Shown here one piece after another: positions 1 to 44,212 of a DNA stretch of 44,212 nt (position 1 is the first letter of the stretch; every line of letters starts with the position of its first letter). Position numbers and translations under genes: made by a program. The notes beneath the pieces were generated by a model. That model saw only the letters and a list, made by a program, of their open reading frames with translations, made no database searches and was not told the origin of the DNA. The stretch comes from Armatimonadota bacterium (GTDB lineage Bacteria > Armatimonadota > Zipacnadia > Zipacnadales > VGFC01), in assembly GCA_016869045.1 (NCBI GenBank), contig VGFC01000011.1, forward strand, positions 1 to 44,212, read 5' to 3'.

Positions 1-341
1 ATGGCGCTCAGGGCGAGCACCGCGCAGATCTCCGCCGCCACCTCGCCCTTCAGCAACTCCCCCGAGCCGAAGTGCACCGACCGCGACGCATCGACCAGGA
101 AGACGACCGTCAGCTCGCGTTCCTCCTGGTAGCGGCGCACGTACGGCTTGCGCGCGCGGGCGGTCACGTTCCAGTCGATCGTGCGGATGTCATCGCCCGG
201 GTAGTAATCGCGCACATCCTGGAACTCCACCCCCCGCCCGCGGAACGCGGACCGGTACTCGCCCGCGAACACGTCGTTGACGAGGCGCCGGGCGCGGATC
301 TCGATGCGATGGACTCGGTTGAGGAGGTGGGATGGGATCAT
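1..341 (-). CDS. DUF58 family protein, N-terminal part (cut by window edge)
   Basis: The gene begins at ATG 341 and runs off the left edge, leaving about 113 residues. The visible part has the DUF58 hallmarks: a conserved block reading GRGVEFQDVRDYYPGDD, then RTIDWNVTARARKPYVRRYQ, then a hydrophobic strand with VDASRS, which looks like the start of a von Willebrand A-like fold with a partial MIDAS motif. DUF58 proteins are almost always encoded with MoxR ATPases, and here the MoxR gene lies 69 bases upstream on the same strand. The pair is thought to act as a chaperone or assembly module for envelope or metalloprotein targets; the actual client is unknown. Family assignment is firm, function is inferred. 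Confidence 0.88.
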   Translation of the reverse strand, partial: MIPSHLLNRVHRIEIRARRLVNDVFAGEYRSAFRGRGVEFQDVRDYYPGDDIRTIDWNVTARARKPYVRRYQEERELTVVFLVDASRSVHFGSGELLKGEVAAEICAVLALSA

Positions 342-348
342 GACGGCA

Positions 349-374
349 GGTTACGGGTGACAGGTGACGGGTGA
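349..374. repeat. GGTKACGGGTGA-type short tandem repeat
   Basis: The gap between the DUF58 and MoxR genes carries imperfect tandem units of the type GGTTACGGGTGA / AGGTGACGGGTGA. The unit GGTTACGGGT recurs near 33517 in a longer intergenic repeat, so this may belong to a dispersed family. No function is visible. Confidence 0.45.
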
Positions 375-410
375 TAGCAAAGGCAACGACGACGAAGACG
401 ACGCGACGAC

Positions 411-1406
411 CTACGGCACCTCGATGGTGCGCAGGATGGACTCGATGATGTCGTCGGAGGTCTTCTCCTCGGCTTCGGCCTCGTAGGTGACGATGATGCG
501 ATGGCGCATGACGTCGCGGACGACGCTCCGGACGTGGTCGGGCGTGACGTAGGCATCGCCCTGCATGAAGGCGCAGGCCTTGGCGGCCAACGTCGTGTAG
601 ATTGTGGCGCGCGGCGAGGCGCCGTATCGGATCAGGCCCGCCAGCTCGGGCAGGCCGAAGTCCTTCGGCTGCCGCGTCGCGACCACGAGGTCCACGATGT
701 AGCGCTCGACCTTCGGGTCGATGTAGACCTGGTACACCGTCCGCCGGGCCTCCAGGATCGCTTCCGGCTTCACTACCGGGTGGGCGGAGGGCTCAAGTCC
801 GACGGTCATGCGTTCAAGGATTCGGAGCTCCTCATCGGGCGAGGGGTAATCGACCTTCAGCTTGAGCATGAAGCGGTCCACCTGGGCCTCGGGCAGCGGG
901 TAGGTGCCCTCTTGCTCGATGGGGTTCTGCGTCGCCAGCACAAGGAACGGTTGGGGCAAGGGGAACGTCGTATCGCCGATGGTGACCTGCCGCTCCTGCA
1001 TGGCCTCCAGCAGGGCGCTCTGCACCTTGGCGGGAGCGCGGTTGATCTCGTCAGCGAGGATGAGATTCGAGAAGACGGGCCCCTTCTTGGCGAAGAAGGA
1101 GTGCTCCACTTCGTTGTAGATCATCGTACCGACGATGTCGGCAGGCAGCAGGTCGGGCGTGAACTGGATGCGCTGGAAGCCCGTCTCGACCGCCTGGGCG
1201 AGCGTGCGCACGGCGAGCGTCTTGGCCAGGCCGGGCACGCCCTCAAGGAGCACGTGGCCGTCGGCGAGAAGCGCCGTGATCAGCCCGTCGATCAGTGCGC
1301 GCTGGCCGACGATCACCTTGCCGACCTCATCGCGGATCGCTCCGACAAAGGCGCTCTGGGACCGGACCTTCTCCTGGAGGGCCTGGACTGCGGGATCGAT
1401 GCTCAA
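411..1406 (-). CDS. MoxR-family AAA+ ATPase
   Basis: This 331-residue protein has the expected length and order of motifs for a MoxR ATPase: Walker A GVPGLAKT (56-63), Walker B LILADE (about 115-120) followed by INRAPAKVQSALLEAMQE, sensor 1 ATQNPIEQEGTYPLPEAQ (about 158-175), and the C-terminal lid domain. MoxR proteins act as ATP-dependent chaperones in the cytoplasm, usually with a DUF58 partner and vWA membrane proteins. The start codon is TTG, preceded by a GGAG about nine bases upstream; no nearby ATG fits the N-terminus as well. The DUF58 gene follows on the same strand, so the two are probably co-transcribed. Confidence 0.95.
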   Translation of the reverse strand: MSIDPAVQALQEKVRSQSAFVGAIRDEVGKVIVGQRALIDGLITALLADGHVLLEGVPGLAKTLAVRTLAQAVETGFQRIQFTPDLLPADIVGTMIYNEVEHSFFAKKGPVFSNLILADEINRAPAKVQSALLEAMQERQVTIGDTTFPLPQPFLVLATQNPIEQEGTYPLPEAQVDRFMLKLKVDYPSPDEELRILERMTVGLEPSAHPVVKPEAILEARRTVYQVYIDPKVERYIVDLVVATRQPKDFGLPELAGLIRYGASPRATIYTTLAAKACAFMQGDAYVTPDHVRSVVRDVMRHRIIVTYEAEAEEKTSDDIIESILRTIEVP

Positions 1407-1444
1407 TTCGGATCAGCTCCGTCCGGGAATAGGGGGCTTGCCTG

Positions 1445-1705
1445 ATGATACGTAACGTTGGTATGCTGGTGGCTGTTCTCCTGCTGGGCATCGCCCTGGG
1501 AGCCGGCGGGTGGCTGCTCGGCTCGAAGGAATCGGTGGCCCAGGCCGCCCCCACGGCAGTGGGCGCGGTAGCGACCGATTGGGTGACGACCTACGAGCAG
1601 GACCCGTTCAACCGCGACCTGGTGCGCCGCAACACCGTCTCCGTCAAGGAGGTGGCGGTCATCTGGAGCGACGGGCGAACCGAGTTGCGGGACCTGCGGA
1701 AGTGA
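1445..1705 (+). CDS. Small single-pass membrane or exported protein, unknown function
   Basis: The 86-residue product starts with a short positive end (MIRNVG) and one hydrophobic helix (about residues 6-27) containing LVAVLLLGIALGAGGWLLG. A small polar domain follows, ending SDGRTELRDLRK. This could be a signal anchor or an uncleaved signal peptide. I do not recognise a family. A GGGGG tract nine bases before the ATG can serve as ribosome binding site. The gene is divergent from the MoxR gene with only 38 bases between start codons, and lies upstream of the deacetylase gene on the same strand. Codon use matches the neighbours, supporting a real gene. Confidence 0.6.
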   Translation: MIRNVGMLVAVLLLGIALGAGGWLLGSKESVAQAAPTAVGAVATDWVTTYEQDPFNRDLVRRNTVSVKEVAVIWSDGRTELRDLRK

Positions 1706-1716
1706 CGCGGGAGTGC

Positions 1717-1779
1717 GGGAATTCCGGGACACGATCCCAATTCGCAACGGCGCGGATTGGGTCATGTCCCGGAATTCCC
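1717..1779. repeat. Long imperfect palindrome (REP/MITE-like hairpin)
   Basis: The left arm (1717-1745, beginning GGGAATTCCGGGACA) and right arm (1752-1779, ending TGTCCCGGAATTCCC) are complementary over about 28 bases with few mismatches, around a six-base loop. The outer 15 bases pair perfectly. The arms resemble the hairpins mobilised by REP-associated tyrosine (Y1) transposases; that link is an inference, and no such transposase lies in the window. The hairpin sits just upstream of the deacetylase start and would fold in its mRNA leader. Confidence 0.75.
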
Positions 1780-1790
1780 AACACAAGGGC

Positions 1791-3197
1791 ATGAGCATCT
1801 GGAGCCTCATTGGCACCATCTTGTCGCTGAGCCTTGGCCTGCCGCCTGATGGGACGCAAGGGGCGGAGGGTCCGTCGCACCTGGACGCCCACCTGCGGGC
1901 TCAGCCGCCGGGCGCCCTGGTGCGCCCTCTGGGTACCGAGGACCCGGGCACGATCCCCAAGGGCCTGGAGCCTGTCCCCGAGGGCGCTCTCACCACGGCG
2001 CTGCTGGCGCAGAACCTGCACTCGCGGCTGCTGCGCGTCGGCATTGCCTCGAACGGCTGGATCACCGCCGGGCTGGTAAAGCTGCAGGTCGGCGACAAGC
2101 AAAGCGAGTTGATCTCGATCCGCGACCTGCAGCAGGATGTCGCGCGGGTGATCACCACGGCGTTCGCCACGGTTCCGGATCTGGCGCACCTGGACTGCTG
2201 GGCCACGGTGCCCGGGGAGCGGGAGTTCACCGAGTACCACCGCCCCGTCCTGAGCGTGAGCGTGACGCGGGAGGAGGTCGCGGATCTCCTCGGCTCATCG
2301 GCGGACCCGGCGCCGCTGTTGGCACGGTGTGGGTGCGTCCGCGTGGATGACCTGCTGCTCCGATACGCCATTGACGCTCCGGACGCGGTCGGGGTTCGGC
2401 AGCTGTTCGGTGAGGCGCTGCAGGGGCCCTCGCTGCAGGATCGGTGGACGGAGTTCGGGGCGCAAGCACGCCCGTCGGGCGAGCTGGACAACCTCCCGCG
2501 CGAGGGCCCGGTGTCGGCCATTGTCGAGGGCGACCCCGCGAGCGCCCGGGTCGCCCTCACCATCGACGACGGGCCCCATCCGCTCACGACGCCGCTGATG
2601 CTGGACGTACTGCGGCGCTGGGGCGTGCACGCGACGTTCTTCCTGGTTGGCGAGAACGCGGAGCAGTTCCCCGAACTCGTGCGTCTGATCGCGCGCGACG
2701 GACATGAGATCGGCAACCACACGTACTCGCACATCTCGCTTACTGAGCTGAACCCGCGCGGCGTGTGGACCCAGCTTCGCGGGTGCGACCAGGCCATCGA
2801 GGCGGCGAGCGGAGTGAAGCCCCGGCTGATGCGCCCGCCGGGCGGCGACTGCTCGGAACTCGCGTTGCGCGTGACCGACCACCTGGGCTACGAGACCGCG
2901 CTGTGGACCGCGAACTCGGGAGACTGGCGCAACCACAACCGCGAGGCGATCGTGGCGAACGGCCTGAGCCACATGCGGCCGGGGAGCATCATCTTGATGC
3001 ACCAGGGGGACTTGTGGAGCCTGGACGCACTGCCGTACATCCTCCAGGGCATCCGGCAGGCGGGGCTGGAGGTGGGCACGGTGAGCGACGTGGTGGGCGG
3101 CGATCCCGTGGCCCGGTGGGAGCCGGCCGAGTTGGTGGCGCTGGCGAAGCGGGCGCATACCGATCCGTATGAGCAGGGGAGGCGGAGCGATGGTTGA
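1791..3197 (+). CDS. Polysaccharide deacetylase (NodB homology domain), exported
   Basis: The 468-residue protein begins with a hydrophobic segment (MSIWSLIGTILSLSLGLPP) that may be a signal peptide. A roughly 230-residue N-terminal region of unknown fold follows. The C-terminal NodB domain, beginning near residue 255, shows the family motifs in order: TIDDGP (motif 1, catalytic base and metal Asp), HEIGNHTYSH (motif 2, metal histidines), RPPGG (motif 3), then SGDWRN and IILMHQGD (motifs 4 and 5). Such enzymes remove acetyl groups from peptidoglycan or exopolysaccharide amino sugars; the substrate cannot be told here. I chose ATG 1791 because the frame upstream is only the palindrome. The stop overlaps the next gene start by eight bases. 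Confidence 0.9.
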   Translation: MSIWSLIGTILSLSLGLPPDGTQGAEGPSHLDAHLRAQPPGALVRPLGTEDPGTIPKGLEPVPEGALTTALLAQNLHSRLLRVGIASNGWITAGLVKLQVGDKQSELISIRDLQQDVARVITTAFATVPDLAHLDCWATVPGEREFTEYHRPVLSVSVTREEVADLLGSSADPAPLLARCGCVRVDDLLLRYAIDAPDAVGVRQLFGEALQGPSLQDRWTEFGAQARPSGELDNLPREGPVSAIVEGDPASARVALTIDDGPHPLTTPLMLDVLRRWGVHATFFLVGENAEQFPELVRLIARDGHEIGNHTYSHISLTELNPRGVWTQLRGCDQAIEAASGVKPRLMRPPGGDCSELALRVTDHLGYETALWTANSGDWRNHNREAIVANGLSHMRPGSIILMHQGDLWSLDALPYILQGIRQAGLEVGTVSDVVGGDPVARWEPAELVALAKRAHTDPYEQGRRSDG

Positions 3198-3855
3198 GTT
3201 CGCGTACGTGGCATGGCCGGTGATGCTGGGGCGGTTGCTGATGGCGGCGGCAGCCGGGGCGGTCGTCGGGATCGAGCGGGAGCGTCGCGACCACCCGGCG
3301 GGCTTCCGCACGCTGCTGCTGGTGAGTGCGGGCTCATGCCTGTTCACGCTCGTGTCGATCGCCGTCGCCGGCGAGGACTACGACCCGGGGCGCGTGGCGG
3401 CGGGGATCATCACCGGGATCGGCTTCTTGGGCGCCGGGACGATCATCCGTCACGGTGGAACCGTGCAGGGGCTGACCACGGCGGCGTCGATCTGGGCCGT
3501 GTCGGCGATCGGGATGGCAGCCGGAATCGGCTGGTGGGAGGCCGTGGTCATCGGCACCGCGCTGATGTTCGTGAGCCTGACGCTGCTCAAGTGGGTCGAG
3601 CGCAAGGTCTTCCGGCCCACGCGGCCGGTGCTGCTGAGGATCGAACTGGACGCGAGCCAACTCCTGCCGTCGGCGCTGCGGACGGACCTCGCCTCGCGGG
3701 GCCTCGAAGTGACGGCGTTTGAGGTGACCTACGACGACGATGCGGAGACGTACGGCGTGTCGGCCGGGCTCAACCACCTGCCGCAGGAGCGCGCGGATGA
3801 GCTGGCCGAGACCCTCGCGAAGCGCGAGGGCGTGCGCGCGGTCAAGGTGACGTAG
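3190..3855 (+). CDS. MgtC/SapB-family membrane protein
   Basis: The 221-residue product carries the MgtC domain with the characteristic GIERERRDHPAGFRT after the first helix, followed by ITGIGFLGAGTIIRHGG and TTAASIWAVSAIGMAAG. A soluble C-terminal ACT-like region comes after about residue 145. The family comprises inner-membrane proteins linked to magnesium limitation, ATP synthase control or virulence in some bacteria; the role here is unknown. ATG 3190 is preceded by GGGGAGG at 3177-3183, which decides the start over an in-frame ATG at 3169. The start overlaps the deacetylase stop by eight bases, so translation is probably coupled. The gene converges on the next minus-strand gene with a six-base gap. 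Confidence 0.92.
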   Translation: MVEFAYVAWPVMLGRLLMAAAAGAVVGIERERRDHPAGFRTLLLVSAGSCLFTLVSIAVAGEDYDPGRVAAGIITGIGFLGAGTIIRHGGTVQGLTTAASIWAVSAIGMAAGIGWWEAVVIGTALMFVSLTLLKWVERKVFRPTRPVLLRIELDASQLLPSALRTDLASRGLEVTAFEVTYDDDAETYGVSAGLNHLPQERADELAETLAKREGVRAVKVT

Positions 3856-3861
3856 GCCGCC

Positions 3862-6711
3862 CTACCACTCCGCAAACTCCCCCTCGAGTTGCAGCCAACT
3901 GATCGTGCACCAGTCGCCGCCCGTGTTGTCGAGTGTCAGCCGATGGCGCCCGGCAGGGATGTCGAAGGTCAGCAGGCGGTCGTACTCGGCCGCCTGGCCG
4001 TCGTTCTTGCCGTCGAGATCGGGCAAGTCCACGGACTGTTTCAGCACGCCATCGACGCTGTACTCGATCCGCGCGCCGGCGGTCGCCACCGCCTGCACCA
4101 TCACGAGCAGGCGGCCGGGCGTCTTCGCGTTCGCGAGGAAGGTGGGCGGGTTGCGCAACTGCGTGTGCAGGCGGCCCTGTAGGAAGCCGTTGAGGTCGCC
4201 GCCGTTCTCCACGTAACAGTCCGGCCGGACGGCGAACTCGCTGCGTACCGGCCTGGCCCACATCCGCGGCGGCACGATCCGCGCGGGGTCACGTAGGTCC
4301 GCGAGATCGACCGGGCCGGGATAGGCCAACCTCACGATGGCGTAGGCATCGAGACGCGGGAGCGTGACACGCAGTGCAGCGCCACGCTTCTCGAACTTCA
4401 CGTCCTGCTCGCCTTGCCAGTCGGGGGAGACGGCGACCGCGGTCTTCGGAGTGCCACCCACGGGGATCTCGACGGCGATACTCTCCCTGGCAACCAGCGC
4501 TGCGTCGCGCAGCTCGCGGTTGATGACGTGCAGCAGCAGCGCGTTGTCGGCGGCGAGCCAGGAAGCGGCGAGGCTGAGGTTGGGCGCCTCGGTGCGAAGC
4601 AGCTCACTCCCGACGTACTCCGCCTTCAGGTACAGGTCGCGGTTGCCCTGGTAGAAGGCCGTCTGGCGGGCGATCTCGCGGAGAGTGCCGTCGCGCCCGG
4701 CGTCGCAGCCGAAGGGACCGAGGACGGGGAACGCGTAGAACGCGCCGGCGGCGTAGATCTCGGCGCCCCGCACGCGATCCCAGATCTCGCGCTCGGATGG
4801 AGGCAAGGCGAGGAACGGGAAGGGTGGATCGCCGAAGCCCCAGTCGTGGAAGAAGACGACCGGCACGCGCTTACCCGCCACCTCCCGCCCGCGCATGACG
4901 GTCGAACGCCAGACGGGAATCTGGTTGTCGCTCAGGTCGATGTGCCCGCCCTTCGCGCTGAAGTCGCCCCACACGCCGAGCACCTGCAGGTCCACGTACT
5001 TCGCGAGCCCGTTCGCGCTGATGTAAAGTGTCCGGCCCTGTTCGGCCGCGTAGGCGCGCAGGCGATCGGTCAGCCTTTTCCACGCGCGGTCGTCGCGGAA
5101 CCCGCGGAACTGCCACCAGAAGGTCGAGAGAGGATTGGCGTCCGAGACAGGCCTCTCCAACACACCCTTCGCCCTCATGAAGGCTCGATAGTCGAAGGAG
5201 CGCATCGTCCCGTCCGGGCAGACCTCGTTGTTCGTGAGATCGATCCCGAGGTCAGCCCAGCGCGCATCATCCGGCGCGAAGCCCTGCGTCTGCGGTGCGC
5301 TCTCCAGTAGGTAACGCCGGAAGTCGGCCAGCGAGTAGTCGTCGAAGCCCTCCATCTGGTTCAACGCGGCGCCGATCTCATCCATGAAGAGGTAGTCCGC
5401 GCCCGCGTCGATCTGCGCCTTGCACCAGCGGAACAGGTAGTCCAGGTAGGCCGGATTCGAGAGCGTGCCGTGACGGATGCCGGGCGTGTCCCACGCGTCG
5501 ATGAGCTGCCCGGCCGGGCCGCGGGTCGCCAGGTCCTTCCACTGGGCCTCGGTCAGTCCGTTCTCGCCGTCATACAGCGCGCTGCACGTGATGCCGCCGC
5601 CAAACAGCGCGCCCTGCTCGTGGACGCGGACTGGAATCTCCCGCCACTGATCGACCGGCGGCGCCTGCGCCCACTTGAACCAGCCCCGGATGAGCACATC
5701 CGACCCGGCCTTGCGTGCGAGGGAGAGGCCGTAGTCCGAGACCGTGTCCTCGTTGATCGAGTAGACCGCCGCCTCGTTGATGTCGCGCACCGGCTCAGCG
5801 CGGCGGAGGTTGGCCGGGAAGTCGGGCACCAACTGCTTCCAGTCATCGGGCACGGCCTTCGCGATCGGCTCGAAGCCCGCCGCGAGAGCGCGGCCTGCCT
5901 GCACGAGTCGATCCACTTGCCTCTCCTCCTCGCCGCCCGCGATCGGCGCAAGCCACGCCCAGCGGGTCGCGTCGGAGGCGGGCGCATAGCCGGCGTACAG
6001 GAAGAGCGAACTGGGTGTGTGGCGCTGGATAAACATGTGGGCCTCCGCCCAGCGGTCGGCGAAGTCCACGTACACTGCGCCCAGCCCGATGCCGAGAGAG
6101 CCGGAGCGGCTGATGAGCGCCGGATGGTTCGGATCGAGCGCGGACACCGTGTCGCCCGTCTGCTCCCAGGCCGAGACGCCGGCATACGTCGGCTCCTTGC
6201 CCAGCGCGCTCATCTTGCCCTCGTGGCGGCGGCCGGTCTGGTCCCAGAAGAGGTAGCCATCCCACTCGTCAGGCGGCAATGCGATCCGCGGCGGGCACCA
6301 GAGGATGCCCCCCGGAGCCGCGGGGATGATGCGGGCGCCCATGAGCACGCCCTCGTCCGCACAGACGAAGTTCAGCTCCATGACCGTGCCCTGCAGCGGG
6401 TCGATGACGACCTGCTGTGCTACCTGCACCACGCCGCCATCGGTCCGGGTAGCCCACGTCGCCCGCGCGCCGCGCACGCCGAACTCCTGCCCGTTCGCGA
6501 ACAGCGCGAAGCTCGCGGCGCCGGGCTTCGCCCCGACGAGATGCCACTGGCCATCGGCGCCCTTCAGCTCCAGGTCGAACCCGGCAGCCTCGGGGACGAA
6601 CCTCGCACGGTAGCTCGCACCCATGACGACATACTGCGCACCTCCAGTGGTGACCGTGGGCGCGGCGCATGCTGGTGCGGGAGAGAGATAGAGCACAAGG
6701 AGGACCGTCAT
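3862..6711 (-). CDS. Secreted glycoside-hydrolase-like protein with C-terminal binding domain
   Basis: The 949-residue protein starts with a signal peptide (MTVLLVLYLSPAPACA, likely cleaved after Ala16). The first third is beta-rich. The central part looks like a TIM-barrel glycosidase: DYLFMDEIGAALNQMEGFDDY, then TLYISANGL and VPVVFFHDWGFGDPPF. The Glu in FMDEIG is a candidate catalytic residue. The last roughly 140 residues (from RPDCYVENGGDLNGFL) resemble a carbohydrate-binding module. I cannot assign a numbered GH family with confidence; DUF6259-like glycosidases are one possibility. ATG 6711 is chosen because it begins the signal peptide and has GGGGAG about eight bases upstream. The three H-X9-DG-like genes lie upstream on the same strand. 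Confidence 0.7.
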   Translation of the reverse strand: MTVLLVLYLSPAPACAAPTVTTGGAQYVVMGASYRARFVPEAAGFDLELKGADGQWHLVGAKPGAASFALFANGQEFGVRGARATWATRTDGGVVQVAQQVVIDPLQGTVMELNFVCADEGVLMGARIIPAAPGGILWCPPRIALPPDEWDGYLFWDQTGRRHEGKMSALGKEPTYAGVSAWEQTGDTVSALDPNHPALISRSGSLGIGLGAVYVDFADRWAEAHMFIQRHTPSSLFLYAGYAPASDATRWAWLAPIAGGEEERQVDRLVQAGRALAAGFEPIAKAVPDDWKQLVPDFPANLRRAEPVRDINEAAVYSINEDTVSDYGLSLARKAGSDVLIRGWFKWAQAPPVDQWREIPVRVHEQGALFGGGITCSALYDGENGLTEAQWKDLATRGPAGQLIDAWDTPGIRHGTLSNPAYLDYLFRWCKAQIDAGADYLFMDEIGAALNQMEGFDDYSLADFRRYLLESAPQTQGFAPDDARWADLGIDLTNNEVCPDGTMRSFDYRAFMRAKGVLERPVSDANPLSTFWWQFRGFRDDRAWKRLTDRLRAYAAEQGRTLYISANGLAKYVDLQVLGVWGDFSAKGGHIDLSDNQIPVWRSTVMRGREVAGKRVPVVFFHDWGFGDPPFPFLALPPSEREIWDRVRGAEIYAAGAFYAFPVLGPFGCDAGRDGTLREIARQTAFYQGNRDLYLKAEYVGSELLRTEAPNLSLAASWLAADNALLLHVINRELRDAALVARESIAVEIPVGGTPKTAVAVSPDWQGEQDVKFEKRGAALRVTLPRLDAYAIVRLAYPGPVDLADLRDPARIVPPRMWARPVRSEFAVRPDCYVENGGDLNGFLQGRLHTQLRNPPTFLANAKTPGRLLVMVQAVATAGARIEYSVDGVLKQSVDLPDLDGKNDGQAAEYDRLLTFDIPAGRHRLTLDNTGGDWCTISWLQLEGEFAEW

Positions 6712-6739
6712 GGCAGGGCTCCCCAGTGGAATGATGGAG

Positions 6740-7294
6740 CTAGGGGTTCCAGGTAAGGTCGGCGAGGTCCTCGGGCACGTGCTGCTTGACGTGACCGTCG
6801 GCGTAGGCGATGTAGCCGTAGCCGCGATGACGCGGCGTGAATAGCTCCGAGCCGCCGGCTGCGTTCCAGCCGCCGACCGCGTCGAACTCCAGGGGGATGG
6901 TCTCGAGGCGGTCGAGCTGGCCGCGGTCCCGCAAGTTGAGCGCGGCGTTGAAGGCATACCCACCGCGCGCCCTCGGGGCCGAGGGGCAGCGCAGCCAGCG
7001 CATGGAGTCGCCGGAGGGAATGACGACGGAGTCACACCAGGTGCCCGCCGGAGGGAACCAGCCGTCGTGGTCGCCGCAGTAAATGAGGGTGAGCAGCGCG
7101 ATCTGGTCCAGGTTGCCGCGACACTGCAGCTTGCGGATCTTGTCTCTGGCCCCGAAGCCGAGCAGCGCACCGACCCCGCACGTGACGAAGCCCGCGATCG
7201 CCAGACCCAGTAGGCACCAGCCGAGCCGCCGCACACCCGGCGTGACCGGGAGCGGCTCGGCGGAACGAACCTGGGCCCGCGTCGATCCACGCAT
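6740..7294 (-). CDS. H-X9-DG pseudopilin-like membrane protein, paralogue 1 of 3
   Basis: The protein (184 residues from ATG 7294) has one N-terminal hydrophobic segment (RLGWCLLGLAIAGFVTCGVGALLGFG), then CRGNLDQIALLTLIYCGDHDGWFPP. It ends with HRGYGYIAYADGHVK, the H-X9-DG signature of DUF1559/type II pseudopilin-like proteins. It lacks the prepilin leader GFTLIELLVV of true pseudopilins. The cores CxxNLxxI, YxxDHxGxFP, RCPSAP, GYAFNAALN and AAGGSELFTPRHRGYG are shared with the two genes upstream. An in-frame GTG at 7306 is an alternative start, but GAGGG lies six bases before ATG 7294. Function is unknown; cysteines and aromatics suggest an exported or membrane-anchored domain. Confidence 0.75.
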   Translation of the reverse strand: MRGSTRAQVRSAEPLPVTPGVRRLGWCLLGLAIAGFVTCGVGALLGFGARDKIRKLQCRGNLDQIALLTLIYCGDHDGWFPPAGTWCDSVVIPSGDSMRWLRCPSAPRARGGYAFNAALNLRDRGQLDRLETIPLEFDAVGGWNAAGGSELFTPRHRGYGYIAYADGHVKQHVPEDLADLTWNP

Positions 7295-7442
7295 GGCGGC
7301 CCTCACGGTGCGATCGTTGGGCGCATGTTCCCCGCAGGCAGGCCAGAGCCCTGTTCGCAGGGCGCACGGGGACGATCAGCCAGAGGCTGCGCGGTCGGGC
7401 GGGGGCAAGCTCGGCCCGTCGACCGGTGGAAGGCGAAGGGCA

Positions 7443-8111
7443 CTACCGCGGCGGGGACCATACGACCGTGTCCAGTTCATCGGACCGCGCGAACCTACGG
7501 CGCATGTCGTCGAAGATGAGCCATCCATAGCCGGAATGGCGGGGCGCGAAGAGCTCGGGGCCGCCCGCCGTGTTCCATGTTGCGGTGGCATCGAAGAGCA
7601 CCACTCGGTCCGTGTTCGGCTCCGTGTGGTCGAGATCGACGCCGTTGAGGCGAGCGTTGAGTGCGTACCCGAGCCGCGAATGGGGCTCGGCCGGACAGGG
7701 GAACAGCAGGGGGTGCCTCTCGTAGGGCGCGAGCGAGTCGCACCATCGGTCGGCAAGCGGGCAACGCCCGTCGTAGTCGGCCCGGTACATCGCCACGCCC
7801 AGCCCCAGCTGCGTGATGTTGCCCAGGCAGCTTGCCTGCCGGACCTTCGCGTTGGCGTAGCCGAAGAGCAAGAGGAGCGTCGCCAGACCAGGGACTAGCG
7901 GCACGATGACGGAGGCAATGGCCCACCGCGCGTCGCGATGCGAGCCACCGTCGCGGCGGATGTTCACCCATGCCCACACGCCGAGGATCAGCCCGGCGAC
8001 TGACGTCAGCCCGCAAGTCAGCGGACCGGCGAGCCCGAGACCCAGCGAGACACCGCCGAGCCTGCGGAGCGATCTGTGAGGATCATCCGGCGGGTCCATC
8101 TCGGGGGCCAT
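7443..8111 (-). CDS. H-X9-DG pseudopilin-like membrane protein, paralogue 2 of 3
   Basis: The 222-residue protein has two or three hydrophobic segments at the N-terminus (SLGLGLAGPLTCGLTSVAGL and ASVIVPLVPGLATLLLLFGY), resembling a DUF4190-type membrane region. The shared ectodomain follows: CLGNITQLGLGVAMYRADYDGRCP, WCDSLAPYE, FPCPAEP, GYALNARLN and TAGGPELFAPRHSGYGWLIFD. The terminal H-X9-DG motif is degraded: after HSGYGWLIFDD the Gly of DG is missing. It is flanked by its two relatives in the same orientation, which suggests tandem duplication followed by divergence. ATG 8111 is used; ATG 8099 is an alternative. No prepilin peptidase site is seen, so pilus incorporation is unlikely. Confidence 0.72.
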   Translation of the reverse strand: MAPEMDPPDDPHRSLRRLGGVSLGLGLAGPLTCGLTSVAGLILGVWAWVNIRRDGGSHRDARWAIASVIVPLVPGLATLLLLFGYANAKVRQASCLGNITQLGLGVAMYRADYDGRCPLADRWCDSLAPYERHPLLFPCPAEPHSRLGYALNARLNGVDLDHTEPNTDRVVLFDATATWNTAGGPELFAPRHSGYGWLIFDDMRRRFARSDELDTVVWSPPR

Positions 8112-8126
8112 CCCCCTGGCAGCCGT

Positions 8127-8669
8127 CTAGGGCTTCCACGTCATCTGGGCTGGGTCGTCCCGCCGCCTAGACTCTCGTCGGCCGTCCACGTAGACGACCA
8201 AGCCCATTCGCCACCGGTGCCTGGGATCGAACAGCTCAGGCCCGCCGGAGGCGTTCCAACCGCCAAGGCCGTCGCAGGCCATCACGAGGTTCGGACGGGC
8301 CCCGACGCGGCCTTCGTCGAGGCCTTCGAGGCCCGCATTGTACGCGTAACCGGAGGGTGCATGGGGCAAGGCCGGGCAGCGAAAGCAGTCGAGGTTCTTC
8401 ACGTACTCCGGCTCGACCGCGTCGCACCAGTTCCGTGCCAACGGGAAGCGGCCGTTGTGATCGGCGCAGTACATCCGGGTGGCGAGGCCGATCGCGCCCA
8501 GGTTCGGGTAGCAGTACACCTGCTGCGCCACCTGGCGGGCGTAGAGCCACACCGCCAGGAGGAGGCCGGCCACCAGGCCCACGCCAAGGACTGGCCCGAG
8601 CAAGTGACGGAGGAAGGCGCTCTTCGGCGGCGGGCTGCCGCCAGAGTCGTCCCAGCTCGGCTGATCCAT
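8127..8669 (-). CDS. H-X9-DG pseudopilin-like membrane protein, paralogue 3 of 3
   Basis: This 180-residue protein has a short proline-rich cytoplasmic end, one transmembrane helix (HLLGPVLGVGLVAGLLLAVW, about residues 22-41), and the same extracytoplasmic domain as the two downstream genes: CYPNLGAIGLATRMYCADHN, GRFPLARNWCDAVEPE, CFRCPALPH, GYAYNAGLEG and NASGGPELFDPRHRWRMGLV. It ends VDGRRESRRR, retaining a DG dipeptide. It lies 15 bases upstream of paralogue 2. Conserved WCD, CP, GGPELF and RHR motifs across the three proteins probably mark the functional surface. No enzymatic motif is evident. Confidence 0.74.
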   Translation of the reverse strand: MDQPSWDDSGGSPPPKSAFLRHLLGPVLGVGLVAGLLLAVWLYARQVAQQVYCYPNLGAIGLATRMYCADHNGRFPLARNWCDAVEPEYVKNLDCFRCPALPHAPSGYAYNAGLEGLDEGRVGARPNLVMACDGLGGWNASGGPELFDPRHRWRMGLVVYVDGRRESRRRDDPAQMTWKP

Positions 8670-8817
8670 GGTGTCCGATCCCTTCGGGCGCCGTCTGCTC
8701 AGTGAGACGTTCGGCGCCGTCCATGCTCCTCGGAGGCAGGCAAGTTGGCGTCAGCAGGGGAATGTGAGGCGGATCGGCAGGAAAGCCTGACCTGCGAGAA
8801 CGGCATGTGGGTGCGCG

Positions 8818-10689
8818 ATGAGCAAGATCAACGTGCTGGACGACAACACGGCGAACCGCATTGCGGCGGGCGAGGTGGTGGAGCGGCCGGCGAGTGTGGT
8901 GAAGGAGCTGGTCGAGAATGCCATCGATGCGGGCGCGAAGCGGATCACCGTCGAGCTGGGCGAGGGCGGGAAGCAGCTCATCCGGGTGACGGACGACGGC
9001 TGCGGGATGGATGCGGATGATGCGGTGCTGTGCTTGCAGCGGTTTGCGACGAGCAAGATCGCGGCGGCGGCGGACCTGGCGGAGATCGCGACGCTGGGCT
9101 TCCGGGGCGAGGCGTTGCCGAGCATCGCGGCGGTCAGCCGGCTGCGGATGACGACGCGGGAGCATGAGGCGGAGGAGGGAACAGAGGTCATCGTCAACGG
9201 CGGCGTGATGGCGGACCTGCACGCGGTGGGTTGCCCGCCGGGAACGATGGTCGAAGTGCGGGACCTGTTCTTCAATACTCCGGCGCGGCTGAAGTTCCTG
9301 AAGGTCACGAACACGGAACGCAGCCACTGCATCGAGTGGGTGCAGCGGCTGGCGCTGGCGCACCCGGACATCGCGTTCCGCGTGATCCACGATGCTTCGA
9401 CGTGCTTCGTGTCGCCGGCGACCGGCGACATGCTGCCGATCCTGGCGACCATGTACGGCAGCAGCGCGAGCCGCGACTTCATCCCGGTGAGCTACGAATC
9501 GCCCGACATCCGGATTGCGGGCTATCTGTCGAACCCTCGCCTGACGCGCGCGAACCGCACGCACCAGCACTTCTTCATCAACGGGCGGCTCATCCGCAGC
9601 CGGATGATGAGCCACGGCCTGACGCTGGCGTATGGCGGGCTGCTGCCGACCGGCCGCCAGCCGATCTGCGCCATCACGTTCGACATGGTGCCGCGCCTCG
9701 TGGACCCGAATGCGCACCCTACGAAGATCGAGGTGCGCTTCAGTCGGCCGTGGGAGGTGCACCATCTGCTGGAGCAGGCGGTCGTGGAAGCCTTGCGCTC
9801 CGCGAACCTGATCGGCGAGGCGACGTTCCAGCGGCCCGCGCCGGCAGAGGACGAGGACTGGGACCTGCGCGTAGGCCAGGAGCGAACCGCGCCTGCGGGC
9901 ACGCCAACAACGGGACGTGCATCGGGACCGACCGCAACCCGAACGCCCTGGCCCAAGGTCGGCGAGGAGGGTCCGCGGATCGGCTGGCGGCCGAGCCCCT
10001 TCGCGGACGTCATCGACGAGCACGAGGAGGGACTGGAGGTCCACGCGCGACCGATCGCCGAGCCGCCGCCGGAGGCGCCTCGGCTGCCCGTCCGGGAGGC
10101 GCCACGGCATCGGCTGGAGGAAGCGCGCGTGCTGGGTCAGCTGCGCGACACGTACATCCTCGTGGAGGCGCCCGATGCGCTGCTCCTGATCAACCAGCAC
10201 CGGGCCTCGGAGGTCGCGCTCGCGCAGCGGCTGCGCGGCCAGAGCGCGGGACGGCTCGGGCGCTCGCAGCGGCTCACGGTTCCGGTCTCGGTGGAGCTGC
10301 CGGCCAGGGAGTCGTCGGTGGTCGAGACCAACCTCGAGGTCTTCCTCAACCTGGGCTTCGAGATCGAGCCCTTCGGCGGCGCGGCATGGCTGATCCGCGC
10401 AATCCCGACCTTCCTGGAGGGGCGGAACTACGAGGAGGTCTTCCGAGGGCTGGCCGAACAGCTGGCCGACGAAGACCTGCCGCCGAGCCTCGAGCAACGG
10501 ATGGACCTCGCGGTCGCCACGGCGGCGTGTCGAGCGGCAGTGAAGGCCAGCGAGCGCCTCACCCAGCGGGAGATGGAGGACCTCCTGAGAGCTCTCGTGG
10601 CGGCCGGTTCGCCCGGCCTCTGCCCCCACGGCGACCCCCTGATCATCGCCCTTCGCCACGAGGAGCTGGACCGGCGCTTCGAGCGGTAG
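8818..10689 (+). CDS. mutL: DNA mismatch repair protein MutL
   Basis: The 623-residue protein has the GHKL ATPase domain of MutL: IAAGEVVERPASVVKELVENAIDAGA (motif I), DDGCGM (motif II), and ATSKI with GFRGEALPSI (motif III). It is followed by the transducer domain (FINGRLIRS) and a linker rich in Pro and Arg (about 345-430). The C-terminal dimerisation domain has ACRAAVKASERL and CPHGDPL. MutL couples MutS mismatch recognition to strand incision. The endonuclease motif normally read as DQHA-x2-E-x4-E appears as NQHRASEVALAQ (about 459-470), so Asp and the last Glu are changed while His and the first Glu remain. No mutS is in the window. The start is ATG with a weak ribosome binding site. Confidence 0.96.
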   Translation: MSKINVLDDNTANRIAAGEVVERPASVVKELVENAIDAGAKRITVELGEGGKQLIRVTDDGCGMDADDAVLCLQRFATSKIAAAADLAEIATLGFRGEALPSIAAVSRLRMTTREHEAEEGTEVIVNGGVMADLHAVGCPPGTMVEVRDLFFNTPARLKFLKVTNTERSHCIEWVQRLALAHPDIAFRVIHDASTCFVSPATGDMLPILATMYGSSASRDFIPVSYESPDIRIAGYLSNPRLTRANRTHQHFFINGRLIRSRMMSHGLTLAYGGLLPTGRQPICAITFDMVPRLVDPNAHPTKIEVRFSRPWEVHHLLEQAVVEALRSANLIGEATFQRPAPAEDEDWDLRVGQERTAPAGTPTTGRASGPTATRTPWPKVGEEGPRIGWRPSPFADVIDEHEEGLEVHARPIAEPPPEAPRLPVREAPRHRLEEARVLGQLRDTYILVEAPDALLLINQHRASEVALAQRLRGQSAGRLGRSQRLTVPVSVELPARESSVVETNLEVFLNLGFEIEPFGGAAWLIRAIPTFLEGRNYEEVFRGLAEQLADEDLPPSLEQRMDLAVATAACRAAVKASERLTQREMEDLLRALVAAGSPGLCPHGDPLIIALRHEELDRRFER

Positions 10690-10724
10690 GAGTTGCGGAG
10701 TCCCGGAGTTGGGGAGTTGCGGAG
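10689..10724. repeat. GGAGTTGCGGAG-type short repeats
   Basis: The gap between the convergent mutL and mtnP genes is filled by imperfect units of GGAGTTGCGGAG, CCGGAGTTGGGG and GAGTTGCGGAG. A related pattern (CCGGAGTCCAGAGTTG) occurs at 18541-18556. It may be part of a dispersed intergenic repeat family. No transcription terminator with a T tract is visible here. Confidence 0.4.
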
Positions 10725-10736
10725 AGAGGCAACGGC

Positions 10737-11510
10737 TCACGCGATCGGTTTGCGGCAAGAGCAGTGGGGGAGGTCCTCGGCGCGGGAGACGGCAGCGAGG
10801 AGGACGGCTTCCACGACCTGCAGCCGACGGTCCATCAGCTCCGTGACCTCGCGGTGGCTCGGGTGCTCGTCGGAGAGGCCGGCGCCGAGGTTGGTGACGA
10901 GGCACAGGGTCGCATAGCAGAGGCCGACCTCGCGCGCGAGGACGACCTCCGGCACGCCCGTCATGCCTACCATGTCCGCGCCCCACTGAGCGAACAGCCT
11001 GATCTCCGCGGCGGTCTCGAAGCGCGGCCCCTCGGCGCACAGGTACGTTCCGCCATCAACGCACGTCTCCCCCACCTCGCTCGCGCCCGCGATCAGCCAT
11101 CGGCGCACGCTCGGGCAGTAGGGCTCCGTCACGTCTGCGTGCTTGACGCCCTGCTCGTCGTCGCCATCGAAGAACGTCAGCGGACGGGACTTGGTGAAGT
11201 CGAGGAACTGGTCGGCCGCCACCAAAGTCCCCGGCAGGAGATCGCGGCGCAAGGACCCGACCGCATTCGTCGCGATGACGGCCGTGCAGTCGAGGGCCTT
11301 CAGAGCGGCGATGTTAGCCCGATAGTTCACGCGATGCGGCGGTATGCGATGCCCGGCGCCGTGGCGCTCCAGGAAGACGACCTCATGCCCCGCGATCGCG
11401 GCCCGGCGGACCTGGGCCTCACCGTAGCCCGTGACGATGTGCTTCGGGTCCGCATCCCGCGCGTCGGCAAGCCCATACACGCCGGTTCCGCCGATGATGG
11501 CCAGGCGCAC
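10737..11510 (-). CDS. mtnP: S-methyl-5'-thioadenosine phosphorylase family enzyme
   Basis: The 257-residue protein belongs to the trimeric purine nucleoside phosphorylase family 2. It starts RLAIIGGTGVYGL, has the phosphate-binding HGAGHRIPPHRVNYRANIAAL, and shows ATNAVGSLRRDL, YLCAEGPRFETAAEIR and the active-site stretch GMTGVPEVVLAREVGLCYA. It would cleave methylthioadenosine, or methylthioinosine in some relatives, with phosphate in methionine/polyamine salvage. The start is GTG 11510: an AGGAGG-like site at 11517-11525 lies at proper spacing and the family N-terminus begins there. No other salvage gene is nearby. A promoter candidate is at 11535-11563. Exact substrate (adenosine versus inosine form) cannot be fixed. 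Confidence 0.9.
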   Translation of the reverse strand: MRLAIIGGTGVYGLADARDADPKHIVTGYGEAQVRRAAIAGHEVVFLERHGAGHRIPPHRVNYRANIAALKALDCTAVIATNAVGSLRRDLLPGTLVAADQFLDFTKSRPLTFFDGDDEQGVKHADVTEPYCPSVRRWLIAGASEVGETCVDGGTYLCAEGPRFETAAEIRLFAQWGADMVGMTGVPEVVLAREVGLCYATLCLVTNLGAGLSDEHPSHREVTELMDRRLQVVEAVLLAAVSRAEDLPHCSCRKPIA

Positions 11511-11534
11511 TGGTAGGGTCCTCCTCGTTGTCGC

Positions 11535-11563
11535 AGTATAGCCGTGGAGCCTGGCACGCGCAA
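11535..11563 (-). promoter_or_regulatory. Candidate promoter of mtnP
   Basis: On the minus strand, TTGCGC (11558-11563) is followed by a 17-base spacer and TATACT (11535-11540). The -10 box matches five of six consensus bases and the -35 box three of six. It would give a short leader of about 20 bases before the GTG start. Confidence 0.45.
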
Positions 11564-11660
11564 CCAGCCGCGGCAAGTCCAGAGCAGGAGTCACCGGCAG
11601 CGCAGGCGAACAGGGCAGGCGACGGGGGTTCGCAGTCAGCCTCGGGAGGGGTCATTCGCG

Positions 11661-13412
11661 ATGCTCACCAAGCTCACGGTGAAGGGGTTCAAGTGTCTCG
11701 ACGACGTCGAGATCGACCTGGGGCAAGCGGTCGTGTTCATCGGGCCCAACAACTCTGGGAAGACCGTCGCCCTCCAGGCCTTGGCCTTGTGGCACACCGG
11801 GCTCCAGCAGTGGCTGAGTCGGCGCCGCAGTCGGCCTGTTCCGGACAAGCGCCCCGGTGTGACGCTGAACCGACGTGACCTCATCGCGGTTCCGGTACCA
11901 GACGCGAAGCTTCTCTGGCACGACCTGCACATCCGAGACGTGGAGATGGTGCTCAACGGGCAAGGCAAGCTCAAGCCGAAGACGAAGGGCGTCCTCATGG
12001 AGGTGACCGTCAGCGCGGTTTCGGCCGGACATGAATGGGAGTGCGGCCTGGAGTTCGACTACGCCAACCCGGAGTCGTTCTACTGCCGACCGTTGAGGCG
12101 ACCGGGCCCGGACGGCACAGGCGAGCCGATGAACGTACCGGAGGAGGCCAGCGGCGTCCGGGTAGCGTTCCTTCCGCCCATGTCGGGTCTTGCCGCGGAG
12201 GAACCCAAGTGGGAGCCCGGACGGGTGAACGTGCTTATCGGCGAGGGGCAGACGGCTCAAGTTCTCCGCAACCTCTGCCACCAACTACACGAGGCGGAAG
12301 GGGACAGGGGCAGCTGGGCGGACCTGGCAGGGCACATCGAGGCCCTTTTCGGACAGTCCATCCTGCCGCCCCGGTACGATGAGGCCCGGGGCGAAGTGAC
12401 GATGGTGTACCGGGAGAGGTCGGGCGTCGAGTTGGACATCTCCTCGTCCGGACGTGGTCTGCAGCAGACGCTGCTCTTGCTCGCCTACCTGTACGCCCAT
12501 CCGGGAACGGTCCTCCTCTTGGACGAGCCGGATGCCCACCTCGAGATCCTGCGACAGCGGCAGACGTACCGACTCATCAAGGAGGTGGCGGCCTCGACAG
12601 GCAGCCAAGTGATCGCCGCCAGCCACTCGGAGGTCGTGCTGAACGAGGCCGCCGACAGTGACGTCGTCGTAGCCTTCGTGGGGCTTCCGCATCGTATCGA
12701 CGACCGGAAGAGCCAGGTGCTGAAGGCCCTGAAGGACATCGGGTTCGAGGATTACTACCTCGCAGAACACCTTGGATGGGTCCTGTACCTGGAAGGGCCT
12801 ACTGACCTCGCGATCCTCCAGTCGTTCGCGCGTCTCCTGGACCACGACGCAGTGAAGTGCCTCGCCCGTCCATTGGTCCGTTACGTCCAGAACCAGCCGT
12901 CCCGGGCTCGCAGTCACTTCTTCGGTCTGCGGGAGGCGAAGTCGGACCTCGTGGGTATCGCGTTGTTCGACCGTCTTCAGACGGAAGGTCTCTCCGAGCA
13001 CCGAGCGCTCAGGGAAGTGCAGTGGCAGAAGCGGGAGTTGGAGAACTACCTATGCCGCGACGACGTACTGCTCGCGTGGGCGCGCGGCGGGGAGACCACC
13101 GACCTGTGGGCGAATGCAGATGCCCAGAGGCGCGAGGACACCATGCGCCGCTGCATCGAGAACATGGAGCGCGCGCTCGCAACGATGCGGCGTCCCGGCC
13201 CATGGTCGGATGACATCAAGGCCACGGACGACTTCCTGGATCCGTTGTTCGAGGCCTACTTCGAGGCCCTCGGGCTGCCGATCCTCTTCGGGAAGAGCGA
13301 CTACCACCAACTCACCGAGTACATGACCCCCGGGATGCTGCCCGACGAGGTGACGGAGAAGCTGGACGCGATTGCGGAGGTCGCGGAGCGAGCCACGCCC
13401 AGGCAGGACTGA
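11661..13412 (+). CDS. OLD-like ATP-dependent nuclease (AAA ATPase plus TOPRIM domain)
   Basis: The 583-residue protein has an SMC/RecF-like ATPase: KLTVKGFKCLDDVEIDLG start, Walker A GPNNSGKT (28-35), signature SSSGRGLQQTLLLLAYLYA, Walker B VLLLDEPDAHLE (D288, E289), and H-loop IAASHSEVVLNEA. After about residue 370 comes a TOPRIM-like region with LYLEGPTDLAIL (E378) and GIALFDRL (D437), then WQKRELENYLC. This is the layout of single-gene class 1 OLD nucleases, several of which defend against phage. The second TOPRIM Asp expected in DxD is Leu here. GGGAGGGG lies before ATG 11661. There is no Gabija helicase or PARIS partner beside it; a role in defence or repair is inferred. Confidence 0.85.
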   Translation: MLTKLTVKGFKCLDDVEIDLGQAVVFIGPNNSGKTVALQALALWHTGLQQWLSRRRSRPVPDKRPGVTLNRRDLIAVPVPDAKLLWHDLHIRDVEMVLNGQGKLKPKTKGVLMEVTVSAVSAGHEWECGLEFDYANPESFYCRPLRRPGPDGTGEPMNVPEEASGVRVAFLPPMSGLAAEEPKWEPGRVNVLIGEGQTAQVLRNLCHQLHEAEGDRGSWADLAGHIEALFGQSILPPRYDEARGEVTMVYRERSGVELDISSSGRGLQQTLLLLAYLYAHPGTVLLLDEPDAHLEILRQRQTYRLIKEVAASTGSQVIAASHSEVVLNEAADSDVVVAFVGLPHRIDDRKSQVLKALKDIGFEDYYLAEHLGWVLYLEGPTDLAILQSFARLLDHDAVKCLARPLVRYVQNQPSRARSHFFGLREAKSDLVGIALFDRLQTEGLSEHRALREVQWQKRELENYLCRDDVLLAWARGGETTDLWANADAQRREDTMRRCIENMERALATMRRPGPWSDDIKATDDFLDPLFEAYFEALGLPILFGKSDYHQLTEYMTPGMLPDEVTEKLDAIAEVAERATPRQD

Positions 13413-13452
13413 GCGTGGCTCGGCGCGGTTCGGTGGCGGGACGGGCGGCCCG

Positions 13453-13821
13453 TTAGACCTCGTCAGCCGGGATCTCGCCGGCGGCCTTACGGACGCTGAG
13501 GAGGAGGAGGCCCAGGGAGGCCTCGGCCTTGGCGGTCACGGCGAGACAGAGGTCGTCGCCTACGCGGGAGGCTACGATGTAGCCGCCGTCGGCCTGGACG
13601 AGGACCTGCCGGGCGCTGCCCTGGCCGGCGTCCTCGGCCATGCGGGCGGCGCGGACCGCGACGTCGGCGGCCAGGGCGGCCAGCGTGTCCGCATCGACGC
13701 CGCCCGCCACATCGCTGTGGATGGCGAGTCCGTCATTGGTGGCGAGCACGGCTGCGGTGATGTCGGGGTTGCGCTGTCTCAGTTGCTGCAGGACGGAGAG
13801 GGCGTCTGCCACTTGGCTCAC
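13453..13821 (-). CDS. Roadblock/LC7 domain protein
   Basis: The 122-residue protein is a single roadblock domain: VLQQLRQRNPDITAAVLATNDGLAIHSDV, then a central helix rich in Ala, and VLVQADGGYIVASRVGDDLCLAVTAK. Bacterial roadblock proteins such as MglB regulate Ras-like GTPases that set cell polarity and gliding, or act with receiver-DUF4388 proteins. Here the receiver-DUF4388 gene lies 83 bases upstream on the same strand, while no MglA GTPase is seen in the window. The start is GTG 13821 (GTGAGCCAAGTGG); no ATG alternative keeps the domain intact. Confidence 0.88.
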   Translation of the reverse strand: MSQVADALSVLQQLRQRNPDITAAVLATNDGLAIHSDVAGGVDADTLAALAADVAVRAARMAEDAGQGSARQVLVQADGGYIVASRVGDDLCLAVTAKAEASLGLLLLSVRKAAGEIPADEV

Positions 13822-13904
13822 CTCGTTTGGGCGGGCGGATAGGCCCGGTTTGGGTCAGCCCGGCACGCGGGGCGCCGGGGGATGCGCGAGACGGAGAAGG
13901 GTCC

Positions 13905-14651
13905 CTACGCCTGGAGCGCCGCCCGGCGCTCGTCGTGATGCTGCAGGGCCCGCATGAGCACGGAGGTCGCGCTCTCGGCAAGCGGCGGTCGGGCTTCGAC
14001 CGCCTCGGTACGGAAGGCGTAGGTTCCGGTGTCCCAGCCGACCAGCTCGACGACGGCGTCCTCGGCGGTGAGGCTGCCGGCCGTGGCCGAGATGATCTTA
14101 CCACGGTGGAAGGCCAGCTGGCCCCACTTGATTCCCGAGACGATCCGGAGCACTCCCGTCTGCATCTCACCCTCGATCGCCTGGATCACCGCGGCGAGGC
14201 TGATGGCGCCGAGGGAGCCCATCAGACCGAGGCCCGTCGAGGCCGGTAGCGCGGTGCTTCCGGGCGGCGCGTCAGAGGCCGGGAGGCGCTGGAGGATTCC
14301 GCTGACCGCCGCGAATAGCTCCGGGAAGGCGAACGGCTTGGCCATGTAGGCGTGCGCGCCGAGGCGCAGACCCTCGACGCGGTCCTTGAGGCCATGACGC
14401 CCCGTGAGGAAGATGAACGGGATGCTCTGCAGTGTGGGATCGCTGCGGAGCCGGCTGGCGAGCTGGAAGCCGTCGAGCTTCGGGAGGGCGACCTCCAGGC
14501 AGATGAGGTCGGGGCGCTCGGCGCGGGCGAGCGCGAGCCCTTGCTCCCCGTCGGCGGCGGCTGGCACCTCATAGCCCTCCCCGACCAGGCCGCTGACGAT
14601 CAGGTCGCGGACATCTCGATCGCCGTCTACCACCAGGATCTTGTGCGCCAT
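13905..14651 (-). CDS. Receiver-like domain fused to DUF4388 (PATAN), phosphoacceptor replaced by Glu
   Basis: The 248-residue protein starts with a CheY-like receiver (1-125): KILVVDGDRDVRDL, LICLEVALPKLDGFQ, FLTGR (T83) and AKPFAFPEL (K105). The residue at the usual phosphorylated Asp is Glu53, and the second acidic-pocket residue is Gly10. The C-terminal DUF4388 domain (about 145-235) reads GSLGAISLAAVIQAIEGEMQTG, GQLAFHRGKIISA and AEDAVVELVGWDTGTYAF. Such proteins are intracellular signalling adaptors in gliding and polarity networks. Glu suggests a receiver locked in, or mimicking, the active state. It is encoded just before the roadblock gene and 31 bases after a small membrane protein gene. 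Confidence 0.9.
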   Translation of the reverse strand: MAHKILVVDGDRDVRDLIVSGLVGEGYEVPAAADGEQGLALARAERPDLICLEVALPKLDGFQLASRLRSDPTLQSIPFIFLTGRHGLKDRVEGLRLGAHAYMAKPFAFPELFAAVSGILQRLPASDAPPGSTALPASTGLGLMGSLGAISLAAVIQAIEGEMQTGVLRIVSGIKWGQLAFHRGKIISATAGSLTAEDAVVELVGWDTGTYAFRTEAVEARPPLAESATSVLMRALQHHDERRAALQA

Positions 14652-14682
14652 GTTCAGAGCCCGTGTCAGGCAGTAAGGCCGG

Positions 14683-15009
14683 CTACGCGTCGGGCGCCTT
14701 GGCCGCCTGGGTGGCGACGAACCAGCCGGCGGCGGCGCCTGCGGCCACGGCGACCCCCACCCGGAGGAGGGCCTTGCCGTCGATGCGGACGTTGCGGCCG
14801 ATCAGGTACCCGGCGGCGAACAGCCCGAGCCCGCCCGTGACGGCGACGATTCCGCCGCGCGACCGCAGCCAATCGCCGGGCGCACACTCGCCACTGAGCC
14901 CCTGGACGAGGCTGCGGACCGTCTCACGCGCGAGCGTCCGCGCGGCCTCGGGCGCCTCGGTGCGGAACTGCTCCAGCAGGGCACGGACCTCATCACGCTT
15001 CGGACTCAC
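14683..15009 (-). CDS. Small Gly/Ala-rich membrane protein, unknown function
   Basis: From GTG 15009 the product is 108 residues: a charged amphipathic N-terminal region (SPKRDEVRALLEQFRTEAPEAARTLARE) followed by two hydrophobic segments, GIVAVTGGLGLFAAGYLIG and GVAVAAGAAAGWFVATQAA, separated by RNVRIDGKALLR. This is a helical hairpin typical of proteins encoded next to phage-holin-family membrane proteins. The start overlaps the upstream holin-family gene by 17 bases, suggesting coupling; a GGGAG lies before the GTG. I do not recognise a named family. Confidence 0.68.
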   Translation of the reverse strand: MSPKRDEVRALLEQFRTEAPEAARTLARETVRSLVQGLSGECAPGDWLRSRGGIVAVTGGLGLFAAGYLIGRNVRIDGKALLRVGVAVAAGAAAGWFVATQAAKAPDA

Positions 15010-15355
15010 TCGTCTCCCTCGCCTCGGTCTTCGGCTTGCGGCGGAACCCAACCAGCGCGATGACGGCGGCCAACAGGAAGAAGGCGACTGCGATCAGCAA
15101 GCAGATGAGCCACCGCATCGGCTCCGGCGCCGCCTGGATCAGGAGGCCGGTGGACACGCCCAGGAAGACGGCCCCGAGCGCGAACGCAACGGCCACACAG
15201 GCCGCGTAGATGAGGCCGCGGGCGGCAGCCGAACCGGCGGCGCGGATGGGCGCGGCGGCGCGCTCGCCCGCGAGGGCCGCGGCCTGCTCGATCAGCTCGA
15301 TGGTCAGGTCCGAGAAGGACGGTCGGTCGCCCTTCTCAGGGGTATCGTCCGCCAT
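14993..15355 (-). CDS. Phage holin family (superfamily III-type) membrane protein
   Basis: The 120-residue protein has a charged start (MADDTPEKGDRPSFSDLTIELIEQ), an Ala-rich amphipathic helix (ALAGERAAAPIRAAGSAAARG), and two transmembrane helices (IYAACVAVAFALGAVFLGVS and WLICLLIAVAFFLLAAVIAL) ending in RRKPKTEAR. This arrangement is that of the chromosomal family labelled phage holin superfamily 3-6, which is widespread outside phages and has no proven lytic role. No phage genes surround it. It begins a probable four-gene operon with the small membrane protein, receiver-DUF4388 and roadblock genes. Confidence 0.75.
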   Translation of the reverse strand: MADDTPEKGDRPSFSDLTIELIEQAAALAGERAAAPIRAAGSAAARGLIYAACVAVAFALGAVFLGVSTGLLIQAAPEPMRWLICLLIAVAFFLLAAVIALVGFRRKPKTEARETSESEA

Positions 15356-15393
15356 GGCACGGGGCGCGGCTGCCTTTCGTGGGCCGTGCGGTC

Positions 15394-15407
15394 GGGGCTG
15401 AAGCCCC
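15394..15407. repeat. GGGGCTGAAGCCCC palindrome in leader
   Basis: A perfect 14-base palindrome, framed by GGT and ACC, lies in the leader of the holin-family operon. It could fold as a short mRNA hairpin. Palindromes of this GGGGCTTCAGCCCC type are common dispersed elements in environmental genomes (from general familiarity), but only one copy is visible here. Confidence 0.5.
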
Positions 15408-15437
15408 TCCCACCGCCGCAGATCACCTGCCAGGATG

Positions 15438-15467
15438 AGTCTACCACAACACAACAGAATGTGTCGA
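15438..15467 (-). promoter_or_regulatory. Candidate sigma-70-type promoter of the holin/receiver/roadblock operon
   Basis: On the minus strand TCGACA (15462-15467, five of six) is followed by an 18-base spacer and TAGACT (15438-15443, four of six). The start site would be near 15430, giving a leader of about 75 bases that contains the 15394-15407 palindrome. Confidence 0.5.
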
Positions 15468-15530
15468 TGTTGAAAACGCAGGCCGAGGAGGGCGGGGAAG
15501 CGAAAGTGGGCCTGCCCCCGGAAAGCGCTC

Positions 15531-16583
15531 TCACGCAGGGCGCAGCTTCAGCCGGATCCTCCGGACCAACGGCTCCAGAAGAGTGAAGGCGCGGTATAGC
15601 GGCGCGGAGAGCGGCAGGTCCCACTCACCCACGTATTCGACGTATTGGGCGGCGAATCCTGCTTTGAACCGGACAAGCCCCCCAAGATCGTCGCCCGCGC
15701 CGGGCCGATCGAGGGGAATCCCGCGGAAGTCGTAGACTTCGCAGCCCCGGTCGCGCGCCCACTGCATCATGCGCCACTGGAGGAGGTAGTTCGGCATCAG
15801 GTTCCGCTGCTCGTTCGACGAGGCGCCGTAGACATACCAGCACTGCTTCCCGAGGACGAAGTCGATGGCGCCGGCCAGAGCTTGCCCCTCGTGGCGGGCG
15901 AGGAAGAGCCGCCCCAGCCCGCGCTCGATGATCGAGCTCCACAGGCACTCATAGTAGCCGAAGTCGCGGACGTGGAATCCATCCCGCTCGCCGGTCACCA
16001 AGAGCAGGTCGTAGAAGACGCGCAGGTCCTCGCGGGTCGTTTCCCCGGTCACCTCGACACCCTTGCGCTCGGCGAGACGCAGGTTGTAGCGCGTCTTGGG
16101 TTTGAAGCGCGCCAGGAGCGTGTCGTCATCGGCCAGCGGGAAGGTCTTCATGACGGCGCGGGGCTGGGTGCCGCCGAAGCCCTTCTCCGGCACGGGCGCC
16201 GGCCGGAAGCCCGCCTGCCGCAGGACGGAGGCGGCGTCGCCACAGACCGGCGGGTCAACCTTCACGAGGAGCGCCCGCTGCTCGTGGGCGAGCTGTCGGA
16301 GCCCCTCCACCAGACAGCGGACGACCTCCTCGTCCCCGAAGTCCACCACCGGTCCGCGGGGGCAGTACAGGATGCTGCGGCCCAGCGGCGCGGCGCGGCA
16401 CAGGGCCAGCGCGCCGGCAACGATGCGGCCCTCGTCCACGACCGCGACGGTGAAGGGCCGCCAGCCCGTGCGGGCCTTGACCTCGCCCCACTCCATGCAC
16501 TGCAGCACGTCGCCCGTGGGCATGCCGGCGACGAATTCCCGCCAGCGGGCCGCGTCGGAGAGAGAGAGTCGCTCAATCTGCAT
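15531..16583 (-). CDS. FemAB-type aminoacyltransferase/GNAT-fold protein
   Basis: The 350-residue protein shows the two-GNAT-domain layout of FemABX-like enzymes: GDVLQCMEWGEVKARTGWRP near the start, ILYCPRGPVVDF, the conserved FKPKTRYNLRLAERKGVEV joint region, then YGASSNEQRNLMPNYLLQW, YDFRGIP and GLVRFKAGFAAQYVEYVGEWDLPL. Such enzymes add amino acids from aminoacyl-tRNA to the peptidoglycan stem peptide; related proteins act in exopolysaccharide systems. ATG 16583 lies inside the last codons of the PBP2 gene (11-base overlap), so it is probably translated with PBP2 and acts on cell wall precursors. The particular amino acid is unknown. Confidence 0.88.
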   Translation of the reverse strand: MQIERLSLSDAARWREFVAGMPTGDVLQCMEWGEVKARTGWRPFTVAVVDEGRIVAGALALCRAAPLGRSILYCPRGPVVDFGDEEVVRCLVEGLRQLAHEQRALLVKVDPPVCGDAASVLRQAGFRPAPVPEKGFGGTQPRAVMKTFPLADDDTLLARFKPKTRYNLRLAERKGVEVTGETTREDLRVFYDLLLVTGERDGFHVRDFGYYECLWSSIIERGLGRLFLARHEGQALAGAIDFVLGKQCWYVYGASSNEQRNLMPNYLLQWRMMQWARDRGCEVYDFRGIPLDRPGAGDDLGGLVRFKAGFAAQYVEYVGEWDLPLSAPLYRAFTLLEPLVRRIRLKLRPA

Positions 16584-18531
16584 GCGGGGACCCTTCGGGA
16601 GGACGGGCGGCCACTTGCGGCGTGGGTCGGCTGAAGGCGGCAAGGAGCACCTTGCGGGCGACATACCCCGCGACCGATGCCCCATAGCCGCCGAACTCCA
16701 CGATGACCGCACAGGCGTACTTCGGCTTCTCGTAGGGGGCGAACCACACGAACCAGGAGTGCAGTCTCGGGTTCCGGGAGACCTCGCCCGACCCCGTCTT
16801 GGCTGCTACGGTCACCGGCAGCCCAGCCATCGGCCCACGCGCGGTGCCGTGGGGATGCGTGACGGTGCTCCGCATCCCTTGCCGGACCGCCTCGACGGTC
16901 TCGGGCTTCACCCCAACGTCCCTGGGCGGAAGCCTCGGCCACTCCGCGGTCCCCAGGCCGGTCTCCTCGGGCCAGACGATCTTGTTGACGATCCGCGGTT
17001 TGGGCAGCCGGCCTCGGTTGGCGATTGTTGCCGCGGCCAGGGCCATCTGGAGCGGGGTCACCTTGAGGTCGCCCTGCCCGATGACCAGGTTCGCCGTGTC
17101 GCCCTGATACCACCGGCCGCGATCTCGCTCCTTCCGCCAGGCCGGCGTGGGCACGAGGCCGCCCTGCTCCCCGGGCAGGCCGATCCCGGTGGGCTCGCCG
17201 AGGCCGAACTTGCGCGAGTGCTCGGCGATCTGGTCGGCCGTCAGCCCGGCGTACTTCACGGCGTCCCAGAAGTACACGTCACAGGACAGCGCTACGCCGT
17301 TCAGGAAGTCCACCGGCCCATGCCCGGATTCCTTCCAGCATGTCTTCACGTCGCCCCGCCGGCCGAACCTCTCGCGTCCGGTGCAGACGTACGTCGTGTT
17401 CAGCGTGGTCTTCGTGCGCTCCAGGATCGCGCAGCTTGAGATGATCTTGAACGTGGAGGCCGCCGGGTACAGGCCCGCGATCGCGCGGTTGAGCTGGGGT
17501 TGGCGGTCCTTGTTCAGCGCCCAGGCGATCTCCCCCTTATCTCCCAGCACAAACTCATCCAGGTCGAACGTCGGGCAACTGGCCATAGCCAGGATGTCGC
17601 CCCTCTCGACATCCAGGAGCACGACCGCCCCGCCCTCACACGGGGTCGTGGGCTTGGCCGGGAACGGGTAGGCGAGGGCCCTCTCGGCGACTTGCTGGAG
17701 TCGGCGGTCGATGGTGAGGTAGACACTGGCGCCGCGGATGGCCGGGATGTGCCGGACCAGGCGCGGCTCGTTGGAGGCATCGCGCTCGGACTCGTCGGCG
17801 CCGCGGCGGCCCTGCAGCGCGGGGATGGTGCGTCCGTTGAGGTTCACCAGCTCGCACAACGACTCGACGCCGGTCTGGCCGAAGATCGAGTCCTGAGCGT
17901 ACACCCTCTGCTTGCCAACGAGCGCCTGCAGGCGGCTGTCGGGGCCTCCCGGAGGGTCATCGTACTCCAGCGTTGCGACCTCGTGGAACTGCGCGGGCGA
18001 GATCGCCCGAGCGTAGCCGATCACGTGGGCGGCGAGCGTCCCGAAGGGATAGTGCCGGCGACGGGCCTCGATCACCCGGAGGCCGGGCATGTCCAAGCGG
18101 TGCTCCTCGAGGCGGATGGCCTGGATCCGGTCGATGTTCTCACCCAGCCCGGGCAGGACCACCTCCGGCGACCCCGAACTGCAGGCCTCATCGACCGCCT
18201 TCCTCGCCTCAACGGTGGAGACACCCAGAACGCGCGCAAGGGGAACCAACGCCGCGTCGAGCTCCCCCTTGTCTGTCGGCAGTTCGGACGGCACGACCTG
18301 GACCTGATACACGACCTGGTTGTCGGCGAGGGCCTCCCCGTTGCGATCGTAGATCGTACCGCGCGGCGCCGGCGTCGGAGCCAACTGCGTGCGGTTATGC
18401 TCCGCCCTCGCCTGGTAGCGGCTCCAGCCCGCAATCTGCAGGCACCAGAGACGGCCGGCAAGAACTGCCAGAGCCACCATCAGCCCTGCCCGCAACACCA
18501 TGAGTCGAACTTGGAGTTGCTTGGGTTCCAT
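16573..18531 (-). CDS. mrdA: Penicillin-binding protein 2 (transpeptidase)
   Basis: The 652-residue class B PBP has a signal anchor (about 10-32), the PBP dimerisation region with APRGTIYDRNGEALADN and YPFGTLAAHVIGY, and a transpeptidase domain. The active-site motifs are S359-T-F-K362, S416-C-D418 and K578-T-G-S. An SxD rather than SxN second motif is usual for PBP2-type enzymes. IGQGDLKVTPLQMA also fits this family. PBP2 cross-links peptidoglycan during elongation and sets rod shape. It sits 67 bases downstream of an NlpC/P60 hydrolase gene and overlaps a FemAB gene, a coherent cell-wall operon. No rodA or mreBCD is in the window. Confidence 0.94.
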   Translation of the reverse strand: MEPKQLQVRLMVLRAGLMVALAVLAGRLWCLQIAGWSRYQARAEHNRTQLAPTPAPRGTIYDRNGEALADNQVVYQVQVVPSELPTDKGELDAALVPLARVLGVSTVEARKAVDEACSSGSPEVVLPGLGENIDRIQAIRLEEHRLDMPGLRVIEARRRHYPFGTLAAHVIGYARAISPAQFHEVATLEYDDPPGGPDSRLQALVGKQRVYAQDSIFGQTGVESLCELVNLNGRTIPALQGRRGADESERDASNEPRLVRHIPAIRGASVYLTIDRRLQQVAERALAYPFPAKPTTPCEGGAVVLLDVERGDILAMASCPTFDLDEFVLGDKGEIAWALNKDRQPQLNRAIAGLYPAASTFKIISSCAILERTKTTLNTTYVCTGRERFGRRGDVKTCWKESGHGPVDFLNGVALSCDVYFWDAVKYAGLTADQIAEHSRKFGLGEPTGIGLPGEQGGLVPTPAWRKERDRGRWYQGDTANLVIGQGDLKVTPLQMALAAATIANRGRLPKPRIVNKIVWPEETGLGTAEWPRLPPRDVGVKPETVEAVRQGMRSTVTHPHGTARGPMAGLPVTVAAKTGSGEVSRNPRLHSWFVWFAPYEKPKYACAVIVEFGGYGASVAGYVARKVLLAAFSRPTPQVAARPPEGSPHAD

Positions 18532-18570
18532 AGCGGCAGTCCGGAGTCCAGAGTTGACGATAGCGGCGAG

Positions 18571-18599
18571 AACGGCAGTCCAGAGCCCAGACTGCCGTT
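18571..18599 (-). terminator. Hairpin at the end of the NlpC/P60 gene
   Basis: A perfect 10-base stem (AACGGCAGTC / GACTGCCGTT) with a nine-base loop overlaps the stop codon of the hydrolase gene. There is no clear T tract, so it may attenuate rather than end transcription into the PBP2 gene. A second, imperfect copy of AGCGGCAGTCCGGAGTCCAG precedes the PBP2 start. Confidence 0.5.
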
Positions 18600-20610
18600 A
18601 TCTCATCCGTCGGGCGCCCGCGTACTTGGGTCCGTAATAGGACGAGTCGAGACGGTCGATCTTGACGCCCGAGCGGGGGTTGGAGGCGTGGATGAACTGG
18701 CCGTCGCCGATGTAGACACCGACGTGCGAGGTTCCGCTGCGGTAGGTGTTGCGGAAGAAGACGCAGTCGCCGGGGGCCAACTCGCTCTGGGAGACCGGCG
18801 TTCCCTGGCGGAACTGCTGGACCACGCTGCGGGAGATGTCGATGCCCCTCTGGCGGTAGAGGTAGCTCGTGAAGCCCGAGCAGTCGAAGGCGCCCCCCTC
18901 CCCCGAGCAGCCGTGCCGGTAAGGCGAGCCGATGTAGCCCATCGCCGCCTGCACGATCTCCGAGCCGAGGCCGGCCGCGGCGGAGGAGGCGGCCCCGTAC
19001 GCCCGCTCGACGGCGGAGGTCATGCCACTGAGGCTGTCCCGCCGGGCCACGCGGGCCTGGCGCTGCTCGCGCGTGTCCACCAGGTCGGAGCTGACCCAGG
19101 CCTGCTTGCCGCCATCGAGGCCGACCTTGTACCAGTCGTCCTGCTGGCCGAGGATGACCACCTGCGTGCTGAGCTTGGCCTTCCCGATGATCTCCTGGTC
19201 CATGCCCGGACCGGCGCGCAGGTTGATGTCCGGTCGCGCCACCCAGCCGACCTTGACCTCGACGGTCTGGTTGCCCTCTTGGGCCGTGATCTCGTCGCGG
19301 GGGCCATCGTAGTCCAGCACCCAGCCGGTCATCCACCCGTAGGACCCATCCGGCAGGCGGACCTTGCACCACTGTCCGCTGATGTCGGTGACCGTCACCG
19401 GTGCGCCGCGCTCGAGGGTGCACTTCACATCGTTGTCCACGCCCGGCCCGTACCGCACGTTCGCCTGGGTGTCGGCCCAGGCGCGGACCTCGGTCAACTG
19501 GATACCCCCGGAGTACTGCCGGGTGGGCGAGGGGAAGTCGGCGATCGGCGGGGGCGGCGCAGCGGGCGCCGACGGGCCGGCTCCGCCGGCGTACTTGACG
19601 TAGTCGCCGTAGACCCAGCCTTCAGCGCCGCCCTGCACGCGGACGTTGACCCAATCGCCCTTGGTGCCGATGACGTGGAGGGTTTGGCCTCGCGTCAGGA
19701 CCGCGCGGTAGTCGTAGCGGACGCCCGGACCGGCACGCAGGTAGAGGTTGTCGCCGGAAGCGTAGGCCTTGGCAACCCCGCCTCCCTCGGCCGGAGACTG
19801 CCCGCTCGTGGCGGCGAGCTGCTGGCCGGTCGTCACCTCGTCCGTCAGTAGGTCCGCATGGATCCAGCCGAACCCGCCCGGGGTCTTGACCTTGGCCCAC
19901 TCACCCTCGCGACCGACCACGAACACCTTCGTGCCCATGGGGCGGGTACCGTAGATCTCGTAGCGGTCCCCGGGGCCCGAGCGCACGCGCGCATCGTCCA
20001 CCTTCACCCAGGCCGGGTGGGCATCCGACGAGGAGGAGTCCTCGGAGGACCCCGCAGCCAACTGCTGACCGGTGGCGATGTGGTCGGTGAGGAGATCGGT
20101 GCGGATCCAGCCGAACCCGCCCGGGGTCTTTACCTTCGCCCAGGAGCCGGAGCGCCCGACGACGTAGACCTTGGTGCCCTTCTCGCGCGTGCCGTACGTT
20201 GGGTAGCTGGTGCCGGGGCCCGAGCGGACCTGGGCCTCATCCACCTTGATCCAGGCCGGATGCCCACTGCCGCTCGCGACCTCGTCCGAGTCGGCCGAGG
20301 CGGAGTTGCCGGTGGCCTGAGCTTGGAGCTTGCGGCCCTCGTCCGCCGAGAACTGGAGGTACTTTTCCATCACGTAGCCGCGGCGGCCGTTGGGCAGCCG
20401 GGCGTAGCACCAGCCGTCCACGAACGCGGTCACGTAGAGCTTGTCGCCCCGTTCGACGGTGCCGATCACGTCGCGGTCGTCACCCGGCCCGGAGCGGACG
20501 TTCAGCGCCTCGGGGATGACCCAGCCGACGAACACCTTGGCGGCGGCGATGGAGGAGAACGCCAGAAGCAACAGCCAGATGGCCGCAACGACGGGAAGTC
20601 TGCGTTTCAT
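18598..20610 (-). CDS. Exported NlpC/P60 peptidoglycan hydrolase with six SH3 domains
   Basis: The 670-residue protein has a signal peptide (MKRRLPVVAAIWLLLLAFSS...AAA), then six bacterial SH3 domains recognisable by the repeated VRSGPG / LRAGPG / VRYGPG motif followed by GW(V/I)xxDLL-type ends, at roughly 27-90, 117-175, 195-255, 280-345, 370-430 and 445-505. The C-terminal NlpC/P60 domain holds C577 in FDCSGF, His in GTSHVGVYIG and a third polar residue after FIHAS. Such enzymes cut D-Glu-(meso-DAP/Lys) peptides outside the membrane. Six SH3 domains is an unusually long targeting array. ATG 20610 follows a strong promoter and heads the NlpC-PBP2-FemAB run. Confidence 0.94.
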   Translation of the reverse strand: MKRRLPVVAAIWLLLLAFSSIAAAKVFVGWVIPEALNVRSGPGDDRDVIGTVERGDKLYVTAFVDGWCYARLPNGRRGYVMEKYLQFSADEGRKLQAQATGNSASADSDEVASGSGHPAWIKVDEAQVRSGPGTSYPTYGTREKGTKVYVVGRSGSWAKVKTPGGFGWIRTDLLTDHIATGQQLAAGSSEDSSSSDAHPAWVKVDDARVRSGPGDRYEIYGTRPMGTKVFVVGREGEWAKVKTPGGFGWIHADLLTDEVTTGQQLAATSGQSPAEGGGVAKAYASGDNLYLRAGPGVRYDYRAVLTRGQTLHVIGTKGDWVNVRVQGGAEGWVYGDYVKYAGGAGPSAPAAPPPPIADFPSPTRQYSGGIQLTEVRAWADTQANVRYGPGVDNDVKCTLERGAPVTVTDISGQWCKVRLPDGSYGWMTGWVLDYDGPRDEITAQEGNQTVEVKVGWVARPDINLRAGPGMDQEIIGKAKLSTQVVILGQQDDWYKVGLDGGKQAWVSSDLVDTREQRQARVARRDSLSGMTSAVERAYGAASSAAAGLGSEIVQAAMGYIGSPYRHGCSGEGGAFDCSGFTSYLYRQRGIDISRSVVQQFRQGTPVSQSELAPGDCVFFRNTYRSGTSHVGVYIGDGQFIHASNPRSGVKIDRLDSSYYGPKYAGARRMR
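19861..20130 (-). repeat. Intragenic direct repeat in SH3 domains 2 and 3
   Basis: A 27-base stretch at 19861-19887 is identical to 20104-20130, 243 bases (81 codons) apart, encoding the KTPGGFGWI end of SH3 domains 3 and 2. Flanking codons are also similar. This indicates a recent domain duplication or gene conversion inside the hydrolase gene. Confidence 0.85.
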
Positions 20611-20653
20611 GGCTCCAATATCCCTTGCCCGGAGGCCATTCCGGTGCCCGATA

Positions 20654-20682
20654 GGTATACCTTCAGCGGGGGCGTGTGTCAA
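20654..20682 (-). promoter_or_regulatory. Promoter of the NlpC/P60-PBP2-FemAB operon
   Basis: On the minus strand a perfect TTGACA (20677-20682) is followed by a 17-base spacer and TATACC (20654-20659, four of six). The start site would be near 20647, leaving a leader of about 37 bases before ATG 20610. Confidence 0.7.
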
Positions 20683-20753
20683 GCCGGACGGGCGTCCCGG
20701 AGGCGGCGGATGGCCCGGATTCCCCCATTTCCGCGCGGATTCGTGGGTGCCTG

Positions 20754-20779
20754 AAAACGCACGTCCCGTCGCAGGGACG
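20754..20779 (-). terminator. Candidate intrinsic terminator after the THUMP-FtsJ gene
   Basis: On the minus strand CGTCCC pairs with GGGACG across a six-base loop (20762-20779), followed by TGCGTTTT. It lies 41 bases after the methyltransferase stop and before the NlpC promoter, where a terminator is expected. The T tract is short. Confidence 0.5.
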
Positions 20780-20820
20780 GTACTTCCGACGCTCCGGGGG
20801 GCCGGGAGGTTCTGCCAAGA

Positions 20821-21882
20821 TCAGGGCTTCGGCCCGCGCAGGAGGAGGGTCGTCTCCTTGGCGTTGTGCGGCAGGCGCTTCTGGCGGTGGACCTCGAAGT
20901 GCGGCCCCAGCACCCTCAGCGCGTCCCGGACGTGCTCCTCCCGGCGAGGGGTCATGAACTTCACCGTCATGACCACCGCCCCGCCTGGCTCCAGGAGCGG
21001 GATGAGGGGCAGGACGATCGCCGCGGACTCCGCCGGGTCGAGGTTCATGTCGTTGGTCAGGAGGGCGAAGCGGCCCAGGTCCGGCAGGCTCAGCAGGTCC
21101 TGCGAATGGCCTCGGAAGTGCGTGACGTTCGGCAGTGAGGCGACCTCGGGGTCGAGATCAGCCGGGTCAACGGCCAGAACCTCGGCCCCCTCCTCGGCCA
21201 GGGCCTTGCTCCAGCCGCCCGGCGCCGCCCCCAGGTCCAGGGCGCGCATGCCCGGCGTGACGGTCAGCCCGAAGACCTGCAGGGCCTCCCGGAGCTTCTT
21301 CTCGGCGCGGTTCAGGGGACGCTCACCCGGGGCGTAGATCCGCATCTTCGTGATCGTCTTGTGGACCACGTCATCGGGTACGCAGCAACCGACCCACGCC
21401 CGGTCCTGGAAGATCTCGACGGCGACCAGGTAGTCCGGCGCCTCGAAGCGGAACGCCCCGGGGCTGTGCGCCTCAAGGTACATGCCCACCTGACGCTGCA
21501 CGTCCTGCGAACTGAAGGCGTGCTCCCCGCGCCGCTTGCACTCGACCTTGAAGGTGTCGCCCGCGCAGAACGCGGTCGCGGCCAGGGCAGCCTCGCCGAG
21601 CGTCGCCATGTGCTCCGCCTCGCGGCCAATGGCGGCCTCGACGCTCACCGGCACGATTCGCCCGACGGTCTCCGTCTTCGCCTCGCGCAGGAGCGTCAGT
21701 ACCGCCTCGCGGCTCTGGCCGGGGGTCTCCAACAACAGGTTGCCCTTGAGGAAGAGCGAGCGAACCTCCGCCGCACCCAGGGCCTTCCGCAGTTCCCGGC
21801 GGGCGTCCGCCTCACGCCCTGCCGCGCAGGTCACGAGGAAGGTGGGGTGTTCCAGCACCGTGACGTGACCGGGGGAGTCCAT
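20821..21882 (-). CDS. THUMP domain plus FtsJ-like SAM methyltransferase (probable rRNA 2'-O-methyltransferase)
   Basis: The 353-residue protein begins with a THUMP-type RNA-binding region (TFLVTCAAGREADARRELRKALG to about residue 165). A Rossmann methyltransferase follows with SAM motif ALDLGAAPGGWSKAL and VLAVDPADL. The FtsJ-family K-D-K-E tetrad is plausible as Lys near NRAEKK, Asp in LTNDMNLD, Lys in MTVKFMTP and Glu in AKETTLLL. This combination resembles RlmM, which methylates ribose of a 23S rRNA cytidine; the site here is not known. It starts at ATG 21882, three bases after the MFS stop, so the two are probably co-transcribed. Confidence 0.82.
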   Translation of the reverse strand: MDSPGHVTVLEHPTFLVTCAAGREADARRELRKALGAAEVRSLFLKGNLLLETPGQSREAVLTLLREAKTETVGRIVPVSVEAAIGREAEHMATLGEAALAATAFCAGDTFKVECKRRGEHAFSSQDVQRQVGMYLEAHSPGAFRFEAPDYLVAVEIFQDRAWVGCCVPDDVVHKTITKMRIYAPGERPLNRAEKKLREALQVFGLTVTPGMRALDLGAAPGGWSKALAEEGAEVLAVDPADLDPEVASLPNVTHFRGHSQDLLSLPDLGRFALLTNDMNLDPAESAAIVLPLIPLLEPGGAVVMTVKFMTPRREEHVRDALRVLGPHFEVHRQKRLPHNAKETTLLLRGPKP

Positions 21883-21885
21883 GGG

Positions 21886-23121
21886 TTAGCCTTCCTCATC
21901 CTCGCTGAGGGGCGGCGGAGGAAGCGGCACCGGCTCGACGACCGCCCGGACCGGCCTCGGGGTGACCAGATCGGGCACGAACAGCGCGAGGCCTGCTCCC
22001 AGGAACGGGAGCACACACGAGAGCGACAGCGAGAAGGGCAGCGAGGTGACGTCCGCCAGGCGGCCGAACGCTGGCGCCAGGAACGCGCCCGCACCCCAGC
22101 AGAAGCCCATCATCAGGGCCGAGGCGAGGCTCTGGTGACGCGGAAGCAGGAGCTGGGCCTGCACGATGTTCACGGGTACCGCCGCCTGGACCGCAGCGCC
22201 GCCCACGACGAGCATTGCCCACGAGGGCAGACCGTGGGTGTGGAGGAAACCCAGGAGTTCAGGCCCGGCCAAGCCGAGGGACAGCACGGTCAGCCACCGG
22301 CGCCCCATCACCCTCGCCAAGTGCCCGCCCGCGATGCCGGCGAGACCTCCGGCGAAGACGAAGGCCATGATGACCCAGGCCTGGTTGGGCTTCGGCATCC
22401 CGCGGTCCTCCAGCAGCCGCGCCAGATAGGTCAGGAACACGATCACACTCGCCGAACGGAGGAACACGACGGCGGTCAGGACCGACAGCGCACCCATCCG
22501 GTAGCGTCGCGACATCGGCTCGCCGTTGCGGTGCGTGGGCGGGGGCGGTGTCGCGTGTGCGTCGCCGTGGCGACTCTCGAGACCGCGGGATGCCAGCCCC
22601 ACGAGCGGCCCGGCCACCAGCCCGACCAGCATCCCGGGCCACATGCCCTCCAGGCCGCGGGCCTGGTAGAGCGCCATGCCGAGCACCGGCCCCAGGGAGT
22701 AGCCGAGGATGCCGCCGGGGCTGAACAGCGCCTGGGTGAGGTCGCGGCGCTCGCCGCCCGCCGCCGAGGCCAACGCCGAGCCCGGCGGATGGAACGCCCC
22801 GCACCCCAGCCCCCCCAGCGCGATGAGCACCATCATGCCCCAGAAGGTGCCCGCCAGACCGAAGGTGCAGATGCCCACACCGGTGAGCATCACGCCCAGG
22901 CCGACGAGGTACGAGCGGCGCGTGAGATCGGAGAGAATCCCCAGGAACGGCTGCACCAGGCTGCCGGTCACCGAGGTGACGACGGCGATCAAACCGGTGG
23001 CGGCCAACGACAGGCCGAAGCGCTCCTGGATGATGGGCACCAGTGGCAGCACCATGCCCATGTAGCAGTCGGTCAGGAAGTGACCGAGAACCAGCGCGCC
23101 GAGCCTGCCATAGCGGACCAT
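21886..23121 (-). CDS. MFS transporter, fosmidomycin-resistance (Fsr)-like
   Basis: The 411-residue protein has 12 predicted hydrophobic segments. The N-terminal half contains HFLTDCYMGMVLPLVPII and GILSDLTRRSYLVGLG (the MFS loop 2-3 motif). GGLGCGAFHPPGSALAS is a stretch typical of the Fsr/YfiS subgroup of drug efflux pumps. The likely role is proton-driven export of a small molecule; the substrate is unknown. ATG 23121 begins the first helix. A promoter with an inverted repeat in its spacer lies about 100 bases upstream, suggesting repressor control. The THUMP-FtsJ gene follows immediately. Confidence 0.88.
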   Translation of the reverse strand: MVRYGRLGALVLGHFLTDCYMGMVLPLVPIIQERFGLSLAATGLIAVVTSVTGSLVQPFLGILSDLTRRSYLVGLGVMLTGVGICTFGLAGTFWGMMVLIALGGLGCGAFHPPGSALASAAGGERRDLTQALFSPGGILGYSLGPVLGMALYQARGLEGMWPGMLVGLVAGPLVGLASRGLESRHGDAHATPPPPTHRNGEPMSRRYRMGALSVLTAVVFLRSASVIVFLTYLARLLEDRGMPKPNQAWVIMAFVFAGGLAGIAGGHLARVMGRRWLTVLSLGLAGPELLGFLHTHGLPSWAMLVVGGAAVQAAVPVNIVQAQLLLPRHQSLASALMMGFCWGAGAFLAPAFGRLADVTSLPFSLSLSCVLPFLGAGLALFVPDLVTPRPVRAVVEPVPLPPPPLSEDEEG

Positions 23122-23223
23122 GGAATCACGGACTTCCGGAGTGCATCCAGGCGAAGTGAGGTCCTCGACAGAGGCGAATCGGACACTTCGGAGGAAGCGT
23201 CCGGCGCCGGTCTCAGACGCGGT

Positions 23224-23252
23224 ACGATACTGCACCGGCAGTCGCCGGTCAA
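23224..23252 (-). promoter_or_regulatory. Candidate promoter of the MFS gene
   Basis: On the minus strand TTGACC (23247-23252, five of six) is followed by a 17-base spacer and TATCGT (23224-23229, four of six). The leader to ATG 23121 would be about 95 bases. Confidence 0.6.
23234..23249. promoter_or_regulatory. Perfect inverted repeat in the promoter spacer (operator candidate)
   Basis: ACCGGC-AGTC-GCCGGT forms a perfect 6+6 inverted repeat between the -35 and -10 boxes of the MFS promoter and touches the -35 box. A dimeric repressor bound here would block RNA polymerase. No regulator gene is adjacent. Confidence 0.45.
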
Positions 23253-23270
23253 GCCTCCGTCATCCGGGAG

Positions 23271-23320
23271 GGGCCGCATACCGATGCGACGAGCCCGCTC
23301 GTTGCATCGGTATCCGGCCC
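23271..23320. repeat. 50-base near-perfect palindrome
   Basis: Arms 23271-23294 and 23297-23320 (GGGCCGCATACCGATGCGAC... and complement) pair over 24 positions with two mismatches around a two-base centre. It lies between the divergent MFS and CBM9-like genes and can form a cruciform or an RNA hairpin. Confidence 0.75.
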
Positions 23321-23334
23321 ACTCGCTGGAACAC

Positions 23335-23361
23335 GGGGCCGGATGCTCCGCATTCGGCCCC
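23335..23361. repeat. Second hairpin GGGGCCGGAT / ATTCGGCCCC
   Basis: A 10-base arm pair with one G-T pair and a seven-base loop lies 15 bases after the large palindrome and 41 bases before the CBM9-like gene start. On the plus strand it would be in the mRNA leader of that gene. Confidence 0.55.
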
Positions 23362-23401
23362 TCTAAGGCGCTTACGAGCGGGCGGGGCAAGAGGTTACGC
23401 C

Positions 23402-24979
23402 ATGGTGGGGCCACTGCTGCTGTTGAGTTGCCTTCCCTCGACGGCGGGTGAAGTGCCGCGGGTTGCGGTCCTCTACAGCAGCTTCCCCGATGGCGCCTGC
23501 GCGCACCGCGACGAGTACGACGGCGACCTCGCGCGGCTTGGCTGGCCGGCGGGGAAGCTCGAGAACACTGAGATCGTGCGGCTGGCGCAGCAGATCGACG
23601 ACTTCGACATGGTCATCTGCGCGGCGGAATGGAACACCGAGCACTGGCAGAACCTGAGGACCTATGCGCAGCCGCTGCGGCAGTTCGTGCGCTATGGCGG
23701 GGTCGTGCTACTGACGGACGCGAAGGCCGGGCGGCAGGTGAACTGGCTGCGGGCCATGGAGCCCGGCCTGGATGTCGAGGCTGAGAGTGAGTCCTGCCCT
23801 TCGGCCGGCCGGCGCTCCGCGTGGCTGGACGTGCGGCATCCGCTGCTCGCGGGCCTCACCGACCTCCCGACCCCCGCCGCGCACCCCGCGAGCGTTTCGG
23901 GCCACTGGCAGGTGCTCGCGCGGTGCAAGGAGGGCCGGCCGATCCTGATGCTGCGCGAGATCGGCGACGGGCTCATCGTCGTGACTGCCGCGTCCCGCGA
24001 GAGCGGATTCCCCGACGTGACCTTCCTGCAGAACCTGTGGCTCTGGGCCCGCGACGCCGGCCGCATCGACGCGGTGCGTCAGCGAGAGGAGACGCGCTAC
24101 CGGACGCTCACGGAGGCGAAGGCCCTCGACGCAAGGCGCATTGCCCCGCCGGTCGTCGACGGAATCATCGAGGAGGAAGCCTGGAACCAGGCGGCCCAGA
24201 CCGCGCAGTTCGTGCTGCCGGGCAACCGCGCGGTCGCCGGACAGGAGACGCGCGCATACGTCGGGCTTGACGACCACTGGGTCTACATCGCCTTCCGCTG
24301 CAGCGACAACGATCCGGCCGGCATCCTGATGCACGCGACTACGGGTGACCAGTCCGTCCTCGAGGATGACTGCGTCGAGGTGGCCCTCGACCCCACCGGT
24401 CAGCGCGCGAATCCCCTGCGCTTCGCGGTCAGTGTCTCGGGGGCCGCCTACGACGAGTCCGGCGCGTGGTGGCAGGCCGCCTCGCAGGTCGGCCCGCGCG
24501 GCTGGACCGCCGAGATGCGCATCCCGCTCCTGATGCTGGGTGAGCTCAAGGCCTTCGCACCGGACTGGTCCATCAGCCTCTCCCGCCGCTACCCGCGAAC
24601 GGGTGAGGTGAGCACGTGGGCGCCGGGGGAGCCCGGATGGGGCGTGCTGAGAAGGGTCGCGGTCGATCCGAACCGCTTCCCGCTGCGGCTGAACCAGATC
24701 GAGCTAGACGGCAACCGCCTCTCGACCTCCTTCGCAAAGCCCAGCTACGGCGACTTCCACGGCCGGTACATCGTCGAATGCACCTCGCCCTCGGGCGCCA
24801 TGCGCCAGACCTCCCGCGAGATCACCGTCGGTGAGTTCGAGAGCACCCTCCTCGAGACCGACCACCGCATGGACGAGCCCGGCACGTGGCTGCTGAGGGC
24901 GAGGGTTGAGGTGGACGAAGGGCCGGTATGGTTCTCGGAGACGATGCGGCACCCTAACGGTCAAAGCCCCACGCCGTAG
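23402..24979 (+). CDS. Exported protein with ThuA/glutaminase-like and CBM9-like domains
   Basis: The 525-residue protein begins MVGPLLLLSCLPSTAG, a short signal peptide possibly of lipoprotein type (LSC). Residues 20-220 resemble a class I glutamine amidotransferase-like fold used in ThuA-type or trehalose-utilisation proteins: VAVLYSSFPDG, MVICAAEWNTEHWQNL, YGGVVLLTDAKAG and GDGLIVVTAASRESGFPD. Residues about 255-450 match carbohydrate-binding family 9-like domains: IAPPVVDGIIEEEAWNQA, YVGLDDHWVYIAFRCSDND, DDCVEVALDPTG and WTAEMRIPL. This is probably a secreted sugar-binding protein without obvious catalytic residues. GGGGCAAGAGG precedes ATG 23402. It converges on the M56 gene with a six-base gap. 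Confidence 0.72.
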   Translation: MVGPLLLLSCLPSTAGEVPRVAVLYSSFPDGACAHRDEYDGDLARLGWPAGKLENTEIVRLAQQIDDFDMVICAAEWNTEHWQNLRTYAQPLRQFVRYGGVVLLTDAKAGRQVNWLRAMEPGLDVEAESESCPSAGRRSAWLDVRHPLLAGLTDLPTPAAHPASVSGHWQVLARCKEGRPILMLREIGDGLIVVTAASRESGFPDVTFLQNLWLWARDAGRIDAVRQREETRYRTLTEAKALDARRIAPPVVDGIIEEEAWNQAAQTAQFVLPGNRAVAGQETRAYVGLDDHWVYIAFRCSDNDPAGILMHATTGDQSVLEDDCVEVALDPTGQRANPLRFAVSVSGAAYDESGAWWQAASQVGPRGWTAEMRIPLLMLGELKAFAPDWSISLSRRYPRTGEVSTWAPGEPGWGVLRRVAVDPNRFPLRLNQIELDGNRLSTSFAKPSYGDFHGRYIVECTSPSGAMRQTSREITVGEFESTLLETDHRMDEPGTWLLRARVEVDEGPVWFSETMRHPNGQSPTP

Positions 24980-24985
24980 GCACCG

Positions 24986-26005
24986 TCAGCGGTTGGCTGA
25001 CAGCGCCTCCAGTAGGCTCTCGAAGAACGAACGCACCGTCGGCGCGGCGAGCGGGGCGCCGATGCCGGCGAGCGCGAGGAGCAGCGCGGCGGGGAGGAGG
25101 AGGGCGAGGCGCCGACCTACCGAGTGACCTTCGCCCTCGCCAGTGTCGAGGAGCAGCTGCGCGCGCTCGGCGACGAACTCCTCGCGATAGCGGTTGGCGA
25201 GGCGACGGCGGAGGGGTTCCTCGTTGGGGTCGGCGGAGAGGTCGCGCAGTTTGCGGGCGGCCTTGACCAGGGCGGAGGCGAGCGCCTGCCCATCGGTCTC
25301 CTCGCGGGCGGCCTCGTGGTCGGCGGCGCGCTCGATGCTGGCCTGGAGGCGGCGGAGGCAGAGATGGGCCGTGGGCATTGCGACCGTCGGGCCGAAGGCG
25401 GCCTGGGCAAGCAGTTGGCGGAGGTTGTCGCGGCGACGGGCGTGCGCCTGCTCATGCGCGATGACCGCCGACAGCTCCTCGGGGTCGAGCAGCTTCGCGA
25501 GGCCGCTCGTAATGTAGACGCGCTGCCGCAGGAGTCCGAGGCACGCGGACCAGGGACGGTCCAGAGGCGTGAGCCAGACGCGCAGTTCCGGCACTTCGGT
25601 CGAGACGCCTGCCAGCACTCTCGCATAGCGCCAGGAGAGCGCCACCGAGAAGAAGGGCCGCAGCATGCCGACCAGCACGGCAGCCACCGCCGCGAGTGCG
25701 ATGACCTCGATGCGGTAGGCGGCATCCGGACTGTCCGTGATCCACCAGAAGGACAGATGGCGGAAGGTGGGCGCGCGGGCGGACCAGGGCACCGGGTCGA
25801 GCGCGTGCATGCGGAGCGCGTACCCGAGGGCGGCCGCCGCGAGGACGTGCGGCAGCAGCAGCGCGGCGAACCACAGGCGCGTTCCCCAGACCGCGCAACG
25901 CCGCGGGAGCGACTCGGCCAGCGCCGCCGCGGGCAGAAAGAGCAGCCCGCTCGCGACGCAGGAGGTCGCCACGTAGAGGAGCAGCCCGGCGATCGGGAGG
26001 TCCAT
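24986..26005 (-). CDS. M56 (BlaR1/MecR1-like) membrane metallopeptidase
   Basis: The 339-residue protein has several transmembrane helices in its first 130 residues, a cytoplasmic zinc protease domain with H184-E-Q-A-H188 in AVIAHEQAHARRRDN, and the downstream SIERAADHEA glutamate motif. A final helix (ALLLPAALLLALAGIGAPLA) follows. It lacks the extracellular penicillin-binding sensor domain of true BlaR1, so the inducer is probably not a beta-lactam sensed directly. In the known pathway the protease leads to cleavage of the BlaI repressor. The blaI-like gene lies 99 bases upstream on the same strand, a canonical regulator pair. Confidence 0.88.
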   Translation of the reverse strand: MDLPIAGLLLYVATSCVASGLLFLPAAALAESLPRRCAVWGTRLWFAALLLPHVLAAAALGYALRMHALDPVPWSARAPTFRHLSFWWITDSPDAAYRIEVIALAAVAAVLVGMLRPFFSVALSWRYARVLAGVSTEVPELRVWLTPLDRPWSACLGLLRQRVYITSGLAKLLDPEELSAVIAHEQAHARRRDNLRQLLAQAAFGPTVAMPTAHLCLRRLQASIERAADHEAAREETDGQALASALVKAARKLRDLSADPNEEPLRRRLANRYREEFVAERAQLLLDTGEGEGHSVGRRLALLLPAALLLALAGIGAPLAAPTVRSFFESLLEALSANR

Positions 26006-26104
26006 GCCGAAGCAGCCGAGGCCGGCAAAACCGCGCGCCCAGGAGCGGCGGATTCCTGGGCGCCCTGTCTCAGGCGTAGACTGTAGGTTGGCGACGGAGC
26101 GCGG

Positions 26105-26563
26105 TTAGTCCTGCTTGCCCTTGGCCTGCTCGGCCCGCTTCTTCTCGATGAGGGCGGCGAGCGAGTCCAGCTTCTCGGGGTCGGTATCCCCGAGGGCCTC
26201 GACGAAGTAGGAGATCGCCGGCTCGGCGAAGGTGGTCAGCAGTCCGTCGATGACCTGCTTCGTCACGTTGGACCCGAGCTCGGTCCGCGAGACCCTCGCC
26301 CTGTAGTAGTAGGCCTTGCCGCGGCGCTCGCGCGCCAGGAAGCCCTTCTTGTACAGGCGGTCCAACGTCGTCATGATCGTCGTGTAGGCGGCGTCCTTGG
26401 CCTTCTGGTCCAGCAGGCCCTGCCGAACCTCCTCCACGCACAGCGGCTCTCCGGCTTCCCATACGACGTCCATGACGCCGGCCTCGAGCTGGCCCAGTGC
26501 CTGTTGCAGACCCTTGGCCTCGGGTCGGTAGACGGCTACGCGCGGCTGCTCTCTCTCGGCCAT
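26105..26563 (-). CDS. BlaI/MecI/CopY-family transcriptional repressor
   Basis: The 152-residue protein has the BlaI winged helix: LGQLEAGVMDVVWEAGEPLCVEEVRQGL, then AYTTIMTTLDRLYKKGFLARERRGKAYYY. A C-terminal dimerisation helix region follows (VIDGLLTTFAEPAISYFVEAL). Such repressors bind TACA/TGTA-type dyads and are cut by M56 proteases. A GAGGAGG site lies before ATG 26563. The promoter 110 bases upstream overlaps TACTA/TAGTA half-sites, so self-repression is likely. The M56 gene follows. There is no beta-lactamase gene in the window, although mrdA and other wall genes lie 6-9 kb away. Confidence 0.92.
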   Translation of the reverse strand: MAEREQPRVAVYRPEAKGLQQALGQLEAGVMDVVWEAGEPLCVEEVRQGLLDQKAKDAAYTTIMTTLDRLYKKGFLARERRGKAYYYRARVSRTELGSNVTKQVIDGLLTTFAEPAISYFVEALGDTDPEKLDSLAALIEKKRAEQAKGKQD

Positions 26564-26640
26564 CGCTGAAGACCTCCTCACGTGCGCGGCAGCTCCGTCA
26601 TCTGATCCATCCGCACTGCCAGCACGATAACATCGACACT

Positions 26641-26710
26641 TACTACGACGAGTCGTTCCTTCGATCCCCTGTAGTATATACCCTTTCCCCGATACTATCA
26701 ACCCTAGTAG
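26641..26710. promoter_or_regulatory. Cluster of BlaI-like half-sites (operator)
   Basis: TACTAC (26641-26646), TGTAGTA (26670-26676), TACTA (26693-26697) and TAGTA (26705-26709) lie on and around the blaI promoter. The last two form a dyad with a seven-base centre overlapping the -35 box; TGTAGTA overlaps the -10 box. These match the TACTAC/GTAGTA halves bound by BlaI-family repressors. Confidence 0.6.
26673..26701 (-). promoter_or_regulatory. Promoter of the blaI-M56 operon
   Basis: On the minus strand TTGATA (26696-26701, five of six) is followed by a 17-base spacer and TATACT (26673-26678, five of six). The start site would be near 26666, leaving a leader of about 100 bases that contains a TACTAC half-site. 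Confidence 0.75.
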
Positions 26711-26734
26711 CAGAGAATGGTTCCCGGCAAGGCA

Positions 26735-26776
26735 GTTTCGGGTTTCGGGTTTCGGGTTTCGGGTTTCGAGTTTCGG
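26735..26776. repeat. GTTTCGG heptad tandem repeat
   Basis: Six tandem copies of GTTTCGG (one reading GTTTCGA) lie directly downstream of the THUMP-like gene and upstream of the blaI promoter. A related inverted arrangement is found at 33502-33573. Origin and function are not evident. Confidence 0.8.
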
Positions 26777-26785
26777 GTTCAGCGT

Positions 26786-27949
26786 TCAGGGCTCGCGGTG
26801 GCCGCGGCGGGCGCGGCGGGGTTTGTGCTGACCGGCAGTGCCGCCGAGTTTGCGGGCCGCGCGGGCGCGGTCGCCCGCAGTCGTGGGAGTCAGGTGGCTG
26901 CCCGTGTCCGGTTGGCGGGTGAGCACAATCACGTCCAGCGGCCGGTCATCCCGGTGGACCCGCAGCACGCGTTCCAGCGCGAGGCGCGGTTGGGATTCCA
27001 GCGCCGCACGCCAGGCGCCGGTGAGCGTCGTAGCCAGAGCCGCACACCCTCCGGCCGCGAGACAGCGACTTGCCTCATCGAGGACGTGCGCAAGCTGGTT
27101 GGGCGACGTGATGCGGGGCAGCGCCGAGATGATCCGTGACAGTCGCCCGGGTGCGAGCGGCCAGGAGCGAGGGCTGGCGATGACCGCACGTACGACGCTC
27201 TCCACGATCGCGTCCCGCGACCCGAGGGAGAAGCCGATGGGCCGCGTGGACGGCGCGACGCTGCGCCACGCTTGCAGGAGTTCGCCCGAGCCGCAGTCGG
27301 GGTCGCCCACCGCGACGCGCGGTGCGGGTCGAGCCAGGCAGACCAGCGCTCCGGCCAGGGATCGCGGGATCTCGCGACGCCGGTTCCCGGTCCAGTCGGC
27401 TAGCGGCAGACCGAAGCCGATGTATAGCTCGGTGGGCGAGCACTCGACATCGACCACGAGCGAGTCGGCGCTCTCGGCTGCGGGCAACTCGAGGCGACGC
27501 TCCAGGATGGGCGTGGTCTCCCGGGTGACGTCGAAGAACGCGAAACCGCAGGACCGCGCAACGGAGGCGCGGACGCGAAAGGCTGCGGGTGGCGCGAGCC
27601 CCAGCTCAGGCAGTCGCGCGAGATGCCGGTCGAAGGTCGTCCGCGCCAACTTGCCGCGAAGCTCGGCCAGTCCGCGCGGACCGACGAACTCGCCCGCGGC
27701 GTGCCGGACGAGCAGACACAGGGCCTCGCACGGGAGGACCTGCGCAAGAGTCGGTCGGGGCGCCGGGCAGTCGAAGACGACGCGTCCCCTCGTCACCTCG
27801 ATCCGGTCGGCGCGCACGATGCGGACCAGTTCCTCAGATAGCAGCGGCTCGAGGCCCGGCAGCGTCCGCGCCTCAAGTCGAGCAGGCGGACGTGCCGGCC
27901 GGGGAGGCGCGGGCCTTCGGTCGCGAGGGGGATGCCGGGGGGACTTCAT
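26786..27949 (-). CDS. THUMP-containing RlmL/Trm14-like protein with degenerate methyltransferase motifs
   Basis: The 387-residue protein has a basic Pro/Arg-rich start, then LEARTLPGLEPLLSEELVRI (ferredoxin-like start of RlmL/Trm14 proteins), and a THUMP region through about residue 200 ending VDVECSPTELYIGFGLPLADW. The methyltransferase half keeps AVGDPDCGSGELLQAW in place of the usual DPxCGSGTxLIEA. The NPPYG catalytic motif appears replaced by RIISALPRITS, so an intact N6/N2-guanine active site is doubtful. It may be an RNA-binding pseudo-enzyme or a divergent enzyme. The C-terminal tail is Arg/Gly-rich. ATG 27949 starts the conserved part. Confidence 0.65.
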   Translation of the reverse strand: MKSPRHPPRDRRPAPPRPARPPARLEARTLPGLEPLLSEELVRIVRADRIEVTRGRVVFDCPAPRPTLAQVLPCEALCLLVRHAAGEFVGPRGLAELRGKLARTTFDRHLARLPELGLAPPAAFRVRASVARSCGFAFFDVTRETTPILERRLELPAAESADSLVVDVECSPTELYIGFGLPLADWTGNRRREIPRSLAGALVCLARPAPRVAVGDPDCGSGELLQAWRSVAPSTRPIGFSLGSRDAIVESVVRAVIASPRSWPLAPGRLSRIISALPRITSPNQLAHVLDEASRCLAAGGCAALATTLTGAWRAALESQPRLALERVLRVHRDDRPLDVIVLTRQPDTGSHLTPTTAGDRARAARKLGGTAGQHKPRRARRGHREP

Positions 27950-28074
27950 GATGCGCCTTCCCGCCAGGCCCATCCGTCCGCAGGGACGGACGCGCGCTCC
28001 GGCGAATTGGGGTATCGGAGCCACGAAGGCGGAGGGGCACTCCCCCCAAGGCGGACAGGCCGAGTCTGCGGACC

Positions 28075-28557
28075 ATGGGCACCCAAGCCAACCACGACGT
28101 GCGGCGCTGGCACTTTCGCCTGCCAAGCTCGACCCTCCAGTTGGCGCCTCTTCGCGCTCGACTCCACCGGCTCCTCCGCGATCTTGGCCTGCCCCCGGGC
28201 ATCATTCACGACCTCGTGCTGGCGACCCACGAGGCGGTGGTCAACGCGATGATCCACGGCAATGCCCAGGATGACACGAAGTGCGTTGAGATGACGATCG
28301 AGGTCTCGAGGACCGACGTGGTGGTGCGGGTTGCCGATCAAGGCCAGGGGTTCGACGGACAGGCATGGCTGGAGCAGCACCGGGAACAGCCGACGCCGCC
28401 CGACGCGCTGCGCGGGCGAGGCATTCTGGTGATGGACGCGGTCATGGACGACGTCGCCTTCAGCCGGCTCGGAAACGTCGTGCTGCTGACCAAGCGTCTT
28501 GGTGCATGGGTGAAGGCGAATGCGCGTCACTGCGACGGCCCCGGGGCCGGTCCGTAG
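28075..28557 (+). CDS. RsbW-like GHKL ATP-binding protein (anti-sigma/serine kinase type)
   Basis: The 160-residue protein is one HATPase_c domain: N-box ATHEAVVNAMIHGNA, G1 box VADQGQGFD and G2 box GRGILVMDAVMDDV, with the short length typical of RsbW/SpoIIAB-type regulators rather than histidine kinases. Such proteins phosphorylate anti-anti-sigma (STAS) partners and bind sigma factors. No STAS protein or PP2C phosphatase is adjacent, so it is an orphan here. It is divergent from the THUMP-like gene and converges on a low-complexity membrane protein gene. Start ATG 28075 has GC-rich surroundings and a weak ribosome binding site. Confidence 0.88.
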   Translation: MGTQANHDVRRWHFRLPSSTLQLAPLRARLHRLLRDLGLPPGIIHDLVLATHEAVVNAMIHGNAQDDTKCVEMTIEVSRTDVVVRVADQGQGFDGQAWLEQHREQPTPPDALRGRGILVMDAVMDDVAFSRLGNVVLLTKRLGAWVKANARHCDGPGAGP

Positions 28558-28598
28558 ACCCCAGGACCGTCGCAACAGGTCGCGGCGAGTGCGCGCAG

Positions 28599-28625
28599 GT
28601 CCGGTCTCGGGGCTCGAGACCGGAC
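28599..28625. terminator. Hairpin between convergent genes
   Basis: A perfect 11-base stem (GTCCGGTCTCG / CGAGACCGGAC) with loop GGGCT lies between the stop codons of the convergent RsbW-like and low-complexity genes. It may terminate both transcripts, though neither side shows a strong T tract. Confidence 0.6.
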
Positions 28626-28978
28626 TAGCCACCGCTCTTCTCGGGCGGAGTGGCTTCCTTTGCCTCCTCGGCGGGGGCGGCTTCCTTCGCCTCCTCAGCA
28701 GGGGCGGCTTCCTTCGCCTCTCCGCCAGGAGCGGCCTCCGTAGCCTCCCCGCCAGGAGCGGCTTCCTTCGTCTCCGGACCCGGGGTAGCCTCCGGGGCTA
28801 CGCCGGGCGCTGCGCCTCCCTCCATCCCCGGCTTGGGCATCCCCGGTTCACCGGTCGGAGGAGCCTCGACCACCTTCTTCGGCTTGAAGAAGATGGCGTA
28901 GCCGACCGCAAGCACGACCACGATCACGATCAGGATCACGATCACCGCCACCGCAGGCGATACGCTCTTGCTTTCCAT
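28625..28978 (-). CDS. Single-pass membrane protein with Ala/Glu/Pro repeat tail
   Basis: The 117-residue product has one transmembrane helix (VAVIVILIVIVVVLAVGYAIFF, about residues 10-31), a Pro/Gly linker, and a tail of nine-residue repeats of the type EEAKEAAPA, with earlier copies GGEATEAAP. The DNA (about 28640-28785) shows matching 27-base tandem units, likely to vary in copy number. A strong AAGGGAGG lies before ATG 28978, which favours a true gene. I do not recognise a family. It could be a flexible envelope spacer. It follows the anti-sigma gene at 151 bases on the same strand. Confidence 0.7.
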   Translation of the reverse strand: MESKSVSPAVAVIVILIVIVVVLAVGYAIFFKPKKVVEAPPTGEPGMPKPGMEGGAAPGVAPEATPGPETKEAAPGGEATEAAPGGEAKEAAPAEEAKEAAPAEEAKEATPPEKSGG

Positions 28979-29129
28979 CGTCTGGGCCTCCCTTGTTGCG
29001 TCTCCGTAGTCGCTCGGCAACACCGCAATCCGGCGTTCCGGCCTGCCGAGAACTGGTTGCGTGTTTGCTCTTCGCCGCCGACTACACCTTCACCTCCGCC
29101 CGAAGACACCCCTCTGCGACCGCAGCAGC

Positions 29130-30020
29130 TCACGCCGACGGGTCGGGCCCGTTGGCCAGGTGAGCGCGCAAGGCATCCCAGAAGCCGGGAGTCACGGGCC
29201 CTGGAGTCCGGAGCGAGGCCAGGCCGGCCTTCAGCGTCCGGTACGACTCCAGCTTCTCGGCGCAGACCTCGCAGGCGCGCAGGTGCCGCGCGACCTCGTC
29301 CCGGCGGCGGCGGATCAGCTGACCGTCCACATACGCCGAGAGCAGCAGCGCCAGTTGTGCGCAGGGCAGCCTGTCGGCCGCAGGCTCCAGATCCTCCGCC
29401 AACGGCACGTCGGCAGCCTGGTCGGCGCCGCTCGCGAACTCCGCGTTGGCTCTCACCATGCCGTCCGCGTGGATCAACGGGTGGACCTTTGCGAGTTCGG
29501 GGGCGAGCCAGGCCGGCAGCGTGTTCGTGTCATACAGGCACATGACGCCGACTTGGTCCAGCCCATCCAGCTCGTTGATGCGGTACTCGTACTCCAGCCA
29601 GCGGTCTGACCCGGGCACCCGCTGATGCAGCCACGTCACTTCCGCGGAGGCGCACAGGCCGCTGCAGCCGTCGCTCCGGGCCGAAACGGCCGCTCGCCCC
29701 CACGAGTCCAGCATCCGATCGGCGTCGAAACAGCCGCCCTGCAGGTACGTCTCTTCGGCCGTCAGGAACCGGAACTGCCCGCTCACAAGCGGATCGGTGA
29801 CGTCGCAGCCCCGACCGGCCAGGGCGTCGCGGAGCACTGGCAGCGTCGTGCGGTGCCCGATGAACAGGCACCGACATCCCTGCGCCAATGCCGCCCGGAA
29901 GATTGGCGCCAGGAGGTCGAACCGATCCTCCGCGTGGTCCGTGAAGCTGACCAAGTGTCTCCCCAGGCCCGCAGAGGGGCCGGGGCCCAACGGCTCAGTC
30001 GCTGAATCCATGGCTGCCAC
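29130..30020 (-). CDS. MEDS sensory domain fused to zinc-finger anti-sigma domain
   Basis: Residues 20-190 match the MEDS (DcmR-type) sensory domain: GLGRHLVSFTDHAEDRFDLLAPIFRAALAQGCRCLFIG, TAEETYLQGGCFDADRML and YEYRINELDGLDQVGVMCLYD. The C-terminal part is a zf-HC2 anti-sigma domain, LLLSAYVDGQLIRRRRDEVARHLRACEVC, with H246-x3-C250-x2-C253. No transmembrane helix is present, so the protein is cytoplasmic. It is encoded 26 bases after an ECF sigma gene and is very likely its regulator. The start is GTG 30020 with GGAGGG 11 bases upstream; ATG 30011 is an alternative. The MEDS signal is unknown; several extra cysteines allow redox sensing. Confidence 0.85.
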   Translation of the reverse strand: MAAMDSATEPLGPGPSAGLGRHLVSFTDHAEDRFDLLAPIFRAALAQGCRCLFIGHRTTLPVLRDALAGRGCDVTDPLVSGQFRFLTAEETYLQGGCFDADRMLDSWGRAAVSARSDGCSGLCASAEVTWLHQRVPGSDRWLEYEYRINELDGLDQVGVMCLYDTNTLPAWLAPELAKVHPLIHADGMVRANAEFASGADQAADVPLAEDLEPAADRLPCAQLALLLSAYVDGQLIRRRRDEVARHLRACEVCAEKLESYRTLKAGLASLRTPGPVTPGFWDALRAHLANGPDPSA

Positions 30021-30046
30021 GGGTCGAACCGCCCTCCGAGTGCCCG

Positions 30047-30715
30047 CTAGGATGCGGAACCCGGGTCCTGCGTCAGGGCCTCGCGAAGCCGCTGGCGACC
30101 TCGGAAAATCCTGGACCGCACGGTGCCCAGCGGGATGCCCAGCATTCGAGCGATGTCCTTGTAGGGGAACTCCTCGACATCACACAGCAAGACGGGTACG
30201 CGGAACTCATCCGGCAGGTCATCCAACGCGCGCTTCAGGCGTTCATCCGGCAGGTCGGCGAGTGTGCTGCCCTCGGGCTGACTGTCCTCCGCAAGGGGGT
30301 CGAACCCGCCCGCCTCGCTCTCGCCGGGCACATCCTCCCAGGACACCGTCCGCGGCCGGCGCGCCGCCCGCCGCTGGGAGTTGATGTACGTGTTCACCAT
30401 GATGCGGAACACCCACGCCTTGAAGTTCGTACCGGGCTGGAAGCCCTTGAACCCGCGGAAGGCGCGCACGAGGGTGTCCTGGGTCAAGTCCTGAGCTTCC
30501 TCCCAGTTGCGGGTCATGCGCAGCGCACTGCCCATCAGGTCGGACAGATACTGAAGGGCAAGCGATTCGAAGGCCGCCCGGGAGGCCGGTACGCTAGTCA
30601 ACGCAGTCGGTCCCTGCTCTACTGTGTGGTAGGCGTGGTGGATACGGTTCCTGATCGCGGCGCAGAACCCTTCTTCGCCAGTGGGGGAAGTCCTTGGGTC
30701 GCCGGCGGAGGCCAT
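30047..30715 (-). CDS. ECF RNA polymerase sigma factor (partner of the MEDS anti-sigma)
   Basis: The 222-residue protein contains region 2 (LMGSALRMTRNWEEAQDLTQDTLVRAFRGFKGFQPGTNFKAWVFRIMVN) and region 4 (LLCDVEEFPYKDIARMLGIPLGTVRSRIFRGRQRLREAL), with a 30-residue acidic linker and no region 3. The unusually long 50-residue N-terminus has no known function. The gene lies 24 bases after a TPR membrane protein gene and 26 bases before the MEDS/zinc-finger gene, so all are probably co-transcribed. By sequence style it belongs near the RpoE/SigR-like ECF groups controlled by zinc-finger anti-sigma proteins. Confidence 0.92.
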   Translation of the reverse strand: MASAGDPRTSPTGEEGFCAAIRNRIHHAYHTVEQGPTALTSVPASRAAFESLALQYLSDLMGSALRMTRNWEEAQDLTQDTLVRAFRGFKGFQPGTNFKAWVFRIMVNTYINSQRRAARRPRTVSWEDVPGESEAGGFDPLAEDSQPEGSTLADLPDERLKRALDDLPDEFRVPVLLCDVEEFPYKDIARMLGIPLGTVRSRIFRGRQRLREALTQDPGSAS

Positions 30716-30739
30716 GCGTCGGGGTCGCGGTGGCTCGTC

Positions 30740-31972
30740 TCAGCGGACGTTCCCGGTCAGACCCGGGGCCATCTGCAGCGCCTGCTGGAGGGCGCGGCTC
30801 GGACCGTCGAGCAACCCGATTCCCCAGCGGTCGAAGTTGCCCTTGATGGCCTCGTATGCCTGCGTCGGCGTGACGTTCGGCTGGGTCAGGACCTGCTGGA
30901 TGGCCATGAGCTGCTGGGGCGTGAGGGCGGGCGGCAGTCTTCGCGCATAGTCCTCCAGGCGGTCCGCCGCCTGGGCCGGCGTCTCGGCAGTGCCGACCAT
31001 CTGGAGGGCGCCCAGGGCGCCGGCCGACGCGTTCGTGCCGAGCAGTTGGGTCGCCATGAGGGTGATGCTGTCGCGCCCACCTTCCCGCCAGGTCTCCTCG
31101 TCCAGATTGCGGATCGCCTGCGCGATCTGACCGATCTGCCCCTTCGCGAGGGCCACATCCCTCTGGTGAGCCTGGTCAATCTGCTGAGCGACCCGCTGGG
31201 CCTCTTCCGGCGTGAACAGGCGAGGCCCTCTGGGGGACGACCCGGGCGACTGCGCGGACGGCTGGTTGGCGTCAGGCAGTTGCGGCTGGTCCTGAGGCGT
31301 CGGCAGGGGCGTCGATCCATCGGGGTTCGGCTGCAGTTGCGCCTGCGGATTGGGCGTGGGTGTCTGCTCGGTGTTCGGCTGATCCGCGGTCGGCTGATCG
31401 GGCGAGGGCGTGGTGATCGGACTGGGCGAGGGTTGTGGGTTCTGCGTGGGCGCTCCGGGCAGCGCGCGCCCGCTCTTCAGGAAGAGCGCGGCGATGATCG
31501 CCAGCGCGGCGATCACGCTAAGGACCGCTGCGACCTTCGCCTGCCAGGGCATCTTGCGGCGCACGTCCTCCGGGGGCCTCGCGGGGACGGCTGCGGGCGG
31601 CGCGGCGACGGGCTCGCCCGTCTCAACGTCCACGCCCTCCAGTTTGGCCAGCGCCCGCCGGGCCTTCGCGTGCCCGGGGTCGGCCGCCAGAGCCGCCCGT
31701 AGGGCCCGCAGCGCCGCGTCCGTCTGTCCGAGCCCGGCCAGCAGCACGCCTGCGTTGTAGTGACCCGAGGCATCGGTGGGACGCAGCGCCGCATAGCGCT
31801 GTGCTGCCTCCGCCGCCTGCTCGCGCTGTCCCGTCTCATGGTAGGCCCGTGAGAGGTGCTTCCACGCGTCGGCGTTCGACGGATCGCGGGCGGTCAGCAT
31901 CTCCAGCGTGCGGACTGCGCTGCCGTAGTTCCGCTCGCCGAGTTCCTTTACCGCGCTCTCCAACGGGTCCAT
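30740..31972 (-). CDS. TPR membrane protein with Pro-rich spacer, paralogue B
   Basis: The 410-residue protein starts with about three tetratricopeptide repeats (1-110: NYGSAVRTLEMLTARDPSNADAWKHLSRAYHETGQ...). A transmembrane helix follows at about 146-165 (KVAAVLSVIAALAIIAALFL), then a Pro/Gln/Thr-rich spacer (170-260) and an all-helical C-terminal domain. By charge, the TPR part is cytoplasmic and the C-terminus extracytoplasmic. It is a close paralogue of the gene upstream, whose stop is three bases before this ATG. The C-terminal domain is not recognised. Linkage to the ECF/anti-sigma pair suggests it transmits an envelope signal; this is inference. Confidence 0.8.
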   Translation of the reverse strand: MDPLESAVKELGERNYGSAVRTLEMLTARDPSNADAWKHLSRAYHETGQREQAAEAAQRYAALRPTDASGHYNAGVLLAGLGQTDAALRALRAALAADPGHAKARRALAKLEGVDVETGEPVAAPPAAVPARPPEDVRRKMPWQAKVAAVLSVIAALAIIAALFLKSGRALPGAPTQNPQPSPSPITTPSPDQPTADQPNTEQTPTPNPQAQLQPNPDGSTPLPTPQDQPQLPDANQPSAQSPGSSPRGPRLFTPEEAQRVAQQIDQAHQRDVALAKGQIGQIAQAIRNLDEETWREGGRDSITLMATQLLGTNASAGALGALQMVGTAETPAQAADRLEDYARRLPPALTPQQLMAIQQVLTQPNVTPTQAYEAIKGNFDRWGIGLLDGPSRALQQALQMAPGLTGNVR

Positions 31973-31975
31973 GTC

Positions 31976-33484
31976 CTAGTTCCCCTGCCGCATGCGCGCC
32001 TCGATCCGTGCACGCTCGCGTTCCGCGCGCTGCACGGCCTCGACGAGCACTTGGGTGGCGTAGTTCGAGACCCCAGTGTTGTTCTGCCGCAAGGTGGCGT
32101 CCACGTAAGCATAGGCCTGCTGCGCCGACGTGGCGTTGGCCAGGACCTGCGCGATCTGCAGCTTCACGTTCTGCGGGAGCACGCTGCGGAGGTTGCGGGA
32201 CTGGGCCTCGATGGCGTCCGCCGCCTGCCAGGCGTTGTCCGCATTGGTGATGTTGGCCATTACCTCCGCGCTCCCAAACGTGAGGCCCTGAGGAGCCATC
32301 GAAGGCCCCGTCGTTGCCAGCGCCGTCTGCAGGATCGGCCAGAAGTCCTCATCGTTGCAGGCGGGGTCGTGCCGCAGCCAGTTGGCCAGGTAGCCGAGGG
32401 TGCCCTGAATCTCCTGCCGCTCCGCATTGTCGATCCCGTCGGCTACGCGCTGTGCTTCGGCGGGAGTGAACAGCGGCTTGGGCTGCGGCGCCTGGGCCGG
32501 CTGAGGCTGAGGGGCCTGCGCGGGCTGCTTCGCCTGGGCGCCCGGCCCGGGGCCGGTCGAACCCTGAGCACCTGGGCCCGGCCCGCTCGCGCCTGTGCCC
32601 GCGGCCTCCTGCCCCGCCCCTGCCCCCGACCCTGACGCATTCCCCTGGCCGGCCAGCATCTCCAGAGGTATGGGTAGCCCCGGCGCCGAGTATTGGTTCT
32701 GCTGCGGGTTCTGCGCCACCGGTCGCTGCCAGAGCTGCCGCCACACCTGACGCGCTGCCGGTGCGGCCTGGTCCCTGTTCTTCACCTCGGGCATCGGCTG
32801 GATGGGCGGTCGCTCGGCGTTGGGCGAGGGCGTCGGCGTGCCGTCGGGCTGGGGCTGAACCTGGGCCACGTCCGTGGGCTGCGGCGCGCGCTCGATTGCA
32901 GGTGTGTTGGCATTCGCCTCCTCAGGGGGAGGAGTTGTCACTGCCGAGGGCGACGGCTCAGGCGCGTGTTTCTTCAGGCCGCGGTTGGCCGGGCCGCCGG
33001 GTAGGAAGAGCCACGCTACAATCGCCAGCGCCGCCACCACCGTCAGCGCAGCCGCCACCTTGCCCTGCCAGGGAGTACCTCGCCGTTCCCCCTCACGAGC
33101 CGGCGCCCCAGGCCTGGCGGGAGTTGCCGTGGCCGAGGGAGCCTCTTCCGTCAGCTTGTGCAGCGCTCGGCGCGCTTTGGCGTGACCAGGGTCCACAGCC
33201 AGGGCGGCGCGGAACGCGCGCTCGGCGGCCTCGCGCTGCCCGAACTGCGCCAGCAGCACGCCGGCATTGTAGTGCCCGGCAGCATCACCGGGCCGAAGCG
33301 CCGCATAGCGCTGAGCGGCATCGGCCGCCTTGGCCCTGTCGCCGACGCCGTAGTAGGCCCGCGCGAGGTGCTTCCAGGCCTCCGCGTTCATCGGGTCGCT
33401 GCCGGTCAGCATCTCCAGCGACCGGATGGCGCTGCCGTAGTCCCGCTCACTCAGCTCTGTGATAGCCCGCTCGAGGAGTTCCAT
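31976..33484 (-). CDS. TPR membrane protein with Pro-rich spacer, paralogue A
   Basis: The 502-residue protein has the same architecture as its downstream neighbour: three TPRs (DYGSAIRSLEMLTGSDPMNAEAWKHLARAYYGVGD..., 1-110), a transmembrane helix (VAAALTVVAALAIVAWLFLPG), and a longer Pro/Gln/Gly-rich spacer with GPGPGAQAKQPAQAPQP repeats. A helical C-terminal domain begins at PLFTPAEAQRVADGIDNAERQ, paralogous to LFTPEEAQRVAQQIDQAHQR in paralogue B. ATG 33484 is preceded by GGAGGGG at good spacing, which favours it over ATG 33499. It heads the TPR-TPR-sigma-anti-sigma unit. Confidence 0.8.
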   Translation of the reverse strand: MELLERAITELSERDYGSAIRSLEMLTGSDPMNAEAWKHLARAYYGVGDRAKAADAAQRYAALRPGDAAGHYNAGVLLAQFGQREAAERAFRAALAVDPGHAKARRALHKLTEEAPSATATPARPGAPAREGERRGTPWQGKVAAALTVVAALAIVAWLFLPGGPANRGLKKHAPEPSPSAVTTPPPEEANANTPAIERAPQPTDVAQVQPQPDGTPTPSPNAERPPIQPMPEVKNRDQAAPAARQVWRQLWQRPVAQNPQQNQYSAPGLPIPLEMLAGQGNASGSGAGAGQEAAGTGASGPGPGAQGSTGPGPGAQAKQPAQAPQPQPAQAPQPKPLFTPAEAQRVADGIDNAERQEIQGTLGYLANWLRHDPACNDEDFWPILQTALATTGPSMAPQGLTFGSAEVMANITNADNAWQAADAIEAQSRNLRSVLPQNVKLQIAQVLANATSAQQAYAYVDATLRQNNTGVSNYATQVLVEAVQRAERERARIEARMRQGN

Positions 33485-33501
33485 GGGCCCCTCCACCACG
33501 C

Positions 33502-33573
33502 GGTTTCGGGTCTCGGGTTACGGGTTTCGAGTTCGACGTCAGGCCGCCAACCCGAAACGCGAAACCTGAAACG
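33502..33573. repeat. Heptad-type inverted repeat (GTTTCGGG / CCCGAAAC)
   Basis: The left arm (33502-33532) holds GTTTCGGGTCTCGGGTTACG and GGGTTTCGAG; the right arm (33549-33573) holds AACCCGAAACGCGAAACCTG. Together they form an imperfect hairpin. The units match the GTTTCGG tandem at 26735-26776. It fills the gap between leuB and the TPR gene. Confidence 0.75.
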
Positions 33574-33577
33574 CCGC

Positions 33578-34627
33578 TCAAACCAGACTCGCGATGAGAT
33601 CCCCCGCCTCGCTCGTCCCGACGCCGCTCTTGGTCGAGAGGTCGCCGAGCTTGCCGGAGGCGAGGGCCTGCTCGACGGCCGTTTCGATGCTCTGGGCGAC
33701 CGCGGTCTCGCCGAGGTGGTCCATCATCATCCCGGCGGCCGCGATCGACGCCACAGGGCAGATCACGTTCTTCCCCGCGTGCTTGGGCGCGCTGCCGTGG
33801 ATCGGCTCGAACATCGAGACGCCATTGGGGTTAATATTCCCACTCGCGGCGACTCCCATTCCTCCCTGGATCATCGCGCCGAGGTCAGTGATGATGTCGC
33901 CGAACATGTTGCACGTCACGATGACGTCGAACCACTCGGGGTTCTTCACGAACCACATGCACGCCGCATCGACGAACGCACGGTCCTGCGTGATGTCGGG
34001 GTACTCCTCCCCCACCTCGGCGAAGGTCCGCCGCCACAGGTCATGCCCATAGATGAGCACGTTGGCCTTGTCCACGAGGGTGAGGGTCTTGCGCTTGTCG
34101 CGCTTGCGCGCCAACTCGTACGCCCAGCGGATGATCCGCTCCGTGCCCTTGCGCGTGTAGATGGCCGTCTGCGTGGCGACCTCATCCGGCGTGTTCTTCT
34201 TCAGGAAGCCCCCGACCCCGCAGTACAGGCACTCGGTATTCTCGCGCACCACGACAAAGTCTATGTCCGCCGGACCTTTGTCCTTGAGCGGCGTCTCGAC
34301 GCCCGGATAGAGCTTGATCGGGCGCAGATTCACGTACATGTCGAACTCGAATCGGATCTTGAGCAGGATCCCGTGTTCGAGGATACCCGGCTTCACCCGG
34401 TCATCACCGACCGCGCCCAGATAGATGGCGTCGAACTGGCGGAGTTCCTGTAGCTCCGAATCGGTGATGATCTCGCCCGTCTTCAGATAGCGCTCGGCGC
34501 CGATGTCGTAGGTGACCGTCTCGTACTTCACGCCATGCTTGGCGGTCGCGGCGTCGAGGACCTTGAGCCCCTCCCGCACGACCTCCGGCCCCACGCCATC
34601 GCATGGCAGAACCGCGATCTCATACAT
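33578..34627 (-). CDS. leuB: 3-isopropylmalate dehydrogenase (or close beta-decarboxylating relative)
   Basis: The 349-residue enzyme has the family start IAVLPCDGVGPEVVREGLKVL, substrate-binding NLRPIKLY, VRENTECLYCGVGG, the Lys/Tyr region KANVLIYGHDLWRR, metal-binding CNMFGDIITDLGAMIQGGMG, and nucleotide loop EPIHGSAPKHAGKN. It oxidatively decarboxylates 3-isopropylmalate in leucine synthesis; homoisocitrate or tartrate/malate relatives share these motifs, so substrate is not certain. No other leucine gene is in the window. ATG 34627 follows a TATAAT promoter with about 60 bases of leader and is divergent from tRNA-Asp. Confidence 0.88.
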   Translation of the reverse strand: MYEIAVLPCDGVGPEVVREGLKVLDAATAKHGVKYETVTYDIGAERYLKTGEIITDSELQELRQFDAIYLGAVGDDRVKPGILEHGILLKIRFEFDMYVNLRPIKLYPGVETPLKDKGPADIDFVVVRENTECLYCGVGGFLKKNTPDEVATQTAIYTRKGTERIIRWAYELARKRDKRKTLTLVDKANVLIYGHDLWRRTFAEVGEEYPDITQDRAFVDAACMWFVKNPEWFDVIVTCNMFGDIITDLGAMIQGGMGVAASGNINPNGVSMFEPIHGSAPKHAGKNVICPVASIAAAGMMMDHLGETAVAQSIETAVEQALASGKLGDLSTKSGVGTSEAGDLIASLV

Positions 34628-34694
34628 GAGTGTCCACGAGCCTCTCGCTAGTTGGCAGCCGTCGTCACGGGCGCGATGGCTGCAGTGAGCCGTG

Positions 34695-34723
34695 ATTATA
34701 GCACCGTTGGGGTCGGCGGGAAA
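34695..34723 (-). promoter_or_regulatory. Promoter of leuB
   Basis: On the minus strand a perfect TATAAT (34695-34700) is preceded at 17 bases by TTTCCC (34718-34723), a weak -35 box. The start would be near 34688. The leader shows only a small CGAG/CTCG hairpin; no leader peptide or T-box is evident. Confidence 0.6.
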
Positions 34724-34754
34724 GGGGGGCACGAGAGGCGAACCGTGAAGGTGG

Positions 34755-34783
34755 TTGACACAGGCCAACCCGCGTGCTACTAT
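34755..34783 (+). promoter_or_regulatory. Strong promoter of tRNA-Asp
   Basis: Perfect TTGACA (34755-34760), 17-base spacer and TACTAT (34778-34783). The start site would be near 34790, about 50 bases before the mature tRNA. Confidence 0.8.
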
Positions 34784-34840
34784 GCGTCCGACAGGCCGAG
34801 GGCGGCCTGTCATGTTTGTCCTTCAGTGGTCGGAACGCGC

Positions 34841-34919
34841 GGGCCCGTAGCTCAGTCGGTTCAGAGTGCCAGCCTGTCAAGCTGGAAGTCGCGGGTTCAA
34901 GTCCCGTCGGGCCCGCCAT
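34841..34919 (+). tRNA. tRNA-Asp (anticodon GTC), CCA encoded
   Basis: The sequence folds as a complete cloverleaf: acceptor GGGCCCG paired with CGGGCCC, D arm GCTC...GAGT, anticodon stem CCAGC/GCTGG around CTGTCAA (anticodon GTC), short variable loop, T arm GCGGG TTCAAGT CCCGT, discriminator G and genomic CCA at 34917-34919. Confidence 0.97.
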
Positions 34920-34943
34920 ACTGCCATTGTCCTCGTCCTTGCA

Positions 34944-34976
34944 CGAAGCCCGACCGAGGTCCTGGTCCGGGCTTCG
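34944..34976 (+). terminator. Hairpin downstream of tRNA-Asp
   Basis: CGAAGCCCGACC pairs with GGTCCGGGCTTCG, a 12-base stem with one bulge and a short loop, followed by CCTGTTTCC. It lies 25 bases after the tRNA and is a plausible terminator, though the T tract is poor. Confidence 0.6.
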
Positions 34977-35130
34977 CCTGTTTCCACGGCCGTGTCTACC
35001 AGCTGCCCGCTGCGACCCGCTCGATTGGGTGGGGCCGCGTCTGAGTCCTCCGTGGCAGTCGCGCCATCTATCCGCCGGCCGTCGATCGTTGCGGGAGGCC
35101 GGGGGTCGCATCCCGGCCGAGGATGCCCCG

Positions 35131-35898
35131 CTACCCGGAAGCCCGCTCCTCCGTTCCCTCGTGCAGACCCGAGAGGGCGACGGTCATCCTCGTCTCCAGC
35201 TCAAACTGCAACGCTTTGGCGGCTTCGTCGAACGCGCGGTCCAGTGTGCCGGTCTCCTCGCCGACGGTCGCCATCTGTACCGTGATGGGCGAGAACTCAG
35301 CGTCCGTCAGCCGAGCGTGTACCCGGGTGTCAGGTTCCAGCGGACGCCTCAGCACCTCGGCGCGCTCCGCATCCTGTGCGAAGGCCTCGGCGGCCACCTC
35401 CAACGCCATCGAGAGCGGCACGCCGCTTGCGAGCATCATGCTCGCCATGGCGCAGTACAGGTACTCCGCCGTGCGATGTCTGAAGTCCAGCACGGAGCCC
35501 TCGACGAGCGCGTAGGCCTCCTCCCTGGTGGCCACCAGGCCCAGCGCTTTCGCGAGGAGGACGTGGGTGTGGAAGCGGGCGTGCCATTCGAGGTCTCGCG
35601 CCAGCCACTCCGCCCACACGGCGAGCGTCTCGTCCACCACACCGCCGACCTCGCCGGCCCGCACGATCAGGATCGCCACCCCGCCGAAGACGTCGGGGTG
35701 CTGCTTCATGGCATCGGAGAGGGTCGCACCCGTCTCGATGCGGGCCATCAGATCGGCGGTGACCCCGTCCAGCGGCGAGGAGCTGACGGCTTTCAGGATG
35801 TCCAGGGCGCGCATGAGGCTCACGCCGGCCCCGATGAGCGTCGCGAACTTCCTGGCCCAGAGTGCGAGTGCCAACGGCGTGACTTGCTGTTCGGTCAT
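35131..35898 (-). CDS. Soluble GspF/T2SSF-like protein coupled to an ECF sigma factor
   Basis: The 255-residue protein has two T2SSF-like helical domains: residues 13-105 (WARKFATLIGAGVSLMRALDIL, GATLSDAMKQHPDVFG, VRAGEVGGVVDETLAVW) and 145-245 (MASMMLASGVPLSMALEVAAE, SPITVQMATVGEETGTLDRAFDEAAKAL). GspF/PilC proteins have membrane helices after each domain; here no hydrophobic stretch is long enough, so the protein is probably cytoplasmic. No other secretion or pilus gene is near. Its ATG overlaps the sigma gene stop by four bases (ATGA), so it is translationally coupled. An anti-sigma or sigma-modulating role is inferred, not known. Confidence 0.8.
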   Translation of the reverse strand: MTEQQVTPLALALWARKFATLIGAGVSLMRALDILKAVSSSPLDGVTADLMARIETGATLSDAMKQHPDVFGGVAILIVRAGEVGGVVDETLAVWAEWLARDLEWHARFHTHVLLAKALGLVATREEAYALVEGSVLDFRHRTAEYLYCAMASMMLASGVPLSMALEVAAEAFAQDAERAEVLRRPLEPDTRVHARLTDAEFSPITVQMATVGEETGTLDRAFDEAAKALQFELETRMTVALSGLHEGTEERASG

Positions 35899-36488
35899 GT
35901 CGGTCTCTCCCTCCCGTCGGCCTTCTGTCGGGCGACGGCCTCGCCCATTCGGTCCCGCAGGAGCGCTCGCAGGCGGCTCCGTGCTCGGTGTAGTCTGCCC
36001 ACGACGGTCGTCTCAGGCACGTCCAGGAAGTCGGCGATCTCACGATAGCTGCTGCCGTGAGCGTGCATGAGGAACGCGAGGCGGTTGTTCTCGGGAAGCC
36101 CCGCCAGCGCTGCGGCAACCTCGCGGCCCAACTGGCGCCGAGCGACCTCCTCGAACGTATCCGGGAGCGCCATCTGCTGAGCTGCCTCAAGGCCCAAGAG
36201 CACTGGCGCGGGTCGCCTGACCCATGAGCGGCAGCAGTTCAGCGCGATCTGACGCAACCAACGCGGGAAGGCGGCAGGCTCTCGCAGCTCCGACAGCGCT
36301 GCGTGGGCCTGGAGGAGCGCCTCCTGGGCCAGGTCCTCGGCTACGGCGAAGTCGCGGGTGCGGTCGAAGCACAGGGCGTGGACGCCCGGGCGATAGCGCC
36401 GCGCGAGTTCGTCGAAGGCTGCGCGGTCGCCGACGGAAGCGTCTCGCACGAGTTCGAGTAGGCCAGGCGGATCGCCCATCGCGCTCAC
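35895..36488 (-). CDS. ECF RNA polymerase sigma factor (partner of the GspF-like protein)
   Basis: The 197-residue protein has region 2 (AFDELARRYRPGVHALCFDRTRDFAVAEDLAQEALLQAHAALSELREPAAFPRWLRQIALNCC) and region 4 (LPENNRLAFLMHAHGSSYREIADFLDVPETTVVGRLHRARSRLRALL). There is no zinc-finger anti-sigma gene beside it; instead the GspF-like gene follows with a four-base overlap. The C-terminal 20 residues are basic and beyond the usual end. GTG 36488 or ATG 36479 may be the start. It is divergent in sequence from the ECF factor at 30047-30715, so they are not recent duplicates. Confidence 0.9.
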   Translation of the reverse strand: MSAMGDPPGLLELVRDASVGDRAAFDELARRYRPGVHALCFDRTRDFAVAEDLAQEALLQAHAALSELREPAAFPRWLRQIALNCCRSWVRRPAPVLLGLEAAQQMALPDTFEEVARRQLGREVAAALAGLPENNRLAFLMHAHGSSYREIADFLDVPETTVVGRLHRARSRLRALLRDRMGEAVARQKADGRERPT

Positions 36489-36557
36489 TGCCGAGAGATC
36501 AGGCTTGCTGAGATAGACGCGCGGACGAGGAGGTTCCTTACGCGTGACGGGCGGCGG

Positions 36558-39374
36558 TCATCTCAGCTCCATCACGGTCACCGAGTGCGCAGGGAAGACG
36601 TGGGTGAAGGCGTTCGCCGCGTCCGTCACCGGCGACGCCACGGGCGCGATGTGATTCGGTTCCGCGAGGGTGTTGCGCTCGTCGAGGTCGGCCTTCACGA
36701 GCCATTGGCGCGCGCGCTTGACGGAGAGACCTGCTGCGATGTCGATCGCGCACTTGGCGTCCTCGGCGGCGGGGTTGACGACCTTGAGCACCAGCGTCTT
36801 CCGATCCTCACTGAGGGTGGCGTTGGCATTGAGGCCGCCGAGGCTCTCGCAGGTCACCAGCGTCGGCTGGAAGTGGTCTTGGTAGAGCTTCATCACCACG
36901 TAGTTGGGCGCGGGGAACCAGCCTGAACGGTCGTGGTTGACGAAGGCGTTGTCCCAGGCCGTCGCATCGACGCGGCGCAGGAAGAGCGCGGGGCTGGCCA
37001 TTTGCACGGCGTCGCAGCGCTCCATGACGTTGAGCAGGCCGCCGGCGAACAGCCCGGTGCGCCAGTCGGTGCTCTGCGCGTTCCACTCGGTGACGGCCAG
37101 CTTCACCTTGGGGTTGGGGCTGTCGGCGATGAGCTTCTCGTAGCGCCGCCAGACGGCCTCATGGCCGAGCGGGGCCTCGGCGAAGCGGTTCGGGTCATCG
37201 TAGAGGTGGTAGCTGATCAGGTCGATGTCCTTGCCTAAGACCTCCAGCAGGCGCGCGTCGCCGTTCTCCCAGAAGGTGCAGGCGTACAGCGTGACCTTGG
37301 GCCAACGCTCGCGGATGGCCTTGGCGAACCGCAGGGCGCGCTCAGCGTAGGCCTCGACGCCCATGCCCCATGTCTCGTTGTCCAGCTCCCAGTGGGTCAC
37401 GTTGTACGGCTCGGGGTGACCGTTCTGCGCGCGGAGCTTGCCCATCGGAGTAGACGCGTCCCCGTTGCAGTACTCGATCCACTCCAGCGCCTCCCGGAAG
37501 TACTCGTCCACCTGCTCCGGCGAGTCCCAGCTCCCCAGGTTCAGCACGATGAGCGGCTCGGCGCCGACCTCGCGGCAGAAGCGGATGAACTCGTCCGTGC
37601 CGAAGCCGCCCGAGTCCCACTCGCCCCAGGGCGCGTTGTAGAAGGGCTTGCGCTCGCGCTGCGGGCCCAGCGTGTTCTTCCAGCGGAAGATCGAGGCGAA
37701 GCAGCCGCCGGGCCAGCGGATGATTGGCGGCTTCAGCCCGCGCACGGCCTCCAGAAGGTCCGCGCGGCAGCCCGTTTTCAGCGAATCGTCGCGCATCAGC
37801 GAGACCATGTCGATCAGCAGCGTCCCATCGCCGCGAGCGGTGATCGACAGGGCTGCGTTCGGGTCGCCACCTTTGGGGTTCAGGGCGAACTCCGCGTCCT
37901 GCCATTCGGTCTTGCCAGGCTTGGGCTCGGCCGCGGCCAGTGTGGTTCCATCTTGCGCGAGCAGGGCCACGCGCACGTCCGCCCTGCCGTCCGCGCGCAT
38001 CCGGACGACTCCGTGGTACTTGTGTCCCGCGACGATGTTCACCGGCTGCTGGCTGAGGCCGGCCACGGCATTGGACAGCGCGAGGCGGGCGACGATGCCC
38101 GTGTTGGGGGAGGACTTGTCGGCCACGAAGGTGACGGCCTCAGGCGTCGGCTCGATGACCTTCCAGGCCTCCACCGACTCGTCGGCCTTGAGGTTCGCTG
38201 CGAAGTCGACCGGCAAAGCCTTCCCCGCGAGGTCCGTCACGCGGAAGTCCTTGAACTCCGCGCTGGTCGCCCACGTGCCGACGCCCACGCCGCCCTTCGG
38301 GTGCGCGGCGTTGCGCACATCGAGCAGCTTCTGGCCATCCAGCCAGCCCTGGAGGTGATCGCCCTCGACGCGCAGGCGGATCTCGTACCAGTGGTCGCTC
38401 TCGATGCGGCCCTCCATCGTTGTCCCGTCTACGATCCCCCGGCCGTCGTTGACCTCGACCTCCAGCGCATGGCGCTGGTTGCCCCAGCCGCCGAGGTTCC
38501 ACCAGTAGAAGTGCCTGTCGGAGGCGCAGCGGAAGAGGATCAGGAAGCCCTCCGCGCCGCCGGTCTTGCGCGCCCTGAGGGTGAACTCGTAGTCGGTCCA
38601 GTTGGGATCGCCGGCGAGGGTCTTGATGTCCGTGCCCATCGACGACTGGACCAGGACGCCGTCCTCCATGCGGAACCCGTGGGGCCCGACGAAGGCGCGG
38701 TTCGCGAGCAACTCGCCGAACAGACCGCCCTCAACCGAGTGGTAGATGTGCTCCAGGAAGTGACCGTACACATGCGGATGGATGGTCCTGATGACCTTGG
38801 CCGGGTCGATGGTGAGCTTCGCGCCGACGTCATCGGGCAGGCCGGCTAGCGGTGATGTCACGGAGAGGTCGGAGAACACGAGTCTCAGCTCCTTCCCACG
38901 GGGAACCGCGCCGCCGGCCCAGTTCTCGCCGCCGTCAATCCAGAACCGCAGGTTCAGCGGCTGGGGGAGGCTCTCCCACGTGAGGTCGCCGAAGGCACCC
39001 ATTCCCCCCACGCTGATCCGGACCTCATGCGTCCCGGCAGACGGCAGCTGCTCGATGTGGAAGAACCGCGGCCCGAGGCCCTCCGTGGCGAGTTGCACCT
39101 CCAGCGCTGTCGGGGCGCCGCAGGTCAGTTCGAAGCGGATGACGTGACTCGGGCCCACGCGGATGGGCAGCTTGCGCTCGACGAAGTAGAGGCCGGGCTG
39201 GATCGGCGGCAGGCGCCACTCGAGGCCCTCGGCGGTCACCCGTGTGCTCGTCGCCGGGGAGTTCGTTTTCCACGCGGAGGCGCCCGCGAAGTCCTCGCTG
39301 AAGGGCGCGCGGTCAGCCGCTGGGCATGAGGGAGCGAGCAGACAGACAGCCAGAGCCTGCAGTAGGGGCAGCAT
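36558..39374 (-). CDS. Secreted GH51 alpha-L-arabinofuranosidase
   Basis: The 938-residue enzyme begins with a signal peptide (MLPLLQALAVCLLAPSCPA) and a beta-sandwich binding region. The GH51 hallmark IHPHVYGHFLEHIYHSVEGGLFGELLANRAFVG appears near residue 190. A LamG-like insertion follows (ETYEFTLRARKTGG-type region, about 255-370). The catalytic barrel has WELDNETWG (E667, acid/base) and LAVTEWNAQS (E763, nucleophile), then the C-terminal beta domain. It would release L-arabinose from plant or microbial polysaccharides outside the cell. GGAG lies before ATG 39374. The PHP and sulfatase-like genes lie upstream on the same strand, suggesting one catabolic unit. Confidence 0.92.
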   Translation of the reverse strand: MLPLLQALAVCLLAPSCPAADRAPFSEDFAGASAWKTNSPATSTRVTAEGLEWRLPPIQPGLYFVERKLPIRVGPSHVIRFELTCGAPTALEVQLATEGLGPRFFHIEQLPSAGTHEVRISVGGMGAFGDLTWESLPQPLNLRFWIDGGENWAGGAVPRGKELRLVFSDLSVTSPLAGLPDDVGAKLTIDPAKVIRTIHPHVYGHFLEHIYHSVEGGLFGELLANRAFVGPHGFRMEDGVLVQSSMGTDIKTLAGDPNWTDYEFTLRARKTGGAEGFLILFRCASDRHFYWWNLGGWGNQRHALEVEVNDGRGIVDGTTMEGRIESDHWYEIRLRVEGDHLQGWLDGQKLLDVRNAAHPKGGVGVGTWATSAEFKDFRVTDLAGKALPVDFAANLKADESVEAWKVIEPTPEAVTFVADKSSPNTGIVARLALSNAVAGLSQQPVNIVAGHKYHGVVRMRADGRADVRVALLAQDGTTLAAAEPKPGKTEWQDAEFALNPKGGDPNAALSITARGDGTLLIDMVSLMRDDSLKTGCRADLLEAVRGLKPPIIRWPGGCFASIFRWKNTLGPQRERKPFYNAPWGEWDSGGFGTDEFIRFCREVGAEPLIVLNLGSWDSPEQVDEYFREALEWIEYCNGDASTPMGKLRAQNGHPEPYNVTHWELDNETWGMGVEAYAERALRFAKAIRERWPKVTLYACTFWENGDARLLEVLGKDIDLISYHLYDDPNRFAEAPLGHEAVWRRYEKLIADSPNPKVKLAVTEWNAQSTDWRTGLFAGGLLNVMERCDAVQMASPALFLRRVDATAWDNAFVNHDRSGWFPAPNYVVMKLYQDHFQPTLVTCESLGGLNANATLSEDRKTLVLKVVNPAAEDAKCAIDIAAGLSVKRARQWLVKADLDERNTLAEPNHIAPVASPVTDAANAFTHVFPAHSVTVMELR

Positions 39375-39386
39375 GGTGGTTCTCCG

Positions 39387-40274
39387 CTATTCACGCCAGA
39401 ACGGGTTCGTCCAGGCCTTGCGGCCGGATTCGTCCACGCACTCAATGCGGATGGGGTTCCAGTCGGGGCTGGCGTAGAGTGAGACCTCGGTGTACGGGCC
39501 GCCGTCGCGGGCGAGATGGTGAGTCGTGCTGCCGCAGCCGGGCGCCGGGCAGATCACGTGCACCGCCTGGCATGGCGAACAGCGAACCGTGGCGCGGTCC
39601 GACTCGAAGGCGACGTCTTCGATGGCCGGACCGCTCGACGAGTAGAAGCTGCCCGCGAGGGTGGCCTCGATGATGCCGGAGGCTGTGCCATCGGTCGTCT
39701 TCACCATCACCCAACCGCCGAGCGTATCGGGGTAGTGTGAGTGAGCGTCATCGACGGCGAAGCCGACGGGCCGCTCCCCGCGCGCGAGGAGTTCGTCCCA
39801 ATGCACGCCGCTGTCGCCGCGACCGATCCCGCACTCGCAGGTGAAGTTGAAGACCTCGATCCCAACATGCCCCGTGAGCCCGAGGATGTCCGCGTAGGTC
39901 AGCGATGTCCAGTAGGGATGGGCGATGAAGACGAAGTGTGAGAGCGGCGCGATGAGGTCGAGCGCGGCCTGGAGGTTCAGCTCCTTGGGCACCGCGATCT
40001 CCTCGTCCATGCCGATCGCGACGATGTGATGTGTCTGGCCCAGCTCGCCCGTGCCCGGGTGCAGCTCCATGCCCGGGAGCATGACCAGGCCGTCGGTGTC
40101 GAGGTCCGCGAAGGGGGTCATCCGTCCGTGGTCGGTGAGGGCGAGGAAGTCATAGCCCGCCTCGCGATACAGATCGACCGCCTGTTGCGGTGTGAGCTTC
40201 CCGTCGGAGTTGGTGGTATGAGTGTGGAGGTTGCCCTTGAGGAATGAGCCAGGGAGTTCGAACGGATTGTGCAC
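39387..40274 (-). CDS. PHP-domain metal-dependent phosphoesterase-like protein
   Basis: The 295-residue protein shows the four PHP motifs: GNLHTHTTNSDGKL (metal His), ALTDHGRM, MLPGMELHP, and FIAHPYW plus VDDAHSHY. The PHP fold binds a trinuclear metal site and hydrolyses phosphoesters. The last 80 residues form an extra beta domain (IEDVAFESDRATVRC...). No signal peptide is present, so it is cytoplasmic. The start is GTG 40274 with GAGGTG five bases upstream. It lies 12 bases before the GH51 start on the same strand and is probably co-transcribed. A role in sugar-phosphate handling is plausible; the substrate is unknown. Confidence 0.88.
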   Translation of the reverse strand: MHNPFELPGSFLKGNLHTHTTNSDGKLTPQQAVDLYREAGYDFLALTDHGRMTPFADLDTDGLVMLPGMELHPGTGELGQTHHIVAIGMDEEIAVPKELNLQAALDLIAPLSHFVFIAHPYWTSLTYADILGLTGHVGIEVFNFTCECGIGRGDSGVHWDELLARGERPVGFAVDDAHSHYPDTLGGWVMVKTTDGTASGIIEATLAGSFYSSSGPAIEDVAFESDRATVRCSPCQAVHVICPAPGCGSTTHHLARDGGPYTEVSLYASPDWNPIRIECVDESGRKAWTNPFWRE

Positions 40275-40293
40275 GTGACACCTCGGGATAGGT

Positions 40294-40343
40294 GGGCGCC
40301 ATGAATGGCGCCCCTACACGATTGGGCGCGATGAATCGCGCCC
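40294..40343. repeat. Two tandem 20-base palindromes, period 30
   Basis: GGGCGCCATGAATGGCGCCC (40294-40313) and GGGCGCGATGAATCGCGCCC (40324-40343) are each perfect nine-base stems around GA, both followed by CCTACAC-like bases. Compensatory changes keep pairing in both, so structure is conserved. They lie between the sulfatase-fold and PHP genes and begin right after the sulfatase stop codon. Confidence 0.85.
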
Positions 40344-41642
40344 CTACACTTGTGGCAGAGGGAACTTCTCGGCAAGAAGTGTCTGCATTCGCGCGACGAC
40401 ATCTGGGTGCTGCGCCACGACGTTGGTCAACTCCTTGGGGTCGGCCTGCAGGTCGTAGAGGGCCGGCCCCTTGGCTTCGCTGGGGCCGCGCCAGCGCTGG
40501 AAGTAGTGCCACTGCGGCGTCCGCGCGGCACAGAAGCCGCCGAAGCCCGTCAGGACGTGGTCGCGGATCGACGCGGCCTCGCCGGTGACCAGCGGCCAGA
40601 AGTTGCGGCCCTCCATGGGCGGGCCGCCCTCGACGCCGAGCAGCGAGAGCAGCGTGGGCGCGAGGTCCATGCCGCTGACGAGCCCCTCGGGCCGCTTCCC
40701 GGCGAAGCTGCGGTCCGGGTGGCGGAGGATCAGCGGGAGCTGCGCGACGCAGGAGTTCAGCAGGCCGGGCGTCTTCTGGATGCAGCCCTGCTCGCCCAGG
40801 TGCGTGCCGTGGTCGGTAGTGAACACGATCAGCGTGTCATCGCGCAGGCCGAGGTCGTCCACGCGCTCCAGGAGGCGGCCGATCCATGAGTCCACGAACG
40901 TCACCTCGGCAGCGTACAACGCGCGGAGGACGGGGTAGTCCTCCTCGCGCACGTCATCACCGTGCACGCCATAGCCGAACTGGTAGTCCTCGATGGGGTA
41001 GTCGTCGTAGTACATGTCGCGGAAGCGCCGGGGCGCGTCCCACGGCTCGTGTGGGTCGAACAGCTCCAGCCAGAGCATGAACGGACGGTTGCCGACGTTC
41101 TGCTCGAGCCAGTTCATCGCGGCGCGACAGGACCGCGCGACGATGTAGTCCTCCTCCAGCACCCGGTCCTGCATGTTCATCAGGTACTGGCGCAGTAGCT
41201 CGTGGTAGTTCTCGTTCCAGTGATGTGCCGGCACGTGGCGTCGGGGGTCGAACTTCTCGCGCGGCCCGCTGCGCCACTTGTCCGACTCCTGCCCACGAAT
41301 CCACTCCCACGAGTCGAAGCCCTCGTGGAAGTTCAGGTTCGGCTTGAAGAGGTGGTAGCAGTCGGCGATCAGCCCGCTGCGGAAGCCATGCTGGCCGAGG
41401 ATCTGCGCGAGCGTCACATCGTCCGGCAGCAAGGGCCGCCATTGGCCCTCGGGCAGGATGCTGTTGCCCGTGTAGAAGACGCGGCGCATGGGGATGGTCG
41501 GCAGGCCGTCCGCGTAGACTTGTGTGAAGACGACGCCCTCGCTCGCCAGGCGGTCGAGGTTGGGCGTCTTGACGCGCTCGCTTCCGTAGCAGCCCAGGTG
41601 GTCCGCCCGGAAGGTATCGGAGATGATCGTGATCAGGTTCAT
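40344..41642 (-). CDS. Sulfatase/alkaline-phosphatase-fold hydrolase with Thr nucleophile
   Basis: The 432-residue protein has sulfatase family features: N-terminal ITIISDTFRADHLGCYG (metal Asp9), TPNLDRLASEGVVF, FDPHEPW, FTTDHGTHLGEQG (metal Asp-His), and C-terminal LYDLQADPKELTNV. The catalytic signature normally C/S-x-P-x-R reads T49-I-P-M-R53 followed by RVFYTGN, so the residue that becomes formylglycine is Thr. This points to an alkaline-phosphatase-superfamily enzyme using Thr, or a phosphonate/phosphodiester hydrolase, not a classical sulfatase. No signal peptide is seen. It stands upstream of the PHP and GH51 genes. Confidence 0.85.
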   Translation of the reverse strand: MNLITIISDTFRADHLGCYGSERVKTPNLDRLASEGVVFTQVYADGLPTIPMRRVFYTGNSILPEGQWRPLLPDDVTLAQILGQHGFRSGLIADCYHLFKPNLNFHEGFDSWEWIRGQESDKWRSGPREKFDPRRHVPAHHWNENYHELLRQYLMNMQDRVLEEDYIVARSCRAAMNWLEQNVGNRPFMLWLELFDPHEPWDAPRRFRDMYYDDYPIEDYQFGYGVHGDDVREEDYPVLRALYAAEVTFVDSWIGRLLERVDDLGLRDDTLIVFTTDHGTHLGEQGCIQKTPGLLNSCVAQLPLILRHPDRSFAGKRPEGLVSGMDLAPTLLSLLGVEGGPPMEGRNFWPLVTGEAASIRDHVLTGFGGFCAARTPQWHYFQRWRGPSEAKGPALYDLQADPKELTNVVAQHPDVVARMQTLLAEKFPLPQV

Positions 41643-41729
41643 GCGGTCGCCGGCTCCGACGAGGGGTTCGGTGGTCGGATGGGCAATTGTACGCGCAAGG
41701 CCGAACCTCCTTCGCCCCGGAGGCCCAAG

Positions 41730-44212
41730 ATGACCGCCCTACTCCTGACGGCACTCCTACCGAACGCCGCCTCCGCCCTGACCGTGCGAGTCGATCCGGC
41801 GGGCGGCGCGCCGCGGCTGGTGGTGGATGGCAGGCCCGTTCGGGCGCGCATGTTCTGGGGCGCGGAGGCCGGATCGCCGCTGCCGATTCGGCCGGACGCG
41901 CAGGAGCTGACGTTCGAGTTCACGGCTCTGGAGGACGAGCCCGAGCGCAGCACGATGCACTTCCGCTTCGGCCAGCAGGCGGGCGACATCTACCTCGACG
42001 ACATCCGCGTGCAGGACCTGGACACGGGCCGCGACATGCTGCCGGCCTGTACCTTCGAGAGCGGCCACGAGGACTTCACGAAGGAGTGGACCTTCTGGCC
42101 CACGGGCGACGCGAACACGGTGGCAACGGTGACCGTCGAGCCGAACGTCGGTCGCGACGGCTCCGGGGGGCTGCACGTCAAGCTCATTGATCCACCCGAT
42201 GGGAAGTGGCCCGATTGGCACATCTACCACCAGGCCAACCTCGCGCTCGCGCAAGGGCACCGCTACCGCGTGTCCGTGTGGATCAAAGCGGAGCCGGAGC
42301 GCTCGGTCGTCATCGCCTTCTACCGGCCGGGTAATCCGTATGTCTTCCTGGGCGGGCCGCCGGGCGTGTTCGAGCAGCAGATCGCGCTCGCGGCGGAGGT
42401 CGGCGTGGACCTCGTGAGCTTCCCGGTGCCGATGCCCTGGCCCAAGCCCGGCGAGCCCGAGGACTGGCGGGCCTCCGACGCGGCCTGCGAGCGCGTGCTG
42501 GGCGTCAACCCGAAGGCCCTGCTCCTGCCGCGCATCGGGCTGTATCCGCCGCCATGGTGGTATGAGTCGCACCCGGACGAGATGATGGCGTGGGACGACG
42601 GCACAAAGGAGCAGTGGTACGACGTCGCCTCGCCTGTGTACCGCCAGGAGGCCGCCGCGCGGTTGTCCGCGCTCATCACGCACCTGGAGGCGAAGTACGG
42701 GGATCGCATCGCGGGCTATCACCCCTGCGGGCAGCACACGGGGGAGTGGTTCTACGCAAGGTCGTGGGTGCGAGCCCTCAACGGCTACGGCCCGGCGAGC
42801 GCGAAGGCCTGGGCGAAGTGGATGAGTGAGCGCCGTCAGCCGGCTGGCCTGCGTCCGCCCGAGGCGGAGCGGGATGCTCAGGTGCCCACGCCGGAGGAGC
42901 GCCATGGGGCGCCCAACGGATTGCTGCGCCATCCGGCGGCCGAGGCGGCGTTGGTCGAGTTCAATCGATTCCAGCAGGAGATGATGGCCGACTGCGTGCT
43001 GGAGTTGGCCCATGCCGCGCGCGTCGCCTCGCAGGGGAAGAAGCTGGTCGTCTTCTTCTACGGCTACGTGTTCGAGTTCGGGGCCTTGCCGACATGCCCC
43101 GCCACTTCCGGCCACTATGCTCTCCGGCAGGTGCTCAAGAGTCCGGACATCGACGTGCTCTGCTCGCCGATCTCGTACTGGGACCGCGGCCTGGGGGAGA
43201 GCGCGCCGTCGATGACCGCCGCTGAGAGCGTCGCGCTGGCCGGGAAGCTATGGCTGAACGAGGATGACACCGCCACCTACCTGAGCACCGGCACGCCGCC
43301 GGGTTCCGGCGACCGGGTGAAGACGCTCGAGGAAACGAACTGGCAGCTCGTGCGGAACGTCGGGCAGGAGGCCTTGCGCAACTTCGGCACCTGGTGGATG
43401 GACCTGACGGCGACCGGCTGGTTCAACGACCCCGGCATGTGGGCCGAGATGGAGCGCCTGCGGCCGTTGGACGAGGCTTTGCTCGCCGAGCCCCGGCCCT
43501 ACCGGCCCCCGATTGCCGCGGTCATCGATGAGGCGAGCATGTTGTGCGTCGCCGGCGGCGGAGCGGCTCTCACGCGCCCCGCCACCTACGATGTCCGTCG
43601 GCCGCTGGGCAGGATGGGCGCGCCGTATGGGCAGTACCTGCTCGATGACGTGGCGGCCGGCAAGGCGCCGGCGCAGCTCTACGTGTTCCTGAATGCCTGG
43701 CGCATCTTGCCCGACGATCGGGCGGGGCTGCTTCAGATCGCCCGCTCCCACGCGTGCATCTGGTGCTATGCGCCGGGGTATATCCACGATACAAGCTTCT
43801 CTACGGGTTCCATGCAGGAGTTGACGGGGTTCCGGCTGCTGCCCATCTCGCCCGTCAAGGCCTGGGCCGAGCCGACCGAGGTCGGCCGACGGGCGGGGTT
43901 GACTGCGGGCTTCGGGGTCGATCAGCCGATTCGGCCGCTCTTCGCCGCTGCCGACGCCACTGCGGACGAGACGCTGGCGACCTACCCAGACGGCTCGGCC
44001 GCCGTAGCCATGCGTCGGGGGCCCGGGGGGCTCTCAGTGTTCGTGGGTGTGCCGGGGCTGACGTCGGACTTCCTGCGCCTGGTCGCGCGGGAAGCCGGAG
44101 TGCACCTGTTCACCGAGAGGGACTGCAACGTCTGGGCCAATGGTCCCTTCATCGTCCTCCACTCGCCCGAGGCCGGCGACTACGCCGTCGATACCGGCGT
44201 TCCCGGCCCAAT
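41730..44212 (+). CDS. Secreted GH42-like (clan GH-A) glycosidase, 3' end beyond window
   Basis: The open frame from ATG 41730 continues to the window end, giving 827 residues. It begins with a signal peptide (MTALLLTALLPNAASA). A beta-sandwich binding domain of the CBM4/9 type follows (FGQQAGDIYLDDIRVQDL, about 60-190). Next is a beta-galactosidase-like barrel with YHPCGQHTGEWFY (candidate acid/base Glu) and KLWLNEDDTATYL (candidate nucleophile Glu), then a trimerisation-like domain (LLQIARSHACIWCYAPGY). The substrate is a beta-galactoside or similar polymer by inference. GGAGG precedes the ATG. The gene is divergent from the sulfatase-fold gene with 87 bases between starts. Confidence 0.78.
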   Translation, partial: MTALLLTALLPNAASALTVRVDPAGGAPRLVVDGRPVRARMFWGAEAGSPLPIRPDAQELTFEFTALEDEPERSTMHFRFGQQAGDIYLDDIRVQDLDTGRDMLPACTFESGHEDFTKEWTFWPTGDANTVATVTVEPNVGRDGSGGLHVKLIDPPDGKWPDWHIYHQANLALAQGHRYRVSVWIKAEPERSVVIAFYRPGNPYVFLGGPPGVFEQQIALAAEVGVDLVSFPVPMPWPKPGEPEDWRASDAACERVLGVNPKALLLPRIGLYPPPWWYESHPDEMMAWDDGTKEQWYDVASPVYRQEAAARLSALITHLEAKYGDRIAGYHPCGQHTGEWFYARSWVRALNGYGPASAKAWAKWMSERRQPAGLRPPEAERDAQVPTPEERHGAPNGLLRHPAAEAALVEFNRFQQEMMADCVLELAHAARVASQGKKLVVFFYGYVFEFGALPTCPATSGHYALRQVLKSPDIDVLCSPISYWDRGLGESAPSMTAAESVALAGKLWLNEDDTATYLSTGTPPGSGDRVKTLEETNWQLVRNVGQEALRNFGTWWMDLTATGWFNDPGMWAEMERLRPLDEALLAEPRPYRPPIAAVIDEASMLCVAGGGAALTRPATYDVRRPLGRMGAPYGQYLLDDVAAGKAPAQLYVFLNAWRILPDDRAGLLQIARSHACIWCYAPGYIHDTSFSTGSMQELTGFRLLPISPVKAWAEPTEVGRRAGLTAGFGVDQPIRPLFAAADATADETLATYPDGSAAVAMRRGPGGLSVFVGVPGLTSDFLRLVAREAGVHLFTERDCNVWANGPFIVLHSPEAGDYAVDTGVPGP

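Follow-up and report, generated by a model that had tools for sequence, protein, structure and literature searches.

When several genes of different kinds lie close together on one strand, it has to be asked whether they form one functional unit or are merely neighbours. This question is raised by a locus of an Armatimonadota bacterium, in which two genes for TPR membrane proteins are followed by the gene for an ECF sigma factor and by that for a soluble protein joining a MEDS domain to a predicted zinc anti-sigma domain (the MEDS-zinc protein). A preliminary description had read the four as one pathway leading from the envelope to transcription. The window, that is, the whole stretch of DNA analysed here, comprises 44,212 nt (GCA_016869045.1 VGFC01000011.1), and the host assembly amounts to 7.87 Mb in 723 contigs.

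The four genes proposed, TPR1, TPR2, ECF, and MEDS/zf-HC2, are all present as minus-strand ORFs, each backed by Pfam (Table 1). The gaps between them had been given as 3–26 bases; this holds, as 3, 24, and 26 bases, with the longest ORFs, but not if the ECF gene starts later. Its ATG at 30715 has no visible Shine–Dalgarno sequence upstream, and other ECFs align with the window ECF from about residue 43 onward. An alternative start, the TTG at 30601, is preceded by an AGGGA-like site, and the gap to TPR2 would then be about 138 bases, not 24. The MEDS-zinc gene starts either at GTG 30020, with a GGAGG-like site upstream, or at ATG 30011. Searches of the TPR–ECF–MEDS region for consensus sigma-70 promoters and terminators returned none above chance.

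Table 1. Features of the locus, in window coordinates
Feature	Position	Strand	Basis and remarks
leuB (3-isopropylmalate dehydrogenase)	33578..34630	-	NCBIfam NF002898, 506 bits; 5' neighbour of the TPR pair
TPR1, paralogue of TPR2	31976..33484	-	Pfam TPR; G001 orthologue 64% identical
TPR2	30740..31972	-	Pfam TPR, hydrophobic segment, predicted structure; G001 orthologue 73% identical
ECF sigma factor (sigma2 + sigma4; SigH/SigR-like)	30047..30715	-	Pfam; start ATG 30715 or TTG 30601
Soluble MEDS + C-terminal zinc anti-sigma protein (predicted)	29130..30020	-	Pfam, AlphaFold2, no membrane segment
MEDS domain, KaiC/FlaH-like fold, no Walker A	29478..29960	-	Pfam residues 21–181; structure match
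Zinc anti-sigma domain (predicted), residues 220–290	29151..29363	-	CHCC ligands and four modelled helices

Several further features of the window are worth recording. A second ECF sigma gene (35895–36488, minus strand) overlaps by 4 bases with a short type II secretion F (GspF/PilC-like) gene (35131–35898, minus strand). A BlaI-type repressor gene and, after it, a gene for a BlaR1/M56-M48-like peptidase occupy 24986–26005 and about 26105–26701 of the minus strand. The heptamer GTTTCGG, with 12 matches versus 0.6 expected, forms a tandem array at 26735–26782 and an inverted-repeat array at 33503–33572, in the gap between leuB and TPR1; no repeat of this type was found in the leuB–TPR1 gap of the same-genus genome G001. 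An RsbW/SpoIIAB-like HATPase_c_2 protein is encoded on the plus strand at 28075–28557, convergently with the MEDS-zinc gene and about 570 bases away. Between them, this protein and the MEDS-zinc protein have the domains that RsbA-family proteins unite in one chain, and their proximity is possibly a coincidence.

The sigma factor, its relatives, and its promoter

The window ECF contains Sigma70_r2 at residues 54–120 (5.7e-16) and Sigma70_r4_2 at residues 158–210 (2.8e-16) according to Pfam. It has no large extra region, and its assignment to the ECF sigma factors is thus confirmed; a hydrophobic membrane-type segment is absent. With the TIGR02947 model (SigH_actino), it scores 172.1 bits, below the cut-off of 251.55, which makes it a relative of that group and not a member; the nearest solved chain is that of SigH (5zx2_F, E 3.4e-43). 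ECFs of the window type occur in 61 of the 61 relatives searched (match E < 1e-20). At most of the best 30 loci, a zf-HC2-type ORF with an N-terminal HxxxCxxC lies directly behind the ECF gene, and these ORFs have a hydrophobic segment near residues 90–110; at a few of the 30, the pattern picked up no such ORF or a short one. The window genome itself carries a second pair on contig C10: the ECF there shares 56% identity with that of the window, and its zf-HC2 anti-sigma protein has a hydrophobic segment, as judged by eye. When 31 ECFs were placed in a tree, the window copy adjoined that of C10 with weak support (91/34), its branch measuring 1.6 versus 0.52. Judged from these sequences, the window ECF is a paralogue of the standard Armatimonadota sigma factor, specific to its lineage and diverging rapidly.

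Among the 30 family ECFs, 13 have GGAAC-N18-CGT upstream, versus 0.2 expected from mononucleotide shuffles, and four more have the N17 form; these counts do not represent independent events because the 30 loci are related. GGAAC-N17/18-CGT, an autoregulatory-type ECF promoter, is thus carried by roughly half of them. No promoter of this type was detected before the window ECF, the best weight-matrix score there being 4.3 compared with 16.2–22.2 for the training sites. The window ECF has therefore lost, or never had, its own promoter of the autoregulatory GGAAC type. It may be transcribed from further upstream instead, the single point that favours a transcript shared with the TPR genes. A regulon signal was not enriched in the window genome, where GGAACY-N16/17-CGTTA gave 5 sites versus 3 in a wrong-spacing control.

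The TPR pair and its conservation

TPR1 and TPR2 had been described as paralogous TPR/transmembrane/Pro-rich proteins, and Pfam, their mutual identity, and the single hydrophobic segment in each agree with this. They share about 57% identity across the first 242 residues, and both consist of N-terminal (cytoplasmic) TPRs, one strong hydrophobic segment (residues about 143–165), and a Pro-rich linker. The C-terminal domain of TPR2 is folded and helical in the predicted structure. For this domain of TPR2, the suggested profile search gave no Pfam match over the cut-off, and among the matches listed by a structure search with TPR2, the TPR part alone was matched. The domain is essentially confined to the genus, apart from weak matches.

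Conservation of the TPR–TPR–ECF–MEDS order in relatives had been set as the test of a four-gene unit, and the order is not kept in the one informative relative. This is G001, an Armatimonadota MAG (record VGFB01, 86% complete) and the sole same-genus genome compared. Its contig C121 carries leuB, TPR1, and TPR2 in the window order, at 92, 64, and 73% identity, respectively, with no trace of an ECF or MEDS gene behind TPR2; a convergent ORF follows there, and then a second gene overlapping that ORF, both unrelated to ECF/MEDS. The best ECF of G001 is 37% identical to the window copy. The single MEDS-zinc gene of G001, truncated where its contig stops, is orthologous to another locus of the window genome, on contig C43. 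Given that G001 keeps leuB–TPR1–TPR2 without ECF/MEDS and that the TPR2 C-terminal domain is genus-confined, the four-gene unit is not conserved. With one same-genus genome, 86% complete, loss of ECF/MEDS in the G001 species and gain in the window genome are indistinguishable. The TPR1–TPR2 gap of G001 (L056, C121 4462–4511) contains GGACAGGCACCAGTTTCGGCC...GGCCGAAACTGGTGCCTGTCC, an inverted repeat that is long and almost without mismatches and may represent a terminator or a small mobile element.

A single pathway in which one sigma factor is controlled by the TPR proteins as well as by MEDS, the unit having disappeared or broken up in the sister species, would suit the common strand and short gaps of the genes, as well as a sigma gene that may need upstream transcription for lack of its relatives' autoregulatory promoter. 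It is very improbable, however, given that the order is absent from the single same-genus genome, that the ECFs of G001 are at most 37% identical to the window copy and its MEDS-zinc gene lies at the other locus only, that the ECF family elsewhere in the phylum has its own zf-HC2 partner, and that the TPR C-terminal domain is genus-confined. The envelope-to-transcription reading thus stands only in part: domains and adjacency uphold an ECF paired with a soluble MEDS and zinc-finger protein, whereas synteny does not back the inclusion of the TPR proteins. TPR1 and TPR2 probably form a separate leuB-linked locus and are mere neighbours of the ECF/MEDS module. At most, the TPR pair and ECF/MEDS may share one transcript, since the genes are close and the window ECF is without the promoter of its relatives.

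The MEDS-zinc protein

The protein encoded behind the sigma factor has 296 residues, with MEDS at 21–181 and the C-terminal zinc domain at about 215–296. The MEDS domain (PF14417) scores 121.5 bits versus a cut-off of 29.8 over profile positions 1–161, while zf-HC2, at residues 220–254, scores 22.5 bits, barely above its cut-off of 22.2, with all zinc ligands present. Both Pfam domains, together with the absence of a hydrophobic membrane-type segment, support its description as a soluble MEDS and zf-HC2 fusion. In an AlphaFold2 model built from 44 sequences (mean pLDDT 85.9, pTM 0.71), MEDS resembles FlaH (4yds; Z 14.5, rmsd 3.3, 168 aligned) and KaiC (Z 12–14), and the protein has no GK[ST] and therefore no Walker A. 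Fold and missing motif agree with a published description in which MEDS is a KaiC-like domain that has been inactivated and has no P-loop (PMC5847659).

The zinc ligands C220, H246, C250, and C253 are spaced identically to C11, H37, C41, and C44 of RsrA, and the modelled helices of the domain (220–231, 237–249, 251–270, and 280–290) lie at about the RsrA positions + 209 (PMC4960319). In class I anti-sigma factors, helices 1 and 4 contact sigma4 and sigma2 (PMC7406223); the model has the same helix 1-to-helix 4 layout, and H246-C250-C253, plus C220, provide the Hx3Cx2C motif of class I ZAS proteins across helices 2–3. The ECF and the MEDS-zinc protein are regarded as a pair because the anti-sigma gene lies directly behind the sigma gene, as in relatives, and this adjacency suggests that the MEDS-zinc protein binds and inhibits the window ECF. 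The closest sequences of the zinc domain are not uniquely the C10 anti-sigma protein, so the domain may derive from another zf-HC2 protein. With the RsrA equivalog TIGR03988, the MEDS-zinc protein scores 22.5 bits, under the cut-off of 62.5, and with the RsbA family NF041045 (MEDS + HATPase_c_2), 34.6 bits, under the cut-off of 210, with no HATPase domain; it thus belongs to neither.

An RsrA-like redox (thiol) switch, in which MEDS would be an oligomerisation module or a ligand-free leftover, is suggested by the CHCC motif, spaced exactly as in RsrA (PMC4960319), and by a SigH/SigR-like sigma factor. CHCC is, however, also the usual zinc motif in the membrane-anchored relatives, and redox sensing would thus not set the MEDS-zinc protein apart; moreover, a MEDS domain with 121.5 bits and a full fold looks constrained. 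The switch with an idle MEDS is accordingly regarded as unlikely.

The MEDS-zinc fusion was seen in this genus only. In 291 Armatimonadota genomes (top candidates; all candidates in 61), it was found in the window protein, in the C43 protein of the window genome, and in the G001 orthologue of the latter only. The C43 protein (486 aa; L020 1504–2964, minus strand; L088 8668–10128) also has MEDS followed by zf-HC2, with about 190 additional N-terminal residues without a Pfam match, which led to the rejection of DUF1638 as their identity. Its gene adjoins, convergently, a URO-D family gene, the G001 counterpart on C152 has the same URO-D neighbour, and no ECF gene was found next to the C43 locus. 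HxxxCxxC is absent from the remaining fetched Armatimonadota MEDS ORFs. Two scans of the genome collection for the MEDS-zinc protein, both reaching close relatives only, gave no match as plain protein and the G001 contig alone by alignment, and no match was obtained in viral contigs and phages. Among plasmids, tblastn returned 25 MEDS records, all but one ending before the zinc domain; a Ca. Manganitrophus plasmid record with full coverage (H1) was discarded, being an annotated longer MEDS protein with no HxxxCxxC. The combination of MEDS with a zinc anti-sigma domain is not named in the literature searched, the coverage of which was incomplete.

A recent, possibly unexpressed insertion of ECF and MEDS-zinc, with the sigma factor diverging under relaxed constraint, would fit the long ECF branch, the missing autoregulatory promoter, and the absence of ECF/MEDS in the sister species. 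It is rendered quite improbable by the ECF and MEDS-zinc frames, which are open and full length with a neighbour-like GC3 of 0.83–0.86, and by sigma regions 2 and 4 and the zinc ligands and helices, all of which are intact.

Proposed mechanism and comparison with known systems

The unit probably consists of the ECF and MEDS-zinc pair, with the TPR pair separate from it. The zinc domain would sequester the ECF in the cytoplasm until a small molecule binds MEDS, and/or the CHCC zinc site oxidises as in RsrA, upon which the altered zinc domain would release the sigma factor. MEDS has been proposed as a sensor of simple hydrocarbon derivatives (PMC11507031); the same paper, with reference to Anantharaman and Aravind 2005, mentions a proposal that MEDS regulates SigB negatively in actinobacteria. 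As the anti-sigma protein has MEDS at its N-terminus and nothing that would anchor it in the membrane, the input of the window copy would have become cytoplasmic instead of coming from the envelope. The window would hence hold an extra stress-type sigma copy, the usual membrane-bound inhibitor of which appears to have been replaced by a predicted soluble, MEDS-fused one. More tentatively, and with considerable doubt, proteins of this kind may constitute a class of two-input anti-sigma factors, in which a soluble chain unites a CHCC zinc thiol switch with a MEDS sensor of inactive KaiC-like type, and sensor exchange on a duplicated pair may have moved a conserved envelope-type circuit to a cytoplasmic metabolite signal.

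The locus offers a concrete case of a sigma/anti-sigma pair that has seemingly been duplicated and its input exchanged. As a pair of the usual kind remains in the same genome, the change of sensing from membrane to cytoplasm is testable side by side. MEDS would also gain a second type of anti-sigma output, the zinc domain, beside the ATPase-type output in RsbA-like proteins.

The likeness to SigR–RsrA and SigH–RshA lies in the closest sigma models and solved chain, which are those of SigH, and in a predicted soluble CHCC zinc anti-sigma protein directly behind the sigma gene. RsrA, however, has 105 residues and no added domain (PMC4960319), whereas in the window protein MEDS adds about 160 residues in front, and the window proteins score under the cut-offs of both the SigH_actino and RsrA equivalogs. 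The Armatimonadota pairs of ECF and membrane zf-HC2 protein (30 loci, including C10) resemble the window pair in sigma identity (42–56%), gene order, and a homologous zinc domain. Their zinc domain stands at the N-terminus, with a membrane helix behind it, whereas that of the window protein is C-terminal, soluble, and behind MEDS; the window ECF also differs in being without the GGAAC-N17/18-CGT promoter. The RsbA family (NF041045) likewise has MEDS in a predicted anti-sigma protein, but the output of the window protein would be a zinc anti-sigma domain and not an ATPase, and its partner an ECF and not a SigB-type sigma factor. The order of MEDS then zf-HC2 recurs, within the same genus, in the C43 protein and in the orthologue from G001, and the C43 protein differs in its N-terminal extra region of about 190 residues, its URO-D neighbour, and the lack of an adjacent ECF. 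A new domain arrangement of the familiar ECF/zinc anti-sigma pair is thus the sound core of what this locus presents.

Follow-up and report, generated by a model that had tools for sequence, protein, structure and literature searches.

Why should an ECF sigma factor gene share its last bases with a gene for a GspF-like protein that lacks membrane helices? Genes overlapping a sigma gene are most often anti-sigma genes, and known ECF sigma factors receive envelope, metal, oxidative and nutrient signals by way of anti-sigma factors or C-terminal domains. The locus examined here lies in a stretch of 44,212 nucleotides of an Armatimonadota genome (hereafter the window), and its features are collected in Table 1. 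The initial annotation had described a four-base overlap between an ECF sigma gene and the gene of a 255-residue protein with two T2SSF-type domains, and this is indeed what we found: the junction reads ATGA, and Pfam T2SSF matches the downstream product with 90 bits in two stretches. The upstream product matches Pfam Sigma70_r2 and r4_2 above cut-off and, having regions 2 and 4 only, is an ECF sigma factor. The pair is flanked by an alpha-L-arabinofuranosidase gene and by a tRNA-Asp/isocitrate-type dehydrogenase region. As the annotation had also stated, no pilus or secretion genes were found alongside the T2SSF gene across the 44-kb window, where motif scans for the GspE P-loop and for pseudopilins returned nothing; a scan for a sigma-70-type promoter or a terminator was equally empty. 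The window carries a second ECF sigma gene followed by the gene of a soluble MEDS sensor/zf-HC2 protein (29130-30020 and 30047-30715, minus strand), the latter likely an anti-sigma factor with a sensory domain.

Table 1. Features of the sigma–T2SSF locus, in positions of the window.
Feature	Position	Strand	Remarks
Probable autoregulatory ECF promoter, GTAAGGAACC-N12-CGTCTA	36514..36541	-	Inside the 69-nt gap ahead of the sigma gene
ECF sigma factor, 197 aa	35895..36488	-	GTG start (alternative ATG 36479); Pfam sigma regions 2 and 4; T2SSF-paired clade
ATGA, 4 nt shared by sigma stop and T2SSF start	35895..35898	-	
Soluble two-domain T2SSF (GspF-like) protein, 255 aa	35131..35898	-	Without membrane helices
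Cyto1-like domain	35545..35877	-	Residues 8-118; RAGEVGG motif retained
Cyto2-like domain	35137..35493	-	Residues 136-254; GVP and GEE.G motifs retained

The T2SSF protein shares with the GspF/PilC platform proteins the Cyto1 and Cyto2 domains, the fold and the GE.GG and GVP motifs, but it differs from them in lacking the N-domain, the three transmembrane segments and the Tyr-Pro/Glu-Pro channel residues, in standing outside any pilus operon, and in that the soluble T2SSFs form a clade of their own, which split as one group from canonical GspF with a support of 100/99. Its highest 19-residue Kyte-Doolittle mean is 1.81, and the values range from 1.40 to 2.05 in 13 soluble homologues versus 2.46 to 3.29 in 44 canonical GspF sequences, most of which have three or more strong hydrophobic segments. 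Overlooked membrane helices are ruled out by this comparison, and the claim that the protein is without the hydrophobic helices of GspF/PilC therefore stands. The AlphaFold2 model is all helical, with a pLDDT of 92.6, and Foldseek aligned it with solved Cyto1 domains of GspF/PilC (5nbg, 2whn and 3c1q) at an rmsd of 1.0-2.5 Å. Residues G82, E83, G85, G86, G159, V160 and P161 are invariant across all eight soluble rows aligned. The channel Tyr-Pro (TMS1) and Glu-Pro (TMS3) occur in 100% of the 44 canonical rows, whereas neither was seen in any of the eight soluble rows. No anti-sigma or zf-HC2 domain was matched in the protein by Pfam or NCBIfam.

When a soluble-T2SSF profile was run against 291 Armatimonadota genomes, 13 of them gave near full-length matches of 166-377 bits, in clean separation from canonical GspF, which reached at most 135 bits with one domain covered. 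Together with genome G140 and locus L088 this makes 15 soluble loci, patchily distributed over about 14 of the 291 genomes. A sigma gene lies directly upstream at no fewer than 10 of the 15 (G000, which holds the window, G001, G014, G055, G073, G116, G140, G259, G260 and G261, one of these ten genomes being a single contig), in eight families and with sigma factors of one clade. The search for homologous pairs and for conservation of their overlap that the annotation had proposed thus returned at least ten pairs, and in seven of these the T2SSF start overlaps the sigma gene by 4-23 nt. It lies 1 nt behind the sigma gene in G014 and slightly less than 30 nt behind it in G055, while in G116 both are fused in frame into one protein of 458 amino acids. 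Within the fusion an internal ATG and a ribosome-binding-like sequence persist, and the stop codon may thus have been lost recently; the single-chain model of the fusion, made from unpaired alignment rows, had an unstructured linker and no reliable interface. Among the ten sigma genes, three from draft genomes are disrupted: that of G055 by a single stop codon at a position where a relative has Trp, and those of G259 and G140 by frameshifts. No sigma factor matching the sigma profile (E 1e-8) was present within 4 kb of canonical GspF at any of 72 loci. Outside the Armatimonadota, no T2SSF protein without transmembrane segments was found among the 80 best loci of a contig scan, in which more distant cases may be missed.

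The sigma factors tell a similar story. The T2SSF-paired sigmas, that of the window included, form one clade (support 98/98) whose grouping broadly matches the T2SSF tree. The partial sigma of G140 fell within this clade, and a soluble T2SSF gene was then found beside it, which amounts to a blind prediction. In the 291 genomes the eight best matches to a sigma profile, seven of which had been used to build it, were the paired sigmas (229-307 bits), and all others scored 181 bits or less. The nearest other sigma factors of the phylum have, in many cases, long soluble C-terminal domains. Many Armatimonadota ECF sigmas (L151-L164) are 360-710 amino acids long with such domains, among which we noted a bifunctional nuclease by Pfam and, by eye, ankyrin-like, radical-SAM-like and other domains. 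Chance neighbourhood, which we had considered as an explanation, is excluded by the recurrence in at least ten genomes, by the absence of sigma genes at the 72 canonical loci, by the ranking in the sigma profile and by the G140 case. The sigma–T2SSF pairing is accordingly well supported by comparative sequence evidence.

Upstream of the sigma gene, a motif GTAAGNTT-N13/14-CGTCTA was found with at most two mismatches at six of nine loci, and at each of these none of 400 shuffles did so. The window copy has two mismatches to the paired-sigma motif, and 0 of 400 shuffles were as good. In the 7.87-Mb genome it was the only site found with at most one mismatch to its own core, and genome searches at a stringency of at most two mismatches returned little or nothing beyond the promoter of the pair itself. 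As the motif searches thus returned mainly the pair's own promoter, the sigma–T2SSF pair is probably self-activated. A pilus regulon controlled through this promoter was considered and rejected, since the motif hardly occurred outside the operon of the pair in either strict or relaxed searches; it was also absent from the 10 kb surrounding the main pilB/pilC of the window genome. The link to pili in the window organism is indirect, as the pair has no pilus genes around it and its promoter did not occur a second time in the genome at the stringency used.

Ten pairs in eight families, overlapping starts, a fusion, congruent clades and a promoter conserved upstream of the sigma gene argue that the T2SSF protein is a cytoplasmic partner dedicated to the sigma factor, a conclusion that we consider well supported at the level of sequence. 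The proposal of the initial annotation that the T2SSF fold serves as a cytoplasmic sigma regulator or adaptor is supported in part by this. However, homologous loci lacking a sigma gene, which the annotation had named as evidence to the contrary, do exist: five of the 15 soluble homologues are of this kind, three of them directly behind a PilB ATPase gene (G011, G016 and G020) and two orphans, so that T2SSF does not need a paired sigma everywhere. Only the soluble homologues of the f6 genomes have pilus or secretion genes around them, and they lie behind PilB; in L053, L054 and L055 a PilB ATPase gene, the soluble T2SSF gene and a TPR/zinc-ribbon gene stand in a row. Within the soluble part of the T2SSF tree, sigma-linked members occur on either side, and with canonical GspF as outgroup the simplest ancestor of the soluble forms would have been sigma-linked, the PilB-linked and orphan forms being derived.

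Parts of the filament motor recur in other ECF systems of the phylum. In G259 (L061 1408-2511), the soluble T2SSF carries a C-terminal domain resembling the N2 domain of GspE/PilB (about 29% identity, E 4e-7), and in G053 (L166 1480-2892) a 471-aa protein joins an ECF sigma to a bifunctional nuclease domain and further to a GspE N2 domain, the latter matching a PilB (41%, E 7e-12). G268 (L185 3441-4109) has a zf-HC2 and N2 protein without an ATPase domain. A stand-alone N2-like protein of 129 amino acids, also without an ATPase domain, was seen in G063 (L188 3850-4239). About 14 Armatimonadota genomes among the matches listed have a zf-HC2-like N-terminus fused to a GspE-type ATPase, the zf-HC2 being confirmed by Pfam in five of them. 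In the first ten such loci examined, an ECF sigma gene lies directly upstream in nine (one of them frameshifted), and the tenth is at a contig end. The zf-HC2 fusions to these GspE/PilB-type ATPases are about 440-460 amino acids long, and their genes often overlap the ECF sigma gene by 4 nt (L191 1501-2865 in G014, L190, L193, L195, L196, L198, L199, L204, L205 and others); in G290 (L206 5398-11939), the two genes point away from pilM, pilN and a secretin gene. Like the T2SSF pairs, the zf-HC2-GspE operons place a part of the type IV filament motor in the protein encoded behind an ECF gene, but here it is the ATPase side, joined to a zinc-finger anti-sigma domain, and the sigma belongs to another clade. 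Both were seen together in only two genomes (G014 and G073), which makes two parallel recruitments look likelier than a single system. The zf-HC2-GspE fusions behind ECF sigmas are possibly the stronger finding of the two. In a published model, each PulF cytoplasmic domain binds a PulE N2 domain (PMC10790770). Given the N2, T2SSF and GspE parts found in ECF systems, both sides of this predicted contact thus recur beside, or fused to, ECF regulators.

The reading that we favor, with a probability of about 0.5, is a self-contained ECF unit in which the sigma is self-driven, the T2SSF protein is its dedicated cytoplasmic regulator and the input is competition from the N2 domain of a motor ATPase. 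The ECF sigma would drive its own operon from the conserved promoter, and the co-translated T2SSF would hold it, most likely as a holding or anti-sigma-like factor; we guess the sign of this control from what genes that overlap a sigma gene usually do. The regulator would be built from Cyto1 and Cyto2, the domains with which GspF/PilC grips its ATPase, and as the most likely input the sigma would compete with the N2 domain of a GspE/PilB-type motor ATPase; the N2 domains of a filament ATPase would release, or reinforce, the hold of T2SSF on the sigma. The signal sensed through T2SSF would then be the state of the motor, and sigma activity would tell a free type IV filament motor from an assembled or a working one. 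Binding and direct control of the sigma by T2SSF is what we infer from the genomic evidence, and binding of N2 is suggested by homology together with the published model (PMC10790770). The Cyto motifs are retained and N2 is fused to the protein in G259, while the Cyto–N2 interface itself is known as a model only.

The same observations could be read with the motor as target: T2SSF would bind PilB/GspE as a soluble brake or adaptor, and the sigma would set only the timing of its production. The three homologues directly behind a PilB-type ATPase gene without a sigma, the retained Cyto motifs and a promoter motif found only at its own operon speak for this account. However, sigma-linked forms occur on either side within the soluble part of the tree, and a sigma–T2SSF fusion protein is hard to explain if the motor is the sole target; we thus consider it rather unlikely. 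That the pair is a decayed GspF remnant or an accidental operon without function seems very improbable in view of the intact frame, the confident all-helical model, the conserved motifs, the congruent clades and the conserved promoter, even though the patchy distribution and the three broken sigma genes of the draft genomes would fit it.

T2SSF might instead be a positive partner that the sigma requires for activity, in the manner of the ECF42 C-terminal domain, and not an anti-sigma factor. Separate genes that overlap a sigma gene mostly encode anti-sigma factors, and related ECF operons of the phylum contain zinc-finger anti-sigma domains, both of which make this alternative improbable. The G116 fusion, like the closest other sigmas in the phylum, many of which have long soluble C-terminal domains, does resemble the ECFs with regulatory C-terminal extensions (ECF41 with SnoaL, ECF42 with TPR) treated in the sections consulted of a review (PMC8999054). 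The T2SSF partner differs from these extensions in that an overlapping gene of its own normally encodes it, and those sections do not name T2SSF as a C-terminal extension of ECF sigmas.

Soluble regulators of ECF sigmas are already known as a kind, and the consulted part of the same review includes putative Asp23 partners of ECF286/292 (PMC8999054). RpoE-ChrR (ECF11), SigH-RshA and ECF286/292 with the putative Asp23 partners share with our pair a sigma gene adjoining the gene of a soluble cytoplasmic protein, but the window partner is derived from GspF and helical, without a zinc anti-sigma or Asp23 domain. The probable self-activating promoter of the window pair is a further point of similarity to these systems. 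The annotation had regarded ECF sigma plus soluble T2SSF as an undescribed class, and we likewise found no description of it in the literature searched, nor of GspE-ATPase anti-sigma fusions, although the ECF reclassification scheme may already list such groups.

Our results suggest that secretion-machine parts have been wired into gene control in the Armatimonadota, a group of uncultured bacteria. More tentatively, and with somewhat less than even confidence, we propose an ECF family of this phylum whose regulators are dismantled motor parts (GspF Cyto, GspE N2 and zf-HC2-GspE), with transcription set by motor state or by a GspE-type ATPase that uses ATP to release the sigma. The contact between GspF and GspE is poorly understood. 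If our reading of the T2SSF pair is true, this contact would be separated from the membrane and purifiable as a soluble two-protein system. The zf-HC2-GspE and N2 fusions that exist in parallel open the idea to tests from either side of the contact. Use of the motor-gripping part of GspF/PilC as a regulator would then add a new input to those of ECF sigma factors, namely the state of a pilus or secretion motor.
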